This document shows, piece after piece, positions 1-64,000 of a stretch of 64,000 bases of DNA. The number at the start of each line of letters is the position of its first letter. The first letter of the stretch is position 1. A program made the translations under genes and the position numbers. The DNA is taken from positions 1,240,001 to 1,304,000 of the forward strand of contig NZ_OCNH01000001.1 in NCBI RefSeq assembly GCF_900230225.1, read 5' to 3'. The notes under the pieces are model-generated. The model saw only the letters and a list, made by a program, of their open reading frames with translations, was not told where the DNA came from and did not search any database. The DNA comes from Spirosoma fluviale. Lineage in GTDB: Bacteria; Bacteroidota; Bacteroidia; Cytophagales; Spirosomataceae.

Positions 1-322
1 CATTGACAAACGCCCGTGATTTACCGCTCACGCCAATTTCCCGGCGAACGATGCAGGTATCTGAATAATCGAGTTCTTCGTCATCAAAGATTTGCTCGAT
101 CCGATAGCCGGATACGCCAAATGTCCCCTCGATAATACATTTCTGTTCGGGGTTGTACAAGACGCGCGTGTCGGCCCGGTTGCCAAGCAGCAACCCAATG
201 GCTCCGAGAATAATTGACTTTCCTGCACCTGTTTCGCCCGTTACGATATTGAGTTCACGGTCGGGCGAGAGTTCCAGTTCGTCAATCAGCGCGTAATTCT
301 TTATGAATAAATGCGAAAGCAA
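1..322 (-). CDS. recN: DNA repair protein RecN, N-terminal part (cut by window edge)
   Basis: RecN is an SMC-like ATPase of double-strand-break repair. Only the first 107 codons lie in the window. The reading begins MLSHLFIKNYALIDELEL and contains the Walker A loop GETGAGKS (about residues 30-37), followed by the GNRADT segment typical of RecN. No ATG lies between the upstream in-frame TAA and this N-terminus, and the family start MLSH falls on TTG, so a TTG start at 322 is chosen. It lies downstream of the DUF4835 gene in the same direction, the last seen member of a bamD-rpoZ-coaBC-DUF4835-recN series. The identification is secure; the start is inferred from family alignment by memory. Confidence 0.93.
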   Translation of the reverse strand, partial: MLSHLFIKNYALIDELELSPDRELNIVTGETGAGKSIILGAIGLLLGNRADTRVLYNPEQKCIIEGTFGVSGYRIEQIFDDEELDYSDTCIVRREIGVSGKSRAFVN

Positions 323-388
323 AATCAGCGAATAGTTAGCAGTGAGTAAGGGCGGTAAATAAAGGTAAAATTACGTACCGTCAGTAAC

Positions 389-1294
389 TTACTGGATTAG
401 TTTTCGGTAGTTTTCTGTTTTGGCCGGGTCGAGGAATGACAGTAAATCGAATGCCTGTTTTCGTTCGGCCGGTGTTCCTTCGTAAAGGATATTGAATAGT
501 TCCTGCGACTTGGCGTCAAAAAACGAATTGATCAGAACAGAATTCGGTAGTTGCAGGCCAATGGTCCGTATGGTATTCAATAAGGCAATCGTTTGTTTCC
601 GAACCTGCACAGGGTTAGCCGCAAAGATGTCCAGGCCCTGACGGTGGTAGTTATAAAGCCCATCCCGGAATGGCAGCAATTGCTGGTTTTGCAGGTTCTC
701 AATGAGCCAGTACCGGTTTCGTCGGTCGCCCCCGGTTTGCCAGGAGCCATTGGGCGATCCCTGCTGCGCCAGGTTGGTAATGGCATAGGCCCGTTGAATG
801 AACTGATTTCCGCCTTGTTTGCTGAACGTGTCGTAATCGACGGCCATGATTACATTGGCATAAAACGCCAGTAAGGAGGTCAGGTCGTCTGAAAACTGAT
901 TTTCCCGGTAATAAACGGGTGTTGTTGGCAGGTAAACAAAGTTAAATGCCCGGTCAACATAACTGAACGTAGTTGTTTCATACGTTGTGCCATACACAGG
1001 GCGCGTCACAATAATTTGCGCCGTTGCTTCAAAAGCCCCCTGCGTCAGTGATTTCAACAGATTGATGTTCAATGAGCAGTTAATTCGTTCGGCTACGGAA
1101 AACTGGTCATTGCTCCATCGCCGGTTGTTCATAAACTCGGTAATGATGCCTTTTAACTGGTTTACGTAAGAGAAATCCGTTTTCTGCTGAGCAAATAGCT
1201 GATCGGAGTTGATCGTAACCTGGCAATTCAGCTCCTGAGCGCTTGCCGAAGCTGCCAGACAGCTTACTAACAGTAAAATGCGTATTGCTTTCAT
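389..1294 (-). CDS. DUF4835 family secreted protein
   Basis: This is a 301-residue protein with a clear Sec signal peptide (MKAIRILLLVSCLAASASAQ). The mature part begins ELNCQVTINSDQ, the typical opening of the DUF4835 family found between coaBC and recN in Bacteroidota. Function is unknown; an envelope or periplasmic location follows from the signal peptide. It sits 18 bases downstream of coaBC on the same strand and is probably cotranscribed with it. No catalytic motif is visible. Family assignment rests on the N-terminal motif, the length and the conserved neighbourhood. Confidence 0.88.
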   Translation of the reverse strand: MKAIRILLLVSCLAASASAQELNCQVTINSDQLFAQQKTDFSYVNQLKGIITEFMNNRRWSNDQFSVAERINCSLNINLLKSLTQGAFEATAQIIVTRPVYGTTYETTTFSYVDRAFNFVYLPTTPVYYRENQFSDDLTSLLAFYANVIMAVDYDTFSKQGGNQFIQRAYAITNLAQQGSPNGSWQTGGDRRNRYWLIENLQNQQLLPFRDGLYNYHRQGLDIFAANPVQVRKQTIALLNTIRTIGLQLPNSVLINSFFDAKSQELFNILYEGTPAERKQAFDLLSFLDPAKTENYRKLIQ

Positions 1295-1312
1295 GGATAA
1301 GACCCTACTTTG

Positions 1313-2551
1313 TCAGAGCGACTTTACGACTAACGTAACCAAATCCAGTGCCACTTCGTCTTTTGTTTTTAGTGGAAATTCGTGGATTTGTTCGTCTTTA
1401 TCTATAACGGTAATCTTGTTGGTGTCGTGCCCGAAACCGGCTCCTGAATCACGAAGTGAATTTAACACAATCCAGTCTAAATTCTTAGCATAAAGTTTCT
1501 TAAGTGCATTGGCTTGCTCATTGTCTGTTTCCAGCGCGAAACCCATCAGTAACTGTCCGGGTTGTTTTCGCTTCCCGAGTGTAGCGGCAATGTCGGTTGT
1601 TTTAGTCAATTCGAGCGAAAAAAGCGTTTCTGCCTTCTTGATCTTCCGGTCGGCAGGGTGAGCGGGGGTGTAATCGGCTACGGCGGCACTCAGGACAACA
1701 ATATCGGCCATGTTAAATTCCGATTCCGTTGCTTCGAACATATCCTGTGCCGACCGAACATCAATGCGTTTTATACTGGGGGCCGGTAGGGGCAGAGCTG
1801 TTGGCCCACTCACCAGCGTTACCTCGGCGCCGGTTTCGGCAAAGGCTTTTGCGATGGCATACCCCATCTTTCCCGTTGAATGATTGCTGATGTACCGCAC
1901 AGGATCGATAGGCTCCTGGGTTGGCCCTGCCGTGATCAAGACCCGTTTGCCGGCTAACACGCCTGGCTTACTTCGTTCTACCTGTTGTAAGTTTGACCAG
2001 AAATCAGTTAAAGTCCGGATAATTGTTTCGGGTTCTGCCAGTCGCCCTTCACCAACCAATCCACTGGCTAACTCGCCGTGTTCTGCCTTAATAATATGAT
2101 TACCAAAACTAGTGAGCCGACGCAGATTGTCGACCGTTGATGGATGGCTGTACATGTCGACATCCATGGCGGGTGCAAAAAATACCGGGCATCGCGCCGA
2201 CAAATAAACCGCCGAAAGTAGATCATTGCAAATACCCGTTGCACATCGGGCCAGTGTATGGGCCGAGGCCGGAGCGATCACGATGGCATCGGCCCAAAGT
2301 CCCAGGTCGACATGATTGTTCCAGCTTCCATCGCCCGGTCGGTTTGACTCCGTATTGACGAATGTCGATAAAACAGGGCGTTTCGATAAGGTTGCCAGCG
2401 TGAGCGGAGTAATAAATTGCTGGGCCGATGCCGTCATAACGACCTGCACCTCGGCACCAGCCTTCACTAACAGCCGAGTCAACAACGCCGACTTATAGGC
2501 CGAGATACTACCCGTTACGCCCAAAAGAATTCGCTTCCCTGCTAGTGACAT
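1313..2551 (-). CDS. coaBC: Bifunctional phosphopantothenoylcysteine decarboxylase / phosphopantothenate-cysteine ligase CoaBC
   Basis: This enzyme catalyses two steps of coenzyme A synthesis: CTP-dependent coupling of 4'-phosphopantothenate to cysteine, then FMN-dependent decarboxylation. The N-terminal CoaC flavoprotein domain (about residues 1-180) has the opening ILLGVTGSISAYK, the active-site His80 in WNNHVDLG, and PAMDVDMYSHPST, the bacteroidete form of the PAMN loop. The C-terminal CoaB domain starts near residue 200 with RVLITAGPTQEPIDPVRYIS and carries NHSTGKMG. At 412 residues it is full length. It follows the rpoZ-like gene on the same strand, with a palindromic repeat in the gap just before its start. 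Confidence 0.97.
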   Translation of the reverse strand: MSLAGKRILLGVTGSISAYKSALLTRLLVKAGAEVQVVMTASAQQFITPLTLATLSKRPVLSTFVNTESNRPGDGSWNNHVDLGLWADAIVIAPASAHTLARCATGICNDLLSAVYLSARCPVFFAPAMDVDMYSHPSTVDNLRRLTSFGNHIIKAEHGELASGLVGEGRLAEPETIIRTLTDFWSNLQQVERSKPGVLAGKRVLITAGPTQEPIDPVRYISNHSTGKMGYAIAKAFAETGAEVTLVSGPTALPLPAPSIKRIDVRSAQDMFEATESEFNMADIVVLSAAVADYTPAHPADRKIKKAETLFSLELTKTTDIAATLGKRKQPGQLLMGFALETDNEQANALKKLYAKNLDWIVLNSLRDSGAGFGHDTNKITVIDKDEQIHEFPLKTKDEVALDLVTLVVKSL

Positions 2552-2637
2552 TGGTTAATGGTTAATGGTTAATGGGTATCGGTTAATAGGTATTGGGGAC
2601 GCTTAACCAATACCTATTAACCAATAACCATTAACCA
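2552..2637. repeat. Imperfect palindromic repeat built from TTAACCATT-type units
   Basis: Runs of GGTTAAT on one side are mirrored by ATTAACC on the other. The inner arms 2581-2596 and 2607-2622 are perfect 16-base inverted repeats, and outer TTAATGG/CCATTAA copies extend the stem. It fills the space directly before the coaBC start codon, so a long hairpin would form in the leader if rpoZ and coaBC are cotranscribed. It is also internally iterated (three GGTTAAT copies). Confidence 0.75.
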
Positions 2638-2649
2638 GCTATAAAACAC

Positions 2650-2684
2650 CAATGACCGCACAGTACAGCACTGCGCGGTCATTG
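2650..2684 (-). terminator. Hairpin downstream of the rpoZ-like gene
   Basis: Perfect 10-base arms CAATGACCGC (2650-2659) and GCGGTCATTG (2675-2684) follow the stop codon of the omega-subunit gene by 17 bases. There is no strong U-tract, so this is a possible terminator or transcript-end stabiliser. Confidence 0.5.
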
Positions 2685-2701
2685 AAAAGCTGTGCAGTGG
2701 T

Positions 2702-3016
2702 TTACTGCTGAGCGTCTTCTTCGTTATAACGCCAGTAGACTTTACCTTCCAGAAACTCATCCGTAGCAATGGAAGTAGGCTTGGGCATGCGCTCGTAAAA
2801 CTTGGAGATCTCTATCTGCTCCCGGTTTTCGAAGACTTCTTCAAGGTTATCAACCGCCGAAACGAACTCCGATAGTTTGTTGCTCAACTCTTCTTTGTTC
2901 TTCGTGGCAATCTGACGAGCACGTTTCGAAATGATCGATACCGATTCGTACAGGTTCCCGGTTTGAGCCGCAATCTTGTCGTTATTACGGGTGATGATTG
3001 ATGGATTTGTTGCCAT
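2702..3016 (-). CDS. DNA-directed RNA polymerase omega subunit family protein (RpoZ-like)
   Basis: This 104-residue protein resembles the bacteroidete omega-type subunit. The central segment with LYESVSIISKRARQIA and KEELSNKLSEF corresponds to the omega helix that clamps the beta' C-terminus in RNA polymerase. The C-terminal FLEGKVYWR stretch is typical of the Bacteroidota version. It lies between bamD (upstream, 80-base gap) and coaBC, the usual position in this phylum. The role (assembly and stability of core RNA polymerase) comes from family knowledge. Confidence 0.88.
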   Translation of the reverse strand: MATNPSIITRNNDKIAAQTGNLYESVSIISKRARQIATKNKEELSNKLSEFVSAVDNLEEVFENREQIEISKFYERMPKPTSIATDEFLEGKVYWRYNEEDAQQ

Positions 3017-3096
3017 AATAGTTTATAATCGGTATTTGGTATAAAGTCAATCAAAGTTGAAGTCATGAGATCATACACTTCAGCCCGTAATTAATG

Positions 3097-3996
3097 TTAA
3101 TTGGCTGCCGTCACTTTTGCAGGGCGGTTGGCATCTTTTAATCGCGCTTTTTCTTTTTCGCGTTCCTGCTCCAGCTTATCCAGGCGATCAATTTCTTTCT
3201 GGCTGGTTTCAAACATCTTTTCCGACTGTTTGAGAAACTGGCTGTTTGGGTATTTGTCCACAAATGCCTGATGATAACCGATCGCTTCCTGATAACGTTC
3301 CTTTTGCTTCGTTTCCAGGCTATTTTGTGCCAGGCTAAACTCGGCGTCAACTTTTAGATAGGCCAGTTCTTCGTTGTATTCAGAATCCGGGAAATCCTTC
3401 TGGAAGTTATTGATAGCGATTACGGCAGATTTGTAAGAGGCAATATTGAAGCCGCTGGTTTTGTAGTACAGTTTGGCTTTTTCGTAGGCTTTCCGTTCCA
3501 GTTTTCCGCGAAGCTCTAGAATCAACTTTGTCGACTCCTCTTTGTATTTGCTATCAGGATAAGCATTGATGAAATCCTGAAGTGCCGATGTTGCCGTCAG
3601 CGTATTAGACTGGTCGAGGTTGAACGAAGGCGTGTCTTTGTAAAGCGAGTAGGCATACATATACATGGCCTCCTGTGCGTATTCTGAGCGCGCGAAAGTC
3701 TCGTAAAATTTCTTGAACAGCGTGGCACTCAGAAGATATTGCTGTTGCTGATATTGCGTGTAAGCATAGTAAAACTGAGCCATTTCGGACTCATTACTAC
3801 CCTTAAGTACGGGGATCAATTCTTCAAACAAAAGGCCTGCCCGATACCAATCTGCCTTTTTGTAGTATTCAAGAGCACCTTTGTACTTCGCGTCATCACT
3901 CCCACTTTTCTGCAATTTTGAAAACGGGCTGCATGAGCCAAGCAGAAATACGACCCCAATCCCTAACAGAATTTTACCAATATGACGGTTTTGCAT
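3097..3996 (-). CDS. bamD: Outer membrane protein assembly factor BamD (lipoprotein)
   Basis: BamD is the TPR lipoprotein of the BAM complex, which inserts beta-barrels into the outer membrane. The chosen start, MQNRHIGKILLGIGVV, gives a 299-residue protein with a lipobox LLGSC and lipidated Cys22. TPR-type helices fill about residues 35-270 (ALEYYKKADWYRAGLLFEEL, FINAYPDSKYKEE, VDKYPNSQF). The C-terminal tail is strongly charged (EQEREKEKARLK). An upstream in-frame ATG at 4032 was rejected because it puts 12 residues before the signal peptide and a TATCTTTG promoter element lies inside that stretch. It heads the rpoZ-coaBC-DUF4835-recN series. Confidence 0.92.
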   Translation of the reverse strand: MQNRHIGKILLGIGVVFLLGSCSPFSKLQKSGSDDAKYKGALEYYKKADWYRAGLLFEELIPVLKGSNESEMAQFYYAYTQYQQQQYLLSATLFKKFYETFARSEYAQEAMYMYAYSLYKDTPSFNLDQSNTLTATSALQDFINAYPDSKYKEESTKLILELRGKLERKAYEKAKLYYKTSGFNIASYKSAVIAINNFQKDFPDSEYNEELAYLKVDAEFSLAQNSLETKQKERYQEAIGYHQAFVDKYPNSQFLKQSEKMFETSQKEIDRLDKLEQEREKEKARLKDANRPAKVTAAN

Positions 3997-4003
3997 ATGC
4001 TTG

Positions 4004-4011
4004 CAAAGATA
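4004..4011 (-). promoter_or_regulatory. Bacteroidete -7 element (TATCTTTG) for bamD
   Basis: On the minus strand TATCTTTG matches the TAnnTTTG consensus and ends 7 bases before the BamD start codon. A transcript would begin almost at the ATG, suggesting a leaderless or near-leaderless mRNA. No clear -33 TTTG was found. Confidence 0.5.
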
Positions 4012-4120
4012 CAAAAAAAATAAAGGCTTCATCGAATTAACGAGGATGAAGCCCTGTATAGTGCTGGAAATGATAAAGGATTTGGCTTATTTTAGGGTAT
4101 TTTAACAACTACTATCCAGC

Positions 4121-4774
4121 TCACTGATGGCGTACCAGCAATCGTTTGGTTGCCACTTTTTTGCCGTCGACCGACAATTGGTAGAGGTAGTAACCGGTGT
4201 CTAATAGCCGTGTTCCAATTCGAACTTTGCGCTCATTGCGCTCCAGTTCATACTCGGCAACGGGAGCACCCAGTACGTTGAGCAGAACCAGTTTTGCATC
4301 GCCCGTTCCATTGAACTGATAGTCAATTTCAGCAACATCGTCAGCCGGGTTTGGGTATGCATTGGACACCCATAGTTTTTCGTTGGTATACAGCCGGTTT
4401 TCCGCTTTTCCTTCCTGAGCAATAGCCGATGTTCGGGGAGCACTCTCAACCGTTGGTACGCTCTCGGCAGCGGTTGCATGCGTTGGAATTTTGGCACCGC
4501 TGTGTGTCATCATGATTGAGCGATAATGCTCATTGATCGCGCTGTTTTTGTGCAGGGCCATCGACCGGTCCAGACCAGAAAGGGACGGGCTGGGAGCGAT
4601 CGAAAATCGCTGAGTTGGCAGACCGGTTGTTGGTTTGCGTACGGATGAGGTACGACCCAGTTCGAGTCGGCTTCCTTTCCGCGCATCAGAATCCCGCTGG
4701 GCGACCTGCGCCTGGAGCGGGGCAACTGCGGTTAGCAAGCCCATCAATACACCAATAAGTATAATTTGTTTCAT
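4121..4774 (-). CDS. T9SS type A sorting domain protein (secreted)
   Basis: This 217-residue exported protein starts with a signal peptide (MKQIILIGVLMGLLTAVAPLQAQ). Residues about 25-130 are low complexity, rich in Ser, Thr, Ala and Arg, without a recognised domain. The last 80 residues form a Por secretion C-terminal domain: the NAYPNPADDVAEIDY opening, the VLLNVLGAPV strand, and the ending DTGYYLYQLSVDGKKV...TKRLLV. Such domains direct passage through the type IX system and usually cell-surface anchoring. With so short a passenger part, an adhesive or structural role is as likely as an enzymatic one. It stands alone between bamD and the OstA-like gene. Confidence 0.9.
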   Translation of the reverse strand: MKQIILIGVLMGLLTAVAPLQAQVAQRDSDARKGSRLELGRTSSVRKPTTGLPTQRFSIAPSPSLSGLDRSMALHKNSAINEHYRSIMMTHSGAKIPTHATAAESVPTVESAPRTSAIAQEGKAENRLYTNEKLWVSNAYPNPADDVAEIDYQFNGTGDAKLVLLNVLGAPVAEYELERNERKVRIGTRLLDTGYYLYQLSVDGKKVATKRLLVRHQ

Positions 4775-4869
4775 GTAAGTCTACTTCAGGTACACACCTA
4801 TACAACACAAACCTATTCATCTTAAAAGACAAAGTCAACGGGCTATTGTCTAAAAAATTGTTAAAACAG

Positions 4870-6714
4870 TCAATTATTACCTTTTCGAACCAATTTTTGG
4901 GCCAAAGGTTTAATTGTGCTCTTATTTTTTAATGTTTTTCTAATTACCGGTTGCTCTGCCGGGGGCACTTCAAGCCATAAAACCTGATTTTTAGTTGGTT
5001 TTTCCGCTTCCCGCCACCGGAAACCATCAAGTTGCTGGACATCCGGTGTTAATTCTTTCGGCGGGATAAGTTGAGAATCCGGGTGGCCATAAAACCGAAT
5101 TCGCCCAACCTTGTTATCCTCGAATTCAATATTCATTCGGCTCGATTCTACATGGTTCAAACCTATTAATTTGTTCTTATCATCAACGGCATAATAAATG
5201 CTTTGTCCGTTGCCATCGACCAGTACTCGGTCCAGCACTGTCTGTTCCTGATTAAGTACCGTAGTAGACGCGGGTGAACTGCTTTTTGACGTCAATACGC
5301 GTTTCGGTGGGGTATTCGTTGCAACAGCAGAGGCAGAACGGGGAGAATTTGCTTTTGACGAAACCCGGGTAGATTGCTCAGTTGGTGCATTCAGCGTTGT
5401 TGACGCGATTTTAGTCGCGAAATACGCCGTTATGGTACGCCCTTTTATCTGGTTATAATTCTTGAGTGTATCGAGAGAAATAACGAATGATTTCGCTTTC
5501 AAATACATCGTCTGTATCCTGTTGTTTTTAAGCACCGCCCGCATGGAATCGGCTTCCATCTGGTACTTGTTCTGGCTCCAGACAATGGGTTTTTTAAAGA
5601 AATAAATGGTCGAATCGGCGGTGTCGTAAATCAATGAATCGCACTTGCTTTGAAGGTCTGATTTATACAAAAGCACGTTTTTCTGACCGAGCAACCGGCG
5701 GGTATTTGTGAGCTTATTATCAAAAGAAAACAAGGTATCGGCTCGCAAATAGAGCGTGTCTTTCGATGCTTCATTTGCCAGACTTTTGGCAACGGGATGC
5801 CCGGTTACCCGCGAAATCCCGGCCTTGCCATTATACCGGACATGATCGCCGGTAATAACTGCCTGACGGTCTTTGGCAATCATGATCACATTGCCCTTGG
5901 CTATCCCTAACTCCGACACGTTATCGTAATAAAGGGAATCACCTGTTAGTCGGTATTTAGGCGTTTCAACCGTTGCCCTCCGCTGGAAGTTTGATATGCC
6001 GGACGTCGTATTGTATTGCCCTGCCACCGCCGTCAGGACGCCGTCTTTGTTGGTTATGCGCGTTGGCCCCTGAAAGGTGGCGATTCGGGTAATGGAGTTA
6101 TAGAGCAGTGAATCGGCCGTGAGTGTACCTTTGGTGTTGACCAGCCGAACATTCTGTCGGAAAGTAAACAGTTTGGTGCGGGTATCGTAATAGCCTTCCC
6201 GGCTGGTGAGCACATTTTCTTTATCAACAATACGGCCGGGTGTGGGGTAGTGCGCAATGCCAGACAGCATGTCGTAATCGAGCTGAGCGGTTGTCAGCGT
6301 CATTTTTCGGTCGCGTAAACTTACCCGACCACGTACATTTGCCTGTCGGGTATTGCCGTAATAAAACAAAGTATCGCCCCGAACGGTAATGGTGTCTCCC
6401 TGAATGATCTGGACATTGCCATAGGCTTCAATCACATTGGTCGTTGCGTTCTGAATAGCCAGATCACAATACATCAACACGCCTTTCTGGCGAAATCGGA
6501 CGTTATTGTATATTTTTCGAACAACCTGACCGGGTACGTTCATACCCACCAGGCTGTCTGAACCCGGTAGTAGCTCCACTTTATCGGCTGCGCTACCGGG
6601 CGTCGATGGGCGTCCGGACGGTGGAGCACCCACCTGAGCCAGCAAATCGGCTGAAACAAGTAGTGAACCAACGAGAACGAAAGCGGCAAGAAAACGGGTA
6701 AGCAAACGAATCAT
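4870..6714 (-). CDS. OstA-like protein (LptA/LptD-type envelope transport family)
   Basis: This 614-residue protein has a signal peptide (MIRLLTRFLAAFVLVG...). It is built from repeated beta segments of the OstA/LptA jellyroll type, with recurring YGNVQIIQGD, LRADTLFSFDN and ADSLLYNS motifs, in which lipopolysaccharide is carried across the periplasm. Residues about 430-500 are a Ser/Thr/Pro-rich linker. There is no C-terminal LptD barrel. A TTG start at 6747 is possible, but ATG 6714 begins exactly at the signal peptide. It is divergent from tilS with 33 bases between the starts. The substrate is inferred from the family. Confidence 0.85.
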   Translation of the reverse strand: MIRLLTRFLAAFVLVGSLLVSADLLAQVGAPPSGRPSTPGSAADKVELLPGSDSLVGMNVPGQVVRKIYNNVRFRQKGVLMYCDLAIQNATTNVIEAYGNVQIIQGDTITVRGDTLFYYGNTRQANVRGRVSLRDRKMTLTTAQLDYDMLSGIAHYPTPGRIVDKENVLTSREGYYDTRTKLFTFRQNVRLVNTKGTLTADSLLYNSITRIATFQGPTRITNKDGVLTAVAGQYNTTSGISNFQRRATVETPKYRLTGDSLYYDNVSELGIAKGNVIMIAKDRQAVITGDHVRYNGKAGISRVTGHPVAKSLANEASKDTLYLRADTLFSFDNKLTNTRRLLGQKNVLLYKSDLQSKCDSLIYDTADSTIYFFKKPIVWSQNKYQMEADSMRAVLKNNRIQTMYLKAKSFVISLDTLKNYNQIKGRTITAYFATKIASTTLNAPTEQSTRVSSKANSPRSASAVATNTPPKRVLTSKSSSPASTTVLNQEQTVLDRVLVDGNGQSIYYAVDDKNKLIGLNHVESSRMNIEFEDNKVGRIRFYGHPDSQLIPPKELTPDVQQLDGFRWREAEKPTKNQVLWLEVPPAEQPVIRKTLKNKSTIKPLAQKLVRKGNN

Positions 6715-6747
6715 AGTGACAAAACTACGGCTTAGGGCCGACTCCAA

Positions 6748-8088
6748 ATGATTGAAGAAGGATTTTTAGGATTTATTAACGACAATCAACTCTTCAAACC
6801 GAGCGATCGGGTGCTTTTGGCAGTCAGTGGCGGCATCGACTCAATCGTTATGGCGGAGCTGTTTTATCGGTCTGGTCAACCGTTTGCGATAGCTCACGTT
6901 AACTTTTCTATGCGTGGAGCCGCTTCGGAAGCTGATGCTGTTTTCGTTCAAAACAAGGCGGAGAGCTATGGGGTTCCGTTTCATTTAATCCGTTTCGACA
7001 CGCAGGCTATTGCCCGCGAGCGGGGTATATCCATTCAGATGGCCGCTCGTGAACTTCGGTATGACTGGTTTGCTCAACTGCTCAGCGAGTTTTCATATGC
7101 CTGTCTGGCCACGGCGCATCATAAAAACGATATCCTCGAAACGCTGTTGCTCAATCTGACGCGTGGAACAGGAATAGCGGGTTTACATGGTATTCTGCCC
7201 CGCCAAAATCAGGTTGTGCGCCCTTTGTTATTTGCCACTCGGGATCAGATAACTGCTTATGCTGCCTCGAATAACCTGGACTATCGGGAGGATAGCTCAA
7301 ACGCCGATACTAAATATGCCCGGAATCGAATTCGTCACCTTGTTGTGCCCGTGCTTACCGACCTGAACCCCGGGCTCTGGCAAACATTGCCACGAACCGT
7401 TGAGCGGTTGAGAGCCGCCGAAACGCTCATGCGAGCCGAACTGGACCGCTCCTGGCAGGCAATTGCCGATGTTCAGGGGAGTGCCATACTGCTTCCCCGC
7501 AATAAGCTACTCGCTCAGTCTGAACTGCCCTTTCGACTGATGGAATGGCTAAAGCCATTCGGCTTTACCAACGATCAGGCACCATTGTTGGTTACTTCCC
7601 TTGCCCAGCCCGTGGGGCAGGTGTTTCAGTCGGCCACACACCGGATAATCCACGAACGGAACGGTCTGCTGCTTGAGGCTATCACCCCGTCCGGCGAGTT
7701 CGAAATCCAACTGACCAACTGGCCGGATACTCCTATCTCTATAGGGGACCGCTATACGCTGACCACCAACGTATTCGAAAGGCCGATTGACTTTGCTATT
7801 CCGACTGCGCCCGAGGTAGCTTGTCTTGACGTTGACCGGTTAACGTTCCCGCTAACGATTCGTCTCTGGAAACAGGGAGATAAGATTCGTCCCATTGGTT
7901 TAAACGGGCATAAATTGGTAAGCGACTTACTGAATGATCTAAAGCTGAGTAGGTCTGAACGTGAACAAACCGCTGTGCTTCTATCGGGTAACGAAATTGT
8001 CTGGGTTATCGGACGTCGGATAGCACATTCGTTTAGAATTACTAGCAAGACGCGCCGAATAGGGAAGTTTACGTGGAGTTTAAAGTAA
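6748..8088 (+). CDS. tilS: tRNA(Ile)-lysidine synthetase TilS
   Basis: TilS changes cytidine 34 of the CAU-anticodon isoleucine tRNA to lysidine, so that it reads AUA codons. The PP-loop motif SGGIDS is at residues 27-32, and the N-terminal nucleotide-binding domain carries ATAHHKNDILET and LTRGTGIAGLHGI. The segment YREDSSNADTKYARNRIRH is the characteristic tRNA-contact motif. The C-terminal TilS domain includes LTIRLWKQGDKIRPIGL. At 446 residues it is full length. It begins at ATG 6748 and is divergent from the OstA-like gene. Confidence 0.97.
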   Translation: MIEEGFLGFINDNQLFKPSDRVLLAVSGGIDSIVMAELFYRSGQPFAIAHVNFSMRGAASEADAVFVQNKAESYGVPFHLIRFDTQAIARERGISIQMAARELRYDWFAQLLSEFSYACLATAHHKNDILETLLLNLTRGTGIAGLHGILPRQNQVVRPLLFATRDQITAYAASNNLDYREDSSNADTKYARNRIRHLVVPVLTDLNPGLWQTLPRTVERLRAAETLMRAELDRSWQAIADVQGSAILLPRNKLLAQSELPFRLMEWLKPFGFTNDQAPLLVTSLAQPVGQVFQSATHRIIHERNGLLLEAITPSGEFEIQLTNWPDTPISIGDRYTLTTNVFERPIDFAIPTAPEVACLDVDRLTFPLTIRLWKQGDKIRPIGLNGHKLVSDLLNDLKLSRSEREQTAVLLSGNEIVWVIGRRIAHSFRITSKTRRIGKFTWSLK

Positions 8089-8092
8089 TGGG

Positions 8093-8125
8093 TTTGATAG
8101 TCAGTGAGTTAACGGTGTAAGTTTG
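8093..8125 (+). promoter_or_regulatory. Bacteroidete sigma-A promoter for the PorE-like gene
   Basis: TTTG (8093-8096), a 21-base spacer and TAAGTTTG (8118-8125) match the TTTG / TAnnTTTG consensus. The predicted start near 8130 gives a leader of about 95 bases before ATG 8224. Confidence 0.65.
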
Positions 8126-8223
8126 ATGGCTTATGAGAGAATTGCCCATAGGAGTTGAAAAGTTGGCATTCTATTTGTTGCTATTTGACCGAGCCCATAT
8201 TTTCTTATAACTCACTACTATTT

Positions 8224-10497
8224 ATGAACCGAATTGTACGTATCCTGCTACTTGCGGGATTAGCCTTGTCGAGTCTGACTGTTCAGGCCCAAAGCACGCG
8301 GCTACGAGCGGCAAATAAGCAATTTGATAATCTTAGCTACGTCAGTGCAGTGCGGGCGTACGAAGAATTTTTGCGAACCGACAAAAAGAAGGACGCTGCT
8401 GATACGCGGGATGCGTTAATCAAACTTGGTTACAGTTACCGTAAGTTACAGGATACGCGCAATGCTGAACGTGTTTATGGTGAACTCGTAAAAACCTATA
8501 CCGATCTGGACAGCGAGATTTACCTCTACTACGCGCAGGCATTGGCGGCCAACGGAAAGTACCGGGATTCGCAGAAGATGTACAGCCAATATGGCGAAAA
8601 ACAGGCCCAGGATTTACGCGGCCGTCGTTTTACTGTGTCGTATATGGATATGAGTCGATTTTACCAGGACTCGTCCTCGTATCGAATTCAAAACCTGCCA
8701 ATCAATTCCCGCCAGGCAGATTTTAGTCCAATGTATTACAAAGGTGGTCTTGTGTTTGTATCGTCACGCGATGAGTCGGGAGTGATCAAGCGTGTGTTCA
8801 ACTGGAACCAGACGCCGTTCCTGGATTTATACTTCCACCCCGATACCAACCAACTTCGTGTACCTGGAGCCGGTTTAGTTAATTCGGCGGTATTGGGTGG
8901 CGGTACCGAAACCAAGGAAGAAAGTGGTGAAGCGGCAAATGATAATAAAGCTTTGTCGAAAGCTGAAATCTTCAGCCGGACACTCAACACGAAATACCAT
9001 GAAGGGCCGATGACTTTTACAAAAGACCAGAATGTCATTGTCTTTACCCGCAACAACGCCAGCAAAGGCAAGTCAGGAAAAAGCTCGGATGGGGTAAAAA
9101 AGCTTAAGTTGTATTCTGCCGTCAATAAGAATGGCAAGTGGGTCGACATACAGGAATTACCGTTCAACAACAATGAATATTCAGTGGGGCACCCCGCTTT
9201 TTCGCCTGACGATAGCAAACTGTACTTTGTGTCGGATATGCCGGGAGGCTACGGGGGAACGGACATTTACGTTGTTGAATATAACAGCGGGCAGTGGGGT
9301 AGCCCGGTGAACATGGGTAAAGAAATCAATACCGAAGGTAACGAGATGTTTCCTTTTGCCGCCGAGTGTGGCAATCTGTATTTCTCCTCCGATGGGCACG
9401 AAGGTCTTGGTGGCCTGGACGTGTTCATGGCCGAGTTGAAAGATGGGATTGCCTACAAAGGTGTTCAGAACGCTGGTGCTCCCATCAATTCAGAGAAAGA
9501 TGATTTTGGGTTAATTACGGATAAAAATGGCACAAGTGGCTATTTCAGCAGTAACCGTAAGAAGGGAATCAGCGATGATGATATTTATTCTTTCAGACGG
9601 TCCTGCAAACAACTTAATATTCTGGTATACGATGCTAAAACCGGTACACCACTCCAAAATGCAGATGTTCGTATTCTGCGGAACGGGGTAAATCAGGAAT
9701 TGCAGATAACCAACAAGGCCGGGCGTACCGACTTATGTGTAGATTCAAATACAGAATATGAGTTCAGAGCTATTAAGGAAGGATATGCCTTGAACAGCGT
9801 TCGTTTTTCAACCCTGACCCAGTCTCCCAAGCCGGTATTAAATGTCTCTATCTATCTGGAACGCTCCGAGAATACAGTGGTGAGAGGGGTTATTAAGACA
9901 GAAGTGAATCAGAAACCAGCAACGGGTGTGAAAGTGACACTTCGGAACGAAAAAGATAAGTCTGAACAAACCGTAACCACTGGCCCGGATGGCGGATATG
10001 AGTTTGACGTAAAGCCAAACGCTCCTTATACCATTACGGCGCAAAAAGACCGATACGCCACTAAAAAGGCACAATATAACAAAACGAAACGCAAAGCGCA
10101 GGTCATTACCGATTCACTCGGTCTGTATGGTGTAGGCGACGTATTTCAGCTGAAAAATATTTACTACGATCTGAACAAGTTCTTTATTCGTGCCGATGCG
10201 GCTCAGGAACTGGATCATGTACTGGCCATTCTAAAAGAATATCCACAAATGCAGATCGAACTGCGGTCGCATACCGATTCACGAGCAACGGATACGTACA
10301 ACATCCGGTTGTCAGAAAACCGTGCCAGAGCAGCTATGGATTACCTGGTTTCACGAGGTATTCCGGCTAATCGACTGATGGCTCGTGGCTATGGCGAATC
10401 TGAAATTATCAATGGCTGTATCGATGGCGTAAACTGTTCGGAAGGCGAACACCAGCAAAACCGACGTACAGAATTCAAGATCGTGGCCGTTCAATAA
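8224..10497 (+). CDS. PorE-like OmpA family protein (TPR, PD40 propeller, CRD, OmpA domain)
   Basis: This 757-residue envelope protein has a signal peptide (MNRIVRILLLAGLALSSLTVQAQ). Domains in order: TPR-like helices (about 25-140), a WD40/PD40 beta-propeller (about 170-470, with HPAFSPDDSKLYFVSDMPGG, NLYFSSDGHEGLGGLDVF and GYFSSNRKKGISDDDIYSF), a carboxypeptidase regulatory-like fold (about 475-620), and an OmpA peptidoglycan-binding domain (about 640-757, with LRSHTDSRATDTYN and NRRTEFKI). This is the order of PorE, which ties the type IX machinery to peptidoglycan. Cytophagales also have paralogues with this layout, so PorE itself is likely but not proven. ATG 8224 was chosen over the TTG at 8155 because the signal peptide starts there. 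Confidence 0.85.
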   Translation: MNRIVRILLLAGLALSSLTVQAQSTRLRAANKQFDNLSYVSAVRAYEEFLRTDKKKDAADTRDALIKLGYSYRKLQDTRNAERVYGELVKTYTDLDSEIYLYYAQALAANGKYRDSQKMYSQYGEKQAQDLRGRRFTVSYMDMSRFYQDSSSYRIQNLPINSRQADFSPMYYKGGLVFVSSRDESGVIKRVFNWNQTPFLDLYFHPDTNQLRVPGAGLVNSAVLGGGTETKEESGEAANDNKALSKAEIFSRTLNTKYHEGPMTFTKDQNVIVFTRNNASKGKSGKSSDGVKKLKLYSAVNKNGKWVDIQELPFNNNEYSVGHPAFSPDDSKLYFVSDMPGGYGGTDIYVVEYNSGQWGSPVNMGKEINTEGNEMFPFAAECGNLYFSSDGHEGLGGLDVFMAELKDGIAYKGVQNAGAPINSEKDDFGLITDKNGTSGYFSSNRKKGISDDDIYSFRRSCKQLNILVYDAKTGTPLQNADVRILRNGVNQELQITNKAGRTDLCVDSNTEYEFRAIKEGYALNSVRFSTLTQSPKPVLNVSIYLERSENTVVRGVIKTEVNQKPATGVKVTLRNEKDKSEQTVTTGPDGGYEFDVKPNAPYTITAQKDRYATKKAQYNKTKRKAQVITDSLGLYGVGDVFQLKNIYYDLNKFFIRADAAQELDHVLAILKEYPQMQIELRSHTDSRATDTYNIRLSENRARAAMDYLVSRGIPANRLMARGYGESEIINGCIDGVNCSEGEHQQNRRTEFKIVAVQ

Positions 10498-10519
10498 GAG
10501 ACCATAAATCAGTTCATAG

Positions 10520-10553
10520 AAAAAGAGACCCCACTCGGCGAGGTCTCTTTTTT
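10520..10553 (+). terminator. Rho-independent terminator after the PorE-like gene
   Basis: AAAAGAGACC and GGTCTCTTTT flank an 11-base loop, with a following T run. It starts about 22 bases after the stop codon, between convergent genes, and could serve both. Confidence 0.85.
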
Positions 10554-10568
10554 ATGAGGTGGCAAAGC

Positions 10569-10757
10569 CTATTCAGACGTTTTAACGTGCTTTTTATGAA
10601 CCGCTTTGGTTGTCGCCGTCGATTTAACCGGCGTCGACTTCTTAACGGTCGTTGTCATTGTTTTGCTGGCAGGCTTGGTCTGCGATGGGGCCGTGGCAAA
10701 AGCACTATTTACACAAAGCGTGGCTACGACGAAGGCAGTTAGAATGGACGTTTTCAT
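10569..10757 (-). CDS. Small secreted Lys/Thr-rich protein, function unknown
   Basis: This 62-residue protein has a signal peptide (MKTSILTAFVVATLCVNSAFA). The mature part, about 40 residues, is almost entirely Thr, Lys, Ser, Pro, Ala and His (for example SKTMTTTVKKSTPVKSTATT), basic and probably disordered. I do not recognise a family. The clean signal peptide and the terminator just past its 3' end support a real gene over the overlapping opposite-strand readings. Confidence 0.6.
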   Translation of the reverse strand: MKTSILTAFVVATLCVNSAFATAPSQTKPASKTMTTTVKKSTPVKSTATTKAVHKKHVKTSE

Positions 10758-10863
10758 ACGATTGAGAATGGTTTTAAGTGATGGTCCACCACCGTAGCGG
10801 ACTTTCCGGGTGAAAGATCGGCTGGATGAATTAAATGCCGATAAAGGATAACTTAAAAAAAGG

Positions 10864-11373
10864 TTAAACTGTTAGCACCCTAACCGTCACCGAAAGTTGG
10901 CCAACATGCCGCATGGTATGCTCTGCCGCATGTGTTAGCAAACCAATCATGGTTGAGGGCAGTTGTGCCCGACCAACGCCCCGGATGTCGGTCAATGTGC
11001 TTTCATCAACAAGGCGTAATTGGTCAAGCGCATCTTCCACCTGTTTCTCAAATTTATGAACCAGTTCCGGCACGGATAATACATTATCCTCGGGCTTTCC
11101 TTCCGAGTGTAAAGCCGCTAACTGGGCTTCCGACAACGCTTCCTGCCGGGCATACGTGAACAAACGGTCAAGTACACCCGTCAGGTGCTGTAGGTGAAAG
11201 CCGACCGAAGCTATATTGGCAGGACGCTCCCAAAGTCGTGTTTCCGGAAAATCAGTCATCAAAGCATGGACCTCTTCGTGCGCCTGCATCAGGGCGTGGG
11301 CAACGGGTTGTACCAAAGGAGGAATGTTGGAAAGTGGACCCCGTAGCCAGACTTCTCTGGTTTCTGTAGCCAT
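10864..11373 (-). CDS. DinB family protein
   Basis: A 169-residue four-helix-bundle protein of the DinB/YfiT type, members of which bind a metal through three histidines and often act as thiol-dependent transferases. Visible candidates are the HLQHLTGVLDR helix (about residues 60-70) and the C-terminal LLTHAAEHTMRHVGQL (about 145-160), where family histidines lie. It starts 6 bases downstream of the SDR gene and is likely cotranscribed with it. Substrate unknown. Confidence 0.82.
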   Translation of the reverse strand: MATETREVWLRGPLSNIPPLVQPVAHALMQAHEEVHALMTDFPETRLWERPANIASVGFHLQHLTGVLDRLFTYARQEALSEAQLAALHSEGKPEDNVLSVPELVHKFEKQVEDALDQLRLVDESTLTDIRGVGRAQLPSTMIGLLTHAAEHTMRHVGQLSVTVRVLTV

Positions 11374-11379
11374 AATGAG

Positions 11380-12168
11380 TTAAATTACCGTACCACCATC
11401 GGCATAAAATAAGCTGCCAGTGCTGTAGGACGACGCACTGGAGGCCAGAAACAGGGCCAGTGGACTGATCTCATCAACGGTTCCCATGCGGGCAATAGGA
11501 ATACGATTCGTGAAATGTTCCAGAATGCTCTCGTTCTGCCAAAGGGCCTGACTGAATTTGGTTTTAATGAGACCGGGGCAAATGGCATTGACGCGGATTC
11601 CATCCGGACCCCATTCCTTCGCTAATACTTTCGTGAGCATATTGAGTGATGCCTTGCTGACACTGTACATACCGAGGCCCGGATCCGGCGTGTGGCCGGC
11701 AATGCTACTGATCATAATGATGCTGCCACCGCCCCGTGCTTTCATGCTTGAATAACAGAGCTTGCTTAACTCAAAAGGAGCTTTCACATTGGCCTGCATA
11801 ATTTTGTCGAAGGCGGCCCCATCGCAGTCGAGGGAGGGGCCGAACACCGGATTCGACGCTGCATTATTGACGAGTATATCAATGCCGCCATAAGTGGCAA
11901 TACTCTTATCGACTAGTTGTTGAAGCTGAGCCATGTCGCCCACATGGGCAGCAATGCCGGTAGCCTCGCCCCCCTGCGCCCGAATGTCGCTGGCAAGTGC
12001 GTCGCACGCATCCTGCTTACGGCTACTAATGACCACTTTGGCACCAAAACGGGCAAATACGCGGGCCATGTCTTCGCCAATTCCCTTACTGGCTCCGGTA
12101 ATAATGGCGACCTTGCCTGTGAGGTCGAAAATAGCTTTTTCAGAAAGGGTAATCTGTTGTTGTTCCAT
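11380..12168 (-). CDS. Short-chain dehydrogenase/reductase (SDR)
   Basis: A 262-residue classical SDR. The Rossmann glycine motif TGASKGIGE lies near residues 24-32, NNAAS near 100, the catalytic Ser in IISISS-like IMISSIAG near 155, and the YSVSK active-site Tyr/Lys near 168-172. The C-terminus ALFLASSASSYSTGSLFYAD is typical of the FabG-like, glucose 1-dehydrogenase-like group. The segment VVISSRKQDACDAL after the second strand favours NADP. It precedes the DinB gene with a 6-base gap. Substrate unknown. Confidence 0.88.
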   Translation of the reverse strand: MEQQQITLSEKAIFDLTGKVAIITGASKGIGEDMARVFARFGAKVVISSRKQDACDALASDIRAQGGEATGIAAHVGDMAQLQQLVDKSIATYGGIDILVNNAASNPVFGPSLDCDGAAFDKIMQANVKAPFELSKLCYSSMKARGGGSIIMISSIAGHTPDPGLGMYSVSKASLNMLTKVLAKEWGPDGIRVNAICPGLIKTKFSQALWQNESILEHFTNRIPIARMGTVDEISPLALFLASSASSYSTGSLFYADGGTVI

Positions 12169-12269
12169 ATATAAAACGATAGTTAACGCAAAAGTCGCCG
12201 GGGATTCGCAAATACCCGAAAGTATTGTTTTGCGCCCCAGACGACTCTATAAATTCTGTACGATTTAAC

Positions 12270-13466
12270 TTATTTCTCAAAAAAGCAGACCGAACCGCCC
12301 ACCCAGTCTTTATTTTTATTGAAGTTGACGCCAATCATTTCACCCCGGCTCAAGCGACTGAGATTAGTAAGCAATGTAGGTTGTTTATCCTCTTTTGGCC
12401 AGATGAACAGCATCCGGATTTCGCATTTCACCAGCCCGTCCGGCGATTGAATGACGGGTTCATACTTAACCTTGCGCTGAAGCAGGTAACCATCCCGCTG
12501 ATGTCCCGGTATCGCATCCAGGTCGTCGGCCGAAATGTTCAGTTTAACGCCACTGCCCGCAAAAGAGAACAAGGGCTTCAGTACATAATTTTCTAAGTCC
12601 TCAGGGTAACTGCTTAAGTCAGACAGGTAATAACTGGCGGGTACGTAGGGGCTTTTCAGCAAAGGGAGGGTGTACTTACTAATTCGGAAAAACCAGTTTG
12701 GATGCCCAACCCAGTCGACATCCACATCATCGGTCAGATGAAAGTCGGTCTGAAGGTCGGGATAGTTCTGGAGATCGTCGAAAATCAGTCGGTTATAAAT
12801 CCGCTTGATTCGAATCAAGCTGCCGTCTTTCTCATAATATAAAGCTCGTCCGTCCTTCTTAATTTTCGTAATACAAACGGCTGGTATTCCGAGGTATTTC
12901 TCAGCCAGAACAAAGTCAATCCGGGTCTTTTGTTTTTCCGGATAGATTTCCAGCAGAATGACCTCTTCAGGCCGCTCATCGCCTACAATCATCTGGCGTA
13001 ACTGATCCAGATAAGCTGCGTTATCGGCAACCGTGAATAAATGTGAGAGATTTTCCGGAATGGGGTAAAGGCTCCGAAACAGGCTGGCCAGATAGGGCTG
13101 AAAACAATACAGCGACGGAAAGCCCTGAAATTCAATTAACTGTGGAGTTAATTCTCCCTGTTCGTCCAGACAAACCGCAAAATCGACAGCCATAAACTGC
13201 GTGTGGGCATCCTCATTCGGCACCCGTTGATCCAGCGGTATGGCTTTATCAGTCAGGGTTTTAAAGTCATCGCCGGTGACGACAGAAATAATATCGTCGC
13301 AAGCCTGTACAAGCTTATCGGTTAAGACTTTCGGGACGAAAATGGGCGTTTCGGCTACCCGGAAATCCAGTTGACCGGGAAAATCAGTATCAACTTTAGC
13401 CAAAAAAGCCCGGTAGCTCTCCGGGCTAAAGGCTTGATTAAAGGCTTCTCTGACAGGCTTAATCAT
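12270..13466 (-). CDS. ATP-grasp-like ligase of uncharacterised family
   Basis: A 398-residue cytoplasmic protein without signal peptide or membrane segment. Weak ATP-grasp features are in the C-terminal half: NYVLKPLFSFAGSGVKL (lysine plus glycine-rich loop, about residues 300-316), LLQRKVKYEPVI, CEIRMLFIW, and a final GVNFNKNKD that could supply the metal-binding Asn. The N-terminal half has QFMAVDFAVCLDEQG and QLIEFQGFPSL. It is third in line after the GCS2 ligase and the glutamine amidotransferase on the same strand, which suggests amide or peptide bond formation. This is inferred from faint motifs and context; the fold needs a profile search. Confidence 0.6.
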   Translation of the reverse strand: MIKPVREAFNQAFSPESYRAFLAKVDTDFPGQLDFRVAETPIFVPKVLTDKLVQACDDIISVVTGDDFKTLTDKAIPLDQRVPNEDAHTQFMAVDFAVCLDEQGELTPQLIEFQGFPSLYCFQPYLASLFRSLYPIPENLSHLFTVADNAAYLDQLRQMIVGDERPEEVILLEIYPEKQKTRIDFVLAEKYLGIPAVCITKIKKDGRALYYEKDGSLIRIKRIYNRLIFDDLQNYPDLQTDFHLTDDVDVDWVGHPNWFFRISKYTLPLLKSPYVPASYYLSDLSSYPEDLENYVLKPLFSFAGSGVKLNISADDLDAIPGHQRDGYLLQRKVKYEPVIQSPDGLVKCEIRMLFIWPKEDKQPTLLTNLSRLSRGEMIGVNFNKNKDWVGGSVCFFEK

Positions 13467-13521
13467 AAGGCGTTTGGGTATATCGGGCCGAAACAGACTA
13501 GCTCCCGGCTCCGTAGTAGAG

Positions 13522-13559
13522 TACTGGATATGCCATCTATTTAAATGGCATATCCAGTA
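13522..13559. repeat. Perfect 15-base inverted repeat after the amidotransferase gene
   Basis: TACTGGATATGCCAT (13522-13536) and ATGGCATATCCAGTA (13545-13559) surround an 8-base loop. It lies 7 bases past the amidotransferase stop and before the ATP-grasp-like gene. There is no T run on the minus strand, so it may be an attenuator or mRNA stabiliser rather than a full terminator. Confidence 0.65.
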
Positions 13560-13565
13560 TTGCGG

Positions 13566-14402
13566 TTAGGCAACTTCGTGTTCTTCAACGGTTGACGATA
13601 ATGACTGAATAGCCTGGCGCAAAAAGCCGGGCAGAATAACCGACTCGGTGAGTGCAATTTTATCAGGGTCCTGAAGGTAAGATACCATGTCGTCGTATTT
13701 TTCCTGACCAAAATTGAGGACGATATGATTGCGTTTTTCGGGCTGTAAGAAATAGCGCAACATGCCTTCATTATCGGCTTCGGGGTGAAACTGCGTACCG
13801 ATAATTTCGGGGGAGAAGCGCATGGCCATAACCGCCCGATCCAGCAACACGTGGGGCCTGATTTTTTCCAGACATAAAATTTCTGCACCCATTTCGTTCA
13901 TTCGCTCAGCATCGGGGCTGGTGATTTGGTAATCGCGTGAGTCGACAGCGAAGAATGGATCGGGTAGTCCTTCCAGCAACGCTTCCGAATCGCCTTCATC
14001 CGTTTTGTGTACCGGGAAAATACCAAATGATGTTGATTTACGGCGACTTAGTAGGCCTAAATTTAAGTGACGCACAACCAATTGAAATGAATGGCAAATC
14101 AGGAACACATATTTTTTCCGTTCGTTTTGCGCGTTCCAGTCGAAAATCTGGTCGATAAGCTCAAAATACTGGCTTTCCCACTCATCGGATGATGCCATGG
14201 GACTACCCGGCCCACCCGACGAAATATAGATGTCGTAATCCAGATTGGGCAGGTCGTTGTTGGCACGAACGTCAAAAACATCGAATGCTAAATCAGCATG
14301 CTCGTTTCCCTGTACGTTTCGAATTATGTGCAAAATACAACGCATGCCTTCGTTGGCATGGTTGTTATTCATATCGAGAACAGCAATTTTTACTAAGCTC
14401 AT
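13566..14402 (-). CDS. Type 1 glutamine amidotransferase-like protein
   Basis: A 278-residue class I (triad) amidotransferase. The oxyanion segment SSGGPGSP is near 61-68, the nucleophile is Cys103 in LICHSFQLV, and His206 and Glu208 are in GTQFHPEAD. The elbow is unusual: the family form is GxCxGxQ, while here it reads I-C-H-S-F-Q, lacking both flanking glycines. The triad is intact, so it should hydrolyse a gamma-glutamyl amide, either giving ammonia to a partner or cleaving a gamma-glutamyl product. It lies 48 bases after the GCS2 ligase and before the ATP-grasp-like gene. Confidence 0.85.
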   Translation of the reverse strand: MSLVKIAVLDMNNNHANEGMRCILHIIRNVQGNEHADLAFDVFDVRANNDLPNLDYDIYISSGGPGSPMASSDEWESQYFELIDQIFDWNAQNERKKYVFLICHSFQLVVRHLNLGLLSRRKSTSFGIFPVHKTDEGDSEALLEGLPDPFFAVDSRDYQITSPDAERMNEMGAEILCLEKIRPHVLLDRAVMAMRFSPEIIGTQFHPEADNEGMLRYFLQPEKRNHIVLNFGQEKYDDMVSYLQDPDKIALTESVILPGFLRQAIQSLSSTVEEHEVA

Positions 14403-14450
14403 AGAGTAATGTTACGGCTAACTACTAGTTAATAATGGATCGAGAAATAA

Positions 14451-15551
14451 CTATATAATACCAAAAGAAGTTTCTTCAACTATGTAATTTACCACCTGTT
14501 TGAGATCGTTTGTTTGCTGAAAAACAGCCAGTTGCCGATCCGCACCAGTCCCCATTTCGAGGATTTTAAGCACGTATTCGCATTCGGAACGGCTACCAAG
14601 TTCGTCAACAACATCGTCGATAAAGTTCAGCAATTCATGGATCAGTTCATGGGTTGGTACTTCAATCTGCTTGCCAAAGTCAATCAGTTTTCCCTCAATA
14701 CCATACCGGGCCGCTCGCCATTTGTTTTCATTGATTAGAATCCGGCGATAAGGTCGGAAGTTGAGGTTTTGCTGGTGAAGCTTATAAATTTTAGCCACCA
14801 GTGCCTGCATGATGGCCGCAAGGCAAATGGTTTCATCAACCCGCATCGGCACATCGCAAATGCGAAATTCAATGGTGTCGAAGAAGGGATGTAGACGGAT
14901 GTCCCACCAGATTTTCTTGCCATTGTCGATACAGCCGGTTTTCACCAGTAGATTGATGTATTCATCATACTCCGCTGCCGAAGAAAAGAAATCCGGGATA
15001 CCGGTTCGGGGAAACTTATCGAATACCTTCGATCGGTACGATTTGAAGCCTGTATTCCGGCCCCGCCAGAAGGGCGAATTGGTCGAAAGGGCGTAAATGT
15101 GCGGCAGGAAATATCGCACTGCATTCATGATCTGAACCCCTTCATTCCTGTTTTCGATACCCACGTGTACGTGCAACCCAAAAATCAGGTTCGAGCGGGC
15201 TACGTCGCGCAGTTCGTCGATCAGTCGGTCATAACGTTCGTTAGGGGTAATGAGCTGCTCCTGCCAATCCGAAAAGGGGTGCGTTCCGGCAGCTGCAATC
15301 TTTAAATTCTGTTTTTCCGCCAGTTCGATAATCATCTTTCGGAGATAGGTGACCTCCTGACGTGCATCCTGAATATTATTGCAGATATTCGTACCAACCT
15401 CAACGACGGCCTGATGCATTTCGGCCTTTACGCGTTCCTGAAGAACAATTTGGCCGCCATCAACAATCTTTGACATGTGAGACCGTAACTCGCCCGTAGC
15501 AGGGTCTATGGTTTGAAATTCTTCTTCTATTCCTAAAGTGAAAACGGGCAT
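14451..15551 (-). CDS. Carboxylate-amine ligase, GCS2/YbdK family
   Basis: A 366-residue glutamine-synthetase-fold ligase of the glutamate-cysteine ligase 2 family, which forms amide bonds from a carboxylate and an amine using ATP. The N-terminus TLGIEEEFQTIDPATGEL carries the IEEE metal/ATP motif. Further family blocks are FGLHVHVGIENR (about 120-131), LSTNSPFWRGRNTGFKSYR (about 150-168) and IEFRICDVPMRVDET. Length is normal. It is first of three genes on the minus strand. The substrates are unknown; true glutathione synthesis is less likely because no GshB lies beside it. Confidence 0.92.
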   Translation of the reverse strand: MPVFTLGIEEEFQTIDPATGELRSHMSKIVDGGQIVLQERVKAEMHQAVVEVGTNICNNIQDARQEVTYLRKMIIELAEKQNLKIAAAGTHPFSDWQEQLITPNERYDRLIDELRDVARSNLIFGLHVHVGIENRNEGVQIMNAVRYFLPHIYALSTNSPFWRGRNTGFKSYRSKVFDKFPRTGIPDFFSSAAEYDEYINLLVKTGCIDNGKKIWWDIRLHPFFDTIEFRICDVPMRVDETICLAAIMQALVAKIYKLHQQNLNFRPYRRILINENKWRAARYGIEGKLIDFGKQIEVPTHELIHELLNFIDDVVDELGSRSECEYVLKILEMGTGADRQLAVFQQTNDLKQVVNYIVEETSFGII

Positions 15552-15680
15552 ATACGTTAAGGTTAGTGGCTGGCAGGCTACCGTAAACAGCCTGAACTAT
15601 GAGGTAAGATACATTTTTTTTATAAACCTCATACGTTACAGATGGTTTTTTGACCAATTGACAAGTAAACTAAACAGAGT

Positions 15681-15938
15681 ATGAGAACGCAGCGAGAAAA
15701 AAAACTTCTAACAAAATATTGGCTATTTGGTGGGGGCGGTGCCATGTTACTGGGTAGCGGACTAGCCGTGTTACTGCACGGTTCCAAAATGAAGGAAGCC
15801 AATGCTGATCCCTGGTTTTGGGTGAGTACGGGTGGTTTTGCACTTATTATGACCGGTCTGGGTTTCATTGGCGATGCCAACCGCTTTCGCACGATGGTCG
15901 ACGTTTTGCGCGAGCTGGATAAACGTTCTCAATCTTAA
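15681..15938 (+). CDS. Small membrane protein, function unknown
   Basis: An 85-residue protein with two predicted membrane helices: WLFGGGGAMLLGSGLAVLL (about 14-32) and FWVSTGGFALIMTGLGFI (about 46-63). A basic N-terminus (MRTQREKKLLTKYW) and a charged C-terminus suggest an N-in, C-in hairpin. It is divergent from the GCS2 ligase. I do not recognise a family, but hydrophobicity and charge support translation over the opposite-strand reading. Confidence 0.65.
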   Translation: MRTQREKKLLTKYWLFGGGGAMLLGSGLAVLLHGSKMKEANADPWFWVSTGGFALIMTGLGFIGDANRFRTMVDVLRELDKRSQS

Positions 15939-15969
15939 TTATTGAAAACCAACTGAGTTGATTACACCG

Positions 15970-16054
15970 GTTAGTTAACGGTCAGGAATGGAAAGGTAAG
16001 TTTAGGGATCAATAAATCCTGTTTTAGCCACGTCCTTTCTGACCGTTAGCTAAC
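15970..16054. repeat. Inverted repeat upstream of the ECF sigma gene
   Basis: GTTAGTTAACGGTCAG at 15970-15985 is mirrored by CTGACCGTTAGCTAAC at 16039-16054 with one mismatch, and the next bases extend the stem with a one-base bulge. The loop is about 50 bases. It fills the space between the small membrane protein gene and the sigma factor start at 16076, so it could be an operator, a terminator of the first gene, or part of the sigma leader. Confidence 0.6.
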
Positions 16055-16075
16055 AAGTTATGATTTAACACCCAC

Positions 16076-16627
16076 ATGGCCGAAACGCCCGGACGAACTA
16101 TTCTTGAGACAGTAAAGCAGTACGGAACCCGGCTGTCTCGATTTATTCGCGGGCAGGTAAAATCCGATGAAGATGCGGAAGATATATTACAGGATGTTTG
16201 GTATCAACTTGCCAGGGTGGTTGATCTCGACGGCATTGAAAGCATAAGTGGCTGGCTTTTTCAGGTGGCCAGAAACAGAATTACCGACACCTATCGGAAG
16301 AAAAAAGATGATTCGTTGTCGGATTTAATGGGCGACGAAGATGAAGACGACTATCGTTTCAGGGACATTTTGCTGGCCGATGCTGAAACGCCCGAGGATC
16401 AGTTTTTTAAAGATATTTTCTGGGAGGAGCTTATGAAAGCGCTGAATGAGTTGCCCGAAAATCAGCGAGTAGTTTTTATCCAAAATGAACTGGAAGACCG
16501 AACCTTACAGGAGATTGCCGATGCTGCCGGGGAAAATCTGAAGACAATCATCTCCCGAAAACGCTACGCCGTTCAGCACCTTCGGAAACGATTACAACGA
16601 CTATATAATGAACTTGACAACCTATAA
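16076..16627 (+). CDS. ECF-type RNA polymerase sigma factor
   Basis: A 183-residue sigma-70 family protein of the extracytoplasmic-function group. Region 2 covers about residues 15-80 (YGTRLSRFIRGQVKSDEDAE, DILQDVWYQLA, SISGWLFQVARNRITDTYRK). An acidic linker follows (LMGDEDEDDYRF). Region 4 covers about 125-180, with LPENQRVVFIQNELEDRTLQ and a helix-turn-helix EIADAAGENLKTIISRKRYA. No anti-sigma factor with a classic zinc or FecR domain is next to it; a small membrane protein starts 3 bases after its stop and may take that role. Confidence 0.95.
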   Translation: MAETPGRTILETVKQYGTRLSRFIRGQVKSDEDAEDILQDVWYQLARVVDLDGIESISGWLFQVARNRITDTYRKKKDDSLSDLMGDEDEDDYRFRDILLADAETPEDQFFKDIFWEELMKALNELPENQRVVFIQNELEDRTLQEIADAAGENLKTIISRKRYAVQHLRKRLQRLYNELDNL

Positions 16628-16630
16628 GCA

Positions 16631-16963
16631 ATGAAAACCCCTTACAGGCGTATACGATTTTTTGTTCCGATCTTTATTCTGCTGGCGCTCCTGGCCGTTT
16701 CGTATGCCGTTTACTGGCTCTGGAATACGGTACTGATAGCGGTTGTGCCGGTGAAGTCTGTTACCTTTTGGCAGGCGGTGGGACTGTTGATCTTATCCCG
16801 AATTTTGTTTGGTGGGTTTAAGTTCGGGTCAGCAGGTGGTCGTTTTAGAGGTGGGGAGGGTTCACCACCCTGGCGCGAACGATGGCGTCAGATGAGCGAT
16901 GATGACCGGTCAAAGTTCAAAAGAGAATGGAGAAAACGGTGTAACGACAAACCTGAACTGTAA
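16631..16963 (+). CDS. Small membrane protein cotranscribed with the ECF sigma factor
   Basis: A 110-residue protein with two hydrophobic helices: FFVPIFILLALLAVSYAVYW (about 10-29) and FWQAVGLLILSRILFGGF (about 46-63). The C-terminal cytosolic tail is short and basic/acidic with a WRERWRQMSDDDRSKFKREW pattern (about 82-101). The ATG follows the sigma stop after 3 bases, indicating one transcript and probably translational coupling. Similar two-helix proteins with a W-x-x-x-W-x-x-M-S tail follow sigma genes in other Bacteroidota. A role in holding or sensing for the sigma factor is inference. Confidence 0.7.
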   Translation: MKTPYRRIRFFVPIFILLALLAVSYAVYWLWNTVLIAVVPVKSVTFWQAVGLLILSRILFGGFKFGSAGGRFRGGEGSPPWRERWRQMSDDDRSKFKREWRKRCNDKPEL

Positions 16964-16964
16964 T

Positions 16965-18617
16965 CTACACTACTTTTGGTTCTAGCCACAACGCCGTTAA
17001 GCAGCCAAGAAATAAGACCAGCCATACCCATTCGGGCACGCGGGCTGTAGTTGACCGGGCAGTCTGGGCGAACATAGTCTGAGCCTCTGCATGGGCTAGC
17101 ATGAACCGACTTACCGTTTGCCGGTCACTAACTGGATCTGTTTGGGTTCGGGCATTCACGAAAAGCGCCAGCGAGTCCTGCACCGATTGCCAACCGGTCT
17201 GTCTGAACAGGGATAAACCAATGACCGACCGGTCGTTGATGGATGATGGAGCCAGCGTAACGGTGTCCTGACCAATAACCAGTTTGCGCGATGAAGCCGT
17301 GGCGTTATTGACAAGAACCTCCTGTGGCAAACCATTGTAAACGGGCGCATTGACCTGAATTGTGGGTTTCTCTGAAGATGAGAGCCTGGCTAATACCGCC
17401 GTCCAAATCCGGTTATACGACACGCTGTCCCCACTAAGCGACAACGGATAGGTTTCGCTCAGTAAGCTAACGCCAATTCGACCGGCAAATCCGCGCGTAC
17501 TCCGTTGCACGGCAATCGGGTAACCGGCTACGGGAAACTGGTTCAGATTTTCGGCAAAACGATAGGGGAGTGCTGCCAGCCCGTTGCCGACCGGGATGAC
17601 CGCTTCGTTGGACGTTTTTCTGACCTGCCAGCTGGTGCCTAACGCTTGGTTGATCACGCGGCTTTCGGTTTCGGGATTAATGGTATTGATAAATAAAACC
17701 GCCTTTCCCTCCGCTACAGCTTTACGAACGGTCGGGTTCGAGGCATTGGCAGATTCTGTGACAATCAGGTCTAGCGTTGTCTTTCCAATGGATTTACTCG
17801 CTTGATTAATGCTGACGTTACTGCTAATATTCTTCGATAAAGTCGTCGATACCTGAACCGTATGTCCCTGTTTGCCCAGCCAACCCGCCAATGTGTTACT
17901 TTCAAAATCGGGGCTATTGAGTAGGAACAGAACGGTAAGCGGCTCGATGGGCCGGGTGAAGAAACGAACGGTGTCTAGTGTGGTTCGGCCAAGGACGAGT
18001 TCAGTTTGGGTACGTCCCCGCGAAAAGGCCGGAAACTGGAGCGCGAATGCATTCTCGCCAGCTTTCAGGGCAATACTGTCCAGTGTTCTCCCCCCAAACT
18101 TTAGACGTAAGATGGCATCTTCTGCCGTTTGAATTTGCCCGGTAACTTTCTGAATCTCACCCTGCCGGACGATCCCTTTCCAGTTTAGATTCTCTACTGT
18201 ATTCGGCTCACTGTAGGGTATCCAGTGCAGGGCTGAATGGCTAAGCTGGGTAAGGGTTGCCACCGGAAAGCGTTGACCAATCAGGGTTAATGAATCATAG
18301 TCGTCTGTCAGGTTTCGACTGGTAAAGCTATCCTGAAGGTTAAGGCTATCCCTGATGTGACGGGCAACGGCCGAGGGCACCTCATCACCAACAAGCAAGG
18401 CATGGGTAGCCGAACGCTCCCGCTGCCATTGAAATTGCAGGAAATAGCCAACTAACACTAGCCAGAGAAGGAGATTCAAGGCTAACCGAAGTGATTTTCG
18501 TCCGACGGGCAACGACTCATTTCGGCTGATGAGCCAGAGTTGACCAACTAATAAGACGAGTAACGCCAGGGCGATAAACCAGGTTATCGGTTCGGTCCAG
18601 TTTACAGGAGTTTGCAT
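16965..18617 (-). CDS. Large membrane-anchored protein at the end of the MoxR/DUF58 cluster
   Basis: A 550-residue protein with N-terminal helices (PITWFIALALLVLLVGQLWL about 9-28, and LALNLLLWLVLVGYFLQF about 45-62) and a C-terminal helix (WVWLVLFLGCLTALWL). The long middle part, probably periplasmic, has beta-rich segments and a region like a degenerate glutamine-amidotransferase or VWA fold (TVLFLLNSPDFESNTLAGWL, KAVLFINTINPETES). This matches the last BatA-like component often found in aerotolerance-type clusters, but I cannot name the family. It is the distal gene of six on the minus strand, 24 bases after the preceding stop. Confidence 0.7.
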   Translation of the reverse strand: MQTPVNWTEPITWFIALALLVLLVGQLWLISRNESLPVGRKSLRLALNLLLWLVLVGYFLQFQWQRERSATHALLVGDEVPSAVARHIRDSLNLQDSFTSRNLTDDYDSLTLIGQRFPVATLTQLSHSALHWIPYSEPNTVENLNWKGIVRQGEIQKVTGQIQTAEDAILRLKFGGRTLDSIALKAGENAFALQFPAFSRGRTQTELVLGRTTLDTVRFFTRPIEPLTVLFLLNSPDFESNTLAGWLGKQGHTVQVSTTLSKNISSNVSINQASKSIGKTTLDLIVTESANASNPTVRKAVAEGKAVLFINTINPETESRVINQALGTSWQVRKTSNEAVIPVGNGLAALPYRFAENLNQFPVAGYPIAVQRSTRGFAGRIGVSLLSETYPLSLSGDSVSYNRIWTAVLARLSSSEKPTIQVNAPVYNGLPQEVLVNNATASSRKLVIGQDTVTLAPSSINDRSVIGLSLFRQTGWQSVQDSLALFVNARTQTDPVSDRQTVSRFMLAHAEAQTMFAQTARSTTARVPEWVWLVLFLGCLTALWLEPKVV

Positions 18618-18641
18618 TGATAATAACAGATAGTCCGGTCG

Positions 18642-20852
18642 CTAGTTGATGTGCTTCCAGAACGCTTGTTGAAGAGCGCGATCACTGACATAAGTGGGCC
18701 CGGTTCGCTCCGACGCAGCCGTCAGCGTGTACAATTTTGTTTTTAGCTGCGTTTTTTCAGCAGGCGTAAGCGCCTTACCCCCGGCTAATTTCTGTATTGA
18801 TGCCAGCACCGACCAGTTTTGAAGGCCACTGTTCACCACTTCGTTTGCCAGGGCATTGCCGAGTTGTTGCAGGGTCTGCCGTTGCTGGGTATTGAGTGCA
18901 GGGAGGTCCAGATACCCGATGGCCTGGGCTACCAGCAACTCGATTCGTTCCTTCGAATATACCCGCTCCTGATTGAATGCGGCTGTCACGTTTTTGAACT
19001 CACCCGTTAGGCGCGTTTCCTTTTCTTTCGTTTGGGGCGGATCGAAGCCGGTTTTCTTGACGTACGACCGCGCTTTTTGCTGCGACAATTTCAGGTATTC
19101 CAGTGCTTTCTGCTCAAACGGGAGCGCTTTCTCGGGTTCATACATCCGTAGGTGTAACTCCGACTGCCACATTTGCTCCAATGCCATTTTCAGCAACGAC
19201 CGCGTCGATTCTTCATGGAACGTATTGGTCTCTGCGTTGTCGTGGGAGTGAACGTATTGCTCCATCAGGGCGGCCACAGGGTCTTTATCCGATTCGGGGC
19301 CGGATGGACCGTGGTCGTGATGAGGTTCCTCAACGTGGTGCGCTTCCCCATGTTCTTCACCGGTGTCGTGGGCGTGAATGAATCCTTTGAGCGGGTCGCC
19401 CCCTTCGTCGGTGGGTTCGATATGCCCGCCCCCGGCCGATGTTTCGAACTCCTCGCCCAGAAACTGACCATAGCGCAGCCGCAGCACTTTCTGGTCGAAA
19501 CCAATCTCGTTCGACTGGCTCTTGAACGCATGACTGACCCCGCTTTTCGATGTACTGCGTTTCCGACTGGCAATCAGCTTTTCGGTGTCTATAATGATCT
19601 GCCGCTGGCTTCGAAAATACTCGGGCATGATGTTTACGGCCATTGTCGCCAGTTCACTTTCTTCCACCTGGGTTGTGTCTTTATACACCAGAAAATACGT
19701 GTCTGACTTAGTGAAGTTCGGTTCGGGCTGGCGGTTGTCGAAAGCGGCCCAGTAATAGTACAACTCATCGCCGGGCGCAAACTTCAGTTCGTTCAGGTCA
19801 AGCGTTTTTGTGAGTTTGGCATCTTTAAAATTGGCCTGACTCAGCGGAAACTTCACTTCCCGAAACTTGACATTCTCGCCCGAACCCCGCGCAACGGTAG
19901 CGACAAGGAAGGCATTGGAGACCAAAAAATCATCTGACATACGGGTACCAACCGTCAACGCTTTGGGGTCTTTGATGGTATGAAACCGATACAGTTCTTT
20001 CGAATCTGGTTCAATTTTGGGGGCCAGATCCGGCCGGGCTTCAAGTCGGTAAAAGTCGGATTGATAGATAACCGAGTCCTTTTCTGTATCGGTACGCCAA
20101 TACGCTTTAATGGCGTACAGGCCTGAGTTTATCAGTCGATCCTGATACGTATACCCATCTCCGGTTTGACGGAAGGGTATTTCCTGCCCACGGCCATTTA
20201 CGAGCCGAACCGAAAGCTGGTTGGTATGGCTGAACTGTAACCGCCACGAAAGCACCGCCCCCACAACACTCGACGCATTCAGGTTAGAGGAGTTTGTTTC
20301 CGGAAGTCGGGTGTAAGCCGGTGGTTGAATGCGGAGCGAAGCTGATTCAAACGAAGGAGCTTCCGGTTTTTTGTCGGGGGTGAATGCTGCCAACAACCCT
20401 TTCTTTTGAGGACCGTTAACTGCCGTATTCGCCAATAGGGGATAGCCAAAGTAAACGGCCAACGCGCCAACTAAAAAGAGACCATAGAGCCCCGCTTTTG
20501 CCAGCACCACCACAGGGATGCGAACGTGCTGGATATGACTGTTCAGGCGGTCGAGTTGTAACTGCTCTGCCAGGTTAAGCTCGGGCTTTGTCAGCAGAGG
20601 CAAGCTGTATTCGACATCACCAACGGTCTGGTGGATGAGTTGAATTGCCTGCGGTTTTTTGTCCTGGTATAGCTTGTTCAGGAAAGCTCCAACTACAAAA
20701 CTGGCAACGGCAAAAAGAATGGCTATAATCGACGGCCCCGTAAAGGTTGCCGCTAAAAAATAGGCTGACAGTGCCAGCAACAGGCACCGAAGCAGGGCGT
20801 TAGCGTAAAGTTGGTACGTGACCGACGAGACAAGGCGTTTCAGTTCGTTCAT
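18642..20852 (-). CDS. Large membrane protein resembling DUF4175-type proteins, with a His-rich insert
   Basis: A 736-residue protein. Two or three membrane helices lie in the first 60 residues and near 112-132 (AGLYGLFLVGALAVYFGYPL). An extracytoplasmic beta-rich part follows (about 160-430), then a helical C-terminus with tandem Gln/Leu-rich segments (about 570-730). The layout resembles DUF4175 proteins next to MoxR/DUF58 genes. A striking insert near residues 470-530 is rich in His, Glu, Asp and Gly (HAHDTGEEHGEAHHVEEPHH). Its start overlaps the preceding BatA-like stop by 4 bases, so the two are translationally coupled. Exact role unknown. Confidence 0.7.
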   Translation of the reverse strand: MNELKRLVSSVTYQLYANALLRCLLLALSAYFLAATFTGPSIIAILFAVASFVVGAFLNKLYQDKKPQAIQLIHQTVGDVEYSLPLLTKPELNLAEQLQLDRLNSHIQHVRIPVVVLAKAGLYGLFLVGALAVYFGYPLLANTAVNGPQKKGLLAAFTPDKKPEAPSFESASLRIQPPAYTRLPETNSSNLNASSVVGAVLSWRLQFSHTNQLSVRLVNGRGQEIPFRQTGDGYTYQDRLINSGLYAIKAYWRTDTEKDSVIYQSDFYRLEARPDLAPKIEPDSKELYRFHTIKDPKALTVGTRMSDDFLVSNAFLVATVARGSGENVKFREVKFPLSQANFKDAKLTKTLDLNELKFAPGDELYYYWAAFDNRQPEPNFTKSDTYFLVYKDTTQVEESELATMAVNIMPEYFRSQRQIIIDTEKLIASRKRSTSKSGVSHAFKSQSNEIGFDQKVLRLRYGQFLGEEFETSAGGGHIEPTDEGGDPLKGFIHAHDTGEEHGEAHHVEEPHHDHGPSGPESDKDPVAALMEQYVHSHDNAETNTFHEESTRSLLKMALEQMWQSELHLRMYEPEKALPFEQKALEYLKLSQQKARSYVKKTGFDPPQTKEKETRLTGEFKNVTAAFNQERVYSKERIELLVAQAIGYLDLPALNTQQRQTLQQLGNALANEVVNSGLQNWSVLASIQKLAGGKALTPAEKTQLKTKLYTLTAASERTGPTYVSDRALQQAFWKHIN

Positions 20853-22042
20853 GCGTTTTTTGTTAAAGCGAGCCAGCGTTCAACGGCTAACAACCCAACG
20901 AATAGTACCAAAAGAGCATTTTGTATGCCTGCGTGCTGTTCGGCTGTGGGTTTGTTTGTCGGAACGAATAGTGATTGTAAATCTTTTGGGCTGAGAGGTG
21001 CGTTGGTCAATCCAAAACTGGAGTGTTTTACCCATTGCAACCCGAGCCATTCGGGCAGCTGCCCCGTTGCGGCCAAATCCGACGTTTGTGGGGTCAATGA
21101 CTCGTTTGTAAACGTTACGTTGCCCTGGCCATCAAGTTGCTCCACGCCCGAAACGGTATACAGGGATTGAGAGGATAGTCGGCTTGGGATTTTATCCGTC
21201 AATATCCAGTCGTAGCTTCGGTTCGGTACGGGCTTTTCATCAACCGAAAAATCAAGTGCATAGACATCTGTAAGAGCCGCCAGCGCTGCTTTAACCGTCT
21301 GCTGCTCCTGTGCTTTTTGGTAACTAAGCAAAACGACAATTGGACCTGAATGAGTGGGTGCCGAATGGAATTTGAGGGTCGGGTCAAGCGTTGGAACGCT
21401 CACCAGTTTTCCTGTTCGATTAACAAATAACTTTCGATCATTCCTGACTACCAGATAGGGGAGAAGCTGCCCCGACGAATCAACGACCGTGTGCAGGTTA
21501 AATTTGGCTGGCACCGAAATGGCAGGTACATCGGCTAGTTTTCGGCTATTGACGAGATAAAGATGGAGTTCAACGTTTTTTGAGTCCAGTCGATTAATGG
21601 CCGTTTGTAGCTGTAGTGGGCTAAATCGGTTCGACGGTTGGAATGTATAAAGCTTGTCGTCTATCTCGTTTAGTTGGTCGTCGGCCCAGACGACTTTCTC
21701 GCCTTTTTTTCGTGCTTCGGTCAGTTCAAATCTGTAATTGTCAGCAACGGTCTTGCTGGGCTGCACCAGATGCACTTTCTGAATAGCGGGTGGTTGCTGA
21801 AACCCGTTTAGAACAGGTTGCGCCAGTAAAACTACCAGCAGGATAAGGAGCAGACAACGGACAATCAGCAAGGCAATGTTATCGAGCCGGAGGCCACGGC
21901 TTTGCTGATTTTGCTTTTCAAGGAGCCATTGTGTAGCCGCCCAGGGAAGCAGTTTCCCCTGTTTCTGGTGCCAGAAGTGAATGGCCACCGGAATCGCGAC
22001 GGCTAATGCACCCCACAACAAAAACGGCTCAACAAACTGCAT
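20849..22042 (-). CDS. BatA-domain membrane protein
   Basis: A 397-residue protein whose N-terminus is the aerotolerance-regulator BatA domain: FLLWGALAVAIPVAIHFWHQ, PWAATQWLLEKQNQQSRG, then LLIVRCLLLILLVVLLAQPV. The middle part resembles a VWA-like fold without an obvious MIDAS DxSxS. A C-terminal helix (ALLVLFVGLLAVERWLAL) anchors it again. It follows the DUF58 gene after 13 bases and overlaps the next gene by 4. In MoxR systems such proteins form a membrane complex with DUF58 and VWA partners; the target here is unknown. Confidence 0.82.
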   Translation of the reverse strand: MQFVEPFLLWGALAVAIPVAIHFWHQKQGKLLPWAATQWLLEKQNQQSRGLRLDNIALLIVRCLLLILLVVLLAQPVLNGFQQPPAIQKVHLVQPSKTVADNYRFELTEARKKGEKVVWADDQLNEIDDKLYTFQPSNRFSPLQLQTAINRLDSKNVELHLYLVNSRKLADVPAISVPAKFNLHTVVDSSGQLLPYLVVRNDRKLFVNRTGKLVSVPTLDPTLKFHSAPTHSGPIVVLLSYQKAQEQQTVKAALAALTDVYALDFSVDEKPVPNRSYDWILTDKIPSRLSSQSLYTVSGVEQLDGQGNVTFTNESLTPQTSDLAATGQLPEWLGLQWVKHSSFGLTNAPLSPKDLQSLFVPTNKPTAEQHAGIQNALLVLFVGLLAVERWLALTKNA

Positions 22043-22055
22043 AATCGGTTACTAG

Positions 22056-22907
22056 TTAACTGGTTAAAAACTGTTTTAAGACTAAAGCGATCGGGTCACT
22101 CAAGCGAACGCGGATAAGCCGGACGTGCGGAATGCGCAAACTCTCCTCAAGCTTTGTCAGGTACGTGGTGGCTCGTTCCCGAACGGTTTCCCGAATGGCA
22201 TCGGCCTGTAATTCAATCTCACGGCCCGTTTCCAGATCCTGAAATCGGTAAAAGCCGTTCATCGAAAAATTGACTTCTTCATCGCCCAGTAGTTGAAACA
22301 GAACGATTTCCCGACGAGGGGCAGCCACACGTTGAATTAACTGGACCCATTCATCATCAACCTGTAGAAAGTCGGATGCGATGATAAGCACTTCGGCCTG
22401 TTTCCGACTAAAGTCCGGAATTGACGGGTTTCGATTGTCCCAGGCTCCTTTGGCTTCACTAGTTTCCAGTGTCGCTACAATTTTCTGAAAGGCCTGTTTA
22501 CCCGCCGGTACCATCGCCTGAACCAGCCCATTTTGAAGGGAAAATAGGCTTAACTGATCGCCTTGCCGGTTACTCAGATAGGCCAGCGAGGCCAGCAGGA
22601 TTTTGGCGTATTGCAACCGGCTTACACTGCCTTCGGTGTAGTTCATGGACCCGGAGAGGTCGATAAGGAAGCGTACCTGCTGGTTACTCTCCGTAGCGGA
22701 TTCACGAACCAGGTAGTGCCCTGATTTGGCAAACAACTTCCAGTCAATGCGCTTGGGATCATCGCCGGGGCTATAATGGCGAAACTGCTCAAATTCCGTC
22801 CCAATCCCCGACCGCCGACTAGTTTGAATACCCAGCAACAACTCATCGCTCACCAGTTTGCTGGCCAGTTGGAGGTTGTTGAGTTTGATGAGTTCGGTGA
22901 TGAGCAT
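22056..22907 (-). CDS. DUF58 domain-containing protein
   Basis: A 283-residue cytoplasmic protein of the DUF58 (VWA-related) family that works with MoxR ATPases. The family signature is the motif with RRSGIGTEFEQFRHYSPGDD and PKRIDWKLFAKSGHYLVRE (about residues 32-75), followed by a VWA-like segment with RFLIDLSGSMNYTEG, whose DxSGS gives a possible MIDAS metal site. The start is set at ATG 22907, because the earlier in-frame ATG at 22931 would add residues (MHLC...) encoded by a dispersed repeat. It lies between the MoxR gene and the BatA-like gene. Confidence 0.92.
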   Translation of the reverse strand: MLITELIKLNNLQLASKLVSDELLLGIQTSRRSGIGTEFEQFRHYSPGDDPKRIDWKLFAKSGHYLVRESATESNQQVRFLIDLSGSMNYTEGSVSRLQYAKILLASLAYLSNRQGDQLSLFSLQNGLVQAMVPAGKQAFQKIVATLETSEAKGAWDNRNPSIPDFSRKQAEVLIIASDFLQVDDEWVQLIQRVAAPRREIVLFQLLGDEEVNFSMNGFYRFQDLETGREIELQADAIRETVRERATTYLTKLEESLRIPHVRLIRVRLSDPIALVLKQFLTS

Positions 22908-22917
22908 AAGGGTTGGG

Positions 22918-22960
22918 TCACAGAGATGCACGGAGATAACACAGAGATTCGCAGAGATTT
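22918..22960. repeat. Copy of the CACAGAGATGCACGGAG repeat (single)
   Basis: TCACAGAGATGCACGGAG begins at 22918 and degenerates into ACACAGAGATTCGCAGAG. The same unit is found at 27601-27695 (inverted pair), 29359-29400 and 29757-29799. It stands between moxR and the DUF58 gene as a lone copy. Confidence 0.8.
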
Positions 22961-23023
22961 TTTTATTCTCTACAGTCCAATGGAGTTGACTTCTCGAATC
23001 TATGCGCTATGCGTACTGGATTC

Positions 23024-24007
23024 TCATTTTACGGTAGATAACAGTTCCTTAATTACCTGATCGGTGGTGATGCCTTCGGCTTCGGCGCGGAAGTTAAGGG
23101 CGATACGGTGGCGCAGGATGGGGTAAGCGAGCGTCTGAATATCGTCGGGAATGACCGAGAATCGTTCGTTCAGTACGGCTCTGGCTTTGGCACATAAGAC
23201 CAAGGCCTGTCCGGCCCGTGGTCCAGCCCCCCATTCGCCCCATTGCTTCACAAAGGGCGATGGTGTTTCAGCAGGGCGCGACGCCCGAACGAGTCGGTTG
23301 ATGTACTCGATCAACTCATCGCTGATGTGTACCTGGCGGGTCAGCTTTTGTAGCTGGATAATGTCTTCGTCAGATAGTATCGTTTGCAGTTCCGGGCGGG
23401 CGGTACCGGTGGTACTTTTCAGCACTTCCAGCTCCTCGCGCTCCGACGGATAGCTAAGCTTGATGTACAGCAGGAAGCGGTCAAGCTGGGCTTCGGGCAG
23501 GGGATACGTACCCGCCTGTTCAATGGGGTTTTGGGTCGCAATGATCAGGAAGGGCTTGGGAAGTACATAATCGTTACCGCCGTAAGTTACCTTATACTCC
23601 TGCATGGCTTCGAGCATGGCCGCCTGCGTTTTAGGGGGCGTCCGGTTAATCTCATCGGCCAGCACGACATTGGCAAAAATAGGGCCACGGTTGAACACGA
23701 AGACTTTGTGGCCCGTCTCGTGGTCATCCTCCAGCACTTCTGTGCCCACAATATCGCCTGGCATCAGGTCGGGGGTAAACTGAATGCGTTTGAAACGCAT
23801 CGCCAGCGCATCGGACATGGTTTTCACCATCAGTGTTTTGGCTAGGCCGGGTACACCTTCGAGCAGGCAATGGCCACCCGCCAGGAGCGAAATAAGGACT
23901 TCGCTGATGGCTTCCTGCTGTCCGATAATAACCTTCCCGATTTCCTTTCGTAGCTGGGGCAGCTTGGCCACCAGCGCTTTGTAGTGAGTTAAGTCTGTTG
24001 AATCCAA
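23024..24007 (-). CDS. MoxR family AAA+ ATPase
   Basis: A 327-residue MoxR-type AAA+ chaperone. Walker A is LLEGVPGLAKT (about 53-63), Walker B is VVLADEINRTPPKTQAAMLE (about 115-134), followed by sensor 1 IATQNPIEQAGTYPLPEAQL and the AAA lid with RAKAVL. MoxR proteins remodel or load cofactors on VWA-containing partners, here probably the DUF58 and BatA-like proteins. The start is TTG at 24007: no closer ATG fits the family length, and the N-terminus MDSTDLTHYKALVAKLP aligns. The DUF4159 gene lies upstream with a palindromic repeat in the gap. Confidence 0.95.
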   Translation of the reverse strand: MDSTDLTHYKALVAKLPQLRKEIGKVIIGQQEAISEVLISLLAGGHCLLEGVPGLAKTLMVKTMSDALAMRFKRIQFTPDLMPGDIVGTEVLEDDHETGHKVFVFNRGPIFANVVLADEINRTPPKTQAAMLEAMQEYKVTYGGNDYVLPKPFLIIATQNPIEQAGTYPLPEAQLDRFLLYIKLSYPSEREELEVLKSTTGTARPELQTILSDEDIIQLQKLTRQVHISDELIEYINRLVRASRPAETPSPFVKQWGEWGAGPRAGQALVLCAKARAVLNERFSVIPDDIQTLAYPILRHRIALNFRAEAEGITTDQVIKELLSTVK

Positions 24008-24025
24008 TGGTCTATTTTTCAGGTT

Positions 24026-24095
24026 GTAATACCGCCCCTCCGGGTCGGTAATGCTTGACTATTGCTTTCCCGCCGACCCGGAGGGGCGGCATTAC
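24026..24095. repeat. REP-like inverted repeat, GC-rich (GTAATACCGCCCC type)
   Basis: Arms at 24026-24048 and 24073-24095 are 23 bases, complementary at all but one position (GTAATACCGCCCCTCCGG and its complement), around a 24-base loop. They begin with GTA(A/G)T.CCG like the repeats at 26148-26216 and 49410-49433. Located between the DUF4159 and MoxR genes. Confidence 0.85.
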
Positions 24096-24099
24096 ATGA

Positions 24100-24717
24100 T
24101 CACGCCGTTAGCGCGTAGGTAATAATATTGACGCCGAATTTGGTGTTGTCTTCGGCCAGAAATCGTTTGTTTCGAAAGTCATAATCCCACTCGCAGCCGT
24201 AGTCTTTGTTGCTGTATAGGACACCGATGCGGCCGTTGATGGTGACGGCTTTGAGGTAATCGTGGACCAGGTCGTCGCCCCAGCCATTTAGCTCGAACGA
24301 GGTGGTGGGAGGGCCTTCCTCGAACTTGAAAAAACAGGTGTAGATCGGATGAGTATTCGGAATCTTCTGTAACGCCTTCTGCCCGAACGTGCGGCCCATT
24401 TCCTGCTCGAACGACTTGGCAAACAGGCCATCGACGTCGTGGTTGCAATCATCGACAAACACGAAGCCGCCATTTTGTACATATCGTTTGAAGTGGTCCC
24501 GCTCCTGCGCCGAAAACTCCACCAGCTTATGCCCACTTAAGTAGCAGAAAGGACTTTTGAACAGGTCAGGACTACTCAACTGCACCACCTTTTCTTTCTG
24601 GTCAATCGGCAGGGTTGTATATTCGACCAGCGAATGCAGCAGGTTCGACGGCATCCGTTGGTCGGTGTCCCAGTCGCCGGATGTATACTGAATACGGGTA
24701 AAGAAAAAAGGTTTCAA
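24100..24717 (-). CDS. DUF4159 domain-containing protein (cytoplasmic)
   Basis: A 205-residue protein of the DUF4159 family, related in fold to class I glutamine amidotransferase-like and VWA-associated domains. Family blocks are RIQYTSGDWDTD (about 8-19), FVFVDDCNHDVDG (about 92-104), and GVLYSNKDYGCEWDY (about 168-182). No signal peptide is present, unlike the second family member at 47767-48426. It starts with TTG at 24717, where the family N-terminus begins. It is the first gene of the MoxR cluster. Molecular function is unknown. Confidence 0.88.
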   Translation of the reverse strand: MKPFFFTRIQYTSGDWDTDQRMPSNLLHSLVEYTTLPIDQKEKVVQLSSPDLFKSPFCYLSGHKLVEFSAQERDHFKRYVQNGGFVFVDDCNHDVDGLFAKSFEQEMGRTFGQKALQKIPNTHPIYTCFFKFEEGPPTTSFELNGWGDDLVHDYLKAVTINGRIGVLYSNKDYGCEWDYDFRNKRFLAEDNTKFGVNIITYALTA

Positions 24718-24896
24718 AGGCGTTTGTTGAGAAAGTATTTAAGTCATTGTAATCGTCATTCGCCACTTGTTTGGCCAGTGATATTACTATTATCGGTTAT
24801 AATTACACTCATCGTAGTGAACAGGCATTAGGTGCAAATAACCAACTGTAGAAAAAGCTTTCTTTGGTTAAAAATAGCTGTTTTCGAGCGTTAGAC

Positions 24897-25406
24897 CTAT
24901 ATTTTCAACGGTTTTTCCATTACATAATCCTCCATCAGGAAGCCGTTGCCGATGTCAATCGTTTCAGTATCGACGGTAGAAAAGCCCATTCGTTCGTAAA
25001 ACTGAATAGCCTTGTTGTACTTGTTTACGTTCAATGAAAGGGTAGCGTTTCCATGCGTCCAAGCTATCTTGGCAACCCGATTAATCAGCAGTTTGCCAAC
25101 GCCTTTGCCCTGACTGGCGGGAAGGAGATAGATCTTGTGAATCTTGGTTTTCAACAGCCCTTTGTAATCGAACTCGTACGACGTAAACCCCAGATATGCC
25201 TGACTCTCTGCTTCCTGAGCCAGCAGAAAAACATGATTCTTTTCGTGTACCTGACGCTTGAGGGCATCCATACTGTACATCATATCGAGCATATACGCAA
25301 TTTGTTCGGCAGACAGGATTTCGCCAAAGGTCGACGGCCATGTCTGGTGAGCAATCTCGCGAATGATGGGTAAGTCGTGTTCGGTAGCTGTGGTAACGGT
25401 AATCAT
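24897..25406 (-). CDS. GNAT family N-acetyltransferase
   Basis: A 169-residue GNAT protein with acetyl-CoA binding motif A visible as KIYLLPASQGKGVGKLLINR (about 92-111; Q/R-x-x-G-x-G/A pattern QGKGVG). The C-terminal ATLSLNVNKYNKAIQFYERM (about 120-140) and GFSTVDTETIDIG complete motif B. Family members acetylate small amines, antibiotics or protein N-termini; the substrate here is not predictable. It precedes the Uma2 gene in convergent-free tandem, 15 bases apart. Confidence 0.93.
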   Translation of the reverse strand: MITVTTATEHDLPIIREIAHQTWPSTFGEILSAEQIAYMLDMMYSMDALKRQVHEKNHVFLLAQEAESQAYLGFTSYEFDYKGLLKTKIHKIYLLPASQGKGVGKLLINRVAKIAWTHGNATLSLNVNKYNKAIQFYERMGFSTVDTETIDIGNGFLMEDYVMEKPLKI

Positions 25407-25421
25407 GAAAGAGAATAAAAA

Positions 25422-26093
25422 TTAAGCAGACGGATTCATCAGGATTCGTAACGTTTCCAGATTCATCTGCTTATCGAAAATGGCTTTCACCGGAATGGAA
25501 AAGCCGGGTATGGTTAGCGCGGTTAACGAATCGTCTATATAAACAACCGCGACAGAGGCAAACGCCATCGTTGCTTCGTCTAACTGGTATTGCTCAACCG
25601 ACTTCCGAACCGGGTCAATAATCCAGTATTCAATGACGCCATGAGCCGCGTAGTCCTCAAATTTAACGCCCCGGTCTCGCCCGGTTGTGCTTTTAGACAG
25701 GATTTCGACGACCAAATCCGGTGCCGGATGCTCCATCTGGTCATCCTCAAACGAATCAGCTGTTTCGCTCCGCCAGAAACAAATATCCGGTTCGTAGTCA
25801 TTTCGGGTCAGACCAATAAGTGCTTTTTCGGAATCGACAACGCCAAGATTATTCAGTAAAACAAAGTTTTGAAGCAAGTTTTCAAGGTATTTGGATGCAT
25901 CCAGATGCCTCCGTTTTACGGGCGAGTGCATGATAACTTCACCATTAATAAACTCGGCTTTGATGTCATCGCGCAACCATTCCCGAAACGCCCGACGACG
26001 CTGGGCTTCATCGGCTAATATAGCCTGAGCCCGCTCAATGACTAATTTGGCGTCTGGAGCTTCCAGTAATTCGGCAACGCGGGTATCCAGCAT
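25422..26093 (-). CDS. Uma2 family putative endonuclease
   Basis: A 223-residue protein of the Uma2 (DUF820) family with a PD-(D/E)xK-type restriction-like fold. The core reads IKAEFINGEVIMHSPVKRRH (about 45-64), YEPDICFWR (Asp in PDI, about 117-122), PDLVVEILSKSTTGRDRGVK (E-x-K equivalent region, about 136-155), and GVIEYWIIDP (about 163-172). Biological role of these proteins is unclear, and they are often expanded in Cyanobacteria and Bacteroidota. It ends 15 bases upstream of the GNAT gene start. Confidence 0.9.
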   Translation of the reverse strand: MLDTRVAELLEAPDAKLVIERAQAILADEAQRRRAFREWLRDDIKAEFINGEVIMHSPVKRRHLDASKYLENLLQNFVLLNNLGVVDSEKALIGLTRNDYEPDICFWRSETADSFEDDQMEHPAPDLVVEILSKSTTGRDRGVKFEDYAAHGVIEYWIIDPVRKSVEQYQLDEATMAFASVAVVYIDDSLTALTIPGFSIPVKAIFDKQMNLETLRILMNPSA

Positions 26094-26147
26094 GAGCAGT
26101 TGATTTGATGATGAAGTTACGAAAAAATAGGTTGTGGTCTGAGGATA

Positions 26148-26216
26148 GTAGTGCCGACCGTCGCGGCCGGGCGAGAAATACTAAACAACATACCCGACCG
26201 AGACGGTCGGCACTAC
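26148..26216. repeat. REP-like inverted repeat (GTAGTGCCGACCGTC type)
   Basis: Arms at 26148-26171 and 26193-26216 are 24 bases each with two mismatches (GTAGTGCCGACCGTC core), around a 21-base loop. Same family as 49410-49433 and similar in design to 24026-24095. The 160-base gap between the Uma2 and TldE genes holds nothing else. Confidence 0.85.
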
Positions 26217-26253
26217 ACCTAAACCCACCATCAACTTCCCTTTTTAACGTAGG

Positions 26254-27591
26254 TTACACCGCGTCCGATAAACTGGTAAACGTAAATTCCCGAATTTTCA
26301 TGGGCGGAATGAGGTAATTCTGATCCGACTCTGTACTGAGCACCCGTTCGGGTTTACCCAATGACTCCAGATTGTTCAACATGATGATCGGACTTTCGTT
26401 GAAGCGGAAGTTCTTGACCGGATGCTTGATCTTCCCATTTTCAATGTAAAAGGTTCCGTCTCGGGTGAGGCCCGTGAGCAGAATGGTTTGCGGGTCAACT
26501 TCGCGGATGTACCAAAGTTTCGTGACCAGAATACCCCGCTGGGTGCTCTTGATCATGTCTTCCAGCGATGCGGTGCCGCCCGCCATAATCATGTTATTGG
26601 GATAGGGGAGTGGTTTTTTACCCTGCTTTTGTGCCCAATAGCGCGAATAAGCCAGGTTTTTGACAACCCCTTTTTCAATCCACATCGTTTTCGCCTGAGC
26701 CTGCCCATCCCCCGACCAGGGTGAAGCAGGTAATTCCGGATTGGTCGGGTCAGAGTAAATCGTGACCCGTTCATCGACGATTTTGTCACCCATCCGGGAT
26801 TTGCCGCCTGCTTTGCTGAAATACGACCGGCCTTCATCGGCTGAGCGGGCGTCCATGTTGTAGAAGATGTTCTCCAGCAAAACGACAGCCGCCGTAGGTT
26901 CCAGAATAACCGTGTATTTGCCTGGCTCAATGGCCCGCGCTTCGGCCGATCCTTTGGCTTTCTGGATGGCGATGCGGGTAGCCGCTGCGGTATCCAGTTT
27001 GTTGAAATCGCTGTAACCACGTGCCACATAACCCGACCCTTTACCGTCGTTGGTGCGGACAGTCAGGGAGAAGTTAACGTTGGTGCTGGGATAATAGGCG
27101 AACAGCCCTTTGGAGTTCATCATGGCCGAATAGCCATAATTGTCCTGCAAAAAGCCCGCTGCCGCCAGGTTTTCGGCGCGTGACAGTTCGAGGCTTTTGG
27201 CGACTACATCGGCTCGCGTGTCGGGAGTGACTTTCGCCGTCGAGTCAAAAAAGCCGTTCGATTTCAGGTATTGCTGAGGGCCCAGAACACCCACGTATTC
27301 GGGGTTTTCGGGAGCTAGTTTGGCCAGTTCTTCAGACCGGCGCACAACTTTTTCCAGTGAAGCGTCATCGAACTCGTCAATAGTTGCCACACCGACTTTC
27401 TTGCCAAAGGCCGACTGAACTTGTAGATTCTGATTGATAAGCGAACCACTGGTAGACACTTCATTTCGGGCATAGCGCAGGTTGCCCCGTTCTTCGCCAA
27501 TCAGATTTACCTCGCACTCGTCAGCTTTAGAGTAGCTGAGAACTTTCGTGAGCAGTGCTTTCGCTTCTGCCTCAGTGAGTATGATTGCCAT
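26254..27591 (-). CDS. TldE/PmbA family protein, copy 1
   Basis: A 445-residue member of the TldE (PmbA) half of the TldD/TldE metalloprotease family. It lacks the HExxxH motif, as expected for the non-catalytic partner. Family blocks are GNLRYARNEVSTSG (about 42-55), KGLFAYYPSTNVNFSLTVRT, and DPQTILLTGLTRDGTFYIEN (about 365-385). There is no signal peptide. ATG 27591 is preferred over the upstream in-frame ATG at 27615, whose MHLCGSKH extension is repeat-encoded. It lies downstream of TldD copy 1 and is 40-50 percent similar by eye to copy 2 at 29806-31167. Confidence 0.92.
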   Translation of the reverse strand: MAIILTEAEAKALLTKVLSYSKADECEVNLIGEERGNLRYARNEVSTSGSLINQNLQVQSAFGKKVGVATIDEFDDASLEKVVRRSEELAKLAPENPEYVGVLGPQQYLKSNGFFDSTAKVTPDTRADVVAKSLELSRAENLAAAGFLQDNYGYSAMMNSKGLFAYYPSTNVNFSLTVRTNDGKGSGYVARGYSDFNKLDTAAATRIAIQKAKGSAEARAIEPGKYTVILEPTAAVVLLENIFYNMDARSADEGRSYFSKAGGKSRMGDKIVDERVTIYSDPTNPELPASPWSGDGQAQAKTMWIEKGVVKNLAYSRYWAQKQGKKPLPYPNNMIMAGGTASLEDMIKSTQRGILVTKLWYIREVDPQTILLTGLTRDGTFYIENGKIKHPVKNFRFNESPIIMLNNLESLGKPERVLSTESDQNYLIPPMKIREFTFTSLSDAV

Positions 27592-27600
27592 ATGTTTTGA

Positions 27601-27695
27601 GCCACAGAGATGCACGGAGACGCACTGAGTTACGCAGAGATTTTCTTGAAAAGATTCTTTGTGTAACTCTGTGTACCTCCGTGCATCTCTGTGGC
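27601..27695. repeat. Inverted pair of CACAGAGATGCACGGAG repeats with no gene inside
   Basis: GCCACAGAGATGCACGGAG (27601-27619) is perfectly mirrored at 27677-27695. The inner sequence continues as an imperfect inverted repeat, almost to the centre near 27648. It lies between TldD1 and TldE1 and looks like the gene-less form of the element around the GxxExxY gene. Confidence 0.85.
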
Positions 27696-27703
27696 ATAAC
27701 GGT

Positions 27704-29344
27704 TTAGATCTTGCGTGCTGTATTAATCACATTGACACCGTTGAACCGGGCGGTGCTGCTGCCGTGCGAAACCGCGCTGCTCTGGCTAGGTTGCCCTTTT
27801 CCATCGAAGAAGGAGCCACCGAGCCGGTAATCACGCTCATCACAAACCTGCGCGCAGGAGTTCCAGAATTCCTGCGTGTTCGATTGGTACGCCACGTCTT
27901 TCAGCATCCCGACAATCTCCCCATTCTTGATTTCGTAGAACAGTTGCCCGCCAAACTGGAAGTTGTACCGCTGCTGGTCGATGGAGAACGATCCATCACC
28001 GATGATGTAAATGCCTTTTTTTACATCCTTAATCATTTCCTGAACGGATAATGGGGTTTTGCCAGCTGCCAGCGATACGTTGGCCATGCGCTGAAACTGA
28101 ACGGAACTCCAGCTATCGGCGTAGCAGCATCCCTGCGATTCTTTCTCGCCGATGATGTGCACCTGATCGCGGATGGCCTGGTAGTTGACCAGCGTGCCGT
28201 CTTTTACCAGATCCCATTGCTTGGTTTTAACCCCTTCGTCGTCGTAGCCAACGGCCCCTAGTGAGCCCACCTGGGTTTTGTCGGCAATAAGGTTGACCTG
28301 CTTGCTGCCATAGTTAAAATTCTTCGACTGCCATTTGTCAAGGGTCGCGAAACTCGTTCCGGCAAAGTTGGCTTCGTAGCCCAGTACCCGGTCGAGTTCG
28401 AGGGGGTGCCCTACGGATTCGTGTATGGTGAGCCAAAGGTGTGATGGATCGAGAACGAGGTCATACTTCCCGGCTTCTACCGACTTGGCCGCGTGTTTGG
28501 CGCGTGCCTGTTTGGCCGCTGCCGTCACGTCTTCCAGCATGTCGTATCCTTTGTTGTAGCGGGTGGTAATGCCCGTTACTTTATCGGCCGGGTTAACTTG
28601 CAGGTACTCGTAGCCCATGCCCATTGGCGAGCTTAGCGTGTTGCGGGTTTCGAATTTGCCCGTTTTGGGGTCAATGGCGGTAACAGTAAAGTTGGGCCAA
28701 ATACGGTGAATATCCTGATCGGCATAAGTGCCATCGCTGGAAGCAAAGTACTTCTGCTCGTTCACCATGAACATGACCGAGTTCACATAGTTCGCTCCAT
28801 TTTGCAGAGCCGCGCTATTGACTGATAACAACAGGTCGACTTTCTCCTTGATGGGCACCTCAAACGCATTGCGCTTGATGGGGGCTTTCCAGGATACTTC
28901 GCCGTAACCTTTCTGGGGGGCCAGTTGGACCGGCTCTTTCATGAGTCGGGCGTTGGCTTTGGCAATGGCTACCGCTTTTTCGGCGGCTTTGGCCATATCG
29001 GCCTCATTCTTCGCGTCAACGACGGCGGCAAATCCCCAGCAGCCATCGGCAATGACCCGAACGCCAACGCCATAGGATTCGGTGTTGACGATGTTCTGGA
29101 CCTTGTCTTCGCGGGTTATCACGAACTGGTTCAGGTAGCGGCCAATGCGTACATCGGTATAGCTGGCGCCTTTACTTTTGGCCGCATTCAGGGCAGCATC
29201 GGCCAGGCGTTTCTTCACGGCCACGTCGATCCCGGCTTCCAGAAGGGCTTCGGGGCTAACGGTACGCGAAAAGGCGGGAAGGTTGGGGAGCAGGATGCCC
29301 GCAGCACCCATGCCTATAAGTTGGTTGAAGTCTCGACGGTTCAT
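27704..29344 (-). CDS. TldD family metalloprotease with Tat signal, copy 1
   Basis: A 546-residue TldD family protein. The catalytic motif is HESVGH at residues 308-313 (HExxxH), followed by the ELDRVLGYE segment with the third ligand candidate. In the characterised system TldD and TldE form a heterodimer that degrades unfolded or leader-containing peptides. The N-terminus MNRRDFNQLIGMGAAGIL is a twin-arginine signal (RRDF plus a weakly hydrophobic segment), predicting export in folded form. The partner TldE gene follows 112 bases downstream, with the palindromic repeat in between. Confidence 0.93.
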   Translation of the reverse strand: MNRRDFNQLIGMGAAGILLPNLPAFSRTVSPEALLEAGIDVAVKKRLADAALNAAKSKGASYTDVRIGRYLNQFVITREDKVQNIVNTESYGVGVRVIADGCWGFAAVVDAKNEADMAKAAEKAVAIAKANARLMKEPVQLAPQKGYGEVSWKAPIKRNAFEVPIKEKVDLLLSVNSAALQNGANYVNSVMFMVNEQKYFASSDGTYADQDIHRIWPNFTVTAIDPKTGKFETRNTLSSPMGMGYEYLQVNPADKVTGITTRYNKGYDMLEDVTAAAKQARAKHAAKSVEAGKYDLVLDPSHLWLTIHESVGHPLELDRVLGYEANFAGTSFATLDKWQSKNFNYGSKQVNLIADKTQVGSLGAVGYDDEGVKTKQWDLVKDGTLVNYQAIRDQVHIIGEKESQGCCYADSWSSVQFQRMANVSLAAGKTPLSVQEMIKDVKKGIYIIGDGSFSIDQQRYNFQFGGQLFYEIKNGEIVGMLKDVAYQSNTQEFWNSCAQVCDERDYRLGGSFFDGKGQPSQSSAVSHGSSTARFNGVNVINTARKI

Positions 29345-29358
29345 GTGTTTTGGTTAGG

Positions 29359-29400
29359 TCACAGAGATGCACAAAGACGCACGGAGATTCACAGAGAAAA
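29359..29400. repeat. Left flank repeat of the GxxExxY cassette
   Basis: CACAGAGATGCAC begins at 29360, followed by a second, degenerate unit (GCACGGAGATTCACAGAG). The stop codon of the GxxExxY gene (TGA at 29389-29391) lies inside it. It is an inverted counterpart of 29757-29799. Confidence 0.82.
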
Positions 29401-29790
29401 GTTTGTAAATCGTTTAATGCCATCGCGCAACATCTTGACGCGAAAATTTATAAGTAAGCCTAAGCGGTAGTTGCCGAATTTTAAATAAGTCAGTAATTGG
29501 GCCTTGTGTAAGTCATTGAGATCTTCTACAGTTTTGAGCTCAATGACTAACTTGTTTTCAACGAGCAAGTCCAGTCGATAGCCATGTTCCAACACAATGT
29601 CTTTATAAACGATTGGCATTGGTTTTTCACGTTCTACATAGAGACCATGAGAATGAAGCTCGTAAAACAAGCATTCCTGGTAAGCTGATTCAAGCAAACC
29701 GGGTCCTAGTGCCCGATGTACCTCAATGGCTTTCCCAATCACAATTGTTGCTAATACATCCTCCGTGGATCTCTGTGTTTCTCCGTGCAT
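29389..29790 (-). CDS. GxxExxY family protein
   Basis: A 133-residue protein of the GxxExxY family, with the signature GLLESAYQECLFYEL (about residues 30-44) and the PD-(D/E)xK-like core YRLDLLVENKLVIELKTVED (about 71-90), which suggests a nuclease fold. Function is unproven. Both ends are encoded by the flanking repeats: the first 10 residues (MHGETQRSTE) come from the right repeat and the last SL-stop from the left. The conserved domain starts near residue 12 (ATIVIGKAIEVHRALG). It sits between the two TldD/TldE pairs on the same strand. Confidence 0.9.
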   Translation of the reverse strand: MHGETQRSTEDVLATIVIGKAIEVHRALGPGLLESAYQECLFYELHSHGLYVEREKPMPIVYKDIVLEHGYRLDLLVENKLVIELKTVEDLNDLHKAQLLTYLKFGNYRLGLLINFRVKMLRDGIKRFTNFSL

Positions 29791-29799
29791 CTCTGTGGC
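29757..29799. repeat. Right flank repeat of the GxxExxY cassette
   Basis: Read on the minus strand this is GCCACAGAGATGCACGGAG followed by a second unit ACACAGAGATCCACGGAGG. The GxxExxY start codon (29790) and first codons lie inside it. Confidence 0.82.
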
Positions 29800-29805
29800 A
29801 AAATC

Positions 29806-31167
29806 TTATACAGCATCAGACAAACTCGTGAACGTGAAGTCACGAATTTTCATTGGCGGTATCAGATTGCCACCCGCGCGAACAGGTTTGCCCAGCGCTT
29901 CGACGTTATTCAGCATGATCACCGGGCTTTCGTTGAACCGGAAATTCTTGATCGGGAATTTGATCTGGCCGTTTTCGATGTAGAATGTCCCGTCGCGCGT
30001 CAGGCCCGTGTACAGCTGGGTTTGTGGGTCAACGGCGCGGATGTACCAGAAACGCGTAACCAGAATCCCTTTGTCGGTGCTTTTGATCAGGTCGGCCAGT
30101 GATTGGGTACCACCGAGCATAATGAAACCTCCTGGCGCCGGAACAGGCTGAACGCCTTTTTTGTCGGCCCAATAGCGGGAGTAGAACATATTCTTCACCA
30201 CGCCCTTCTCGATCCAGGTTTGTTTTTGCTGGGGCAGACCATCGCCACCACCGCCACCAAAACGGCCACCTCCGCCACCACCACCGCCCCCGCCAAAGGG
30301 CGAGAGTGGTAAGTCAGCATTCATGGGGTCAGAGATAAAGGTAACCCGCTCATCAAAAAGCTTCTCGTTCAGGCGGGTGCCTCCGCCTTTCTTGCTTAGA
30401 AAACTCCGCCCTTCATCGGCCGAACGGGCATCCATACTACGGACCATGTTTTGCAATAGCTCAACAGAAGCGGTTGGTTCCAGAATGACGGTGTATTTAC
30501 CCGGCTCCAGGGCTCTGGCGCTTGCCGAGGCCATCGCTTTTTGCATCGCAATCTCGGTAGCCGCCTTGGTGCTGAGTTTGCTGACATCGTTGACATCGGG
30601 GTTGGCATAACCCGAACCCAGGCCATCGGCCGTACGCACGGTAATCGAGAAATCCACGCTGGTTGCCCGGTTGTAGCCGAACAGCCCTTTGCTATTGCCA
30701 ATAGCCGTAAAACCGGTGGTGTCTTCCATGTACCCGGCGGCTGTCAGGTTTTTCTTGCGACAAGGATCAAGACTGTCGAAAGCGGCTTGTGCACGGAAAT
30801 CGGGCGTAATCTTTGCCGTGCTTTCGGCGTAGGTGTTGGTTTCAAGATACGTTTGTGGGCCCAGCATTGGCATGTACTCCGGGTTTTCGGGAGCCAGTTT
30901 GGCGATTTCTTCGGCCCGTCGAACGGTTTTTTCCAGCGACACATCGTCAAACTCGTTGATAGTCGATGTACCGGAACGCTTGCCGTAAACGGAGGTTACA
31001 GCCAGAGCCAGATTGTCCGATTCACCACTGGTTGATACTGAGTTACGGGCGTAACGAATGTTGCCGGTACGGCCACCTGACAGACTGACGCTCATTTCAT
31101 CAGACTTCGAGTAGCTCAGGACCTTGTCAATTATCTTCTTTGCCTCTTCTTTTGTTAAGATTGCCAT
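29806..31167 (-). CDS. TldE/PmbA family protein, copy 2
   Basis: A 453-residue paralogue of the protein at 26254-27591, sharing the blocks GNIRYARNSVSTSGESDN, KLAPENPEY and GLTRDGTFYIENGQIK. It lacks HExxxH and has no signal peptide, so it should be the structural partner of TldD copy 2, whose gene ends 103 bases upstream. An insert of about 25 residues near 287-312 is almost pure glycine (15 Gly of 18 in its core), absent from copy 1 at the same place. The Gly run is in frame and translated, and may be a flexible loop. Confidence 0.92.
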   Translation of the reverse strand: MAILTKEEAKKIIDKVLSYSKSDEMSVSLSGGRTGNIRYARNSVSTSGESDNLALAVTSVYGKRSGTSTINEFDDVSLEKTVRRAEEIAKLAPENPEYMPMLGPQTYLETNTYAESTAKITPDFRAQAAFDSLDPCRKKNLTAAGYMEDTTGFTAIGNSKGLFGYNRATSVDFSITVRTADGLGSGYANPDVNDVSKLSTKAATEIAMQKAMASASARALEPGKYTVILEPTASVELLQNMVRSMDARSADEGRSFLSKKGGGTRLNEKLFDERVTFISDPMNADLPLSPFGGGGGGGGGGRFGGGGGDGLPQQKQTWIEKGVVKNMFYSRYWADKKGVQPVPAPGGFIMLGGTQSLADLIKSTDKGILVTRFWYIRAVDPQTQLYTGLTRDGTFYIENGQIKFPIKNFRFNESPVIMLNNVEALGKPVRAGGNLIPPMKIRDFTFTSLSDAV

Positions 31168-31270
31168 TTGTTAGTTCATTAAGTGTAGATGTGGAGTAGT
31201 AAACTAGGGAAGTGGAGGGCCGTGTTGACGAACCTACTAACTGCACTAGTCTACTACTTTACCATTTCTA

Positions 31271-32929
31271 CTATATTTTCCGACCTGTATTGATCACGTT
31301 GACTCCGTTGAAGCGGGTGGTGGCGCTGCCATGCGATACAGCGCTAACCTGAGAGGGTTGCCCTTTGCCATCGAAGAACGAACCGAAGGTACGGTAGTCG
31401 TCTTTATCGCAAAGCTGAGCGCAGGAGTTCCAGAATTCCTGGGTGTTGGACTGATAGGCTACATCGTCGAGCATTCCAACGATCTCCCCATTCTTGATTT
31501 CGTAGAACAGCTGTCCGCCAAACTGGAAGTTATAGCGCTGCTGGTCAATGGAATAGGAGCCACGGCCGATAATGTAGATGCCTTTATCGACCCCTTTGAT
31601 CATGTCGAAAACAGATCGTTTTTCATTACCCGCTTTCAACGACACGTTCGGCATGCGCTGGAACTGGACAGAGTCCCAGTTGTCGGCGTAGCAACAGCCA
31701 TTCGATTCTTTCTCGCCCAGGATAGCGACCTGATCGCGGATGGCCTGGTAGTTGACCAGAATACCGTCTTTGATCAAATCCCACTCTTTGCAGGGAACGC
31801 CCTCGTCATCGTAACCAACGGTGCCGAGTGTGTGCGGCTGCGTTTTATCGGCGACGATATTGACCAGCTTGCTGCCGTAGTTGAATGACTTGGTTTTCCA
31901 CTTGTCCAGCGTAGCAAAGCTGGTTCCGGCATAGTTGGCTTCGTAACCCAGTACCCGGTCGAGTTCGGTGGGGTGACCAACCGATTCGTGGATGGTAAGG
32001 CCGAGGTGGTTCGGGTCCAGTACGAGGTCGTACTTGCCCGGTTGTACCGTTTTAGCGGTCAATTTCTCCTTGGCCTGTTTGGCGGCCAGAATGGCATCTT
32101 CCAGCATATCGTACGAATTACGATAGCCGACAAGTCCGTTGGGCGCTTTGATTTTTTCGGAAGCCAGCCCGTCCAGATACTCGTATCCCATGCCCATGGG
32201 TGAGCTAAGCGCATCGCGGGTTTTGAATTTGCCTACTGCCCGGTCAACGGCCGATACCGTGAACGTAGGCCAGATACGGTGTACGTCCTGATCAATGTAC
32301 GACCCGTCCGTCGAGGCAAAGTACTTCTGTTCGTTTACGAAGAACAGGTTCGATGTAACGAACGCGGCCCCGTTTTTCATGGCTTCGCCGTTCACATTCA
32401 TCAGCAGGTCTATTTTCTGCTGAACCGGAATTTCAAAGGCATTTTTCTTGATGGGTGTTTTCCAGACGACTTCCCCAACACCCTTTTGTGGGGCCAGTTG
32501 GACGGGTTCGGTCTGGAGTTTGGCGTTTGCTTTCGCAATGGCTACGGCTGTTTCGGCACATTTGGCAATGCCATCGGGCGTTACGTTGCTGGTGGCAGAA
32601 AAGCCCCATGTTCCGTTGGCGATCACCCGGATACCGACCCCAAATGACTCCGCATTGGAGATGTTCTGAACCCGATTTTCGCGCGTAAAAACATACTGTT
32701 GAAGGTAGCGGCCAATGCGAACGTCGGTGTAACTGGCACCTTTGCTTTTGGCTGCATTGAGGGCAATATCGGCTAATCGTTTCTTGGCGGCATTGTCGAT
32801 ACCTACACCATGACCGCTTGCTTCAAGCAGGTACTCAGCCGATACAGAATTGCCAAGAACCGGAACCCCAGCCGCTAACAGACTGCCAACACCCAGGCCA
32901 GACAATTGAATAAAGTCTCGTCTTTGCAT
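31271..32929 (-). CDS. TldD family metalloprotease with Tat signal, copy 2
   Basis: A 552-residue paralogue of 27704-29344, with HESVGH at residues 314-319 and the same downstream ELDRVLGYEANYAGTSFA segment. The N-terminus MQRRDFIQLSGLGVGSLLAA is again a twin-arginine signal. Compared with copy 1 it carries a short insert (GHGVGID) after the signal region and differs through the second half, so the copies are old duplicates. It heads the run TldD2, TldE2, GxxExxY, TldD1, TldE1 on the minus strand. Confidence 0.93.
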   Translation of the reverse strand: MQRRDFIQLSGLGVGSLLAAGVPVLGNSVSAEYLLEASGHGVGIDNAAKKRLADIALNAAKSKGASYTDVRIGRYLQQYVFTRENRVQNISNAESFGVGIRVIANGTWGFSATSNVTPDGIAKCAETAVAIAKANAKLQTEPVQLAPQKGVGEVVWKTPIKKNAFEIPVQQKIDLLMNVNGEAMKNGAAFVTSNLFFVNEQKYFASTDGSYIDQDVHRIWPTFTVSAVDRAVGKFKTRDALSSPMGMGYEYLDGLASEKIKAPNGLVGYRNSYDMLEDAILAAKQAKEKLTAKTVQPGKYDLVLDPNHLGLTIHESVGHPTELDRVLGYEANYAGTSFATLDKWKTKSFNYGSKLVNIVADKTQPHTLGTVGYDDEGVPCKEWDLIKDGILVNYQAIRDQVAILGEKESNGCCYADNWDSVQFQRMPNVSLKAGNEKRSVFDMIKGVDKGIYIIGRGSYSIDQQRYNFQFGGQLFYEIKNGEIVGMLDDVAYQSNTQEFWNSCAQLCDKDDYRTFGSFFDGKGQPSQVSAVSHGSATTRFNGVNVINTGRKI

Positions 32930-33112
32930 GTATAAAGAGAATGATTGTTGATGTTTGAGCCTACGCAGTAGCCCGGAAAAAGCACGAATATGGCTAAAAA
33001 AGCGAACCGATTAATAGAGAATTTTTATTTTGTGACGAACGGCAAGGCCATACTCTCTGGAAATCCCCAATATTATTCGGTATAATTGCTTATACACAGG
33101 TAATTCCTGTTA

Positions 33113-33374
33113 ATGGACGAATTAACTAAAAAGACCCTCGTTATAGCTATGAATCTGCAACGAGCAAACGAGTTCATTCAGGATGTGCTGATTTCCATTC
33201 ACACGAATATTCGTGATCTGGAAGAGAAGAAAGCTTTTGCGGACCGAAACGTCGAACCGCCCTGAGGAGCAGGACTATATAGATGGACGATTGTTCAGTT
33301 ACCTGGAGGTGCTGGCAGTCTTACTGGCCTCGGCTCGTGACACTGGAATTGACCCGAAATCGATTGGTATTTGA
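33113..33374 (+). pseudogene. Small gene interrupted by a +1 frameshift at CCC TGA
   Basis: ATG 33113 opens 50 codons (MDELTKKTLVIAMNLQRANE...) ending at TGA 33263-33265, directly after CCC. The next frame is open from 33192 and runs on as coding-like sequence (EEQDYIDGRLFSYLEVLAVL...DPKSIGI) to TGA 33372-33374. Removing one C from the CCC run joins the two as ...NVEPPEEQDYIDG..., a helical protein of 86 residues without membrane segments. Alternatives are a sequencing or assembly indel, a real inactivating insertion, or programmed +1 frameshifting. I do not recognise the family. Confidence 0.6.
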
Positions 33375-33381
33375 TGGGGGG

Positions 33382-33451
33382 CATGAATTCGAGATTACGA
33401 TACTACATGCTGGGAAGGCCCTAACGGGCCATTGATAATTCCGAATTCATG
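33382..33451. repeat. Nested inverted repeat with GAATTC arms
   Basis: CATGAATTCG (33382-33391) is mirrored by CGAATTCATG (33442-33451). Inside lies a second hairpin, GGCCC TAAC GGGCC (33417-33430). It follows the frameshifted small gene by 8 bases and may end its transcript. The 611-base stretch from 32930 to 33541 holds this, the small gene and the hairpin at 33484-33522; 32930-33112 shows nothing. Confidence 0.6.
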
Positions 33452-33483
33452 TTAGTTAAGTGAGCCAGATTACCTTTAAATGA

Positions 33484-33522
33484 ATTGTGCCGGGACTAGT
33501 ATATAACCAGTTCCGGCACAAT
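33484..33522 (-). terminator. Hairpin downstream of the ATP-grasp gene
   Basis: Perfect 10-base arms ATTGTGCCGG (33484-33493) and CCGGCACAAT (33513-33522), loop 19 bases, located 19 bases past the ATP-grasp stop at 33542. No strong T run. Confidence 0.5.
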
Positions 33523-33541
33523 GGATTGAGCGATTAATGAG

Positions 33542-34636
33542 TTACTTCTTGCCTTTCTTTGGTTTAGCCTCTTCTTTTTCCTTGTCAGCTTTCTTCGGCT
33601 TATCCTTTTTTTCTTCTTTTTCTGCCTTTGGAGCTTCTTTTGTCTTAGGCCCTTCCGACGACTTCACATCGCCAGCAGGTTCAGCAGGCTGAAGCATTAC
33701 CGAATTGCGGACAAACGAACCCCAGGTCAGGTTATCCTGTCCTTTTTTCACGCGCTGAGCCCGCTCAATGGCCATGTTGGCAGCTGCTTCAACGACCCAT
33801 TCAAAATTCTCCTGACCAACCGAATGGATGTCGGCATCGGGGGCCGGGTTGCAAAAGTCAATGGCAATGGGGATACCATCACGCACGGCAAACTCAACCG
33901 TATTAAAATCGTAGCCCAGACCGTGGTTCAGTTTCAGGACATAGTCGGTCATGGTTTCCAGTAGTTTTTTACCTGCATCGCCGGTTGTTTGCATTTCGGC
34001 TGCGTAGCGGAGGTGGTGCGGATTCCGTGGCTCGTAAGGCATAATACGTACGTCTTTTCCGCCAATGCAGTAACAACGGAAATAGTCCGTAAAGTCAATT
34101 GCTTCCTGATACAACATGACCAGTTGCCCCGTTTCGTCGTAGGCTTTGAACATCTGGTCGGGATTGTCGACTTTATAAACACTCTTCCAGCCACCACCCG
34201 AGTGAGGTTTCATGAAAGCCGGGAAGCCAATGTGGTTGAAAATGCCTTCCCAGTTCATATGCTGCAGGTTACGAAACGAATTGTGATTGGTATCGTCCGG
34301 ACGGTCTTTAGATGGCAGCAGAATCGTTTTCGGAACAGGAACGCCTAACTGAACGGCCAGAGCATTGTTAAAAAACTTCTCGTCGGCACTCCACCAGAAG
34401 GGGTTATTGACAACGGCCGTTCCGGTTAAGGCGGCATTCTTTAAGAAAGCTTTATAAAAGGGTACATCCTGAGAAATCCGGTCTATAATGACGGCATAGT
34501 CGGTCGGTACGCTTTGTTCGACCTGATCAATGCTGACAAACTCAGCCGGAAACTGGCTTTGTTTTTCATTAACCCGGTCTACAAATGCCTGAGGAAACGT
34601 GTTCTCCTGGCCGAATAAAATCCCAATTTTATTCAT
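33542..34636 (-). CDS. ATP-grasp domain protein (RimK-like), with a Lys/Glu-rich tail
   Basis: A 364-residue ATP-grasp ligase. The central domain contains FPAFMKPHSGGGWKSVYKV (lysine and glycine-rich loop, about residues 139-157), LYQEAIDFTDYFRCYCIG (about 174-191), VRIMPYEPRN, and FNTVEFAVRDGIPIAIDFCN (acidic ligands and Asn, about 243-262), as expected for a carboxylate-amine or thiol ligase. The last 45 residues are almost entirely Lys, Glu, Ala, Pro and Asp (KEAPKAEKEEKKDKPKKADK) and probably disordered. It follows the esterase gene at 34865-35569 on the same strand. Substrate unknown. Confidence 0.87.
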   Translation of the reverse strand: MNKIGILFGQENTFPQAFVDRVNEKQSQFPAEFVSIDQVEQSVPTDYAVIIDRISQDVPFYKAFLKNAALTGTAVVNNPFWWSADEKFFNNALAVQLGVPVPKTILLPSKDRPDDTNHNSFRNLQHMNWEGIFNHIGFPAFMKPHSGGGWKSVYKVDNPDQMFKAYDETGQLVMLYQEAIDFTDYFRCYCIGGKDVRIMPYEPRNPHHLRYAAEMQTTGDAGKKLLETMTDYVLKLNHGLGYDFNTVEFAVRDGIPIAIDFCNPAPDADIHSVGQENFEWVVEAAANMAIERAQRVKKGQDNLTWGSFVRNSVMLQPAEPAGDVKSSEGPKTKEAPKAEKEEKKDKPKKADKEKEEAKPKKGKK

Positions 34637-34864
34637 AAGGCTGATAATTAATTAGTTGTATCTGAAAATGAAAATATGCTGTGTTATTTACAGGATAACA
34701 AAGGTTGTTTTTGGTACTCCTGTGCGGGTAAATGTACTAAAAATTATTCCGCTTGCCGACCAGGCCGTGTTTAGGGGCATTGACTAAGCTTACAAGGATT
34801 GTTCTGAACTAACTCATTCTGATTGTAAGATTCAACCTGATAGCTACCATCCATTATTGTAGAT
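34637..34864. other. Gap between ATP-grasp and esterase genes
   Basis: 228 bases without a convincing gene, hairpin or promoter match on either strand. It separates two genes of the same direction, so the ATP-grasp gene may have its own promoter here. Confidence 0.4.
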
Positions 34865-35569
34865 TTAAATCATGCCTAAGTAGCGCGGGAACTGGTCTTT
34901 CCAGACGGGCCAGTCGTGGTTGCCCCAGGGTGTTACATCCAGCTGATGACGAATTCCCTTCTGACGCAGTATGCCTGAAATCTGATAATTCGAGTCTTTG
35001 GTGAAATCGTATTCTGACGTTCCCAGCACAATGTTCATGTTGTAAAACTCATTGTTCTGGGCATTGGGCAGAAAATCGGGCGGGTTATTGAAGTACACGT
35101 TTTCGTCGTAATAATCGCCCAGAAACGAACGAATATTAAACGCGGCTCCCATCGTTATCAAATGGCCTACCTGCTCCGGATGGCGGAAGGCAAAATTCAA
35201 TGCATGGTACCCTCCGAAAGAAGCTCCCGATACGCCAATTTTCTGGACATTGCACTCCCGCTGAATACCCGGAACCAGTTCTTCGTGTAGAAAACGATCG
35301 TACAAAACGTGGTTCCAGATCCGGGTGCCGGGATGCAAGTGTTTGGCATACCAACTATCGCGGTCAATGCTGTCGATACAATACAATTTAACTTTCCCTG
35401 TTTCAACAAACCACCGGGCAGTCTCGGTCAGACCAAAATCTTTGTATTCATAATAATGACCCATTGAGGTTGGAAAAAGAACGACCGGGTAGCCCCAGTT
35501 TCCATAAACCAGCATCTCGATGTCGCGGCCCAGATGGTGCGAATACCACTTACGATAATCTTCCTGCAC
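34865..35569 (-). CDS. Alpha/beta-hydrolase esterase (COG4947-like)
   Basis: A 234-residue cytoplasmic alpha/beta-hydrolase without signal peptide. The nucleophile elbow is GVSGASFGGYHAL (Ser in G-A-S-F-G, about residues 112-124). The acid and base are plausible in LGTSEYDF (Asp, about 178-185) and WGNHDWPVWK (His, about 214-223). The N-terminus YRKWYSHHLGRDIEMLVYG is typical of the COG4947 group of predicted esterases, which often neighbours ATP-grasp and GCS2 ligases. The start is GTG at 35569, since no ATG fits. It is divergent from a second esterase 112 bases away. Confidence 0.85.
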   Translation of the reverse strand: MQEDYRKWYSHHLGRDIEMLVYGNWGYPVVLFPTSMGHYYEYKDFGLTETARWFVETGKVKLYCIDSIDRDSWYAKHLHPGTRIWNHVLYDRFLHEELVPGIQRECNVQKIGVSGASFGGYHALNFAFRHPEQVGHLITMGAAFNIRSFLGDYYDENVYFNNPPDFLPNAQNNEFYNMNIVLGTSEYDFTKDSNYQISGILRQKGIRHQLDVTPWGNHDWPVWKDQFPRYLGMI

Positions 35570-35681
35570 GATTGTATCTATTTGTTGACGATGTTCTAAA
35601 ATCGGATGAAAATAGACGAAATAGCTGGCACCGACAAAAAAAGGGCCTTATTGAGCAGAAAAAACAGCAATTTTGTAGCTT

Positions 35682-36557
35682 GTGATTCTCTTCTTTCTGA
35701 CTTTACTGGCGCTTATGGCTGACAATATACCGGCCCTTAACCGCATCGAACCTCTCACCGTAACGGTTCGGCGCGACGATTCTCTACACTCTGTTCCTCT
35801 CAATCGAACAGTTCACCTAACTATTGTACTTCCGCCTGATTATCAGTCAACAACAAAGGTGTACCCTGTTCTATATCTGAACGATGGTCAGGATTTGCCT
35901 CGTCTGAAGATGCCGACCATTTTGGATTCGCTGTACCATAAAAAAAGTATACAACCCTTTATTCTCATTGCCATTCATGCCGGTGATCGAATCCAGGAGT
36001 ACGGCACCGCAGCACAGGCCGATTATATGAACAGGGGCAGTAAAGCGGGTATATATACCGACTTTGTTCTGACAGAACTGCTGCCTTACGTCAAAAAGTA
36101 TTACCGGGTGAGTACAGAACCGGCACAATCGGTCTTTGCCGGGTTTTCGCTGGGGGGCTTATCGGCTTTCGATATCGTGTTTCATCATCCCGAACGATTT
36201 GGTCGGGCGGGTGTTTTTTCGGGCTCATTCTGGTGGCGCAGTAAAAGCACCGCCGACGGCTATCGGGATGAAACCGACCGGATTATACACGATTTGGTAC
36301 GAAAAGGAAGTTATAACAAAACCCTCAAATTCTGGTTCGAAACCGGCACCGAGGATGAAACCAGCGATCGGAATAACAACGGTATTATTGACGCCATTGA
36401 TGACACAACCGACCTGATTGATGAACTTGTTAAAAAAGGTTATGACCGGAACAACGATATTCGGTATGTGGAAATAACGGGTGGGAAGCACGATCAGGAA
36501 ACTTGGAGTGAAATTATGCCTGATTTTCTCGGCTGGGCATTCCCTCCGCTAAAGTGA
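35682..36557 (+). CDS. Exported alpha/beta-hydrolase (esterase D-like) with a calcium-type loop
   Basis: A 291-residue protein with a signal-like N-terminus (MILFFLTLLALMADNIPA). Start is GTG 35682; ATG 35715 is possible but would remove most of the hydrophobic segment. The enterochelin esterase-like fold has YPVLYLNDGQD (about 61-71) and the elbow FAGFSLGGLSAF (about 149-160), with the catalytic His likely in TGGKHDQETW (about 263-272). A DRNNNGIIDAID segment (about 226-237) has the spacing of an EF-hand/dockerin calcium loop (D1, N3, N5, G6, I8, D12). The next gene is the GH16 glucanase, 26 bases away. Confidence 0.85.
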   Translation: MILFFLTLLALMADNIPALNRIEPLTVTVRRDDSLHSVPLNRTVHLTIVLPPDYQSTTKVYPVLYLNDGQDLPRLKMPTILDSLYHKKSIQPFILIAIHAGDRIQEYGTAAQADYMNRGSKAGIYTDFVLTELLPYVKKYYRVSTEPAQSVFAGFSLGGLSAFDIVFHHPERFGRAGVFSGSFWWRSKSTADGYRDETDRIIHDLVRKGSYNKTLKFWFETGTEDETSDRNNNGIIDAIDDTTDLIDELVKKGYDRNNDIRYVEITGGKHDQETWSEIMPDFLGWAFPPLK

Positions 36558-36583
36558 TAATGAAAAACTAAAGAATCTGCCTT

Positions 36584-37408
36584 ATGAAACCTCTTTTTTT
36601 GGTGAAAATAGTAGCACTGGCAATTGTGCTGGCCTGCAAAAGTCCGGAAGTGCCATTGCCAACAAACTCACCAATCGTTTCGGGAGCCCGTAAACTGGTC
36701 TGGTCAGATGAGTTCGACAAATCGGGGTTGCCCGATTCCACCAAATGGGGGTACGAAGTGGGTGGAAACGGCTGGGGAAATAACGAACTTCAGTTTTACA
36801 CCTCCCGGCGTTCTGAAAATGCCCGTGTCGAAAATGGCAAACTCATTATCGAAGCGCGTAAGGAAGCCTATCAGGGTAAAAGCTACACCTCCGCCCGGTT
36901 ACTGACGAAAAACAAAACGACCTGGACCTACGGCCGAATCGAAGCCATGGCTAAGCTCCCGAAGGGCGTTGGTACGTGGCCTGCCGTTTGGATGCTGGGT
37001 AAAAATATCTCAACAGCGGGCTGGCCCAGAAGTGGCGAAATCGACATAATGGAGCACGTTGGATTCGATGAGGGCGTTATTCATGGAACGGTTCATACCG
37101 AGGCTTACAATCATGCCAAGAAGACGGAGAAAGGAAGTGCCATTACCCTGAACGATGTAACAACTAAGTTTCATTTATACGCCATCGAGTGGACTGCCGA
37201 CAAGATTGATTTTTTCGTTGATGACCAGAAATATTATACCGTCGAAAAATCAGTTTTAGGGAACAGCGAAGCGCAATGGCCGTTTGAACAACCGTTTTTT
37301 CTGATTCTTAACGTAGCCGTTGGCGGTAACTGGGGTGGACAGAAAGGCGTTGACGAGACCATCTGGCCGCAGCGTATGGAAGTTGATTACGTGCGCGTGT
37401 ATCAATAA
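36584..37408 (+). CDS. Glycoside hydrolase family 16 lipoprotein (beta-glucanase type)
   Basis: A 274-residue GH16 enzyme, which cleaves beta-1,3/1,4-glucans (laminarinase or lichenase). The signal ends in a lipobox-like VLACK (Cys at about residue 18), so it should be a lipoprotein. GH16 blocks: LVWSDEFDKSGLPDSTKW (about 36-53), NELQFYT, the catalytic GEIDIMEHVG with nucleophile Glu152 and acid/base Glu157, and the closing NVAVGGNWGG and RMEVDYVRVY. No carbohydrate-binding module is attached. It follows the EF-loop esterase and is probably cotranscribed, which suggests polysaccharide use. Confidence 0.95.
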   Translation: MKPLFLVKIVALAIVLACKSPEVPLPTNSPIVSGARKLVWSDEFDKSGLPDSTKWGYEVGGNGWGNNELQFYTSRRSENARVENGKLIIEARKEAYQGKSYTSARLLTKNKTTWTYGRIEAMAKLPKGVGTWPAVWMLGKNISTAGWPRSGEIDIMEHVGFDEGVIHGTVHTEAYNHAKKTEKGSAITLNDVTTKFHLYAIEWTADKIDFFVDDQKYYTVEKSVLGNSEAQWPFEQPFFLILNVAVGGNWGGQKGVDETIWPQRMEVDYVRVYQ

Positions 37409-37429
37409 AAAAATAGCAGACGCTTCAGC

Positions 37430-37468
37430 AATGGGGTAGCTGGCCGTAAGGTCGGCTACCCCATTTTA
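37430..37468 (+). terminator. Terminator after the GH16 gene
   Basis: ATGGGGTAGC and GCTACCCCAT arms (37431-37440 and 37455-37464), then TTTTAATTT. It follows the GH16 stop by 22 bases. Confidence 0.85.
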
Positions 37469-37567
37469 ATTTATGCCGGTACGTTTATCAATGCGCTGTG
37501 TTTCCGAAGCAGATCAGCTAATCCGGTAAACGGTGTTTCCATTAATGAGCCGGGCCGCGACTAACAG

Positions 37568-37594
37568 CAAGTCCGTTCGATAGTGTCGGACTTG
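37568..37594. repeat. Short hairpin before the small secreted protein gene
   Basis: CAAGTCCG (37568-37575) and CGGACTTG (37587-37594) with an 11-base loop, 31 bases upstream of the GTG start at 37626. The gap 37409-37625 otherwise holds only the GH16 terminator. Confidence 0.5.
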
Positions 37595-37625
37595 TCTAGT
37601 TATTCACACCATAACTTTCCTTTTT

Positions 37626-37988
37626 GTGAACATTAACCTGATTGCCATGCTCGGCCTGACAGTTGGGACTGCTTTTGGGCAGATACCCAGTCCCGTACCT
37701 CCTCCAAGTGGTACATGGAGCGACGTGCATACGGCACAAATTCAAAAACAATTCCGGCAACCTGCTCCACCACCCCAAGGTGGCTTTTGGGTAGTTGAAG
37801 AAAATCGAAAGACCCATGCGCCGATTGTGGTTCATTATTATACCGATCAGCTTGCTAAAATTCAAACGGATACCCTTTACACAAAACGACTAAATCTGAA
37901 ACGGAGAAATAATGTCGAAGGGCTTAATGAACGACTTTCTGATCTACTTAAGCAGGAGCATGGTCAGATCGCTGTGAAAGAGCGCTAA
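37626..37988 (+). CDS. Small secreted protein, function unknown
   Basis: A 120-residue protein with a signal peptide (MNINLIAMLGLTVGTAFGQ), start GTG 37626. The mature part opens with a Pro-rich stretch (IPSPVPPPSG), then FWVVEENRKTHAPIVVHYYT (about 53-72), and ends in a basic helix (LKRRNNVEGLNERLSDLLKQ). No family is recognised. The signal peptide and gene-like composition favour it over the antisense reading. Confidence 0.65.
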   Translation: MNINLIAMLGLTVGTAFGQIPSPVPPPSGTWSDVHTAQIQKQFRQPAPPPQGGFWVVEENRKTHAPIVVHYYTDQLAKIQTDTLYTKRLNLKRRNNVEGLNERLSDLLKQEHGQIAVKER

Positions 37989-38069
37989 ATAGCTGTAAAT
38001 TAAGTATGCATTAAGTATAAAGTCGGTTTTTTGTGTAGTTTGAGGACTCATTCAACTCCCTTCTACACG

Positions 38070-39800
38070 ATGCATCGACTGCTACTTACTCTTTTCGGCT
38101 GTACGTTTTTAGCGAACGTACATGCCCAAGCAACCTTTTCTGTCTCATTTCCCAACGCGCAGAACAAAACGGCGCTGGATGGGCGAGTACTGCTTATCCT
38201 GGCTAAAACCAATAAACCGGAGCCTCGTGAACAGGTAAGCGACGCCGTCGAAACGGCCCAGATTTTCGGGGTCGACGTAAACGGTCTCAAACCAGGCCAG
38301 ATAGCTGTTGTTGATGCGGGCGCTTTCGGTTACCCAAAACGTAGTCTAAAAGACCTGCCATCCGGCGATTATTACGTGCAGGCCGTACTACATAAGTACG
38401 AGACGTTTCAGGTTAAGAACGGTCCGAATGGAACCCGGCGTACCGTCAAGTTACCGATGGACAGGGGAGAGGGACAAAACTGGCGGACAGCCCCTGGTAA
38501 TTTAGTTAGTAAACCACAGAAAATCACTATCAAAACGGGGTCAAGGCAGTCATTTGCCGTGGTTATGAATCAGGTGAACCCACCGCTTGACGAACCGAAA
38601 GACACGAAGTTTATCAAGCATATCAAAATCCAGAGCCAACGCCTGACCGAGTTTTGGGGGCGTCCTATGTATCTTGGCGCTCACATACTCCTGCCCGCCG
38701 GTTTTGACGAACACCCCGAAGCCCGCTACCCAATCTGCATCAATCACGGTCACTTCCCGTCAAATTTCGACGGATTCAGTGAAACGCCCCCACCCGCCAA
38801 CATGGATACCACCGACTATGTTGAGCGGTTCAAAATTCATGGGTATAAGAAAATTGTGGCTCAGGAAGCGTATGATTTCTACAAAAAATGGACGAGTAAG
38901 GACTTCCCGCGGATGTTGATCATCGAAATACAGCACGCCAATCCCTATTATGACGACTCATACGCTGTGAACTCCGAAAACCTTGGCCCCTACGGCGATG
39001 CCATTATGTATGAGTTGCTACCCGAAATAGAAAAGCGTTTTAGAGGAATAGGTCAGGGTTGGGCACGATTTACGTACGGTGGGTCAACGGGTGGCTGGGA
39101 AGCTTTGGCGGCACAGGTTTTTTATCCCGATGAGTTCAATGGTTGTTTTGCCGCCTGCCCGGACCCGATTGCGTTCGATGCGTATACCGTTTTCAACCTC
39201 TACAAAGACAAGAACGCCTATTATGCCGAAGGACCCTTTCGGCGGACACCCCGCCCCGGCCAACGGAATTACCTCGGTCAGGTTAAAGTAACCCTTGAGG
39301 AAACCAACCACCGCGAACTGGCACTGGGTACCCATTCCCGTTCGGGGGACCAGTTCGATATCTGGGAGGCTGTTTATTCACCTGCCGGACCGGACGGTTA
39401 TCCAAAGCGAATCTGGGATAAACTTACCGGCGATATTGATCCAACCGTGGCAACTTATTGGCGAGACCATTACGATTTACTCCATATTCTCCGGCGCGAC
39501 TGGAAAACCTTAGGGCCGAAAGTGACAGGCAAGATTCATATCTACTGCGGTGATATGGACAACTATTACCTCAACAATGCCGTCTATTTGATGGAAGACT
39601 TCCTGAAGAGTGTTCAAAATCCATCTGCCAGCAGTGAAGTAGCCTACGGAGACCGGGCCGAACACTGCTGGAATGGCGATCCAACCCAGCCAAACTACAT
39701 TAGTCGATTGCGATACAATACCCTCTATATCGACAAGATTCTAAAGCGAATCGAAACGTCAGCGCCAAAGGGTGCAGATCTGAAAAGCTGGCGGTACTGA
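38070..39800 (+). CDS. Exported esterase-like protein (large alpha/beta-hydrolase)
   Basis: A 576-residue protein with a signal peptide (MHRLLLTLFGCTFLANVHAQ, start ATG 38070). The first 180 residues are a beta-rich domain with a Bacteroidota-type opening (ATFSVSFPNAQNKTALDG). An enterochelin esterase-like hydrolase follows: RPMYLGAHILLPAGFDEHPE, then the elbow FTYGGSTGGWEAL (Ser near residue 336). A catalytic acid and His are likely in HIYCGDMDNYYL and DRAEHCWNGD near the C-terminus. Substrate unknown; siderophore, sugar ester and acyl-peptide hydrolysis are all possible. It is the third esterase within 5 kb. Confidence 0.8.
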   Translation: MHRLLLTLFGCTFLANVHAQATFSVSFPNAQNKTALDGRVLLILAKTNKPEPREQVSDAVETAQIFGVDVNGLKPGQIAVVDAGAFGYPKRSLKDLPSGDYYVQAVLHKYETFQVKNGPNGTRRTVKLPMDRGEGQNWRTAPGNLVSKPQKITIKTGSRQSFAVVMNQVNPPLDEPKDTKFIKHIKIQSQRLTEFWGRPMYLGAHILLPAGFDEHPEARYPICINHGHFPSNFDGFSETPPPANMDTTDYVERFKIHGYKKIVAQEAYDFYKKWTSKDFPRMLIIEIQHANPYYDDSYAVNSENLGPYGDAIMYELLPEIEKRFRGIGQGWARFTYGGSTGGWEALAAQVFYPDEFNGCFAACPDPIAFDAYTVFNLYKDKNAYYAEGPFRRTPRPGQRNYLGQVKVTLEETNHRELALGTHSRSGDQFDIWEAVYSPAGPDGYPKRIWDKLTGDIDPTVATYWRDHYDLLHILRRDWKTLGPKVTGKIHIYCGDMDNYYLNNAVYLMEDFLKSVQNPSASSEVAYGDRAEHCWNGDPTQPNYISRLRYNTLYIDKILKRIETSAPKGADLKSWRY

Positions 39801-39815
39801 TTTTTATAGGAGCGA

Positions 39816-39870
39816 GGAGTGAGGAGTTGCTGACGCGAGAATACTGCTGGCGTCAGCAACTCCTCACTCC
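39816..39870. repeat. Palindromic element, GGAGTTGCTGACGC family, copy 1
   Basis: Perfect 21-base arms (39816-39836 and 39850-39870) around a 13-base loop, between two convergent genes. The same element in reverse orientation is at 51574-51658, sharing arms and almost the same loop. Its right side, with the GAGTTAAGAGTTAAG run (39871-39891), supplies the end of the acyl-CoA reductase gene. Confidence 0.9.
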
Positions 39871-40916
39871 TAACTCTTAACTCTTAACTCCTTCAAAAAT
39901 TCCATTGTATCGACACCGTCGGCATAGTCGTTTAAGCCGGGGCATTGCGTTTGGCCAAAGGCGACACTGCCAGGGTACCATCCTTGCGCTGAGGCTACAA
40001 CCTGAATCTGGTGAGCATGATTACTGAGCCAGGCCGTAGCATCATCCTGTGTTTTATACGTCTGAAAGTACAAAACAGAAATAGGGGAGACCAGCGCATC
40101 ATTTTCGGTCAGCAGCAAATAACCATTGTCCAGATGCGGTACGGCATTGATCAGATAGATGGACTTATTGTAATCGTAGTTATTCTGGTATTTGTGGTTA
40201 TTGAGGTAAATAGATACCTGTGGCTCCAGTGTACGCAGGAGAGGAGTGAAATCGTAGCCTTCCGGTACCAGAATAGTCGACACATTGCGGCACCCCAGAC
40301 CATAATAGTCAGAAATGTCATGACCAAGTTTCAAAAACTCGTCCTCCGTCTCTTCACCCATCAACAAACCAACCGATGTCCGGTTTTTGCGAATGATATG
40401 AGGCTTTTTGGCAAAGTAATACTCGAAATAACGAGCCGTATTGTTACTTCCTGTTGCGATGTAGGCTTCCGCTGCATTTAAGCGGTCAGCTTCCTCAATC
40501 AACTCATTGAACTTGGGGTTGATCTCCTTTAATTTTTGTATTAAATAGTGGATAAGTGCAAAATCCTGGCTACTTAGTTTAGCCATTAATTTGTGCCCGT
40601 TCATAAGAACGCAAAGCATGTCGTGAAAGCCAACAGCCGGAATGTTTCCAGCCATAACAACGCCTACGGCACGGGAGTAATAAGCAGAATCGGTAGTTGA
40701 GTCAAGATTGTATTGATTTACCCAGGCTGAGAGTTTATCAGCTGTCAGAAACTCATTGGCAATCGCGCTAAGCGCATTTTGGGAGTTTTCGGGCGTGAAC
40801 CAGTTGTTTTTATAATAAGCTTGCTGGATAATTTCAGCAAGTTCGGGTTGTGCATCGGCCGAGCGCAGAAAATCGCCCAGGGCAACGAACGTATGCAGTC
40901 GTTCTGATAAAAGCAT
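39870..40916 (-). CDS. LuxC-like acyl-CoA reductase
   Basis: A 348-residue member of the LuxC/acyl-CoA reductase family (aldehyde-dehydrogenase fold, reducing acyl-CoA to aldehyde). It has AVGVVMAGNIPAVGFHDML (about 83-101), ATGSNNTARYFEYYF (about 154-168), and the probable active Cys in YYGLGCRNVSTILVP (about 207-221). The C-terminal GQTQCPGLNDYADGVDTMEF is typical of the Bacteroidota form; the last ELRVKS residues come from a dispersed repeat. Start ATG 40916 is chosen over one five codons upstream. It is divergent from a ferredoxin gene, a conserved pairing. Confidence 0.88.
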   Translation of the reverse strand: MLLSERLHTFVALGDFLRSADAQPELAEIIQQAYYKNNWFTPENSQNALSAIANEFLTADKLSAWVNQYNLDSTTDSAYYSRAVGVVMAGNIPAVGFHDMLCVLMNGHKLMAKLSSQDFALIHYLIQKLKEINPKFNELIEEADRLNAAEAYIATGSNNTARYFEYYFAKKPHIIRKNRTSVGLLMGEETEDEFLKLGHDISDYYGLGCRNVSTILVPEGYDFTPLLRTLEPQVSIYLNNHKYQNNYDYNKSIYLINAVPHLDNGYLLLTENDALVSPISVLYFQTYKTQDDATAWLSNHAHQIQVVASAQGWYPGSVAFGQTQCPGLNDYADGVDTMEFLKELRVKS

Positions 40917-40968
40917 GAATTGGATAAACAAATGGAATACCCCATCAACTAATGTAATTAAATATTAG

Positions 40969-40999
40969 TTTGGCGACAACCTTTAAATAGTTATATTTG
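40969..40999 (+). promoter_or_regulatory. Bacteroidete sigma-A promoter for the ferredoxin gene
   Basis: TTTG (40969-40972), a 19-base spacer and TATATTTG (40992-40999) are a full match to TTTG-N19-TAnnTTTG. Predicted leader about 45 bases before ATG 41050. Confidence 0.8.
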
Positions 41000-41049
41000 T
41001 TGTTCAATTTACAAGGCTATCATTTTACGTTTATAAATAAATACTGCTC

Positions 41050-41400
41050 ATGGCAATCATGATCACCGATGAGTGCATCAACTGTGGTGCCTGCGAACCC
41101 GAATGCCCCAATACGGCTATCTACGAAGGTGGCGTTGAATGGACCTGGGGAGGTGGAACCGAACTGACCGAAGTTGATTTTGGCGATGGCACGGTTGTGA
41201 GTGGTAAGGCACCGCAATCTCCCGTTTCCAATGAATTCTATTATATAGTATCTGATAAGTGCACTGAGTGCATGGGTTTTCATGAGGAACCCCAATGTGC
41301 TGCTGTTTGTCCGGTGGATTGCTGCGTGCCTGACCCAGAACATGTAGAAGATGAAGAAGTCCTATTAGCCAAGAAAGCATGGCTGCATGCTGAGGCATAG
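41050..41400 (+). CDS. 4Fe-4S dicluster ferredoxin
   Basis: A 116-residue ferredoxin with two cluster motifs: [11 protein letters not shown] (Cys9, 12, 15, 19, followed by Pro) and the longer-spaced second set [20 protein letters not shown] (about residues 76-95). It belongs to the 2[4Fe-4S] type with an insert after the first motif. It carries low-potential electrons. The promoter and terminator enclose it as a single-gene unit. Divergence from the acyl-CoA reductase suggests functional coupling, but the electron partner is not known. Confidence 0.93.
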
Positions 41401-41421
41401 GGAAACAAGTATCTTAGTTTA

Positions 41422-41454
41422 AAAGCCCAATCAGTCCGCTGATTGGGCTTTTTT
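41422..41454 (+). terminator. Rho-independent terminator after ferredoxin
   Basis: AAGCCCAATCAG and CTGATTGGGCTT arms around a 4-base loop, then TTTT, about 22 bases past the stop. Confidence 0.9.
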
Positions 41455-41455
41455 G

Positions 41456-41747
41456 CATTTTAGCCATATTTGTTTAATAAAACAAGTATTATGTATATAA
41501 AAAATAAACTCTTCGATAAGAATAATATTTGGTTTAATTGGCATTAGACAAAATATATTAAAATTATTTATTTTAAGTATTTTCAGGTATTTTAGGCTTA
41601 TATTTTAGTATATTTTTAATAAAATAGACTTATTTCGGAGAAAAATCATAATTATTTTGGGTCATCTATTGCATAGGATAAATTATTCAACAAAATTTGC
41701 TTCATAATAAGACCACAGTAAAGTTTATCTACAACCGAATAAACAGT
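41456..41747. other. Very AT-rich region upstream of the porin-amtB operon
   Basis: Nearly 300 bases with few G or C, made of short TATTTTA and TTTTAAT runs. No gene, no clean TAnnTTTG promoter pair and no sigma-54 TGGC-N8-TTGC site was found by eye. It lies directly before the porin gene and likely holds its control region, perhaps a bent or protein-bound element. Confidence 0.5.
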
Positions 41748-42905
41748 ATGAAAAAAGTAATTTTACTTCTCAGTTCTTTGTTTTTGGGTTTTACCGCTCA
41801 ATCGCAGGATTCAACCACCGCAACACCAGGGAAATTTACCTTCTCCGGTTACATGGATACGTACTACTTCGGTAACTTCAACAACCCTAAAAGCCAGTCA
41901 AATCTTGGCTTGGGCGCGGGAGGAACAGCCGGTACAGCTCGTGCGTTCGATCAAAGAGCGGGTCAATTCGGTATCGGATTGATTCAGGCGAAAGCAGTTT
42001 ACTCGGCCAGTAAGGTCGACGCTGTTATGGACTTAACGTTCGGTCCTTTTTCTGATCTGGGTAACTACGGTAACTACATCGGGCCCCTTGGACCCGGTTC
42101 TACTTCACTAGCGATCAAGCAGGCCTACATCACGTACAAAGCGACGGATAAATTGTCGTTCACGGCTGGTCAGTTTGGTACGCACATTGGCTATGAAGTC
42201 ATTGACGCTCCGGTCAACTACAATTACTCGTTATCTAACTTGTTCAACAACGGTCCTTTCTACCACATTGGCCTGAAAGCGCAGTACGCTTTCAGCGATC
42301 GGGCTTCGCTGATGGTTGGTTTGGTAAACAACGTGGACAATCTATATGATAACAATAAGAAGAAAGGGTTGATTAGTCAATTGTTCTTCGCGCCGGTTTC
42401 TGGCTGGAATGTTTACCTGAACGCAATTGTGTCGAACGAAGCATCCGAAGATATTGATGCTGTACCAGCCGACAAAGCATCCTATCAACTATTTGATTTA
42501 ACGACTACCTATCAGGTGACATCTAAGTTTTTCTTAGGACTAAATGCTGCCTCTGGCTCTCAGAAAGGTGATTATCAGGGTTACGGCGGGCCATCAACGT
42601 CGAAAAGCTGGGGCGGTGTAGCTGTTTATTCTAATTATGCCTTCACGGATAAATTTGGCCTGGGTGTTCGTTACGAGACATTCGACAACAAAAACGGTGC
42701 GCGTGCCCTGACCGATGCTGCCGGAAACGGTGCCAGTGTTAATTCGATCACCGTAACGGGAAATATCACTGCTGCTGATGGACACTTACTACTCAAGCCT
42801 GAGCTGCGGATTGATAGCTACTCCGCCAATAAATTCGAAAAGAACGACGGTTCGTTAACAACCTCGCAGGCCACACTTGGTATGGCTGCTATCTTCAAGT
42901 TCTAG
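41748..42905 (+). CDS. Outer membrane porin (beta-barrel) linked to amtB
   Basis: A 385-residue protein with a signal peptide (MKKVILLLSSLFLGFTAQSQ). The rest alternates amphipathic strands ending in aromatic residues (FTFSGYMDTYYFGNFNN, AYITYKATDKLSFTAGQFGT, GLGVRYETFDN) and closes with the terminal F of an outer-membrane barrel (TLGMAAIFKF). It resembles the bacteroidete porins annotated next to ammonium transporters. ATG 41748 is where the signal starts. It is 60 bases upstream of amtB, in one operon, which suggests uptake of ammonium or a related small solute through the outer membrane. Confidence 0.85.
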   Translation: MKKVILLLSSLFLGFTAQSQDSTTATPGKFTFSGYMDTYYFGNFNNPKSQSNLGLGAGGTAGTARAFDQRAGQFGIGLIQAKAVYSASKVDAVMDLTFGPFSDLGNYGNYIGPLGPGSTSLAIKQAYITYKATDKLSFTAGQFGTHIGYEVIDAPVNYNYSLSNLFNNGPFYHIGLKAQYAFSDRASLMVGLVNNVDNLYDNNKKKGLISQLFFAPVSGWNVYLNAIVSNEASEDIDAVPADKASYQLFDLTTTYQVTSKFFLGLNAASGSQKGDYQGYGGPSTSKSWGGVAVYSNYAFTDKFGLGVRYETFDNKNGARALTDAAGNGASVNSITVTGNITAADGHLLLKPELRIDSYSANKFEKNDGSLTTSQATLGMAAIFKF

Positions 42906-42965
42906 TAACTGGCACTCATTTTCTTAACCCAACTTTCATTAGTACAACAAAAAACCTCAATTTCT

Positions 42966-44294
42966 ATGCAAAAGCCCAACTACATTCCTCTCGCCATATT
43001 GCTGGTTATCAGCTTAGTGGCTGTGTTTATGCCTGCTGTTCCGACACAAATTGTTACGGAAGGAATAAGTGCTGGTGATACCGCCTGGATGCTTGTCGCT
43101 ACCGCGCTGGTTTTGTTGATGACCCCAGGTCTGGCGTATTTCTACGGCGGGATGGTTAACAACAAAAACGTTATTTCGACCATGCTGCAAAGCTTTGTAG
43201 CCATGGGTGTAATCAGTATCCTGTGGGTAGTAGTTGGGTTTAGCCTGGCATTTGGCTCCAGCATTGGTGGCTTCGTAGGTAACCCAATGGATCACTTCAT
43301 GTTCAAAGGGGTGCTGGATGGTAAGCCCTGGTCACTGGCGGCTTCTATTCCGCTAGTTGTCTTCGCCTTTTTTCAGCTTAAGTTCGCCGTTATTACCCCA
43401 GCTCTCGTTACGGGTTCGATGGCCGAGCGTATCAACTTCCGTTCGTACGTTCTGTTCATGATTCTGTTTAGCCTGTTCGTTTACGCGCCTTTGGCTCACA
43501 TGACCTGGCATCCAGAAGGTATTTTATTTAAGTTAGGTGTGCTTGACTTCGCTGGTGGTACGGTTGTACACATGTCGGCAGGTTGGGCTGCACTTGCAGG
43601 TGCTTTGTACCTGAAGCGCCGGAAGTCGCACCTTGAAGCCAGCTATTTCCCACCGGCAAACATCCCGTTCGTATTATTGGGCACAGGTCTGCTGTGGTTC
43701 GGCTGGTTTGGCTTCAACGCCGGTTCGGCAGTAGCTGCATCGCCATTAGCTGCTTCGGCTTTTGCTACAACCAACACAGCGGCTGCTTCGGCAGGTCTGG
43801 CCTGGGTACTGTTCGATGCCGCTAAAGGCAAAAAAGTATCTGCTCTTGGTTTCTGTATCGGTGCTGTTGTTGGTCTGGTTGCCATTACACCGGCCGCCGG
43901 TTTCGTGACCATCCCAACGGCCATTTTCATTGGTACGATTGGCGCTATAATCTCGAACTATGTGGCTCACCTGCGGTCTAAGTCTACGCTTGATGATACG
44001 CTTGATGTATTCCCTTGCCACGGTGTTGGTGGTATGGTCGGTATGGTTATGACAGGTATCTTCGCAAGCAAAGGCATCAACTCCGCTGTTGTTGACGAAG
44101 GGCTGGCATTTGGTCAAACCAAATTGTTCATTACACACATGATTGCGCTGGTTGGTGTATCGGTCTTTGCCTTTGTCATGTCCTACGCCTTACTGAAAGT
44201 GACCGACCTGATCCTTCCGCTGCGTGTTACTGAAGAAGACGAAAAATCGGGTCTGGATGTAAGCCAGCACGACGAATTCCTCATCGAAGCGTAA
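42966..44294 (+). CDS. amtB: Ammonium transporter Amt
   Basis: A 442-residue Amt/MEP/Rh channel with about 11 membrane helices. Visible blocks are TALVLLMTPGLAYFYGGMVN (about 36-55, first helix with the conserved G-x-x-Y), FAGGTVVHMSAGWAALAGAL (about 195-214, with the pore His), and HGVGGMVGMVMTGIFA (about 348-363, with the second His). It moves NH4+/NH3 across the inner membrane. No glnK/PII gene lies next to it in the window. The upstream porin is probably cotranscribed. Confidence 0.95.
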   Translation: MQKPNYIPLAILLVISLVAVFMPAVPTQIVTEGISAGDTAWMLVATALVLLMTPGLAYFYGGMVNNKNVISTMLQSFVAMGVISILWVVVGFSLAFGSSIGGFVGNPMDHFMFKGVLDGKPWSLAASIPLVVFAFFQLKFAVITPALVTGSMAERINFRSYVLFMILFSLFVYAPLAHMTWHPEGILFKLGVLDFAGGTVVHMSAGWAALAGALYLKRRKSHLEASYFPPANIPFVLLGTGLLWFGWFGFNAGSAVAASPLAASAFATTNTAAASAGLAWVLFDAAKGKKVSALGFCIGAVVGLVAITPAAGFVTIPTAIFIGTIGAIISNYVAHLRSKSTLDDTLDVFPCHGVGGMVGMVMTGIFASKGINSAVVDEGLAFGQTKLFITHMIALVGVSVFAFVMSYALLKVTDLILPLRVTEEDEKSGLDVSQHDEFLIEA

Positions 44295-44298
44295 AAAT

Positions 44299-44362
44299 AT
44301 ATAGGATGTATGATTTGGAATGTATGACCAGTAGTTGACATTCTATATCATACATCCTATAT
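44299..44362 (+). terminator. Palindromic unit after amtB (ATATAGGATGTATGAT arms)
   Basis: Perfect 16-base arms at 44299-44314 and 44347-44362, extended inward by GGAATGT/ACATTC. It starts 4 bases after the amtB stop. It is followed by a second copy of ATATCATACATC. It could stop or protect the transcript, but has the look of a dispersed repeat. Confidence 0.6.
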
Positions 44363-44446
44363 CATACATCTTCAACTGAGCCACAGGCACCCTGTCTGGC
44401 CTACAATGTCTGACAGCTTTATCTGTGGTTTTGTTGTACTCATGGA

Positions 44447-44468
44447 GCCGTTCCCGCTTGGGAGCGGT
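44447..44468 (+). terminator. Possible terminator (GCCGTTCCC GCTT GGGAGCGGT)
   Basis: Eight-base stem with one G-U pair and a TTTCC tail, inside the 247-base gap after amtB. Confidence 0.4.
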
Positions 44469-44541
44469 TTCCTATTTTAGGGATTAATGCTCTATTCACC
44501 AAGCAAGCAATTAGAGGATTTGTATATTTCTTACTAATTGA

Positions 44542-44952
44542 CTAGTAAATAGCCCGCATCCGGTTGTTTTTGGGGTTATGCTCCACTTCGGCTAAGCCTA
44601 GAGCTTCCATCAACGGCGGAATATACATGCCAAACCGACCGCGAAGTCCCTTTTTTAGACCGTACCAACCACCAATCGGGTTTTCCTCCGATCGTCCCCA
44701 CGCTTCGATCGTTCCTGCTTTAGCTGGTTTCTGTTCATCAGTAGCCCCAAGCTCTACCCAGTCGCCGTGCTGTTTGAGCATCGTGTGCAGATCGTTGAGA
44801 CAACGAAAGTCGTAGTGTAAGATCGTTTTGCCAACTGTGCAAACCAGAATCTCAATACCGTCTTTTTTTGCTTTGTACATAGTATAGTCCGATGTACCCG
44901 GAGGAGTTTGTAATGGCCACGGATTTTCTTGCGTGCCTCTTTCCTGTTCCAT
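44542..44952 (-). CDS. Conserved hypothetical protein (DUF6855-like)
   Basis: A 136-residue cytoplasmic protein with distinctive blocks: NPWPLQTPPGTSDYTMYKAK (about 11-30), HYDFRCLNDLHTMLKQHGDW (about 46-65), EAWGRSEENPIGGWYGLKKG (about 85-104) and the C-terminal GLAEVEHNPKNNRMRA. I recall a family of this description under DUF6855, number uncertain. Function unknown; no catalytic residues can be named. It lies before the DUF1304 gene in tandem direction. Confidence 0.75.
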   Translation of the reverse strand: MEQERGTQENPWPLQTPPGTSDYTMYKAKKDGIEILVCTVGKTILHYDFRCLNDLHTMLKQHGDWVELGATDEQKPAKAGTIEAWGRSEENPIGGWYGLKKGLRGRFGMYIPPLMEALGLAEVEHNPKNNRMRAIY

Positions 44953-44988
44953 GTGGTGAACGATTAAAGATGATTAAGTTTATTATTT

Positions 44989-45351
44989 TTAGGCTAAGGC
45001 AATCGCTAAAAGCGCCAGAATTGCCGGAAGGGCCTGAACAAAAAATATAGAGCGTTGGGCAGTTAGTGCGCCAAAAACTCCGGCTACAATAACACAGCCG
45101 AGAAAAAAATAAGCAACGTTAACCTTCCAGGCTGCATCGTCAATCAACAAAGACCAAAGCAGACCGGCGGCAAGAAAGCCATTGTAAAGTCCCTGATTGG
45201 CAGCCAGCGACTTTGTCTTTTCGAACAGATCAGGAGGGAATGATTTGAATGTTTTACGTCCCTGGGTAGTCCAGGCAAACATTTCCAGCCATAGAATGTA
45301 TAGGTGTTCAAGCGCAACAAATCCGATAAGTATTTCAGCAGTTAGTTTCAT
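44989..45351 (-). CDS. DUF1304 family membrane protein
   Basis: A 120-residue protein with four predicted helices (residues about 5-20, 60-70, 78-94 and 100-119). Family blocks are ALEHLYILWLEMFAW and KSLAANQGLYNGFLAAGLLW (about 47-66). Function unknown. It lies 36 bases upstream of the DUF6855-like gene on the same strand. Confidence 0.9.
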   Translation of the reverse strand: MKLTAEILIGFVALEHLYILWLEMFAWTTQGRKTFKSFPPDLFEKTKSLAANQGLYNGFLAAGLLWSLLIDDAAWKVNVAYFFLGCVIVAGVFGALTAQRSIFFVQALPAILALLAIALA

Positions 45352-45514
45352 AAAGTAAAGGGTTTGATTAGTGGGTGTTATCAGAGAAGCAAGAAAGCTA
45401 AAAGCGAACAGAAAAACACCATAAAGAGCTTTTGCGAGGTAACTAACCTTATGATTAACAAGGCTTTGTTGCCCATGTTCTTCCAGGAAAAGTTGTTAAT
45501 CCAAACCGTGGGTA

Positions 45515-45543
45515 ATAAAAAAGCCGGTATGACTACCGGCTTA
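45515..45543 (-). terminator. Rho-independent terminator of mtaB
   Basis: Minus-strand stem AAGCCGGTA / TACCGGCTT (45521-45542, loop 4) followed by TTTTTATT. It is 25 bases after the mtaB stop. The rest of 45352-45567 shows nothing. Confidence 0.9.
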
Positions 45544-45567
45544 GTTTACAACTAAAATCTTCGTGAT

Positions 45568-46896
45568 TTAATGAGTTTCCAATACGACTTCTGGCTCGGT
45601 CACATCCATTAAACCCTCCGCATTGATACCATTTAAGTTTACGACCAGCGTTTCGTTAATAAGCAATGGGTCGTACTTGGCCACAACGCGGACGTAGTTC
45701 TCGGTAAAACCCTGCATCATGCCATTGGCCACATCCTCTTCAAACAGGACTGTCGCACTTCGACCAACCTGTGTTTCGTAAAAAGCCCGGCGTTTTTTGT
45801 CAGACAAAATGTGCAACATCTTCGAGCGTTCCGCCCGGACATGGCCCGGTACGGTTGGTTTGATGCTCAGCGCAGTTGTATTCGGTCGTTCGGAGTAGGT
45901 GAATATGTGCAGATACGAGATCGGGAGTTCATTCAGGAATAGGTACGTTTCCTTGAACTCCACATCGGTTTCGCCGGGATGGCCCACAATCACATCGACG
46001 CCGATACAGGCATGGGGCATTAATTCCTTTATTTTCTGAACCCGATCTACGTAAAGTTCACGCTTATACCGACGACGCATCAGGGCCAGCACGCGGTTGC
46101 TGCCCGTTTGAAGCGGAATATGAAAGTGCGGCACAAAGCGCTTTGACTGGGCAACAAAATCAATGATTTCATCGGTCAGTAGGTTTGGCTCAATGCTCGA
46201 AATCCGAAAACGTTCAATGCCTTCCACCTCATCCAACGCCCGAACAAGGTCGAAAAAGGTTTCTTCCCGCTGGCCGTTGATCAAGCCAAAATCTCCGATG
46301 TTGACACCTGTGAGTACGATTTCTTTGACCCCTCTGGCCGCAATGTCATGCGCTGCCTGTACCACGTTAGCAATCGTATCGGAACGGCTCTTGCCCCTTG
46401 CTAATGGAATGGTGCAATAGGCACAGGGGTAATCGCAACCGTCCTGCACTTTCAGAAAGGTCCGTGTCCGATCGTTGAGCGAATAGGCGGCATGGTAATC
46501 AATTGCCTCTTCGATAGGTGAATTGAATACCTGAGCGGGTTCGCCCGTGGGTACCTTCACAAAAGTCGGCATGAGCTCGTGCAGGCGGAATTTTTCGGCC
46601 GCGCCCAATACCGCATCGACACCTGGAATTTCCGAAATCTCTTTCGGCTTCAGCTGGGCGTAGCACCCTAAAATGGCTACGTAACCATCGGGATTAATTT
46701 TCTGCGCTTCACGAACAATCTTCCGACATTTTTTATCGGCATTGTCCGTCACGGAGCAGGTGTTGATGATGAAAATATCGGGTTGTTGATTGAATTCCAC
46801 CCGCTCAAAACCCTGCTGTTCCATTAGCCGGGCCAGAGTAGAGGTTTCAGAAAAATTCAGTTTGCAACCGAGTGTATAAAAAGCAACTTTTTTCAC
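45568..46896 (-). CDS. mtaB: tRNA t6A37 methylthiotransferase MtaB
   Basis: A 442-residue radical-SAM methylthiotransferase that turns N6-threonylcarbamoyladenosine 37 into ms2t6A. It has the N-terminal UPF0004 domain (KVAFYTLGCKLNFSETST, and the Cys motifs in FIINTCSVTDNAD and ILGCYAQ), the radical-SAM CxxxCxxC as CDYPCAYC (about residues 155-162), and a TRAM domain near the C-terminus. GTG at 46896 is the chosen start (MKKVAFYT); a TTG at 46917 overlaps the -7 element TACTTTTG. Divergent from rsmE. Confidence 0.95.
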   Translation of the reverse strand: MKKVAFYTLGCKLNFSETSTLARLMEQQGFERVEFNQQPDIFIINTCSVTDNADKKCRKIVREAQKINPDGYVAILGCYAQLKPKEISEIPGVDAVLGAAEKFRLHELMPTFVKVPTGEPAQVFNSPIEEAIDYHAAYSLNDRTRTFLKVQDGCDYPCAYCTIPLARGKSRSDTIANVVQAAHDIAARGVKEIVLTGVNIGDFGLINGQREETFFDLVRALDEVEGIERFRISSIEPNLLTDEIIDFVAQSKRFVPHFHIPLQTGSNRVLALMRRRYKRELYVDRVQKIKELMPHACIGVDVIVGHPGETDVEFKETYLFLNELPISYLHIFTYSERPNTTALSIKPTVPGHVRAERSKMLHILSDKKRRAFYETQVGRSATVLFEEDVANGMMQGFTENYVRVVAKYDPLLINETLVVNLNGINAEGLMDVTEPEVVLETH

Positions 46897-46914
46897 GGCA
46901 AGTAATCTATCCTG

Positions 46915-46922
46915 CAAAAGTA
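46915..46922 (-). promoter_or_regulatory. -7 element TACTTTTG for mtaB
   Basis: Minus-strand TACTTTTG (TAnnTTTG) ends 18 bases before the GTG start. The -33 box is not clear. It shows that the TTG at 46917 is probably not the start. Confidence 0.55.
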
Positions 46923-46947
46923 CAAAAAAACAATGGGGTGGGTTCCG

Positions 46948-46977
46948 TTTGAGTGATTAACTGACTGTGTACTTTTG
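46948..46977 (+). promoter_or_regulatory. Bacteroidete promoter for rsmE
   Basis: TTTG (46948-46951), an 18-base spacer and TACTTTTG (46970-46977). The ATG at 46986 follows after 8 bases, so the leader is very short. Confidence 0.65.
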
Positions 46978-46985
46978 CTGAACGT

Positions 46986-47693
46986 ATGCATCTATTCTAT
47001 CAATCAGAGATTATTGCCGGAGAAGCCACGCAGCACTTAACGGAGGATGATTCCCGCCATGCTGTCAAAACATTACGGTTGCGGGCTGGCGATGCGATTA
47101 CCGTTACGGATGGACACGGAAATCAGTATGCCGCCGTTATTCATGAAACGGACCTCCGCCGGTGTGCCTTTCGCATAAAAGCTGTGCATACGACGCTCCC
47201 AAGGCCCTTCTCGATCAGGATTTGCGTGGCCCCCACCAAAAATCTAGACCGGATCGAGTGGTTCGTTGAAAAAGCGGTAGAAGTGGGCATCGAGCGAATC
47301 AGTTTCTTTTTCGGTCAGCATTCCGAACGACGGGTGTTGAAACTGGAACGGATAGAAAAGATTGCCATATCGGCCATGAAGCAGTCATTACAATCTTTTT
47401 TGCCTAAATTAGACGATGCGGTTCCATTTGGGGAAATGCTGAAAACTATAGGGGATGGGCAACGGTTTATTGCTCACTTACCGCCCGATCGGCCGCCGGT
47501 CAATTTGGCGAAACGGGCAACTGAAGCCGGGCAGTATGTTGTTCTGATTGGGCCGGAAGGCGATTTTGCCGATACTGAAATTCAGCAGGCTCTGGTCGCT
47601 GGTTTTCAGGTGGTAACGCTTGGTCCTAACCGATTGCGTACCGAAACAGCCGCCCTTACGGCCTGCCAGGTGTTGAATTTTATTAATCAGTAA
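46986..47693 (+). CDS. rsmE: 16S rRNA (uracil-1498-N3)-methyltransferase RsmE
   Basis: A 235-residue SPOUT methyltransferase that methylates U1498 of 16S rRNA. The N-terminal RNA-binding domain has MHLFYQSEIIAGEATQHLTE and HAVKTLRLRAGDAITVTDGH. The SPOUT knot at the C-terminus contains YVVLIGPEGDFADTEIQQAL (about 185-204) and LGPNRLRTETAALTACQVL (about 212-230), which bind SAM. Length is normal. It is divergent from mtaB. Confidence 0.95.
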   Translation: MHLFYQSEIIAGEATQHLTEDDSRHAVKTLRLRAGDAITVTDGHGNQYAAVIHETDLRRCAFRIKAVHTTLPRPFSIRICVAPTKNLDRIEWFVEKAVEVGIERISFFFGQHSERRVLKLERIEKIAISAMKQSLQSFLPKLDDAVPFGEMLKTIGDGQRFIAHLPPDRPPVNLAKRATEAGQYVVLIGPEGDFADTEIQQALVAGFQVVTLGPNRLRTETAALTACQVLNFINQ

Positions 47694-47766
47694 CGTATGG
47701 GCTAACCTGTCAATTGGCCCGTTTGTTGAGTAACTAATTACCAGCATCAGGTTGGTCAGAAAAGCA

Positions 47767-48426
47767 ATGAAAAAACTTCTTATCGTTTTCCTTCTTTTAC
47801 ATTCTTCAGTAATCATCGCGAATGCACAGTATGCGTATAAAATTGCCAAGCTGAAGTACAATGGTGGGGGTGACTGGTACGCCAATAAAACATCGATGCC
47901 CAACCTGATCAAGTTTGCGAATGCCAATCTGCGCATGAATATATTCCCCGAGGAGGACATTGTTGAGCCGGGTAGCCCCGATATTTTCGGGTATCCTTTT
48001 GTGCATATGACGGGTCACGGGAATGTTACTTTTAGCGATGCCGATGTACAAAATATGCGCCGGTACCTGATGTCGGGCGGTTTTTTGCACGTTGATGATA
48101 ACTACGGACTGGATAAATTTATCCGACGCGAGATGAAAAAGGTCTTTCCGGAGCTTAATTTTATCGAACTGCCGTTCAACCACCCTGTTTACCAGCAGAA
48201 ATTTAAGTTTGCGAGCGGCTTACCTAAGGTACACGAGCATGATGCTAAAGCACCCCAGGGTTTTGGCCTGATCTATCAGGGTCGGCTGGTCTGTTTTTAC
48301 AGCTATGAGTGCGACTTGGGGAATGGGTGGGAGGATCAGAGTGTTTATAATGACCCTGAACCAGTGCGGCAGCAAGCGCTTCGTATGGGCGCTAATCTGT
48401 TGCAATACGCAACAACCACAAATTAA
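47767..48426 (+). CDS. Exported DUF4159 protein
   Basis: A 219-residue DUF4159 protein with a signal peptide (MKKLLIVFLLLHSSVIIANAQ; start ATG 47767, not the GTG at 47752). It has KIAKLKYNGGGDWYANKTSM (about 25-44), GGFLHVDDNYGLD (about 109-121) and a C-terminal QALRMGANLLQYA. It is a relative of the cytoplasmic protein at 24100-24717, but is exported and not next to MoxR. Function unknown. Confidence 0.88.
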   Translation: MKKLLIVFLLLHSSVIIANAQYAYKIAKLKYNGGGDWYANKTSMPNLIKFANANLRMNIFPEEDIVEPGSPDIFGYPFVHMTGHGNVTFSDADVQNMRRYLMSGGFLHVDDNYGLDKFIRREMKKVFPELNFIELPFNHPVYQQKFKFASGLPKVHEHDAKAPQGFGLIYQGRLVCFYSYECDLGNGWEDQSVYNDPEPVRQQALRMGANLLQYATTTN

Positions 48427-48473
48427 TTAACCTTTTATTGCCCGAAGGCAAGCCAAAACGGGTTAAATTTCGT

Positions 48474-48481
48474 TAGTTTTG
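48474..48481 (+). promoter_or_regulatory. Possible -7 element TAGTTTTG for the desaturase gene
   Basis: Matches TAnnTTTG 49 bases before the GTG start at 48531. No convincing -33 box. Confidence 0.4.
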
Positions 48482-48530
48482 TACGGGTATTCCGTGTTAT
48501 CAGTAAACTTCACCTTTTAATTTTATCATT

Positions 48531-49346
48531 GTGATTGTACTGGCCGCGTTCATTGGGCATTGGTATTTGTCCCTGTTCTGCCAAACCTTTTTCCTGCATC
48601 GTTATTCCGCCCACAAAATGTTCTCGATGAGCAAATTTTGGGAGCGTTTTTTCTATGCACTCACCTATGTATCGCAAGGTTCGTCGTACCTGAGTCCACG
48701 GGCTTATGCCGTGCTTCACCGGATGCACCACGCCTTCAGCGACACTGAAAGAGATCCTCATTCGCCCCATCACACGAAGAACATCTTCACGATGATGTGG
48801 AAAACAAAAGATATTTATAATGCTGTACTTCACCGCAAACAGCCTATAGAGCGCCAGTTTGACCGGAACTATCCGGAATGGAGCTTCATCGAAAAAGTTG
48901 GCGATTCGTGGGTGTCACGCGCTGGCTGGGCTGTGCTGTATAGCGTCTTTTATATTTTCGCCTTTATCTATCTGGATATGCACTGGGCGTTCTTTTTCCT
49001 GTTACCCGTTCACTTCGTAATGGGACCCGTACACGGCGCGATTATTAACTGGAGCGGCCACAAATACGGTTACTCGAACTTCGATAACCAGGATCAATCG
49101 AAAAATTCGCTTATTCTTGACGTGGTTATGATGGGTGAGTTATTCCAGAACAACCACCATAAGCGGCCGAACTCGGCTAATTTTGGTGCCAAATGGTTTG
49201 AATTCGATCCCACCTTCCCCGTAATTGGCATTCTGCATAAACTGCACATCGTTCGGTTAAGACCATCGGCTGAAGCCAAGAAAGCTCAGCATGAAGTAGG
49301 CCACGACCGCCTGGTTGAAGAAGTTCAAAAAGAAGTAGAAGCTTAA
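48531..49346 (+). CDS. Acyl-CoA/fatty acid desaturase
   Basis: A 271-residue membrane-bound desaturase that places a double bond in acyl chains using two iron ions held by histidine boxes. The boxes are HRYSAH (about residues 24-29), HRMHH (about 63-67, followed by AFSDTERDPHSPH) and NNHHKRP (about 205-211). Four hydrophobic helices lie in pairs before and after the boxes. GTG 48531 is the only start that keeps the first helix. It stands alone, ended by a terminator. Confidence 0.9.
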   Translation: MIVLAAFIGHWYLSLFCQTFFLHRYSAHKMFSMSKFWERFFYALTYVSQGSSYLSPRAYAVLHRMHHAFSDTERDPHSPHHTKNIFTMMWKTKDIYNAVLHRKQPIERQFDRNYPEWSFIEKVGDSWVSRAGWAVLYSVFYIFAFIYLDMHWAFFFLLPVHFVMGPVHGAIINWSGHKYGYSNFDNQDQSKNSLILDVVMMGELFQNNHHKRPNSANFGAKWFEFDPTFPVIGILHKLHIVRLRPSAEAKKAQHEVGHDRLVEEVQKEVEA

Positions 49347-49366
49347 GACGGTAGTTCTTCTTTACG

Positions 49367-49400
49367 AAAAAGCTCCGGCCATCAGGTCGGAGCTTTTTTT
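49367..49400 (+). terminator. Rho-independent terminator of the desaturase gene
   Basis: AAAAGCTCCG and CGGAGCTTTT arms with a 10-base loop and a TTTTTTT tail. Confidence 0.9.
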
Positions 49401-49409
49401 ATGTAAGGT

Positions 49410-49433
49410 GGCCGATCCGCCGTGCGGTACTAC
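49410..49433. repeat. REP-like half-unit (GTAGTACCGCACGG on minus strand)
   Basis: Read on the minus strand it starts GTAGTACCGCACGGCGGATC, akin to the arms at 26148-26216. Its GTAG supplies the TAG stop codon of the HAD gene at 49430-49432. Only one arm is present. Confidence 0.6.
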
Positions 49434-49957
49434 AGCAAATGATCGGCAATGTTCTGCCAGGTTTTCACGCGTTTGAATTCGGTGTCTTCACGGTTATGCA
49501 AGGCATCGAACAACAAGCCTTCACCCTGAAACGTCCTCAGATTTCGGGGTAAATCGTCGATCAGATAGTCGGTGTTGAGTACACTCTTATCGCCGAGGAA
49601 AATGTAGTTGTGCCAGGAGATACCGGGAAAATGCTCCTGTAGCCAATCCCACTTCTCCCGCAGCGAGTTTGGGAATTCCTGGGCAGCCGAGGCTACAAAC
49701 ACATCATATTTTTCCATTAAAGCCGAGATCACTTCTTTAGCGCCTTCCATGACCGGAATGTCCCTGAAAAAGCCCGGCTCGTAAACTCGCTCAGATATGG
49801 CCTTGTACTCATGCTCATCAAATAACTCGTGGAAAGATTTTTCCTTTAGTTCTTCAAGAGTGTAGCGAGGCATTTCGCCCTCAAGGTACAGTTTAATGAA
49901 CTTGGCGTGGGTGTCGGCCATCACATCGTCCATGTCAATTGCAATGCGTTTTTTCAT
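49430..49957 (-). CDS. HAD-type 5'(3')-deoxyribonucleotidase-like protein
   Basis: A 175-residue HAD-superfamily protein of the 5' nucleotidase, deoxy (NT5C) type. Motif I is IAIDMDDVMAD, with nucleophile Asp8 and acid Asp10. Motif II is likely VFVASAA (about 90-96), and motifs III/IV are in the lysine-containing REKWDWL and the DYLIDDLPRNL segment (about 134-144). Such enzymes hydrolyse dNMPs. ATG 49957 is the right start; the TTG/GTG-type upstream extension (MVGQRNH...) is encoded by a dispersed repeat. Confidence 0.85.
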   Translation of the reverse strand: MKKRIAIDMDDVMADTHAKFIKLYLEGEMPRYTLEELKEKSFHELFDEHEYKAISERVYEPGFFRDIPVMEGAKEVISALMEKYDVFVASAAQEFPNSLREKWDWLQEHFPGISWHNYIFLGDKSVLNTDYLIDDLPRNLRTFQGEGLLFDALHNREDTEFKRVKTWQNIADHLL

Positions 49958-49966
49958 ACTGTCAGA

Positions 49967-50067
49967 ACCGGGATTTATGTGATTTCGTTGACCGACCATG
50001 ATTTAGCTTTCTTTGAAAGCCAGATAACAAAATCATGGTCAGTCAGTAAAATCGCATAAATCCTGGT
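49967..50067. repeat. Long imperfect inverted repeat (38-base arms)
   Basis: Arms at 49967-50004 and 50030-50067 agree at 32 of 38 positions, and all six differences are transitions. Core: GGATTTATG and GACCATGATTT. It lies between the HAD gene and the E2 gene and reaches the E2 stop codon (50067-50069). The design suggests a dispersed palindromic element. Confidence 0.8.
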
Positions 50068-51557
50068 CAGAGTTTAAGGTTTACATCAAATTTTTCTAAA
50101 TAATCTGCCACTCGACGGACAAACTGACCACCCAGCGATCCATCGACGACGCGGTGGTCATAGGAGTGAGACAGAAACATCAATTGCCGTATCCCGATAA
50201 AATCTCCTTCAGCCGTTTCAATAACGGCTGGTTTTTTCACGATGGCACCGAAGGCCATGATGGCTACCTGCGGTTGCACAATAATGGGTGTTCCCATCAG
50301 GTTACCGAAGGTGCCAATATTAGAAATCGTATACGTGCCGCCCGCCAGATCGTCGGCGGTCAGCTTGTTCTCACGGGCACGTTTAGTTAGGTCATTTATC
50401 CGTTTGGTCAAACCAACCAGGTTGTACTGGTCAGCATTATGAATGACCGGCACGATCAGATTGCCACTTGGTAAGGCCACCGCCATACCAATATTGATTG
50501 ATTTTTTTACCAGAATGGTATCGCCCTCAACGGATACGTTGATCATTGGGAAGTCTTTGATTGCCTTCACAATAGCTTCAACCAGAATTGGGGTATAGGT
50601 CAGGTTTTCGCCGGTTTGTTGCTTAAACTGATCCTTCACGCGGGTACGCCACTGGACAACGGGCGTCAGGTCGGCTTCAACAAATGAACTGACGTGTGGC
50701 GAAATTTGCTTCGATTCCACCATCCGCTGAGCAATCATCTTCCGCATCCGGTCCATCTGAATGATGTCGGCCTGTCCGTTTACGGAACCGTTTGACTGGC
50801 TTTCTGCCGGTTTTGGCACGGCTGGCGAAGCTACAGAGTGAAGTAGTTGCGTTTGAGGAACGGGCTGTTTGGGTTGCTGACCATTACCGGGTACTGAAGA
50901 TGTCCGGCCCTCAGTGCGGTCGATAACGTAGGCGAGTATATCTTTCTTTGTAACTCGGTTTTCGGCTCCCGATCCCGGAATACGGTCAAGCTCATCGCGC
51001 GAAACGTTTTCTTCCTTGGCGATATTCAGAACTAAAGGAGAATAGAATCGATCGTTGAAAATGGGTGTATCACCCGCCAGTGTTTTCGCGGATGTAGCAA
51101 CAGCCTTCTCTACAGGAGCTGAACGACTACTCAGGGTAGCAATGCTTGTTTCCAGTTCATAGGCTGCCGTAGAAATGGCCGGCTCAGGCATAAGGTCGGG
51201 TTGAGGGCTTGGCACATTGGCAACATCACCCACACCTACGGGTGTCTGGTTGGCATTAACCTGTGACGGCTCGTCCGGCACCGATTGTTTCGGGGTTGTT
51301 TCCGCTTCAACATAGGCTTCGGTTTCAATGCGGGCGATGGATGCACCTACGGCAACAACGTCGCCCTCTTTAACCAGAATTTCCTTCAGAATACCATTGT
51401 GTGAGGCTGGCACTTCCGTATCCACTTTATCGGTAGCTACTTCCAGCACAGATTCATCAGCCTCAATACGATCACCCGGTAGCTTGAGCCAGGCAATAAC
51501 CGTACATTCCATTATACTTTCGCCCATTTTGGGCATAACCATGTCGATGAGAGCCAT
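50067..51557 (-). CDS. 2-oxoacid dehydrogenase E2 component (dihydrolipoamide acyltransferase)
   Basis: A 496-residue E2 protein that carries acyl groups on lipoate from E1 to CoA. The N-terminal lipoyl domain has the lipoylated Lys44 in EVATDKVDTEVPAS. The E1/E3-binding domain lies at about 170-210 (SPLVLNIAKEENVSRDELDR, GSGAENRVTKKDIL). The catalytic domain (about 260-496) has MAQRMVESKQ-type opening (MRKMIAQRMVESKQISPHV) and the active-site SYDHRVVDGSLGG. The linkers are Pro/Ala/Gln rich. The specific complex (pyruvate, 2-oxoglutarate or branched-chain) is not set by context, because no E1 or E3 gene is next to it. Confidence 0.93.
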   Translation of the reverse strand: MALIDMVMPKMGESIMECTVIAWLKLPGDRIEADESVLEVATDKVDTEVPASHNGILKEILVKEGDVVAVGASIARIETEAYVEAETTPKQSVPDEPSQVNANQTPVGVGDVANVPSPQPDLMPEPAISTAAYELETSIATLSSRSAPVEKAVATSAKTLAGDTPIFNDRFYSPLVLNIAKEENVSRDELDRIPGSGAENRVTKKDILAYVIDRTEGRTSSVPGNGQQPKQPVPQTQLLHSVASPAVPKPAESQSNGSVNGQADIIQMDRMRKMIAQRMVESKQISPHVSSFVEADLTPVVQWRTRVKDQFKQQTGENLTYTPILVEAIVKAIKDFPMINVSVEGDTILVKKSINIGMAVALPSGNLIVPVIHNADQYNLVGLTKRINDLTKRARENKLTADDLAGGTYTISNIGTFGNLMGTPIIVQPQVAIMAFGAIVKKPAVIETAEGDFIGIRQLMFLSHSYDHRVVDGSLGGQFVRRVADYLEKFDVNLKL

Positions 51558-51573
51558 GTTTTTTTTAGGAGTG

Positions 51574-51658
51574 AGGAGTTAGGAGCGAGTAGTGAGGAGT
51601 TGCTGACGCCGGTAGTATTCTCGCGTCAGCAACTCCTCACTACTCGCTCCTAACTCCT
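51574..51658. repeat. Palindromic element, GGAGTTGCTGACGC family, copy 2
   Basis: Perfect 36-base inverted arms (51574-51609 and 51623-51658) around a 13-base loop. It is the reverse-oriented, longer relative of 39816-39870 and lies between the cinA stop codon (51660) and the E2 start (51557), so a cinA-E2 transcript would carry a very stable hairpin 16 bases before the E2 start. Confidence 0.92.
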
Positions 51659-51659
51659 A

Positions 51660-52913
51660 TTACTGATTCAATATTTCTTCCCGCAGCATATTCAATACAT
51701 ACATTGTTGTAAGCTGAATGTTTTGATCGCGGTACTGACCTAGTTTAAGGAGTCGGGTAACGGTGCGCTGTTCGGTTGAGCAGGCAATCCAGATCGTGCC
51801 AACGGGTTTATCGGGTGTGCCACCATCGGGCCCGGCAATGCCACTGGTCGCAATGCCAACAGATGTACCAAGGGCTTTACGAACGCCTTCGGCCATCTGG
51901 CGGATGGTTTCTTCGCTCACAGCGCCATAAGCTTCCAGCGTTTCGGGCAGAACCCCCAACTGCGTTACCTTTACGCTATTGCTATAACTAACCACACTGC
52001 CCCAAAAATAAGCCGAGGAGCCGGGCACTTTCGTTATTTGCGCCGATACATAACCACCGGTACAGCTCTCGGCAATGCTTAGGGTCAGTTGCTTTTCAAG
52101 TAATAACTTGCCAACAACCGTTTCAATTTCTTCATTATCAAAACCATACACATTCTTTTCAATGAGGGGCATCACCTTCGTTACCTGTTCGGCCAGTTGG
52201 TGGTCGAGTAAGGTATTGTCAGCGCCGGTTGCTGTCAGACGCAATTTTACACCCCCAAAACTTGGCAAATAAGCCAGCTTGATGTGGTCGGGGAGGGCGT
52301 CTTCCCAGGCTTCAATCCGTTCGGCCAGAAACGATTCGCCGATTCCAACCGTCCGAATCATCTTGTGCTTGATGATAGGCGTTTGAAAATGCGCGGTTAG
52401 TTTTGGCAGGATGCGGTTCGACATGAGGTGCTTCATCTCAAAGGGAACACCGGGCAAGGATATGTATACCCGATCCTGGTGCTCGAACCACATGCCGGGC
52501 GCGGTACCCCAATCATTCTGAATGTAGACCGCATTGGCGGGCAGGTCGGCCTGACCCCGGTTAAGGTCGGTCATTTCACGGCCCCGTTTCTCGAAAAAGC
52601 CGGTTACCAGGGCCAGTGCTGTTTCATTACGGACCATGCCGACGCCAAAATAGGTACAGAGTGTCTTTTTGGTAATGTCATCCTTTGTTGGTCCCAGACC
52701 ACCGGTGATGATGATAATATCGGCACGTTGGTGAGCTTCGGCAAGAACCTGTAAGATGGCTTCTTTCTGGTCGCCTACCGACGATTTTCGAATCACGCGG
52801 ATGCCAATGTTCGTTAATTCGGTTCCGATCCAGGCTGTATTTGTATCGGCAATTTGTCCAAATAATATTTCGTCGCCAATCGTGATTACTTCGGCGCGGA
52901 CGGTGTTGATCAT
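51660..52913 (-). CDS. cinA: CinA family protein (nicotinamide-nucleotide amidohydrolase)
   Basis: A 417-residue two-domain protein. The N-terminal molybdopterin-binding-like COG1058 domain (about 1-170) has EVITIGDEILFGQIADTNTA and IIIITGGLGPTKDDITKKTL. The C-terminal amidohydrolase domain (about 255-417) has LSIAESCTGGYVSAQITKVP with the catalytic Ser/Tyr region, and ATSGIAGPDGGTPDKPVGTI. The C-terminal domain deamidates nicotinamide mononucleotide; the N-terminal one can have ADP-ribose pyrophosphatase activity. ATG 52913 is favoured over 52976 (MTTRLVKRH...). Confidence 0.95.
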   Translation of the reverse strand: MINTVRAEVITIGDEILFGQIADTNTAWIGTELTNIGIRVIRKSSVGDQKEAILQVLAEAHQRADIIIITGGLGPTKDDITKKTLCTYFGVGMVRNETALALVTGFFEKRGREMTDLNRGQADLPANAVYIQNDWGTAPGMWFEHQDRVYISLPGVPFEMKHLMSNRILPKLTAHFQTPIIKHKMIRTVGIGESFLAERIEAWEDALPDHIKLAYLPSFGGVKLRLTATGADNTLLDHQLAEQVTKVMPLIEKNVYGFDNEEIETVVGKLLLEKQLTLSIAESCTGGYVSAQITKVPGSSAYFWGSVVSYSNSVKVTQLGVLPETLEAYGAVSEETIRQMAEGVRKALGTSVGIATSGIAGPDGGTPDKPVGTIWIACSTEQRTVTRLLKLGQYRDQNIQLTTMYVLNMLREEILNQ

Positions 52914-53097
52914 TTTGACTGAGTAATAAAAAGAAGAAATAGAGAAAGTGTGACGTTTTACCAATCGGGTTGTCAATGAATCACCGGAAAATTAGCAATG
53001 GCCACTTTACTTTATCCATTCGGTGCTGTCAAAAGTACGAAAAAACGATTTAGGGCCATTGACCGTTATAAAATGGCAACCTGATTAATTCAATTCT

Positions 53098-53877
53098 ATG
53101 ATGAAGAAAAAAGTTTTCACAGCCGCCCTTCTGGCTCTAGTAAGCAGCCAGGTTGTTTTTGGACAAGACACAACCGTAACGACGGGCCGCCCACAACAAT
53201 CGTCGGGTGGCGGCATTTTTGGTAAAGTACTAAAGGCGGTAAGCACGGCCACATCGGGTACGGCGGGTGGTTTGACGAGCAGCGATATTGCCTCCGGGCT
53301 TAAAGAGGCTTTGCAGGTTGGTATCAGCAAAGGGTCTGACCAGGCATCGGCCGTAAACGGGTATTTTAAGAATCCCCTGTTAAAGATCGCTTTTCCTCCC
53401 GAAGCACAGAAGGTTGCCTCAACGCTGCGGCAGATAGGACTCAGCAAACAGGTCGATCAGTTTGAACTATCGCTCAACCGGGCTGCCGAAGATGCTGCCA
53501 AAAAGGCTAAGCCTGTGTTTATAAAGGCAATCACATCCATGAGCATTCAGGATGCGGTGGGTATTTTGCGGGGTCAGAATGATGCCGCAACGCAATACTT
53601 ACGCCGGACTTCGGGCCAGCAACTGGTAACGGAGTTTACCCCAATTATTGACAGCACCCTGAAGAAGAACAACGCCACTCGGTACTATGCTGATTTAGTG
53701 AATACCTATAATAAGGTGCCCTTTGTGCAGAAGGTAAACCCGAATCTTACCCAGTACGCTACGAATAAGGCCGTTGATGGCCTATTCATTCTGGTAGCAC
53801 AGGAAGAGCAGAAAATTCGGGAAAACCCAGCTGCACGGGTTACCGATCTGCTGAAGAAAGTATTTAGCAAGCAGTAA
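53098..53877 (+). CDS. DUF4197 family secreted protein
   Basis: A 259-residue protein with a signal peptide (MKKKVFTAALLALVSSQVVFGQ after the first Met). The mature protein is mostly helical: LTSSDIASGLKEALQVGISK (about 56-75), IAFPPEAQKVASTLRQIGLS (about 97-116) and a C-terminal VDGLFILVAQEEQKIRENP segment near 235, which are DUF4197 blocks. Function unknown, likely periplasmic. It is followed by the palindromic repeat at 53892-53954. Confidence 0.9.
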   Translation: MMKKKVFTAALLALVSSQVVFGQDTTVTTGRPQQSSGGGIFGKVLKAVSTATSGTAGGLTSSDIASGLKEALQVGISKGSDQASAVNGYFKNPLLKIAFPPEAQKVASTLRQIGLSKQVDQFELSLNRAAEDAAKKAKPVFIKAITSMSIQDAVGILRGQNDAATQYLRRTSGQQLVTEFTPIIDSTLKKNNATRYYADLVNTYNKVPFVQKVNPNLTQYATNKAVDGLFILVAQEEQKIRENPAARVTDLLKKVFSKQ

Positions 53878-53891
53878 TGAATGTAATATAG

Positions 53892-53954
53892 GCAGAACCC
53901 TGCTTTTGTGATGGTTAGGTTTCACCCCTCATCATCATAAAAGCAGGGTTCTAC
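53892..53954. repeat. REP-like inverted repeat (GTAGAACCCTGCTTTT type)
   Basis: GCAGAACCCTGCTTTT (53892-53907, left arm to 53913) is mirrored by AAAAGCAGGGTTCTAC (right arm 53930-53954), 20 of 22 matching. The loop is 16 bases. It lies between the DUF4197 gene and the globin gene, which converge. Confidence 0.8.
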
Positions 53955-53957
53955 GTT

Positions 53958-54359
53958 TTACGATTCCATAAACGAGTCATTATTGATGTACTCCAGCTTA
54001 TTGTTCCAGACAAGAGCAATCTGGGTGGCACGCTGGCGAACCTGCTCCGCCATTTCGCCCGTGAATTTTTCGGAAAGGGTAGCGGTAAACAGTTGAAGCC
54101 ACCGCTCAAAATGATCAAGGGTAAGTGTGTGCTTCTGGTTGACCAGCAGATGCGGGCGGAATGGGTGGCCGCTGTAAGCGTTGTTGCCCAGAATCAGCGA
54201 CTCCCAGAAAGCATACATTTTAGGCAAATGATGCGACCAGTCGACCTGGGCTACATCGGTAAAAATTGGCCCGATGAGTGGGTCGACCTGCACTTTTTCG
54301 TAAAACGAATCCACCAGAAACCGAACCGCTTCCGGAGAATCCAATGGTATCTTGGACAT
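53958..54359 (-). CDS. Group III truncated hemoglobin
   Basis: A 133-residue truncated globin of the 2-over-2 fold. The proximal His is likely in LTLDHFERWLQLF (about residues 77-89), and PLIGPIFTDV (about 26-35) and HPFRPHLLV (about 66-74) are group III blocks. It binds haem and may handle oxygen, nitric oxide or reactive nitrogen. It follows the ArsC/Spx-like gene by 14 bases in the same direction. Confidence 0.88.
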   Translation of the reverse strand: MSKIPLDSPEAVRFLVDSFYEKVQVDPLIGPIFTDVAQVDWSHHLPKMYAFWESLILGNNAYSGHPFRPHLLVNQKHTLTLDHFERWLQLFTATLSEKFTGEMAEQVRQRATQIALVWNNKLEYINNDSFMES

Positions 54360-54373
54360 GGATGTATTCTTTC

Positions 54374-54736
54374 CTACAGAACCGTGGTTCCGTTAGAAAA
54401 CGTTTCCTGATAAGCTGTTTCGTTAAAGCCCAGGGCGATAATTTTCCCATCGGCTTCGATCAACGGGCGACGGATGACAGATGGTTTTCCCATCATCAAG
54501 GCAATGGCACCCGCAGCATCGGTGGGTTTTTCGGCATCAGGAAGCTTCTTCCAGGTCAGTCCAGACCGGTTTACCAGTTCCTCCCACGGCTTTTGAGTCA
54601 ACCAATGTTCAATCGTTTGCCGGTCAATGCCCTGTTTCTTGTAATCGTGGAATTGATAGTCGACACCTTGCCCCGTGAGCCAGGTACGCGCTTTTTTTAC
54701 CGTGTCACAATTCGGAATGGCGTATAAAGTGTACAT
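54374..54736 (-). CDS. ArsC/Spx-family thioredoxin-fold protein
   Basis: A 120-residue ArsC-fold protein of the Spx/MgsR/YffB type. N-terminus LYAIPNCDTVKKARTWLTG has the single Cys10 of the ArsC family (CxxxKKA). KPSVIRRPLIEADGK (about 84-98) carries the RRP motif. Arsenate reduction is possible but this subgroup is not usually an arsenate reductase. It is transcribed towards the truncated globin gene, with a 14-base gap. Confidence 0.88.
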   Translation of the reverse strand: MYTLYAIPNCDTVKKARTWLTGQGVDYQFHDYKKQGIDRQTIEHWLTQKPWEELVNRSGLTWKKLPDAEKPTDAAGAIALMMGKPSVIRRPLIEADGKIIALGFNETAYQETFSNGTTVL

Positions 54737-54840
54737 AACGGGTGTTAATTTGGGACGAAAGTACCGAAAATGTCGTTTTCAGTCGTAGCAAACCTGGATG
54801 TTTGTTAGCCATCAAGTCGCGGGTTTACAGCCGCACTGCG

Positions 54841-54848
54841 TATTTTTG
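54841..54848 (+). promoter_or_regulatory. -7 element TATTTTTG for gldC
   Basis: TATTTTTG fits TAnnTTTG and ends 5 bases before the gldC ATG at 54854, implying a leaderless or nearly leaderless transcript. Confidence 0.5.
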
Positions 54849-54853
54849 TATCT

Positions 54854-55207
54854 ATGAAAAAATCAGACATTCATTTTTCGGTTGAATTAGACAACCAGAA
54901 TATCCCCGAGAAAATTTATTGGGAAGCCACAGACAACCCAAATGAGGGGCTGAGTGATACGCGGGCCATTGCCATTTCTTTATGGGATCATTACCATAAT
55001 AGTACGCTTAAGATCGACCTTTGGACGAAAGAGATGGAGGTGGTCGACATGAAGCGTTTCATGATTGAGATCATGAGCGGTATTGCTGATACGGCCCTTA
55101 GCGCAACGGGCGACCAGCGCATGGCGGATGATATTGAGAATACCTGCAAGGTATTGAGCAAGCGGCTGGAGGAAGAAATAAAGCAGCAAAAGCAACAACA
55201 GCAATAG
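54854..55207 (+). CDS. gldC: Gliding motility protein GldC
   Basis: A 117-residue cytoplasmic protein of the GldC family, which is needed for efficient gliding in Flavobacterium. The family body IHFSVELDNQNIPEKIYWEA (about 6-25) and RAIAISLWDHYHNSTLKIDL (about 37-56), and KRFMIEIMSGIADTA are recognisable. The C-terminus is a Gln-rich tail (KQQKQQQQ). It stands apart from other gld genes in this window. Role is known from the family; mechanism is not. Confidence 0.92.
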   Translation: MKKSDIHFSVELDNQNIPEKIYWEATDNPNEGLSDTRAIAISLWDHYHNSTLKIDLWTKEMEVVDMKRFMIEIMSGIADTALSATGDQRMADDIENTCKVLSKRLEEEIKQQKQQQQ

Positions 55208-55274
55208 CGGATACGAACCGCATGAGTTTGGCCGTTAATTTGCTAAGACGTACCTCGTAACGACTGCTATTTTT

Positions 55275-56465
55275 ATGAAAAAAATACTTCTGCTACTTCT
55301 GGTAGCCCATATTTCGTTAGCTCAGAAGCCGGGCGGTATTGAGTTCAAGACAACGCCAATAAACAGTGTTTTTCAGGAAGCCCGGCGGGTAGGTAAGCTC
55401 GTATTTGTCGAAATCTATTCGCCAACCTGCCACACCTGTCAGAGCTTTATTCCAACTCTGGCCGATAGCCGGGTGGGTAAGGTCTATAACGCTAAGTTTT
55501 TGAGTACAAAGCTGGACATTGGTTCGCCTGCTACCCAGACCTTTCTAAATAGTCGACGCTTGTTTGTGCCGTCGTTACCCTTATTTCTGTATTTCGACCC
55601 CCAGCAAAACCTAATTCACTTTGCCATGAGTAATAACTCTACGGATGAAGTGATCCGGCATGGAACCAATGCGCTGAACCCGCAGGCAAGAAGTCAGGGA
55701 ATGAAAGCACGGTATCAGCAGGGTGAACGGTCAGCTAATTTCCTGATCGACTATGCCATGTTTGGCCGGGTTACGAAAGATACCGTTGCAAATATGGCGG
55801 CTATGAATGAGTATGCACGTCAGCAGTCGGCAGCTACGTTTGCCAATCAAACAAACTGGCTGGCGCTACAGAAACTGGTTCTGGACTATGAAAATCCGAT
55901 GTTCCAGTACATGTTGAATCACATGGATACGTACCGAAAAGCCTATGGAGCAGAACAAACGCTGCAGGTTGCCGAAAATATCCTAATGTCGTCGTTGTTT
56001 AGCGGCCGGGGGGCACAGTATCCGATTGCCAAAATTATCCAGATCCAGCAGGACCTCATAAAGATTGGGGTTGATACAAAAGTCGCACACAATCGAACGC
56101 TCCTGCCTGAAGTGAACGCCTACTTTCGTGCCCGTCAGACAGCTAAAGCCGCAGAACGGATGGATAATCAGGTTAATTCCAACCAGTTGAGCGTGCCGGA
56201 ATATGTTTACATCAGCCGGTTATTTAACCGGTCAAGTCCCGACGCTGTCGATGCCCCAACGGTCGTTAAATGGGTAAATAAAGGGCTTGCCCTGAAGCCG
56301 GCTCCTAAAGAACAGGCTGATTTATATTATGAGTTAGCAGAAGCCTATCGGCGGGGTGGAAAAAACGCCGATGCCCAAAAGGCAGCCCAGAAGTCGATGG
56401 AGCTGGCACAGGCTACTCAACTGGATACCCGTCGAAACGTGGAGCAGATGGGAAAACTGAAATAG
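55275..56465 (+). CDS. Exported thioredoxin-fold protein
   Basis: A 396-residue protein with a signal peptide (MKKILLLLLVAHISLAQ). The thioredoxin domain (about 25-140) has the CHTC motif at residues 52-55 (VEIYSPTCHTCQSF), a C-x-x-C redox pair. The rest, about 250 residues, is helical with TPR-like repeats (ALKPAPKEQADLYYELAEAY). It probably acts in the periplasm in disulfide or thiol handling. It follows gldC by 67 bases. Confidence 0.85.
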   Translation: MKKILLLLLVAHISLAQKPGGIEFKTTPINSVFQEARRVGKLVFVEIYSPTCHTCQSFIPTLADSRVGKVYNAKFLSTKLDIGSPATQTFLNSRRLFVPSLPLFLYFDPQQNLIHFAMSNNSTDEVIRHGTNALNPQARSQGMKARYQQGERSANFLIDYAMFGRVTKDTVANMAAMNEYARQQSAATFANQTNWLALQKLVLDYENPMFQYMLNHMDTYRKAYGAEQTLQVAENILMSSLFSGRGAQYPIAKIIQIQQDLIKIGVDTKVAHNRTLLPEVNAYFRARQTAKAAERMDNQVNSNQLSVPEYVYISRLFNRSSPDAVDAPTVVKWVNKGLALKPAPKEQADLYYELAEAYRRGGKNADAQKAAQKSMELAQATQLDTRRNVEQMGKLK

Positions 56466-56475
56466 GGAATTATAT

Positions 56476-56526
56476 AAATTGAGGTTTCCAGTAGTTGTTT
56501 ATCATAACCACTGGAAACCTCAATTT
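56476..56526. terminator. Bidirectional terminator between convergent genes
   Basis: Perfect 17-base arms AAATTGAGGTTTCCAGT (56476-56492) and its complement (56510-56526), with A/T-rich flanks. It covers the end of the TPR gene (stop at 56525-56527). Confidence 0.85.
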
Positions 56527-57079
56527 ATTTTTGCTGGTACACCGGCCGGGTAAACGGGGGTTGTAGCAGAATATGAAATGAATTTTCGTCGCCTAACGAA
56601 ACCGCCCGACGAAGATCATTTTCTGCCTGGGGTAACTGACGGACCTGTATGCGGGCCAGGGCTCTCCACCGGTAGGCATCGGGCTTATCGTCCCGAAAGT
56701 GCCAGACAGCTTTGTCAAATTCCCGAAACGCCTGCTGATAGTCGCCTGTATAATAAAAGGCAACGCCCCGGTCGAGGTAACATTCTGCCAGCGTATTGTC
56801 TCGGTTGATAGCCTGGGTTAGGTCGTAGATCGCCGAATAATGATTCTCCTGAACCAATTGACATTTGCCCCGATAAGCGTAGGCAATGGCTGATTTGGGG
56901 TACTGACGAACGGCATCATCGAAGTAACGATAGGCATCATCGAAATTTCGGTTCTGGACCATTTCTATGCCTTTTCGGAACCGTTTCTGGTCTTTATCAG
57001 ACGGAGTGTCGTGGTCCATCAGGAAGAACCGGACGGTTAGATAGATTCCGAAAAGTAGACTTAAAAGTACAACTTCCAT
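56525..57079 (-). CDS. Membrane-anchored TPR protein
   Basis: A 184-residue protein with an N-terminal hydrophobic segment (VVLLSLLFGIYLTVRFFLM, about 3-21), then TPR repeats (about 34-165): FDDAYRYFDDAVRQYPKSA, YSAIYDLTQAINRDNTL, YQQAFREFDKAVWHF and LPQAENDLRRAVSLGD. It probably holds partner proteins at the membrane. Partner unknown. Its stop lies in the terminator stem. Confidence 0.85.
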   Translation of the reverse strand: MEVVLLSLLFGIYLTVRFFLMDHDTPSDKDQKRFRKGIEMVQNRNFDDAYRYFDDAVRQYPKSAIAYAYRGKCQLVQENHYSAIYDLTQAINRDNTLAECYLDRGVAFYYTGDYQQAFREFDKAVWHFRDDKPDAYRWRALARIQVRQLPQAENDLRRAVSLGDENSFHILLQPPFTRPVYQQK

Positions 57080-57146
57080 AACCGAATCTGGTTTTTTCTA
57101 GCCTTGCGAATTTAATTGTTTTGGGCTGGCCCGACAAGCCATTTGT

Positions 57147-57497
57147 TCAGATTAATTGTGCCTGAACCGCCTTGGGCAAGCTCTTTTTTACCAGCTCGTA
57201 CGAGTGGTCAATCCAGCCCTGTACATCGCTGGAACGGACCTGGCCATCGAGCGTGATGGTATTCCAATGGGTCTTATTCATGTGGTAGCCAGGTGTCACG
57301 GCTGCATGCTCTTCCCGCAGCTGAACCGCCAGCTCGGGGTCACATTTTAAGTTAATGGTCGTTGGCTGGCTCTCGGTTGCCAGTAGGGCGAACATTTTAC
57401 CCCCAACTTTAAAGACGAGCGCATCGCCACCGAAGGGAAAAGACTCAGTAACACCCGGTTTGCCAATGCAATACTCGCGCAGGGTTTCAGTGTTCAT
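57147..57497 (-). CDS. MmcQ/YjbR family protein
   Basis: A 116-residue protein of the MmcQ/YjbR (DUF419) family. Blocks: LREYCIGKPGVTESFPFGGD (about 5-24), KVGGKMFALLA (about 28-38), TINLKCDPELAVQLREEH (about 46-63), HWNTITLDG (about 76-84) and a final DHSYELVKKSLP. Members have a CyaY-like DNA-binding fold. The start ATG at 57497 overlaps the stop of the preceding small gene by 4 bases, which supports it. Confidence 0.9.
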   Translation of the reverse strand: MNTETLREYCIGKPGVTESFPFGGDALVFKVGGKMFALLATESQPTTINLKCDPELAVQLREEHAAVTPGYHMNKTHWNTITLDGQVRSSDVQGWIDHSYELVKKSLPKAVQAQLI

Positions 57498-57682
57498 CGG
57501 ACGCAATGGCGAACGGTATAGACTATAATTGCCATCAGAAACATCAGAATAGAAATGCGATTGATGCCATGCATCATCCGAAGGTTTACGCTGGTAGGAC
57601 TGTTCGGATCGGGTTTGCGAAATACCCGTAGAAAATAAGCGAACACAGGCCCAATTTTTAGATAATCAACGAATCTGTTCAC
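57494..57682 (-). CDS. Small membrane protein (DUF6728-like)
   Basis: A 62-residue protein starting at GTG 57682. It has an amphipathic N-terminus (FVDYLKIGPVFAYFLRVF), the KPDPNSPTSVNLRMMHGINR block and one C-terminal helix (ISILMFLMAIIVYTV, about 43-57). I recall a bacteroidete family of this design as DUF6728. The 4-base overlap with the MmcQ start supports a two-gene operon. Function unknown. Confidence 0.75.
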   Translation of the reverse strand: MNRFVDYLKIGPVFAYFLRVFRKPDPNSPTSVNLRMMHGINRISILMFLMAIIVYTVRHCVR

Positions 57683-57815
57683 AAGCTGAAGTGGCTAAAG
57701 CACCGCTGAATGCGGCTCTGAATGATTAATGGAAAATACCATGTCGAACATAATTGTTCTACTTGAGAACAAATAAAGTGGGCAAAAAATTACCCACTCT
57801 GCCAATAATCATTGA

Positions 57816-59852
57816 TTAAAGGGCGTTTTCGAACGTGGGTTCCAGCCAGCGATCATCTTCCCGAATTAGCTCAATCAATTCATCGACAGCACGGTCTGCC
57901 GGTACCGACTTTTTGATAACTTGCTGACCCCGATAAAGAGCTATCTTATCCCGCCCGATGCCTACATAGCCATAGTCGGCGTCGGCCATTTCGCCCGGAC
58001 CGTTCACAATGCAGCCCATAATCCCAATTTTAACCCCTTTCAGATGGTCGGTACGCTGGCGAATCAAAGCGGTTGTTTCCTGTAAGTCGAACAGTGTCCG
58101 GCCGCAGGACGGGCAGGAGATGTATTCCGTTTTGGTGATGCGTGTCCGGGCGGCCTGTAAAATGCCGAAAGACAGACTGTTGAGCCGTTTTAGCTCAGCA
58201 TCGGAAGGCAGTGTTTGTGGTGTCGACAGCATGATCCCATCGCCAAGCCCGTCGATCAGCAAGCCACCCACGTCGGTGGATGCATATAATGGCAAATCGC
58301 TTTCCGAAACGGCTGGATAGTCTCTATGAACGACAACAGGTACGGTAATGCCGCGATTGATCAACTCAACGACTAGCCGCCGTAACTCGGGCATAGCGTG
58401 CGCATTGTCGGTAGAAATCAGCAGAACAGCTGTCAGGTCTGCCTTTAGTAGGCTAAGCAGTTCATCGGATAACGTTGGCAGCGAAGCTTTGATGAAGTTC
58501 AAACGAGAGTGAAGTGCCACCTGTCCCGCACGAGCCGCCAGATAATCAGCGGTAGTAAGCAAAGGAAAGACATTCGTTTGATTGGCACTGGTTTGCCAAA
58601 CGGCATAATCCTGAATCTCTTTCAATCCGTTGGGCAACATGAACTGTGCCGGGTGGCTACCCGTATATATATAGTCAGCGCCAAGGTCGTTCATGCGCCA
58701 TTTATCAGGCTCCGGCAGGTAAAAATGACCAACCGGGTGCAAATGCTTATGCTCGGTTACCGGCACCTGACTATAATCGGCAATGACACGAGGTACGTTC
58801 TGCCCACCAAAATTAGCCACCTCGTGCGTTAACCGACGGCTGTATTGAAATGGATTGATCGGGTAGGTCGTAACAGCTGGAATAGGCTGGCTGGTAGCGG
58901 CCCGGTTTGTATATCGATCAATCAGGGCTTTGGCTACCGGGGCTTCCCGTTCCGGCTCTTCCGTGAGCGAAACCCGAACGGTATCGCCTATACCGTCTTC
59001 GAGCAGGGTGCCAATACCTAACGCCGACTTAATTCGACCGTCTTCGGCCTCACCCGCTTCGGTAACACCGAGGTGCAGCGGATACGGCTTGAGGCCTTCC
59101 TGATCCAGACGCTGAACCAGTAACCGATAAGCCTGCACCATCACCTGCGGGTTACTCGACTTCATTGACAACGTAATGTTGTAATAGTTTTCAGCTTCGC
59201 AGATGCGCAGGAATTCCAGTGCCGATTCTACCATACCAACGGGTGTATCGCCATAACGGCTCAGGATACGGTCGGAGAGGGAGCCGTGGTTGGTGCCAAT
59301 ACGCATGGCCGTACCGTATTCTTTACAGATTCGAACCAGTGGTAGAAATTTATCCCGGATGCGTTCCAGTTCGGCTGCGTAGGCGGCATCCGTATAATCA
59401 ATGAACTCGAAGCGCTTCCGGTCGGCGTAGTTGCCGGGATTAATGCGAACCTTCTCCACGATCCGTGCGGCCAATTCAGCGGCATTGGGTGTAAAGTGAA
59501 TGTCGGCCACTAAAGGAGTCGTGTAACCCCGTGCCCGAAGTTCCTTGCGTATGTTCTCCAGATTCTGAGCTTCTTTTACACTAGGTGCCGTGATACGAAC
59601 ATATTCACAACCGGCTTCAATCATCCGAATGGTCTGTTCAACGGAGCCTTTTGTATCCATCGTGTCGATAGTTGTCATCGACTGCACACGAATTGGATAA
59701 TCGGAGCCCATGGGTACATCGCCAATCGTAACCGTACTGGTTTTCCGGCGAATGTATTGGGTGAGCGAAGCAGTGTAAAGAACAGGTGAATTAGCCCCTT
59801 CTGCCGTAGCACTTACAGGGGTTGATGATGAAGAAAGCAGCGAATTGAGCAT
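57816..59852 (-). CDS. ispG: (E)-4-hydroxy-3-methylbut-2-enyl-diphosphate synthase IspG (long form)
   Basis: A 678-residue IspG of the non-mevalonate isoprenoid pathway, reducing methylerythritol cyclodiphosphate to HMBPP. The N-terminal TIM barrel runs to about 300 (IRVQSMTTIDTMDTKGSVEQ, MRIGTNHGSLSDRIL, GVTEAGEAEDGRIKSA). The insert (about 310-580) is the A* domain seen in Bacteroidota, Chlamydia and plants. The C-terminal part binds the 4Fe-4S cluster with Cys in SCPSCGRTLFDLQ (about 590) and GCIVNGPGEMADADYGYVG (about 630). Confidence 0.95.
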   Translation of the reverse strand: MLNSLLSSSSTPVSATAEGANSPVLYTASLTQYIRRKTSTVTIGDVPMGSDYPIRVQSMTTIDTMDTKGSVEQTIRMIEAGCEYVRITAPSVKEAQNLENIRKELRARGYTTPLVADIHFTPNAAELAARIVEKVRINPGNYADRKRFEFIDYTDAAYAAELERIRDKFLPLVRICKEYGTAMRIGTNHGSLSDRILSRYGDTPVGMVESALEFLRICEAENYYNITLSMKSSNPQVMVQAYRLLVQRLDQEGLKPYPLHLGVTEAGEAEDGRIKSALGIGTLLEDGIGDTVRVSLTEEPEREAPVAKALIDRYTNRAATSQPIPAVTTYPINPFQYSRRLTHEVANFGGQNVPRVIADYSQVPVTEHKHLHPVGHFYLPEPDKWRMNDLGADYIYTGSHPAQFMLPNGLKEIQDYAVWQTSANQTNVFPLLTTADYLAARAGQVALHSRLNFIKASLPTLSDELLSLLKADLTAVLLISTDNAHAMPELRRLVVELINRGITVPVVVHRDYPAVSESDLPLYASTDVGGLLIDGLGDGIMLSTPQTLPSDAELKRLNSLSFGILQAARTRITKTEYISCPSCGRTLFDLQETTALIRQRTDHLKGVKIGIMGCIVNGPGEMADADYGYVGIGRDKIALYRGQQVIKKSVPADRAVDELIELIREDDRWLEPTFENAL

Positions 59853-59881
59853 ACAGGTTTCGGCAGGGCCGTTTGACCGGG

Positions 59882-59889
59882 CAAAGGTA
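59882..59889 (-). promoter_or_regulatory. Possible -7 element TACCTTTG for ispG
   Basis: Minus-strand TACCTTTG fits TAnnTTTG, 29 bases before the ispG ATG (59852). The -33 region is weak. Confidence 0.45.
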
Positions 59890-59937
59890 CGTAAAAAGCG
59901 TTTTCTGCGACGTAGCCCATTTCCAGGAAAAACGTAA

Positions 59938-59959
59938 GGCTGAACATAAATGTTCAGCC
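59938..59959. promoter_or_regulatory. 22-base near-perfect palindrome (GGCTGAACAT AA ATGTTCAGCC)
   Basis: Ten-base perfect arms with a 2-base centre, about 50 bases upstream of the ispG -7 element in the 265-base gap to the next gene (60118). The short loop suits an operator for a dimeric regulator rather than a hairpin terminator. No other signal is seen in the gap. Confidence 0.4.
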
Positions 59960-60117
59960 GGGATTATATTGACTAATGGCGAATATGTCTCTGATAACAA
60001 GAATGTTAGCTTAGGGATGAAAAACAAAAGGCAAGCCGGATGTGTTGAGTTAGCCTGGTAAAAGAAGTCTCTTTTCCAAAGAAATCCCCATACAACCTGT
60101 CATTTATTCTGGAAATT

Positions 60118-60489
60118 ATGAAAACGAAATTAATAAATACCCTTGCACTGGCCTTGTTGATTACCGCTGGCGCTTATGCTCAGGATACTACGGGTCTGAG
60201 CAGGAAAGAAATTCGGCAACAGGAGCGTGCCGAGCGAAAGGCCCGTGTAAAAGGTGAATTGCAAAATGCGGGTCAAAGTGTTGGCGATGCTGCTAAAGAA
60301 GTAGGTCGAGGAGCCAAGGAAAACGCGAAAGTTGCCGATGAGGCCGTCACGAAAGGAGCCCAGAAGGTAGGATCAACCGTTAATAAAGGTCTGGATAAAG
60401 CCGAAAATGCTATCGTAAGCGAAGCTGACAAAATAAAAGCAAAACGTGACTCGGCACGAACCGAAAAGGCGCGTCGGGATTCATTATAA
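60118..60489 (+). CDS. Secreted helical LEA-like protein
   Basis: A 123-residue protein with a signal peptide (MKTKLINTLALALLITAGAYAQ). The mature part is a single long charged helix rich in Ala, Lys, Glu, Asp with 11-residue-type repeats (AAKEVGRGAKENAKVADEAV, TKGAQKVGSTVNKGLDKAEN), as in LEA or apolipoprotein-like stress proteins. No catalytic motif. A desiccation or membrane stress role is inference. Confidence 0.75.
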   Translation: MKTKLINTLALALLITAGAYAQDTTGLSRKEIRQQERAERKARVKGELQNAGQSVGDAAKEVGRGAKENAKVADEAVTKGAQKVGSTVNKGLDKAENAIVSEADKIKAKRDSARTEKARRDSL

Positions 60490-60503
60490 TAGTGTCTTAA
60501 GAA

Positions 60504-60547
60504 AAACATGAGTTATCCCGAATTTAAATTTGAGATGACTCATGTTT
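60504..60547. terminator. Hairpin between convergent genes
   Basis: AAACATGAGTTATC (60504-60517) and GATGACTCATGTTT (60534-60547), 13 of 14 paired. It lies 15 bases after the LEA-like stop and 4 bases from the acyltransferase stop. Confidence 0.7.
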
Positions 60548-60550
60548 GAT

Positions 60551-61423
60551 TTAGTCAAGTTTAGCGCTGATACTGGGGTATTTACCCCGCCAGTGTTTCC
60601 AGCGTTTATGCGACCAGAGCCAATCGGACGGATTTCGCCGGATTGAGGCTTCAAGAACATCGCGGTAGCCTTCCATAATGGCACCCAGCGGTAAATTTTC
60701 GTAAGGAGGCTCAGCAATAAGTCGGAACGTAACTTCGTAATAACTCCGACGAATCCGAACGATATCGAAGAAATAAACCGCCATTTTCCGGCTACGGGCC
60801 AGCCGTTCAGAACCGGGGTAGAAAGGGGAGTCCTGATGTAAAAAATCGGTCCAGTACGCTTGTTCAGGCACATCGGGTACCTGATCGGCGATAAGTCCGA
60901 TGATCCTTGGAATATGCCTGCGAAGGACCATCTGACGCGGTAACGAGTTCATTGGCGTAGGAACCGGTCCCAGGTGCGAACGGATATGAACCATCAACTG
61001 CTCAAAGAATGGGCTGGACAAGGGCTTATAAATACTGTCGACCGGCATTTTGTTCAGGACTAGTGCTGCCGGAATCCATTCCCAGTTAGCCTGGTGGGAG
61101 CTCATTCCTATGATTGTCTGACCAGCCAGAATTTTCTCCTGGATTAGTTCGATGTTCGGGAAGTTGATGTGCTTCAGGAAAAATTCGGGTGGTAGGGTGG
61201 CTTGTTTGATACTTTCGACTATAAGGTCGCCCAGGTTTTTATAAAACCGTCGGGCAATCTGCTTGACTTCCACCGATGACTTTTCCGGGAAGGAACGGGT
61301 CAAGTTGTCGAGTACAACTTTTCGGCGGTAACGAATAACATGCAGCAACAGAAAAGACAAAACATCGGAAATGCCATATAATATAGGAAGTGGCAAACGC
61401 GATAGCAGTCGGAAAAAGATCAT
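60551..61423 (-). CDS. Lipid A biosynthesis-type lauroyl/myristoyl acyltransferase
   Basis: A 290-residue HtrB/LpxL-LpxM family acyltransferase, which adds secondary acyl chains to lipid A. The first helix is MIFFRLLSRLPLPILYGISD. The catalytic HX4D/E motif is in GMSSHQANWEWIPAAL (His and Glu, near 118-124), and a binding segment follows in SPFFEQLMVHIRSHLG and LIADQVPDVPEQAYWTDFL (about 200-220). ATG 61423 is chosen over 61456 because the membrane helix begins there. Confidence 0.9.
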   Translation of the reverse strand: MIFFRLLSRLPLPILYGISDVLSFLLLHVIRYRRKVVLDNLTRSFPEKSSVEVKQIARRFYKNLGDLIVESIKQATLPPEFFLKHINFPNIELIQEKILAGQTIIGMSSHQANWEWIPAALVLNKMPVDSIYKPLSSPFFEQLMVHIRSHLGPVPTPMNSLPRQMVLRRHIPRIIGLIADQVPDVPEQAYWTDFLHQDSPFYPGSERLARSRKMAVYFFDIVRIRRSYYEVTFRLIAEPPYENLPLGAIMEGYRDVLEASIRRNPSDWLWSHKRWKHWRGKYPSISAKLD

Positions 61424-61545
61424 TTGACGAATGTATGGCCGACGTAAGTGTAACACCTCGTCTACCTGGAAATTAAAAAAATACTACTATCAGTTGTTAG
61501 TATCGCTTTTTTGCGTTACTTGTAAACGGATACAAATTAGCTTAA

Positions 61546-62199
61546 TTGAAACGAAATCAACCCGAGTCTCAGGTCAACGAATTACTCATAGAACTACACT
61601 ACTTGCCTTGTATTGATTACATATCAGGGTTGATGAGGTTTGAACGAGTGCAACTTGAGGCTCAGGAACATTACCAGAAGCAAAGTTACAGAAATCGGTG
61701 CTACGTTCTGACGGCTAACAAAGTTGACGTCCTTACGGTGCCGGTTTTACAGGGAACACACCACCAGCCAATTCGTGATTTGCGGGTGGCTAATGACCAG
61801 CCCTGGCAACTGAACCACTGGCGATGCCTGCAGGCTGCCTACGGAAAAGCCCCCTTTTTTGAATATTATGCCCCTTATTTTGAGCCAGTGTATCAAAAAA
61901 AGTGGACTTTTTTATTCGATTTGAACCTTGAGTTGCTGACAATTTGTCTGAAATTGATTAGATTTAATCGACCGCTGAACCTGACAGAATTGTACGACAA
62001 GAGTCCGTCGATCGGTCTATTTGACGGTCGGTCGAAGGTAAATCCACGAAATGAGCCGGAAACGTATGTATTCCATCAGCCAGTCGTTTACCAACAGAAT
62101 TTTGGCCAAGAATTTGTACCGAATCTTAGTATAATTGACCTGTTGTTTTGCCAGGGACCGGCCGCTCCGGATGTGTTACTGGCAGGCCTTCAGGAGTGA
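61546..62199 (+). CDS. WbqC family protein
   Basis: A 217-residue WbqC family protein (glycolipid or exopolysaccharide biosynthesis loci). The N-terminal IELHYLPCIDYISGLMRFER (about 15-34) and RCYVLTANKVDVLTVPVLQG, then WQLNHWRCLQAAYGKAPFF (about 86-104) are the family blocks. An in-frame TAA sits immediately before TTG 61546, so this is the earliest start, and the family N-terminus is close behind it. Biochemical role is not established. Confidence 0.85.
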   Translation: MKRNQPESQVNELLIELHYLPCIDYISGLMRFERVQLEAQEHYQKQSYRNRCYVLTANKVDVLTVPVLQGTHHQPIRDLRVANDQPWQLNHWRCLQAAYGKAPFFEYYAPYFEPVYQKKWTFLFDLNLELLTICLKLIRFNRPLNLTELYDKSPSIGLFDGRSKVNPRNEPETYVFHQPVVYQQNFGQEFVPNLSIIDLLFCQGPAAPDVLLAGLQE

Positions 62200-62261
62200 A
62201 CAAATCCTTAAAACTCTTCGTTAGGCCTATAGTACGGTTACCTAAGGAGACCCTAAAACGA

Positions 62262-64000
62262 ATGGAAGCAAAATTCTCAAACCGCGTCAAGGAAGTTATC
62301 ACGCTGAGTCGGGAAGAAGCCTTGCGCTTAGGCCACGATTACATCGGCACAGAGCATCTGTTGCTGGGTATGATTCGTGAGGGTGAGGGTGTAGCGGTCG
62401 GGTTGCTAAAGAAACTTGGCATCTCGCTCGACGAACTCCGGGTTACTATCGAACAGGCTACGAAAGGAACAGCCACCAACAACGTGAAAAACTTAGCGAA
62501 TATTCCGCTGACCCGTCAGTCGGAAAAGACGCTCAAGATTACGTATCTGGAAGCTAAGATTTTCAAGAGCCCACTTATCGGTACGGAGCACCTTTTACTA
62601 TCGATTCTGCGCGATGAAGACAATGTCGCCACGCAGATTCTTAACAAGTTTAATGTTAACTACGAAGTCATTAAAGAGATGCTGGAATATCAATCAACCG
62701 GAAGCCGCCCCACCATGGCAAGCGACACCGACGATGATGATAATGACCGGGGGATGTTTGGTGGCAGCAGCAGTTCCAGTTCAGGAAAAGATCCGAAAGG
62801 TTCTGAGAAATCGCGCACACCCGTGCTCGACAACTTCGGCCGTGATCTGACCAAACTCGCTGAAGTTGGCAAACTCGATCCGATCGTTGGTCGTGAAAAA
62901 GAAATTGAACGTGTTGCTCAGATTCTGAGCCGCCGAAAGAAAAATAACCCAATCCTGATTGGTGAGCCTGGCGTTGGTAAGACGGCTATTGCAGAAGGTC
63001 TGGCGTTGCGTATTGTACAGAAAAAAGTATCGCGGGTGTTGTTCGGCAAGCGGGTTGTGACCCTCGATCTGGCATCGCTTGTAGCGGGTACGAAATACCG
63101 GGGTCAATTTGAAGAGCGCATGAAAGCCGTGATGAACGAGCTGGAGAAATCGCCGGAGGTGATCCTGTTTATCGACGAGCTTCACACAATCGTTGGTGCG
63201 GGTGGTGCTTCGGGCTCGCTCGATGCCTCGAATATGTTCAAGCCAGCGTTAGCCCGTGGTGATATTCAATGCATAGGAGCCACAACGCTTGACGAATATC
63301 GTCAGTATATTGAAAAAGATGGCGCATTAGCCCGTCGTTTCCAGATGGTAATGGTCGATGCTACATCCATCGACGAGACGATTGAGATTTTAAACAACAT
63401 TAAGGATAAATACGAAGAACACCACCACGTAAACTACACCAAAGAAGCCATCGAGGCTGCGGTGAAGTTGTCGGAACGGTATATTTCGGATCGGTTCCTG
63501 CCTGATAAAGCCATCGACGTGATGGACGAAGTGGGTGCACGTGTTCACATCTCGAACATCACGGTTCCTGAAGATATTCTGAAACTCGAAGAGCAGATCG
63601 AGAATATCAAGAAGGAGAAAAATCAGGTTGTTAAGAGCCAGAAATACGAAGAAGCTGCCCAGCTTCGCGATAAGGAAAAACGCCTGATCGACCAGCTGGA
63701 TCGCGCGAAACAATTGTGGGAAGAAGATACCAAGAAGCGTCGGTACACGGTCAACGAAGAAAACGTTGCCGAAGTCGTAGCGATGATGACGGGTATTCCG
63801 GTCACGAGCGTTTCAAATGATGAAGGCAAGAAGCTGATCAACATGGGCGACGAACTGAAAGGCCGGGTAATCGGTCAGCAGTCGGCCATCGACAAACTGG
63901 TGAAAGCTATTCAGCGGACACGAGTGGGTTTGAAAGATCCCAAGAAGCCAATCGGCTCGTTTATCTTCCTCGGTCCAACGGGTGTTGGTAAAACGGAATT
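62262..64000 (+). CDS. clpC: ATP-dependent Clp protease ATP-binding subunit ClpC (5' part, cut by window edge)
   Basis: The first 579 codons of a ClpC/MecB-type AAA+ unfoldase. The N-terminal domain repeats ([20 protein letters not shown] and [19 protein letters not shown]) cover about 1-150. A Ser-rich acidic linker follows (about 157-190). D1 has Walker A GEPGVGKT and Walker [11 protein letters not shown], an Arg finger region [11 protein letters not shown], the UVR middle segment [18 protein letters not shown] (about 460-480), and D2 starts with [10 protein letters not shown] and GPTGVGKTE at the edge. It feeds ClpP. An AGGAG lies 14 bases upstream of the ATG. Confidence 0.97.

Follow-up and report, generated by a model that had tools for sequence, protein, structure and literature searches.

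Two separated ligase gene groups in Spirosoma fluviale are halves of one conserved Bacteroidota operon, possibly for a small gamma-glutamyl peptide or amide

Do two groups of ligase and hydrolase genes that lie apart in one genome belong to a single system? The question is raised by a 64,000-nt stretch of Spirosoma fluviale contig NZ_OCNH01000001.1, here called the window, in which three consecutive genes (GCS2, GAT and GRASP1) are followed at a distance by two more (GRASP2 and EST; Table 1). A sequence-only reading had proposed that they form one peptide or amide synthesis unit split in two, with the groups about 18 kb apart. All five open reading frames are real, full-length and on the minus strand, and the measured gap is 18.0 kb.

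Table 1. Genes of the two groups and possible accessory genes in the window
Gene	Assignment	Position	Strand	Basis
GRASP1	ATP-grasp ligase, predicted glutathione synthetase / glutathionylspermidine synthetase fold	12270..13466	-	AlphaFold model; no Pfam match
GAT	Class I glutamine-amidotransferase fold (predicted), Cys103-His206-Glu208	13566..14402	-	PF00117 and invariant triad
GCS2	YbdK-type carboxylate-amine ligase, by family model	14451..15551	-	PF04107, NCBIfam PRK13515
GRASP2	Probable ATP-grasp ligase, distantly RimK/LysX-like, Lys-rich C-terminal tail	33542..34636	-	TIGR00768 below cut-off
EST	Alpha/beta-hydrolase esterase, first gene of the operon	34865..35569	-	PF00756
EST2	Divergent PF00756 hydrolase	35682..36557	+	Enterochelin esterase model below its cut-off
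DinB_2 protein	Possible accessory after GRASP1, retained in part of the genus	10864..11373	-	
Short-chain dehydrogenase	Possible accessory between GRASP1 and DinB, genus-level neighbor, membership doubtful	11380..12168	-	

The two groups are halves of one conserved operon, found in many Bacteroidota. A GRASP1 profile run against GTDB genomes gave at least 590 relatives; the best 80 of these were kept for neighborhood analysis, up to 10 kb on each side and less on short contigs, and the sample therefore leans to close kin. Among the matches listed, the best named relatives come from Spirosoma and its kin. In the 80 loci GRASP1 is accompanied by GAT (68 loci), GCS2 (59), GRASP2 (52) and EST (46). 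All five genes are present in 45, always on one strand and in the order EST-GRASP2-GCS2-GAT-GRASP1, with every gap below 700 bp in 37. Such an arrangement is far beyond chance; the conserved order and strand, together with the co-occurrence described below, rule out that the five genes are unrelated neighbors. EST2 is divergent and adjoins EST or GRASP2 in 41 of the 53 named loci that have either gene. GRASP1 stands alone in 12 of the 80 loci, three of them with full flanks. Evolutionary distances among the five proteins are correlated over the 45 loci (rho 0.31-0.73), a comparison that had no control and is not counted as evidence.

The gap in the window can be set against the rest of its genus. 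GRASP2 is present in 26 of 26 genomes of the window's genus and GRASP1 in 24 of 25, the window's own included; the genome that misses it is 82% complete. In the 24 genomes with both genes, the distance between them is 4.2-5.5 kb in five, 21-33 kb in nine and 0.28-1.4 Mb in four, and in six the genes are on different contigs. The window, at 21.3 kb start to start, falls in the 21-33 kb class. Gene order was read in four of the five close cases. In three (L169, L170, L172) the order EST2|EST-GRASP2-GCS2-GAT-GRASP1 is intact, with 1-2 kb separating EST from GRASP2 and GRASP2 from GCS2; in L171 these gaps are 3.7 kb and 2.1 kb, and EST2 would fall outside the stretch examined. Because the distances are graded and the order is intact in close cases, the window probably shows the operon midway through its break-up. 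Also on the minus strand, positions 29806-32929 downstream of GRASP2 encode a TldD/TldE (PmbA) pair of metallopeptidases.

Halves of one system had been expected to occur together across Bacteroidota, and they do. In a survey of 158 genomes of the phylum (GRASP1 and GRASP2 at E<=1e-3; GAT, GCS2 and EST at 1e-10), GRASP1 was detected in 52, GRASP2 in 62, GAT in 43, GCS2 in 55 and EST in 67, where EST matches below about 40% identity may be paralogues. All five genes occur in 30 genomes and none in 86. GRASP1 and GRASP2 are found together in 50 genomes, GRASP1 without GRASP2 in two and GRASP2 without GRASP1 in 12; the corresponding numbers for GRASP1 and GCS2 are 50, two and five. The weakest link is between GRASP1 and GAT, with 33 genomes having both, 19 only GRASP1 and 10 only GAT. 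Fisher values for these pairs take no account of kinship, which is better handled by comparison within a genus. Among the 121 genomes of genus g23, GRASP1 and GRASP2 occur together in 28 (GRASP1 being fragmentary in two of them), 92 have neither, and one, 89% complete, has GRASP2 without GRASP1. The operon thus comes and goes as a unit inside this genus.

The family matches of GCS2, GAT and EST agree with the earlier reading of a ligase, an amidotransferase and an esterase. GCS2 carries the predicted IEEE motif (LGIEEEFQ near the N-terminus), matches PF04107 at 1e-65 and exceeds the curated cut-off of PRK13515, "carboxylate-amine ligase" (570.6 bits against 371), over residues 3-364, the whole protein. 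GAT matches the PF00117 GATase model (5e-7, 30.0 bits, cut-off 22.8) and, more weakly, homoserine O-succinyltransferase PF04204 (2e-5, under the cut-off of PF04204 itself). Two alignments, of 19 and 36 rows, show no variation at its Cys103, His206 and Glu208. A gamma-glutamyl peptidase came first in a Foldseek search, but its Z is level with those of MetA and other class I GATs; the nearest Foldseek structures of GAT include gamma-glutamyl peptidases and MetA no less than glutaminases. Absence from the VIA-align listing does not count against a family. EST matches PF00756 at 1e-12. GRASP2 appears to be a distant relative of the RimK family, its TIGR00768 match (2e-8, 33.9 bits) lying below the curated cut-off of 143.4. 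Searches by sequence for relatives of solved structure gave weak ones for EST, one for GAT and none for GRASP2.

GRASP1 matches neither a Pfam family (E<=1) nor an NCBIfam family (0.01). Its AlphaFold model (pLDDT 92) predicts the ATP-grasp fold of glutathione and glutathionylspermidine synthetases across the whole chain, and among PDB sequences its profile matched YgiC alone, at E 0.02. Escherichia coli YgiC and YjfC, at 14% identity, are named peptide-spermidine ligases in PMC12568646. Ten GRASP1 residues are invariant in a 42-row alignment (D95, E112, Q114, R226, K297, G304, G306, E349, R351 and R371). The catalytic set of the fold is R-x-D...E-x-N, which in Cp1B is R139, D141, E163 and N165. 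By correspondence of motif, not superposition, D95 and E112 would represent its acidic members, and the full set is absent: the Arg position holds Ala in 24 rows, Gln in 12, Val in four, Cys in one and Thr in one, and the Asn position holds Gln in 42 of 42.

With a gamma-glutamyl-type ligase, a ligase of the glutathione synthetase (GSS) fold and one more ATP-grasp, the gene set suggests that amide bonds are formed step by step on a small molecule, which GAT and the esterases would afterwards trim, release or clear; the proposed peptide or amide synthesis is consistent with these predicted ligase folds. Our tentatively favored reading is that the operon, EST2 included, assembles a small gamma-glutamyl peptide or amide and trims it, following the chemical logic known from glutathione and glutathionylspermidine. 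We infer the reactions, their order, the substrates and the product as follows. GCS2 would couple glutamate, through its gamma-carboxylate, with an amine or amino acid at the expense of ATP. GRASP1 would phosphorylate the free carboxylate of this product and couple a second amine or amino acid, and GRASP2 would form a third amide bond. GAT, through an acyl-enzyme at Cys103, would remove or exchange the gamma-glutamyl group, as gamma-glutamyl peptidases do. EST and EST2 would hydrolyze an ester, thioester or amide of the product.

The step assigned to GAT is where the favored reading meets its strongest rival, in which GAT and GRASP1 form a two-subunit glutamine-dependent amide synthetase: GAT would supply ammonia with which GRASP1 makes a carboxamide from a carboxylate produced by GCS2 or GRASP2. 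We regard this as somewhat unlikely. Besides the invariant triad, it draws on the fact that no other pair in the operon is as close as GAT and GRASP1 (of 68 gaps, 64 are at most 150 bp and 19 are overlaps, values that are approximate when small since gene starts were picked mechanically) and that the two are alone together in eight of the 80 loci, some on short contigs. GAT is also kept where GCS2 is lost: GCS2 is missing from eight of the 43 GAT genomes, among them G075 and G102, which have GRASP1, and G051, which has a circularly permuted ATP-grasp. This argues against GAT acting only on the product of GCS2, and the order GRASP2-GAT-GRASP1 without GCS2 in two genomes (L052, L054) keeps the amide synthetase alive. 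Three loci with GRASP2 and GAT without GRASP1 were inspected, and in two of them (L080 and L081) a circularly permuted ATP-grasp lies between GRASP2 and GAT, with an esterase after GAT (Pfam score over the cut-off in L080, below it in L081); the genome of L081 (G149) has GCS2 elsewhere. In the third locus (L082) GRASP2 and GAT were detected by tblastn only. Against the synthetase, however, GAT is missing from 19 of the 52 GRASP1 genomes. Inspection of all 19 showed Amidohydro_3 directly upstream of GRASP1 in nine, an M29 aminopeptidase in two and neither in eight; family models were run on L085, L059 (Amidohydro_3) and L055 (M29), and the others were assigned by similarity to these. Such hydrolases are not known to deliver ammonia from glutamine, and their presence in the GAT slot favors hydrolysis over ammonia delivery, although the nine Amidohydro_3 cases could go back to a single event (family labels f36 and f39) and L059 and L161 carry GAT as well as Amidohydro_3. 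With the Foldseek neighbors described above, the evidence leans to GAT being a gamma-glutamyl hydrolase or transferase rather than a glutaminase. In L174, from a GAT-less genome (G061), the ORF of 697 aa immediately upstream of GRASP1 resembles, by eye, an M16 zinc peptidase.

Two further rivals change the substrate or the product. GRASP2 and GRASP1 could attach gamma-glutamyl or amine groups to a protein from which GAT and the esterases remove them, which is in our judgment highly improbable. RimK modifies ribosomal protein S6 and LysX/ArgX modify a carrier protein, and GRASP2 has its distant likeness to this family; in 16 of the 80 loci an ArgD-like class III aminotransferase gene lies no more than 200 bp behind GRASP1 and shares its strand, recalling LysW pathways. 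All 16 cases, however, are Cytophagales-type loci, the fold relatives of GRASP1 work on small peptides and acids, and no conserved small ORF (20-79 aa) that could be the carrier occurs in or near the operon. Nor did a comparison of 429 such ORFs give a conserved precursor peptide gene, the largest family covering four loci of one genus, and a RiPP or graspetide locus was rejected on this ground. The other rival is a low-molecular-weight thiol, gamma-Glu-Cys-based and glutathione-like, used by DinB-family S-transferases and S-acyl-thiol esterases. The earlier remark that no thiol or polyamine enzyme is nearby needs softening in its thiol half, which is not certain: the DinB_2 gene adjoins the group, and its product is over the DinB_2 cut-off and matches a mycothiol-S-transferase model below cut-off. 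A DinB gene follows GRASP1 in 11 of 24 same-genus loci (1.5-kb flanks). EST2 is fused to a DinB_2 domain in nine of ten Hymenobacter loci, and in the tenth (L117) DinB_2 is the next ORF; family models, run on L105 (4243-5799, minus strand), gave the mycothiol-S-transferase match, and eight more loci were assigned by similarity. PF00756 also includes S-formylglutathione hydrolases, and the pairing of GCS2 with a glutathione-synthetase-fold ligase suits a thiol as well. Yet both DinB links are limited to one genus each, and bshC, for bacillithiol, is present in 156 of the 158 genomes (153 over its cut-off) whether or not the operon is; of the two that lack it, G146 carries genes of the operon and G193 no more than an EST relative. 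Bacillithiol is thus probably already in use and DinB may serve it, and we hold the thiol reading to be quite unlikely. The near-universal bshC argues against a bacillithiol stand-in, rejected here as the main role, and not against an additional compound.

Other partners vary among loci, with ligases beside hydrolases of unrelated folds as the common theme. In six of the 80 loci, all flavobacterial (L137, L143, L147, L150, L162, L163), a third ATP-grasp gene (GRASP3) is convergent to GRASP1; in the four that were read (L137, L143, L150, L163) it is accompanied by genes for a PF00756-type esterase and an M17-like aminopeptidase, the latter called from the L150 copy. L180 and L182 belong to one family: in L180 (2637-5240, plus strand) a sodium:solute symporter (Pfam SSF) is in frame with GRASP1 in a single 867-aa open frame, and in L182 a separate gene, a symporter look-alike by resemblance, lies 18 bp before GRASP1. 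This joining could hint at an imported substrate. A tblastn search of 72,556 plasmids gave no match to GRASP1 or GRASP2 and 15 distant matches to EST (27-35% identity), and plasmid spread of the operon was rejected. Two of three inspected EST relatives, on plasmids of Pararhizobium and Peptoclostridium, adjoin an ATP-grasp distantly like GRASP3.

Several known systems resemble the operon in part. The synthesis of glutathione, homoglutathione and glutathionylspermidine (GshA with a GSS or Gsp synthetase) likewise combines a GCS2-superfamily ligase with an ATP-grasp of the GSS/Gsp fold, a likeness of family and predicted fold. It differs in that GRASP1 is without a Pfam match and the catalytic Arg and Asn, and the operon adds GAT, two esterases and another ATP-grasp. 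The gamma-glutamylation cycles of Puu (with PuuA as ligase and PuuD, a class I GAT, as hydrolase) and of butirosin (BtrJ/BtrG) also pair a gamma-glutamyl ligase with a gamma-glutamyl-cleaving enzyme, but their ligases are from other families and the conserved operon here has no oxidase or dehydrogenase. Arabidopsis gamma-glutamyl peptidase 1, of class I GAT fold, is 15% identical to GAT, its Z tied with class I GATs and MetA. The survey of amidoligase gene neighborhoods by Iyer et al. in 2009 reportedly includes operons in which ATP-grasp and GS-fold ligases stand beside peptidases. Neighborhoods of this kind are already known in concept. Searches in an open-licence collection of PubMed Central papers gave no description of this operon. 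What appears new to us is the six-gene unit, its distribution, the predicted GSS-fold GRASP1, the exchange of hydrolases in the position of GAT and the graded splitting within one genus.

The boldest reading, which we consider unlikely, is that about one third of Bacteroidota make, alongside bacillithiol, an undescribed glutathione-like gamma-glutamyl metabolite, a thiol or polyamine conjugate, from a dedicated operon through a Pfam-less family of GSS-fold ligases, with its own DinB-fused transfer and clearing hydrolases. In the window's genus the operon can be seen at several points along its break-up. GRASP1, which no Pfam family matches, gains a predicted fold and a testable reaction. With GRASP1 in 52 of the 158 Bacteroidota genomes, this ligase operon of five to six genes offers a direct target in the search for metabolites; its product would be a new compound akin to glutathione, in a phylum almost always equipped with bshC, or the outcome of a new amide-building pathway.
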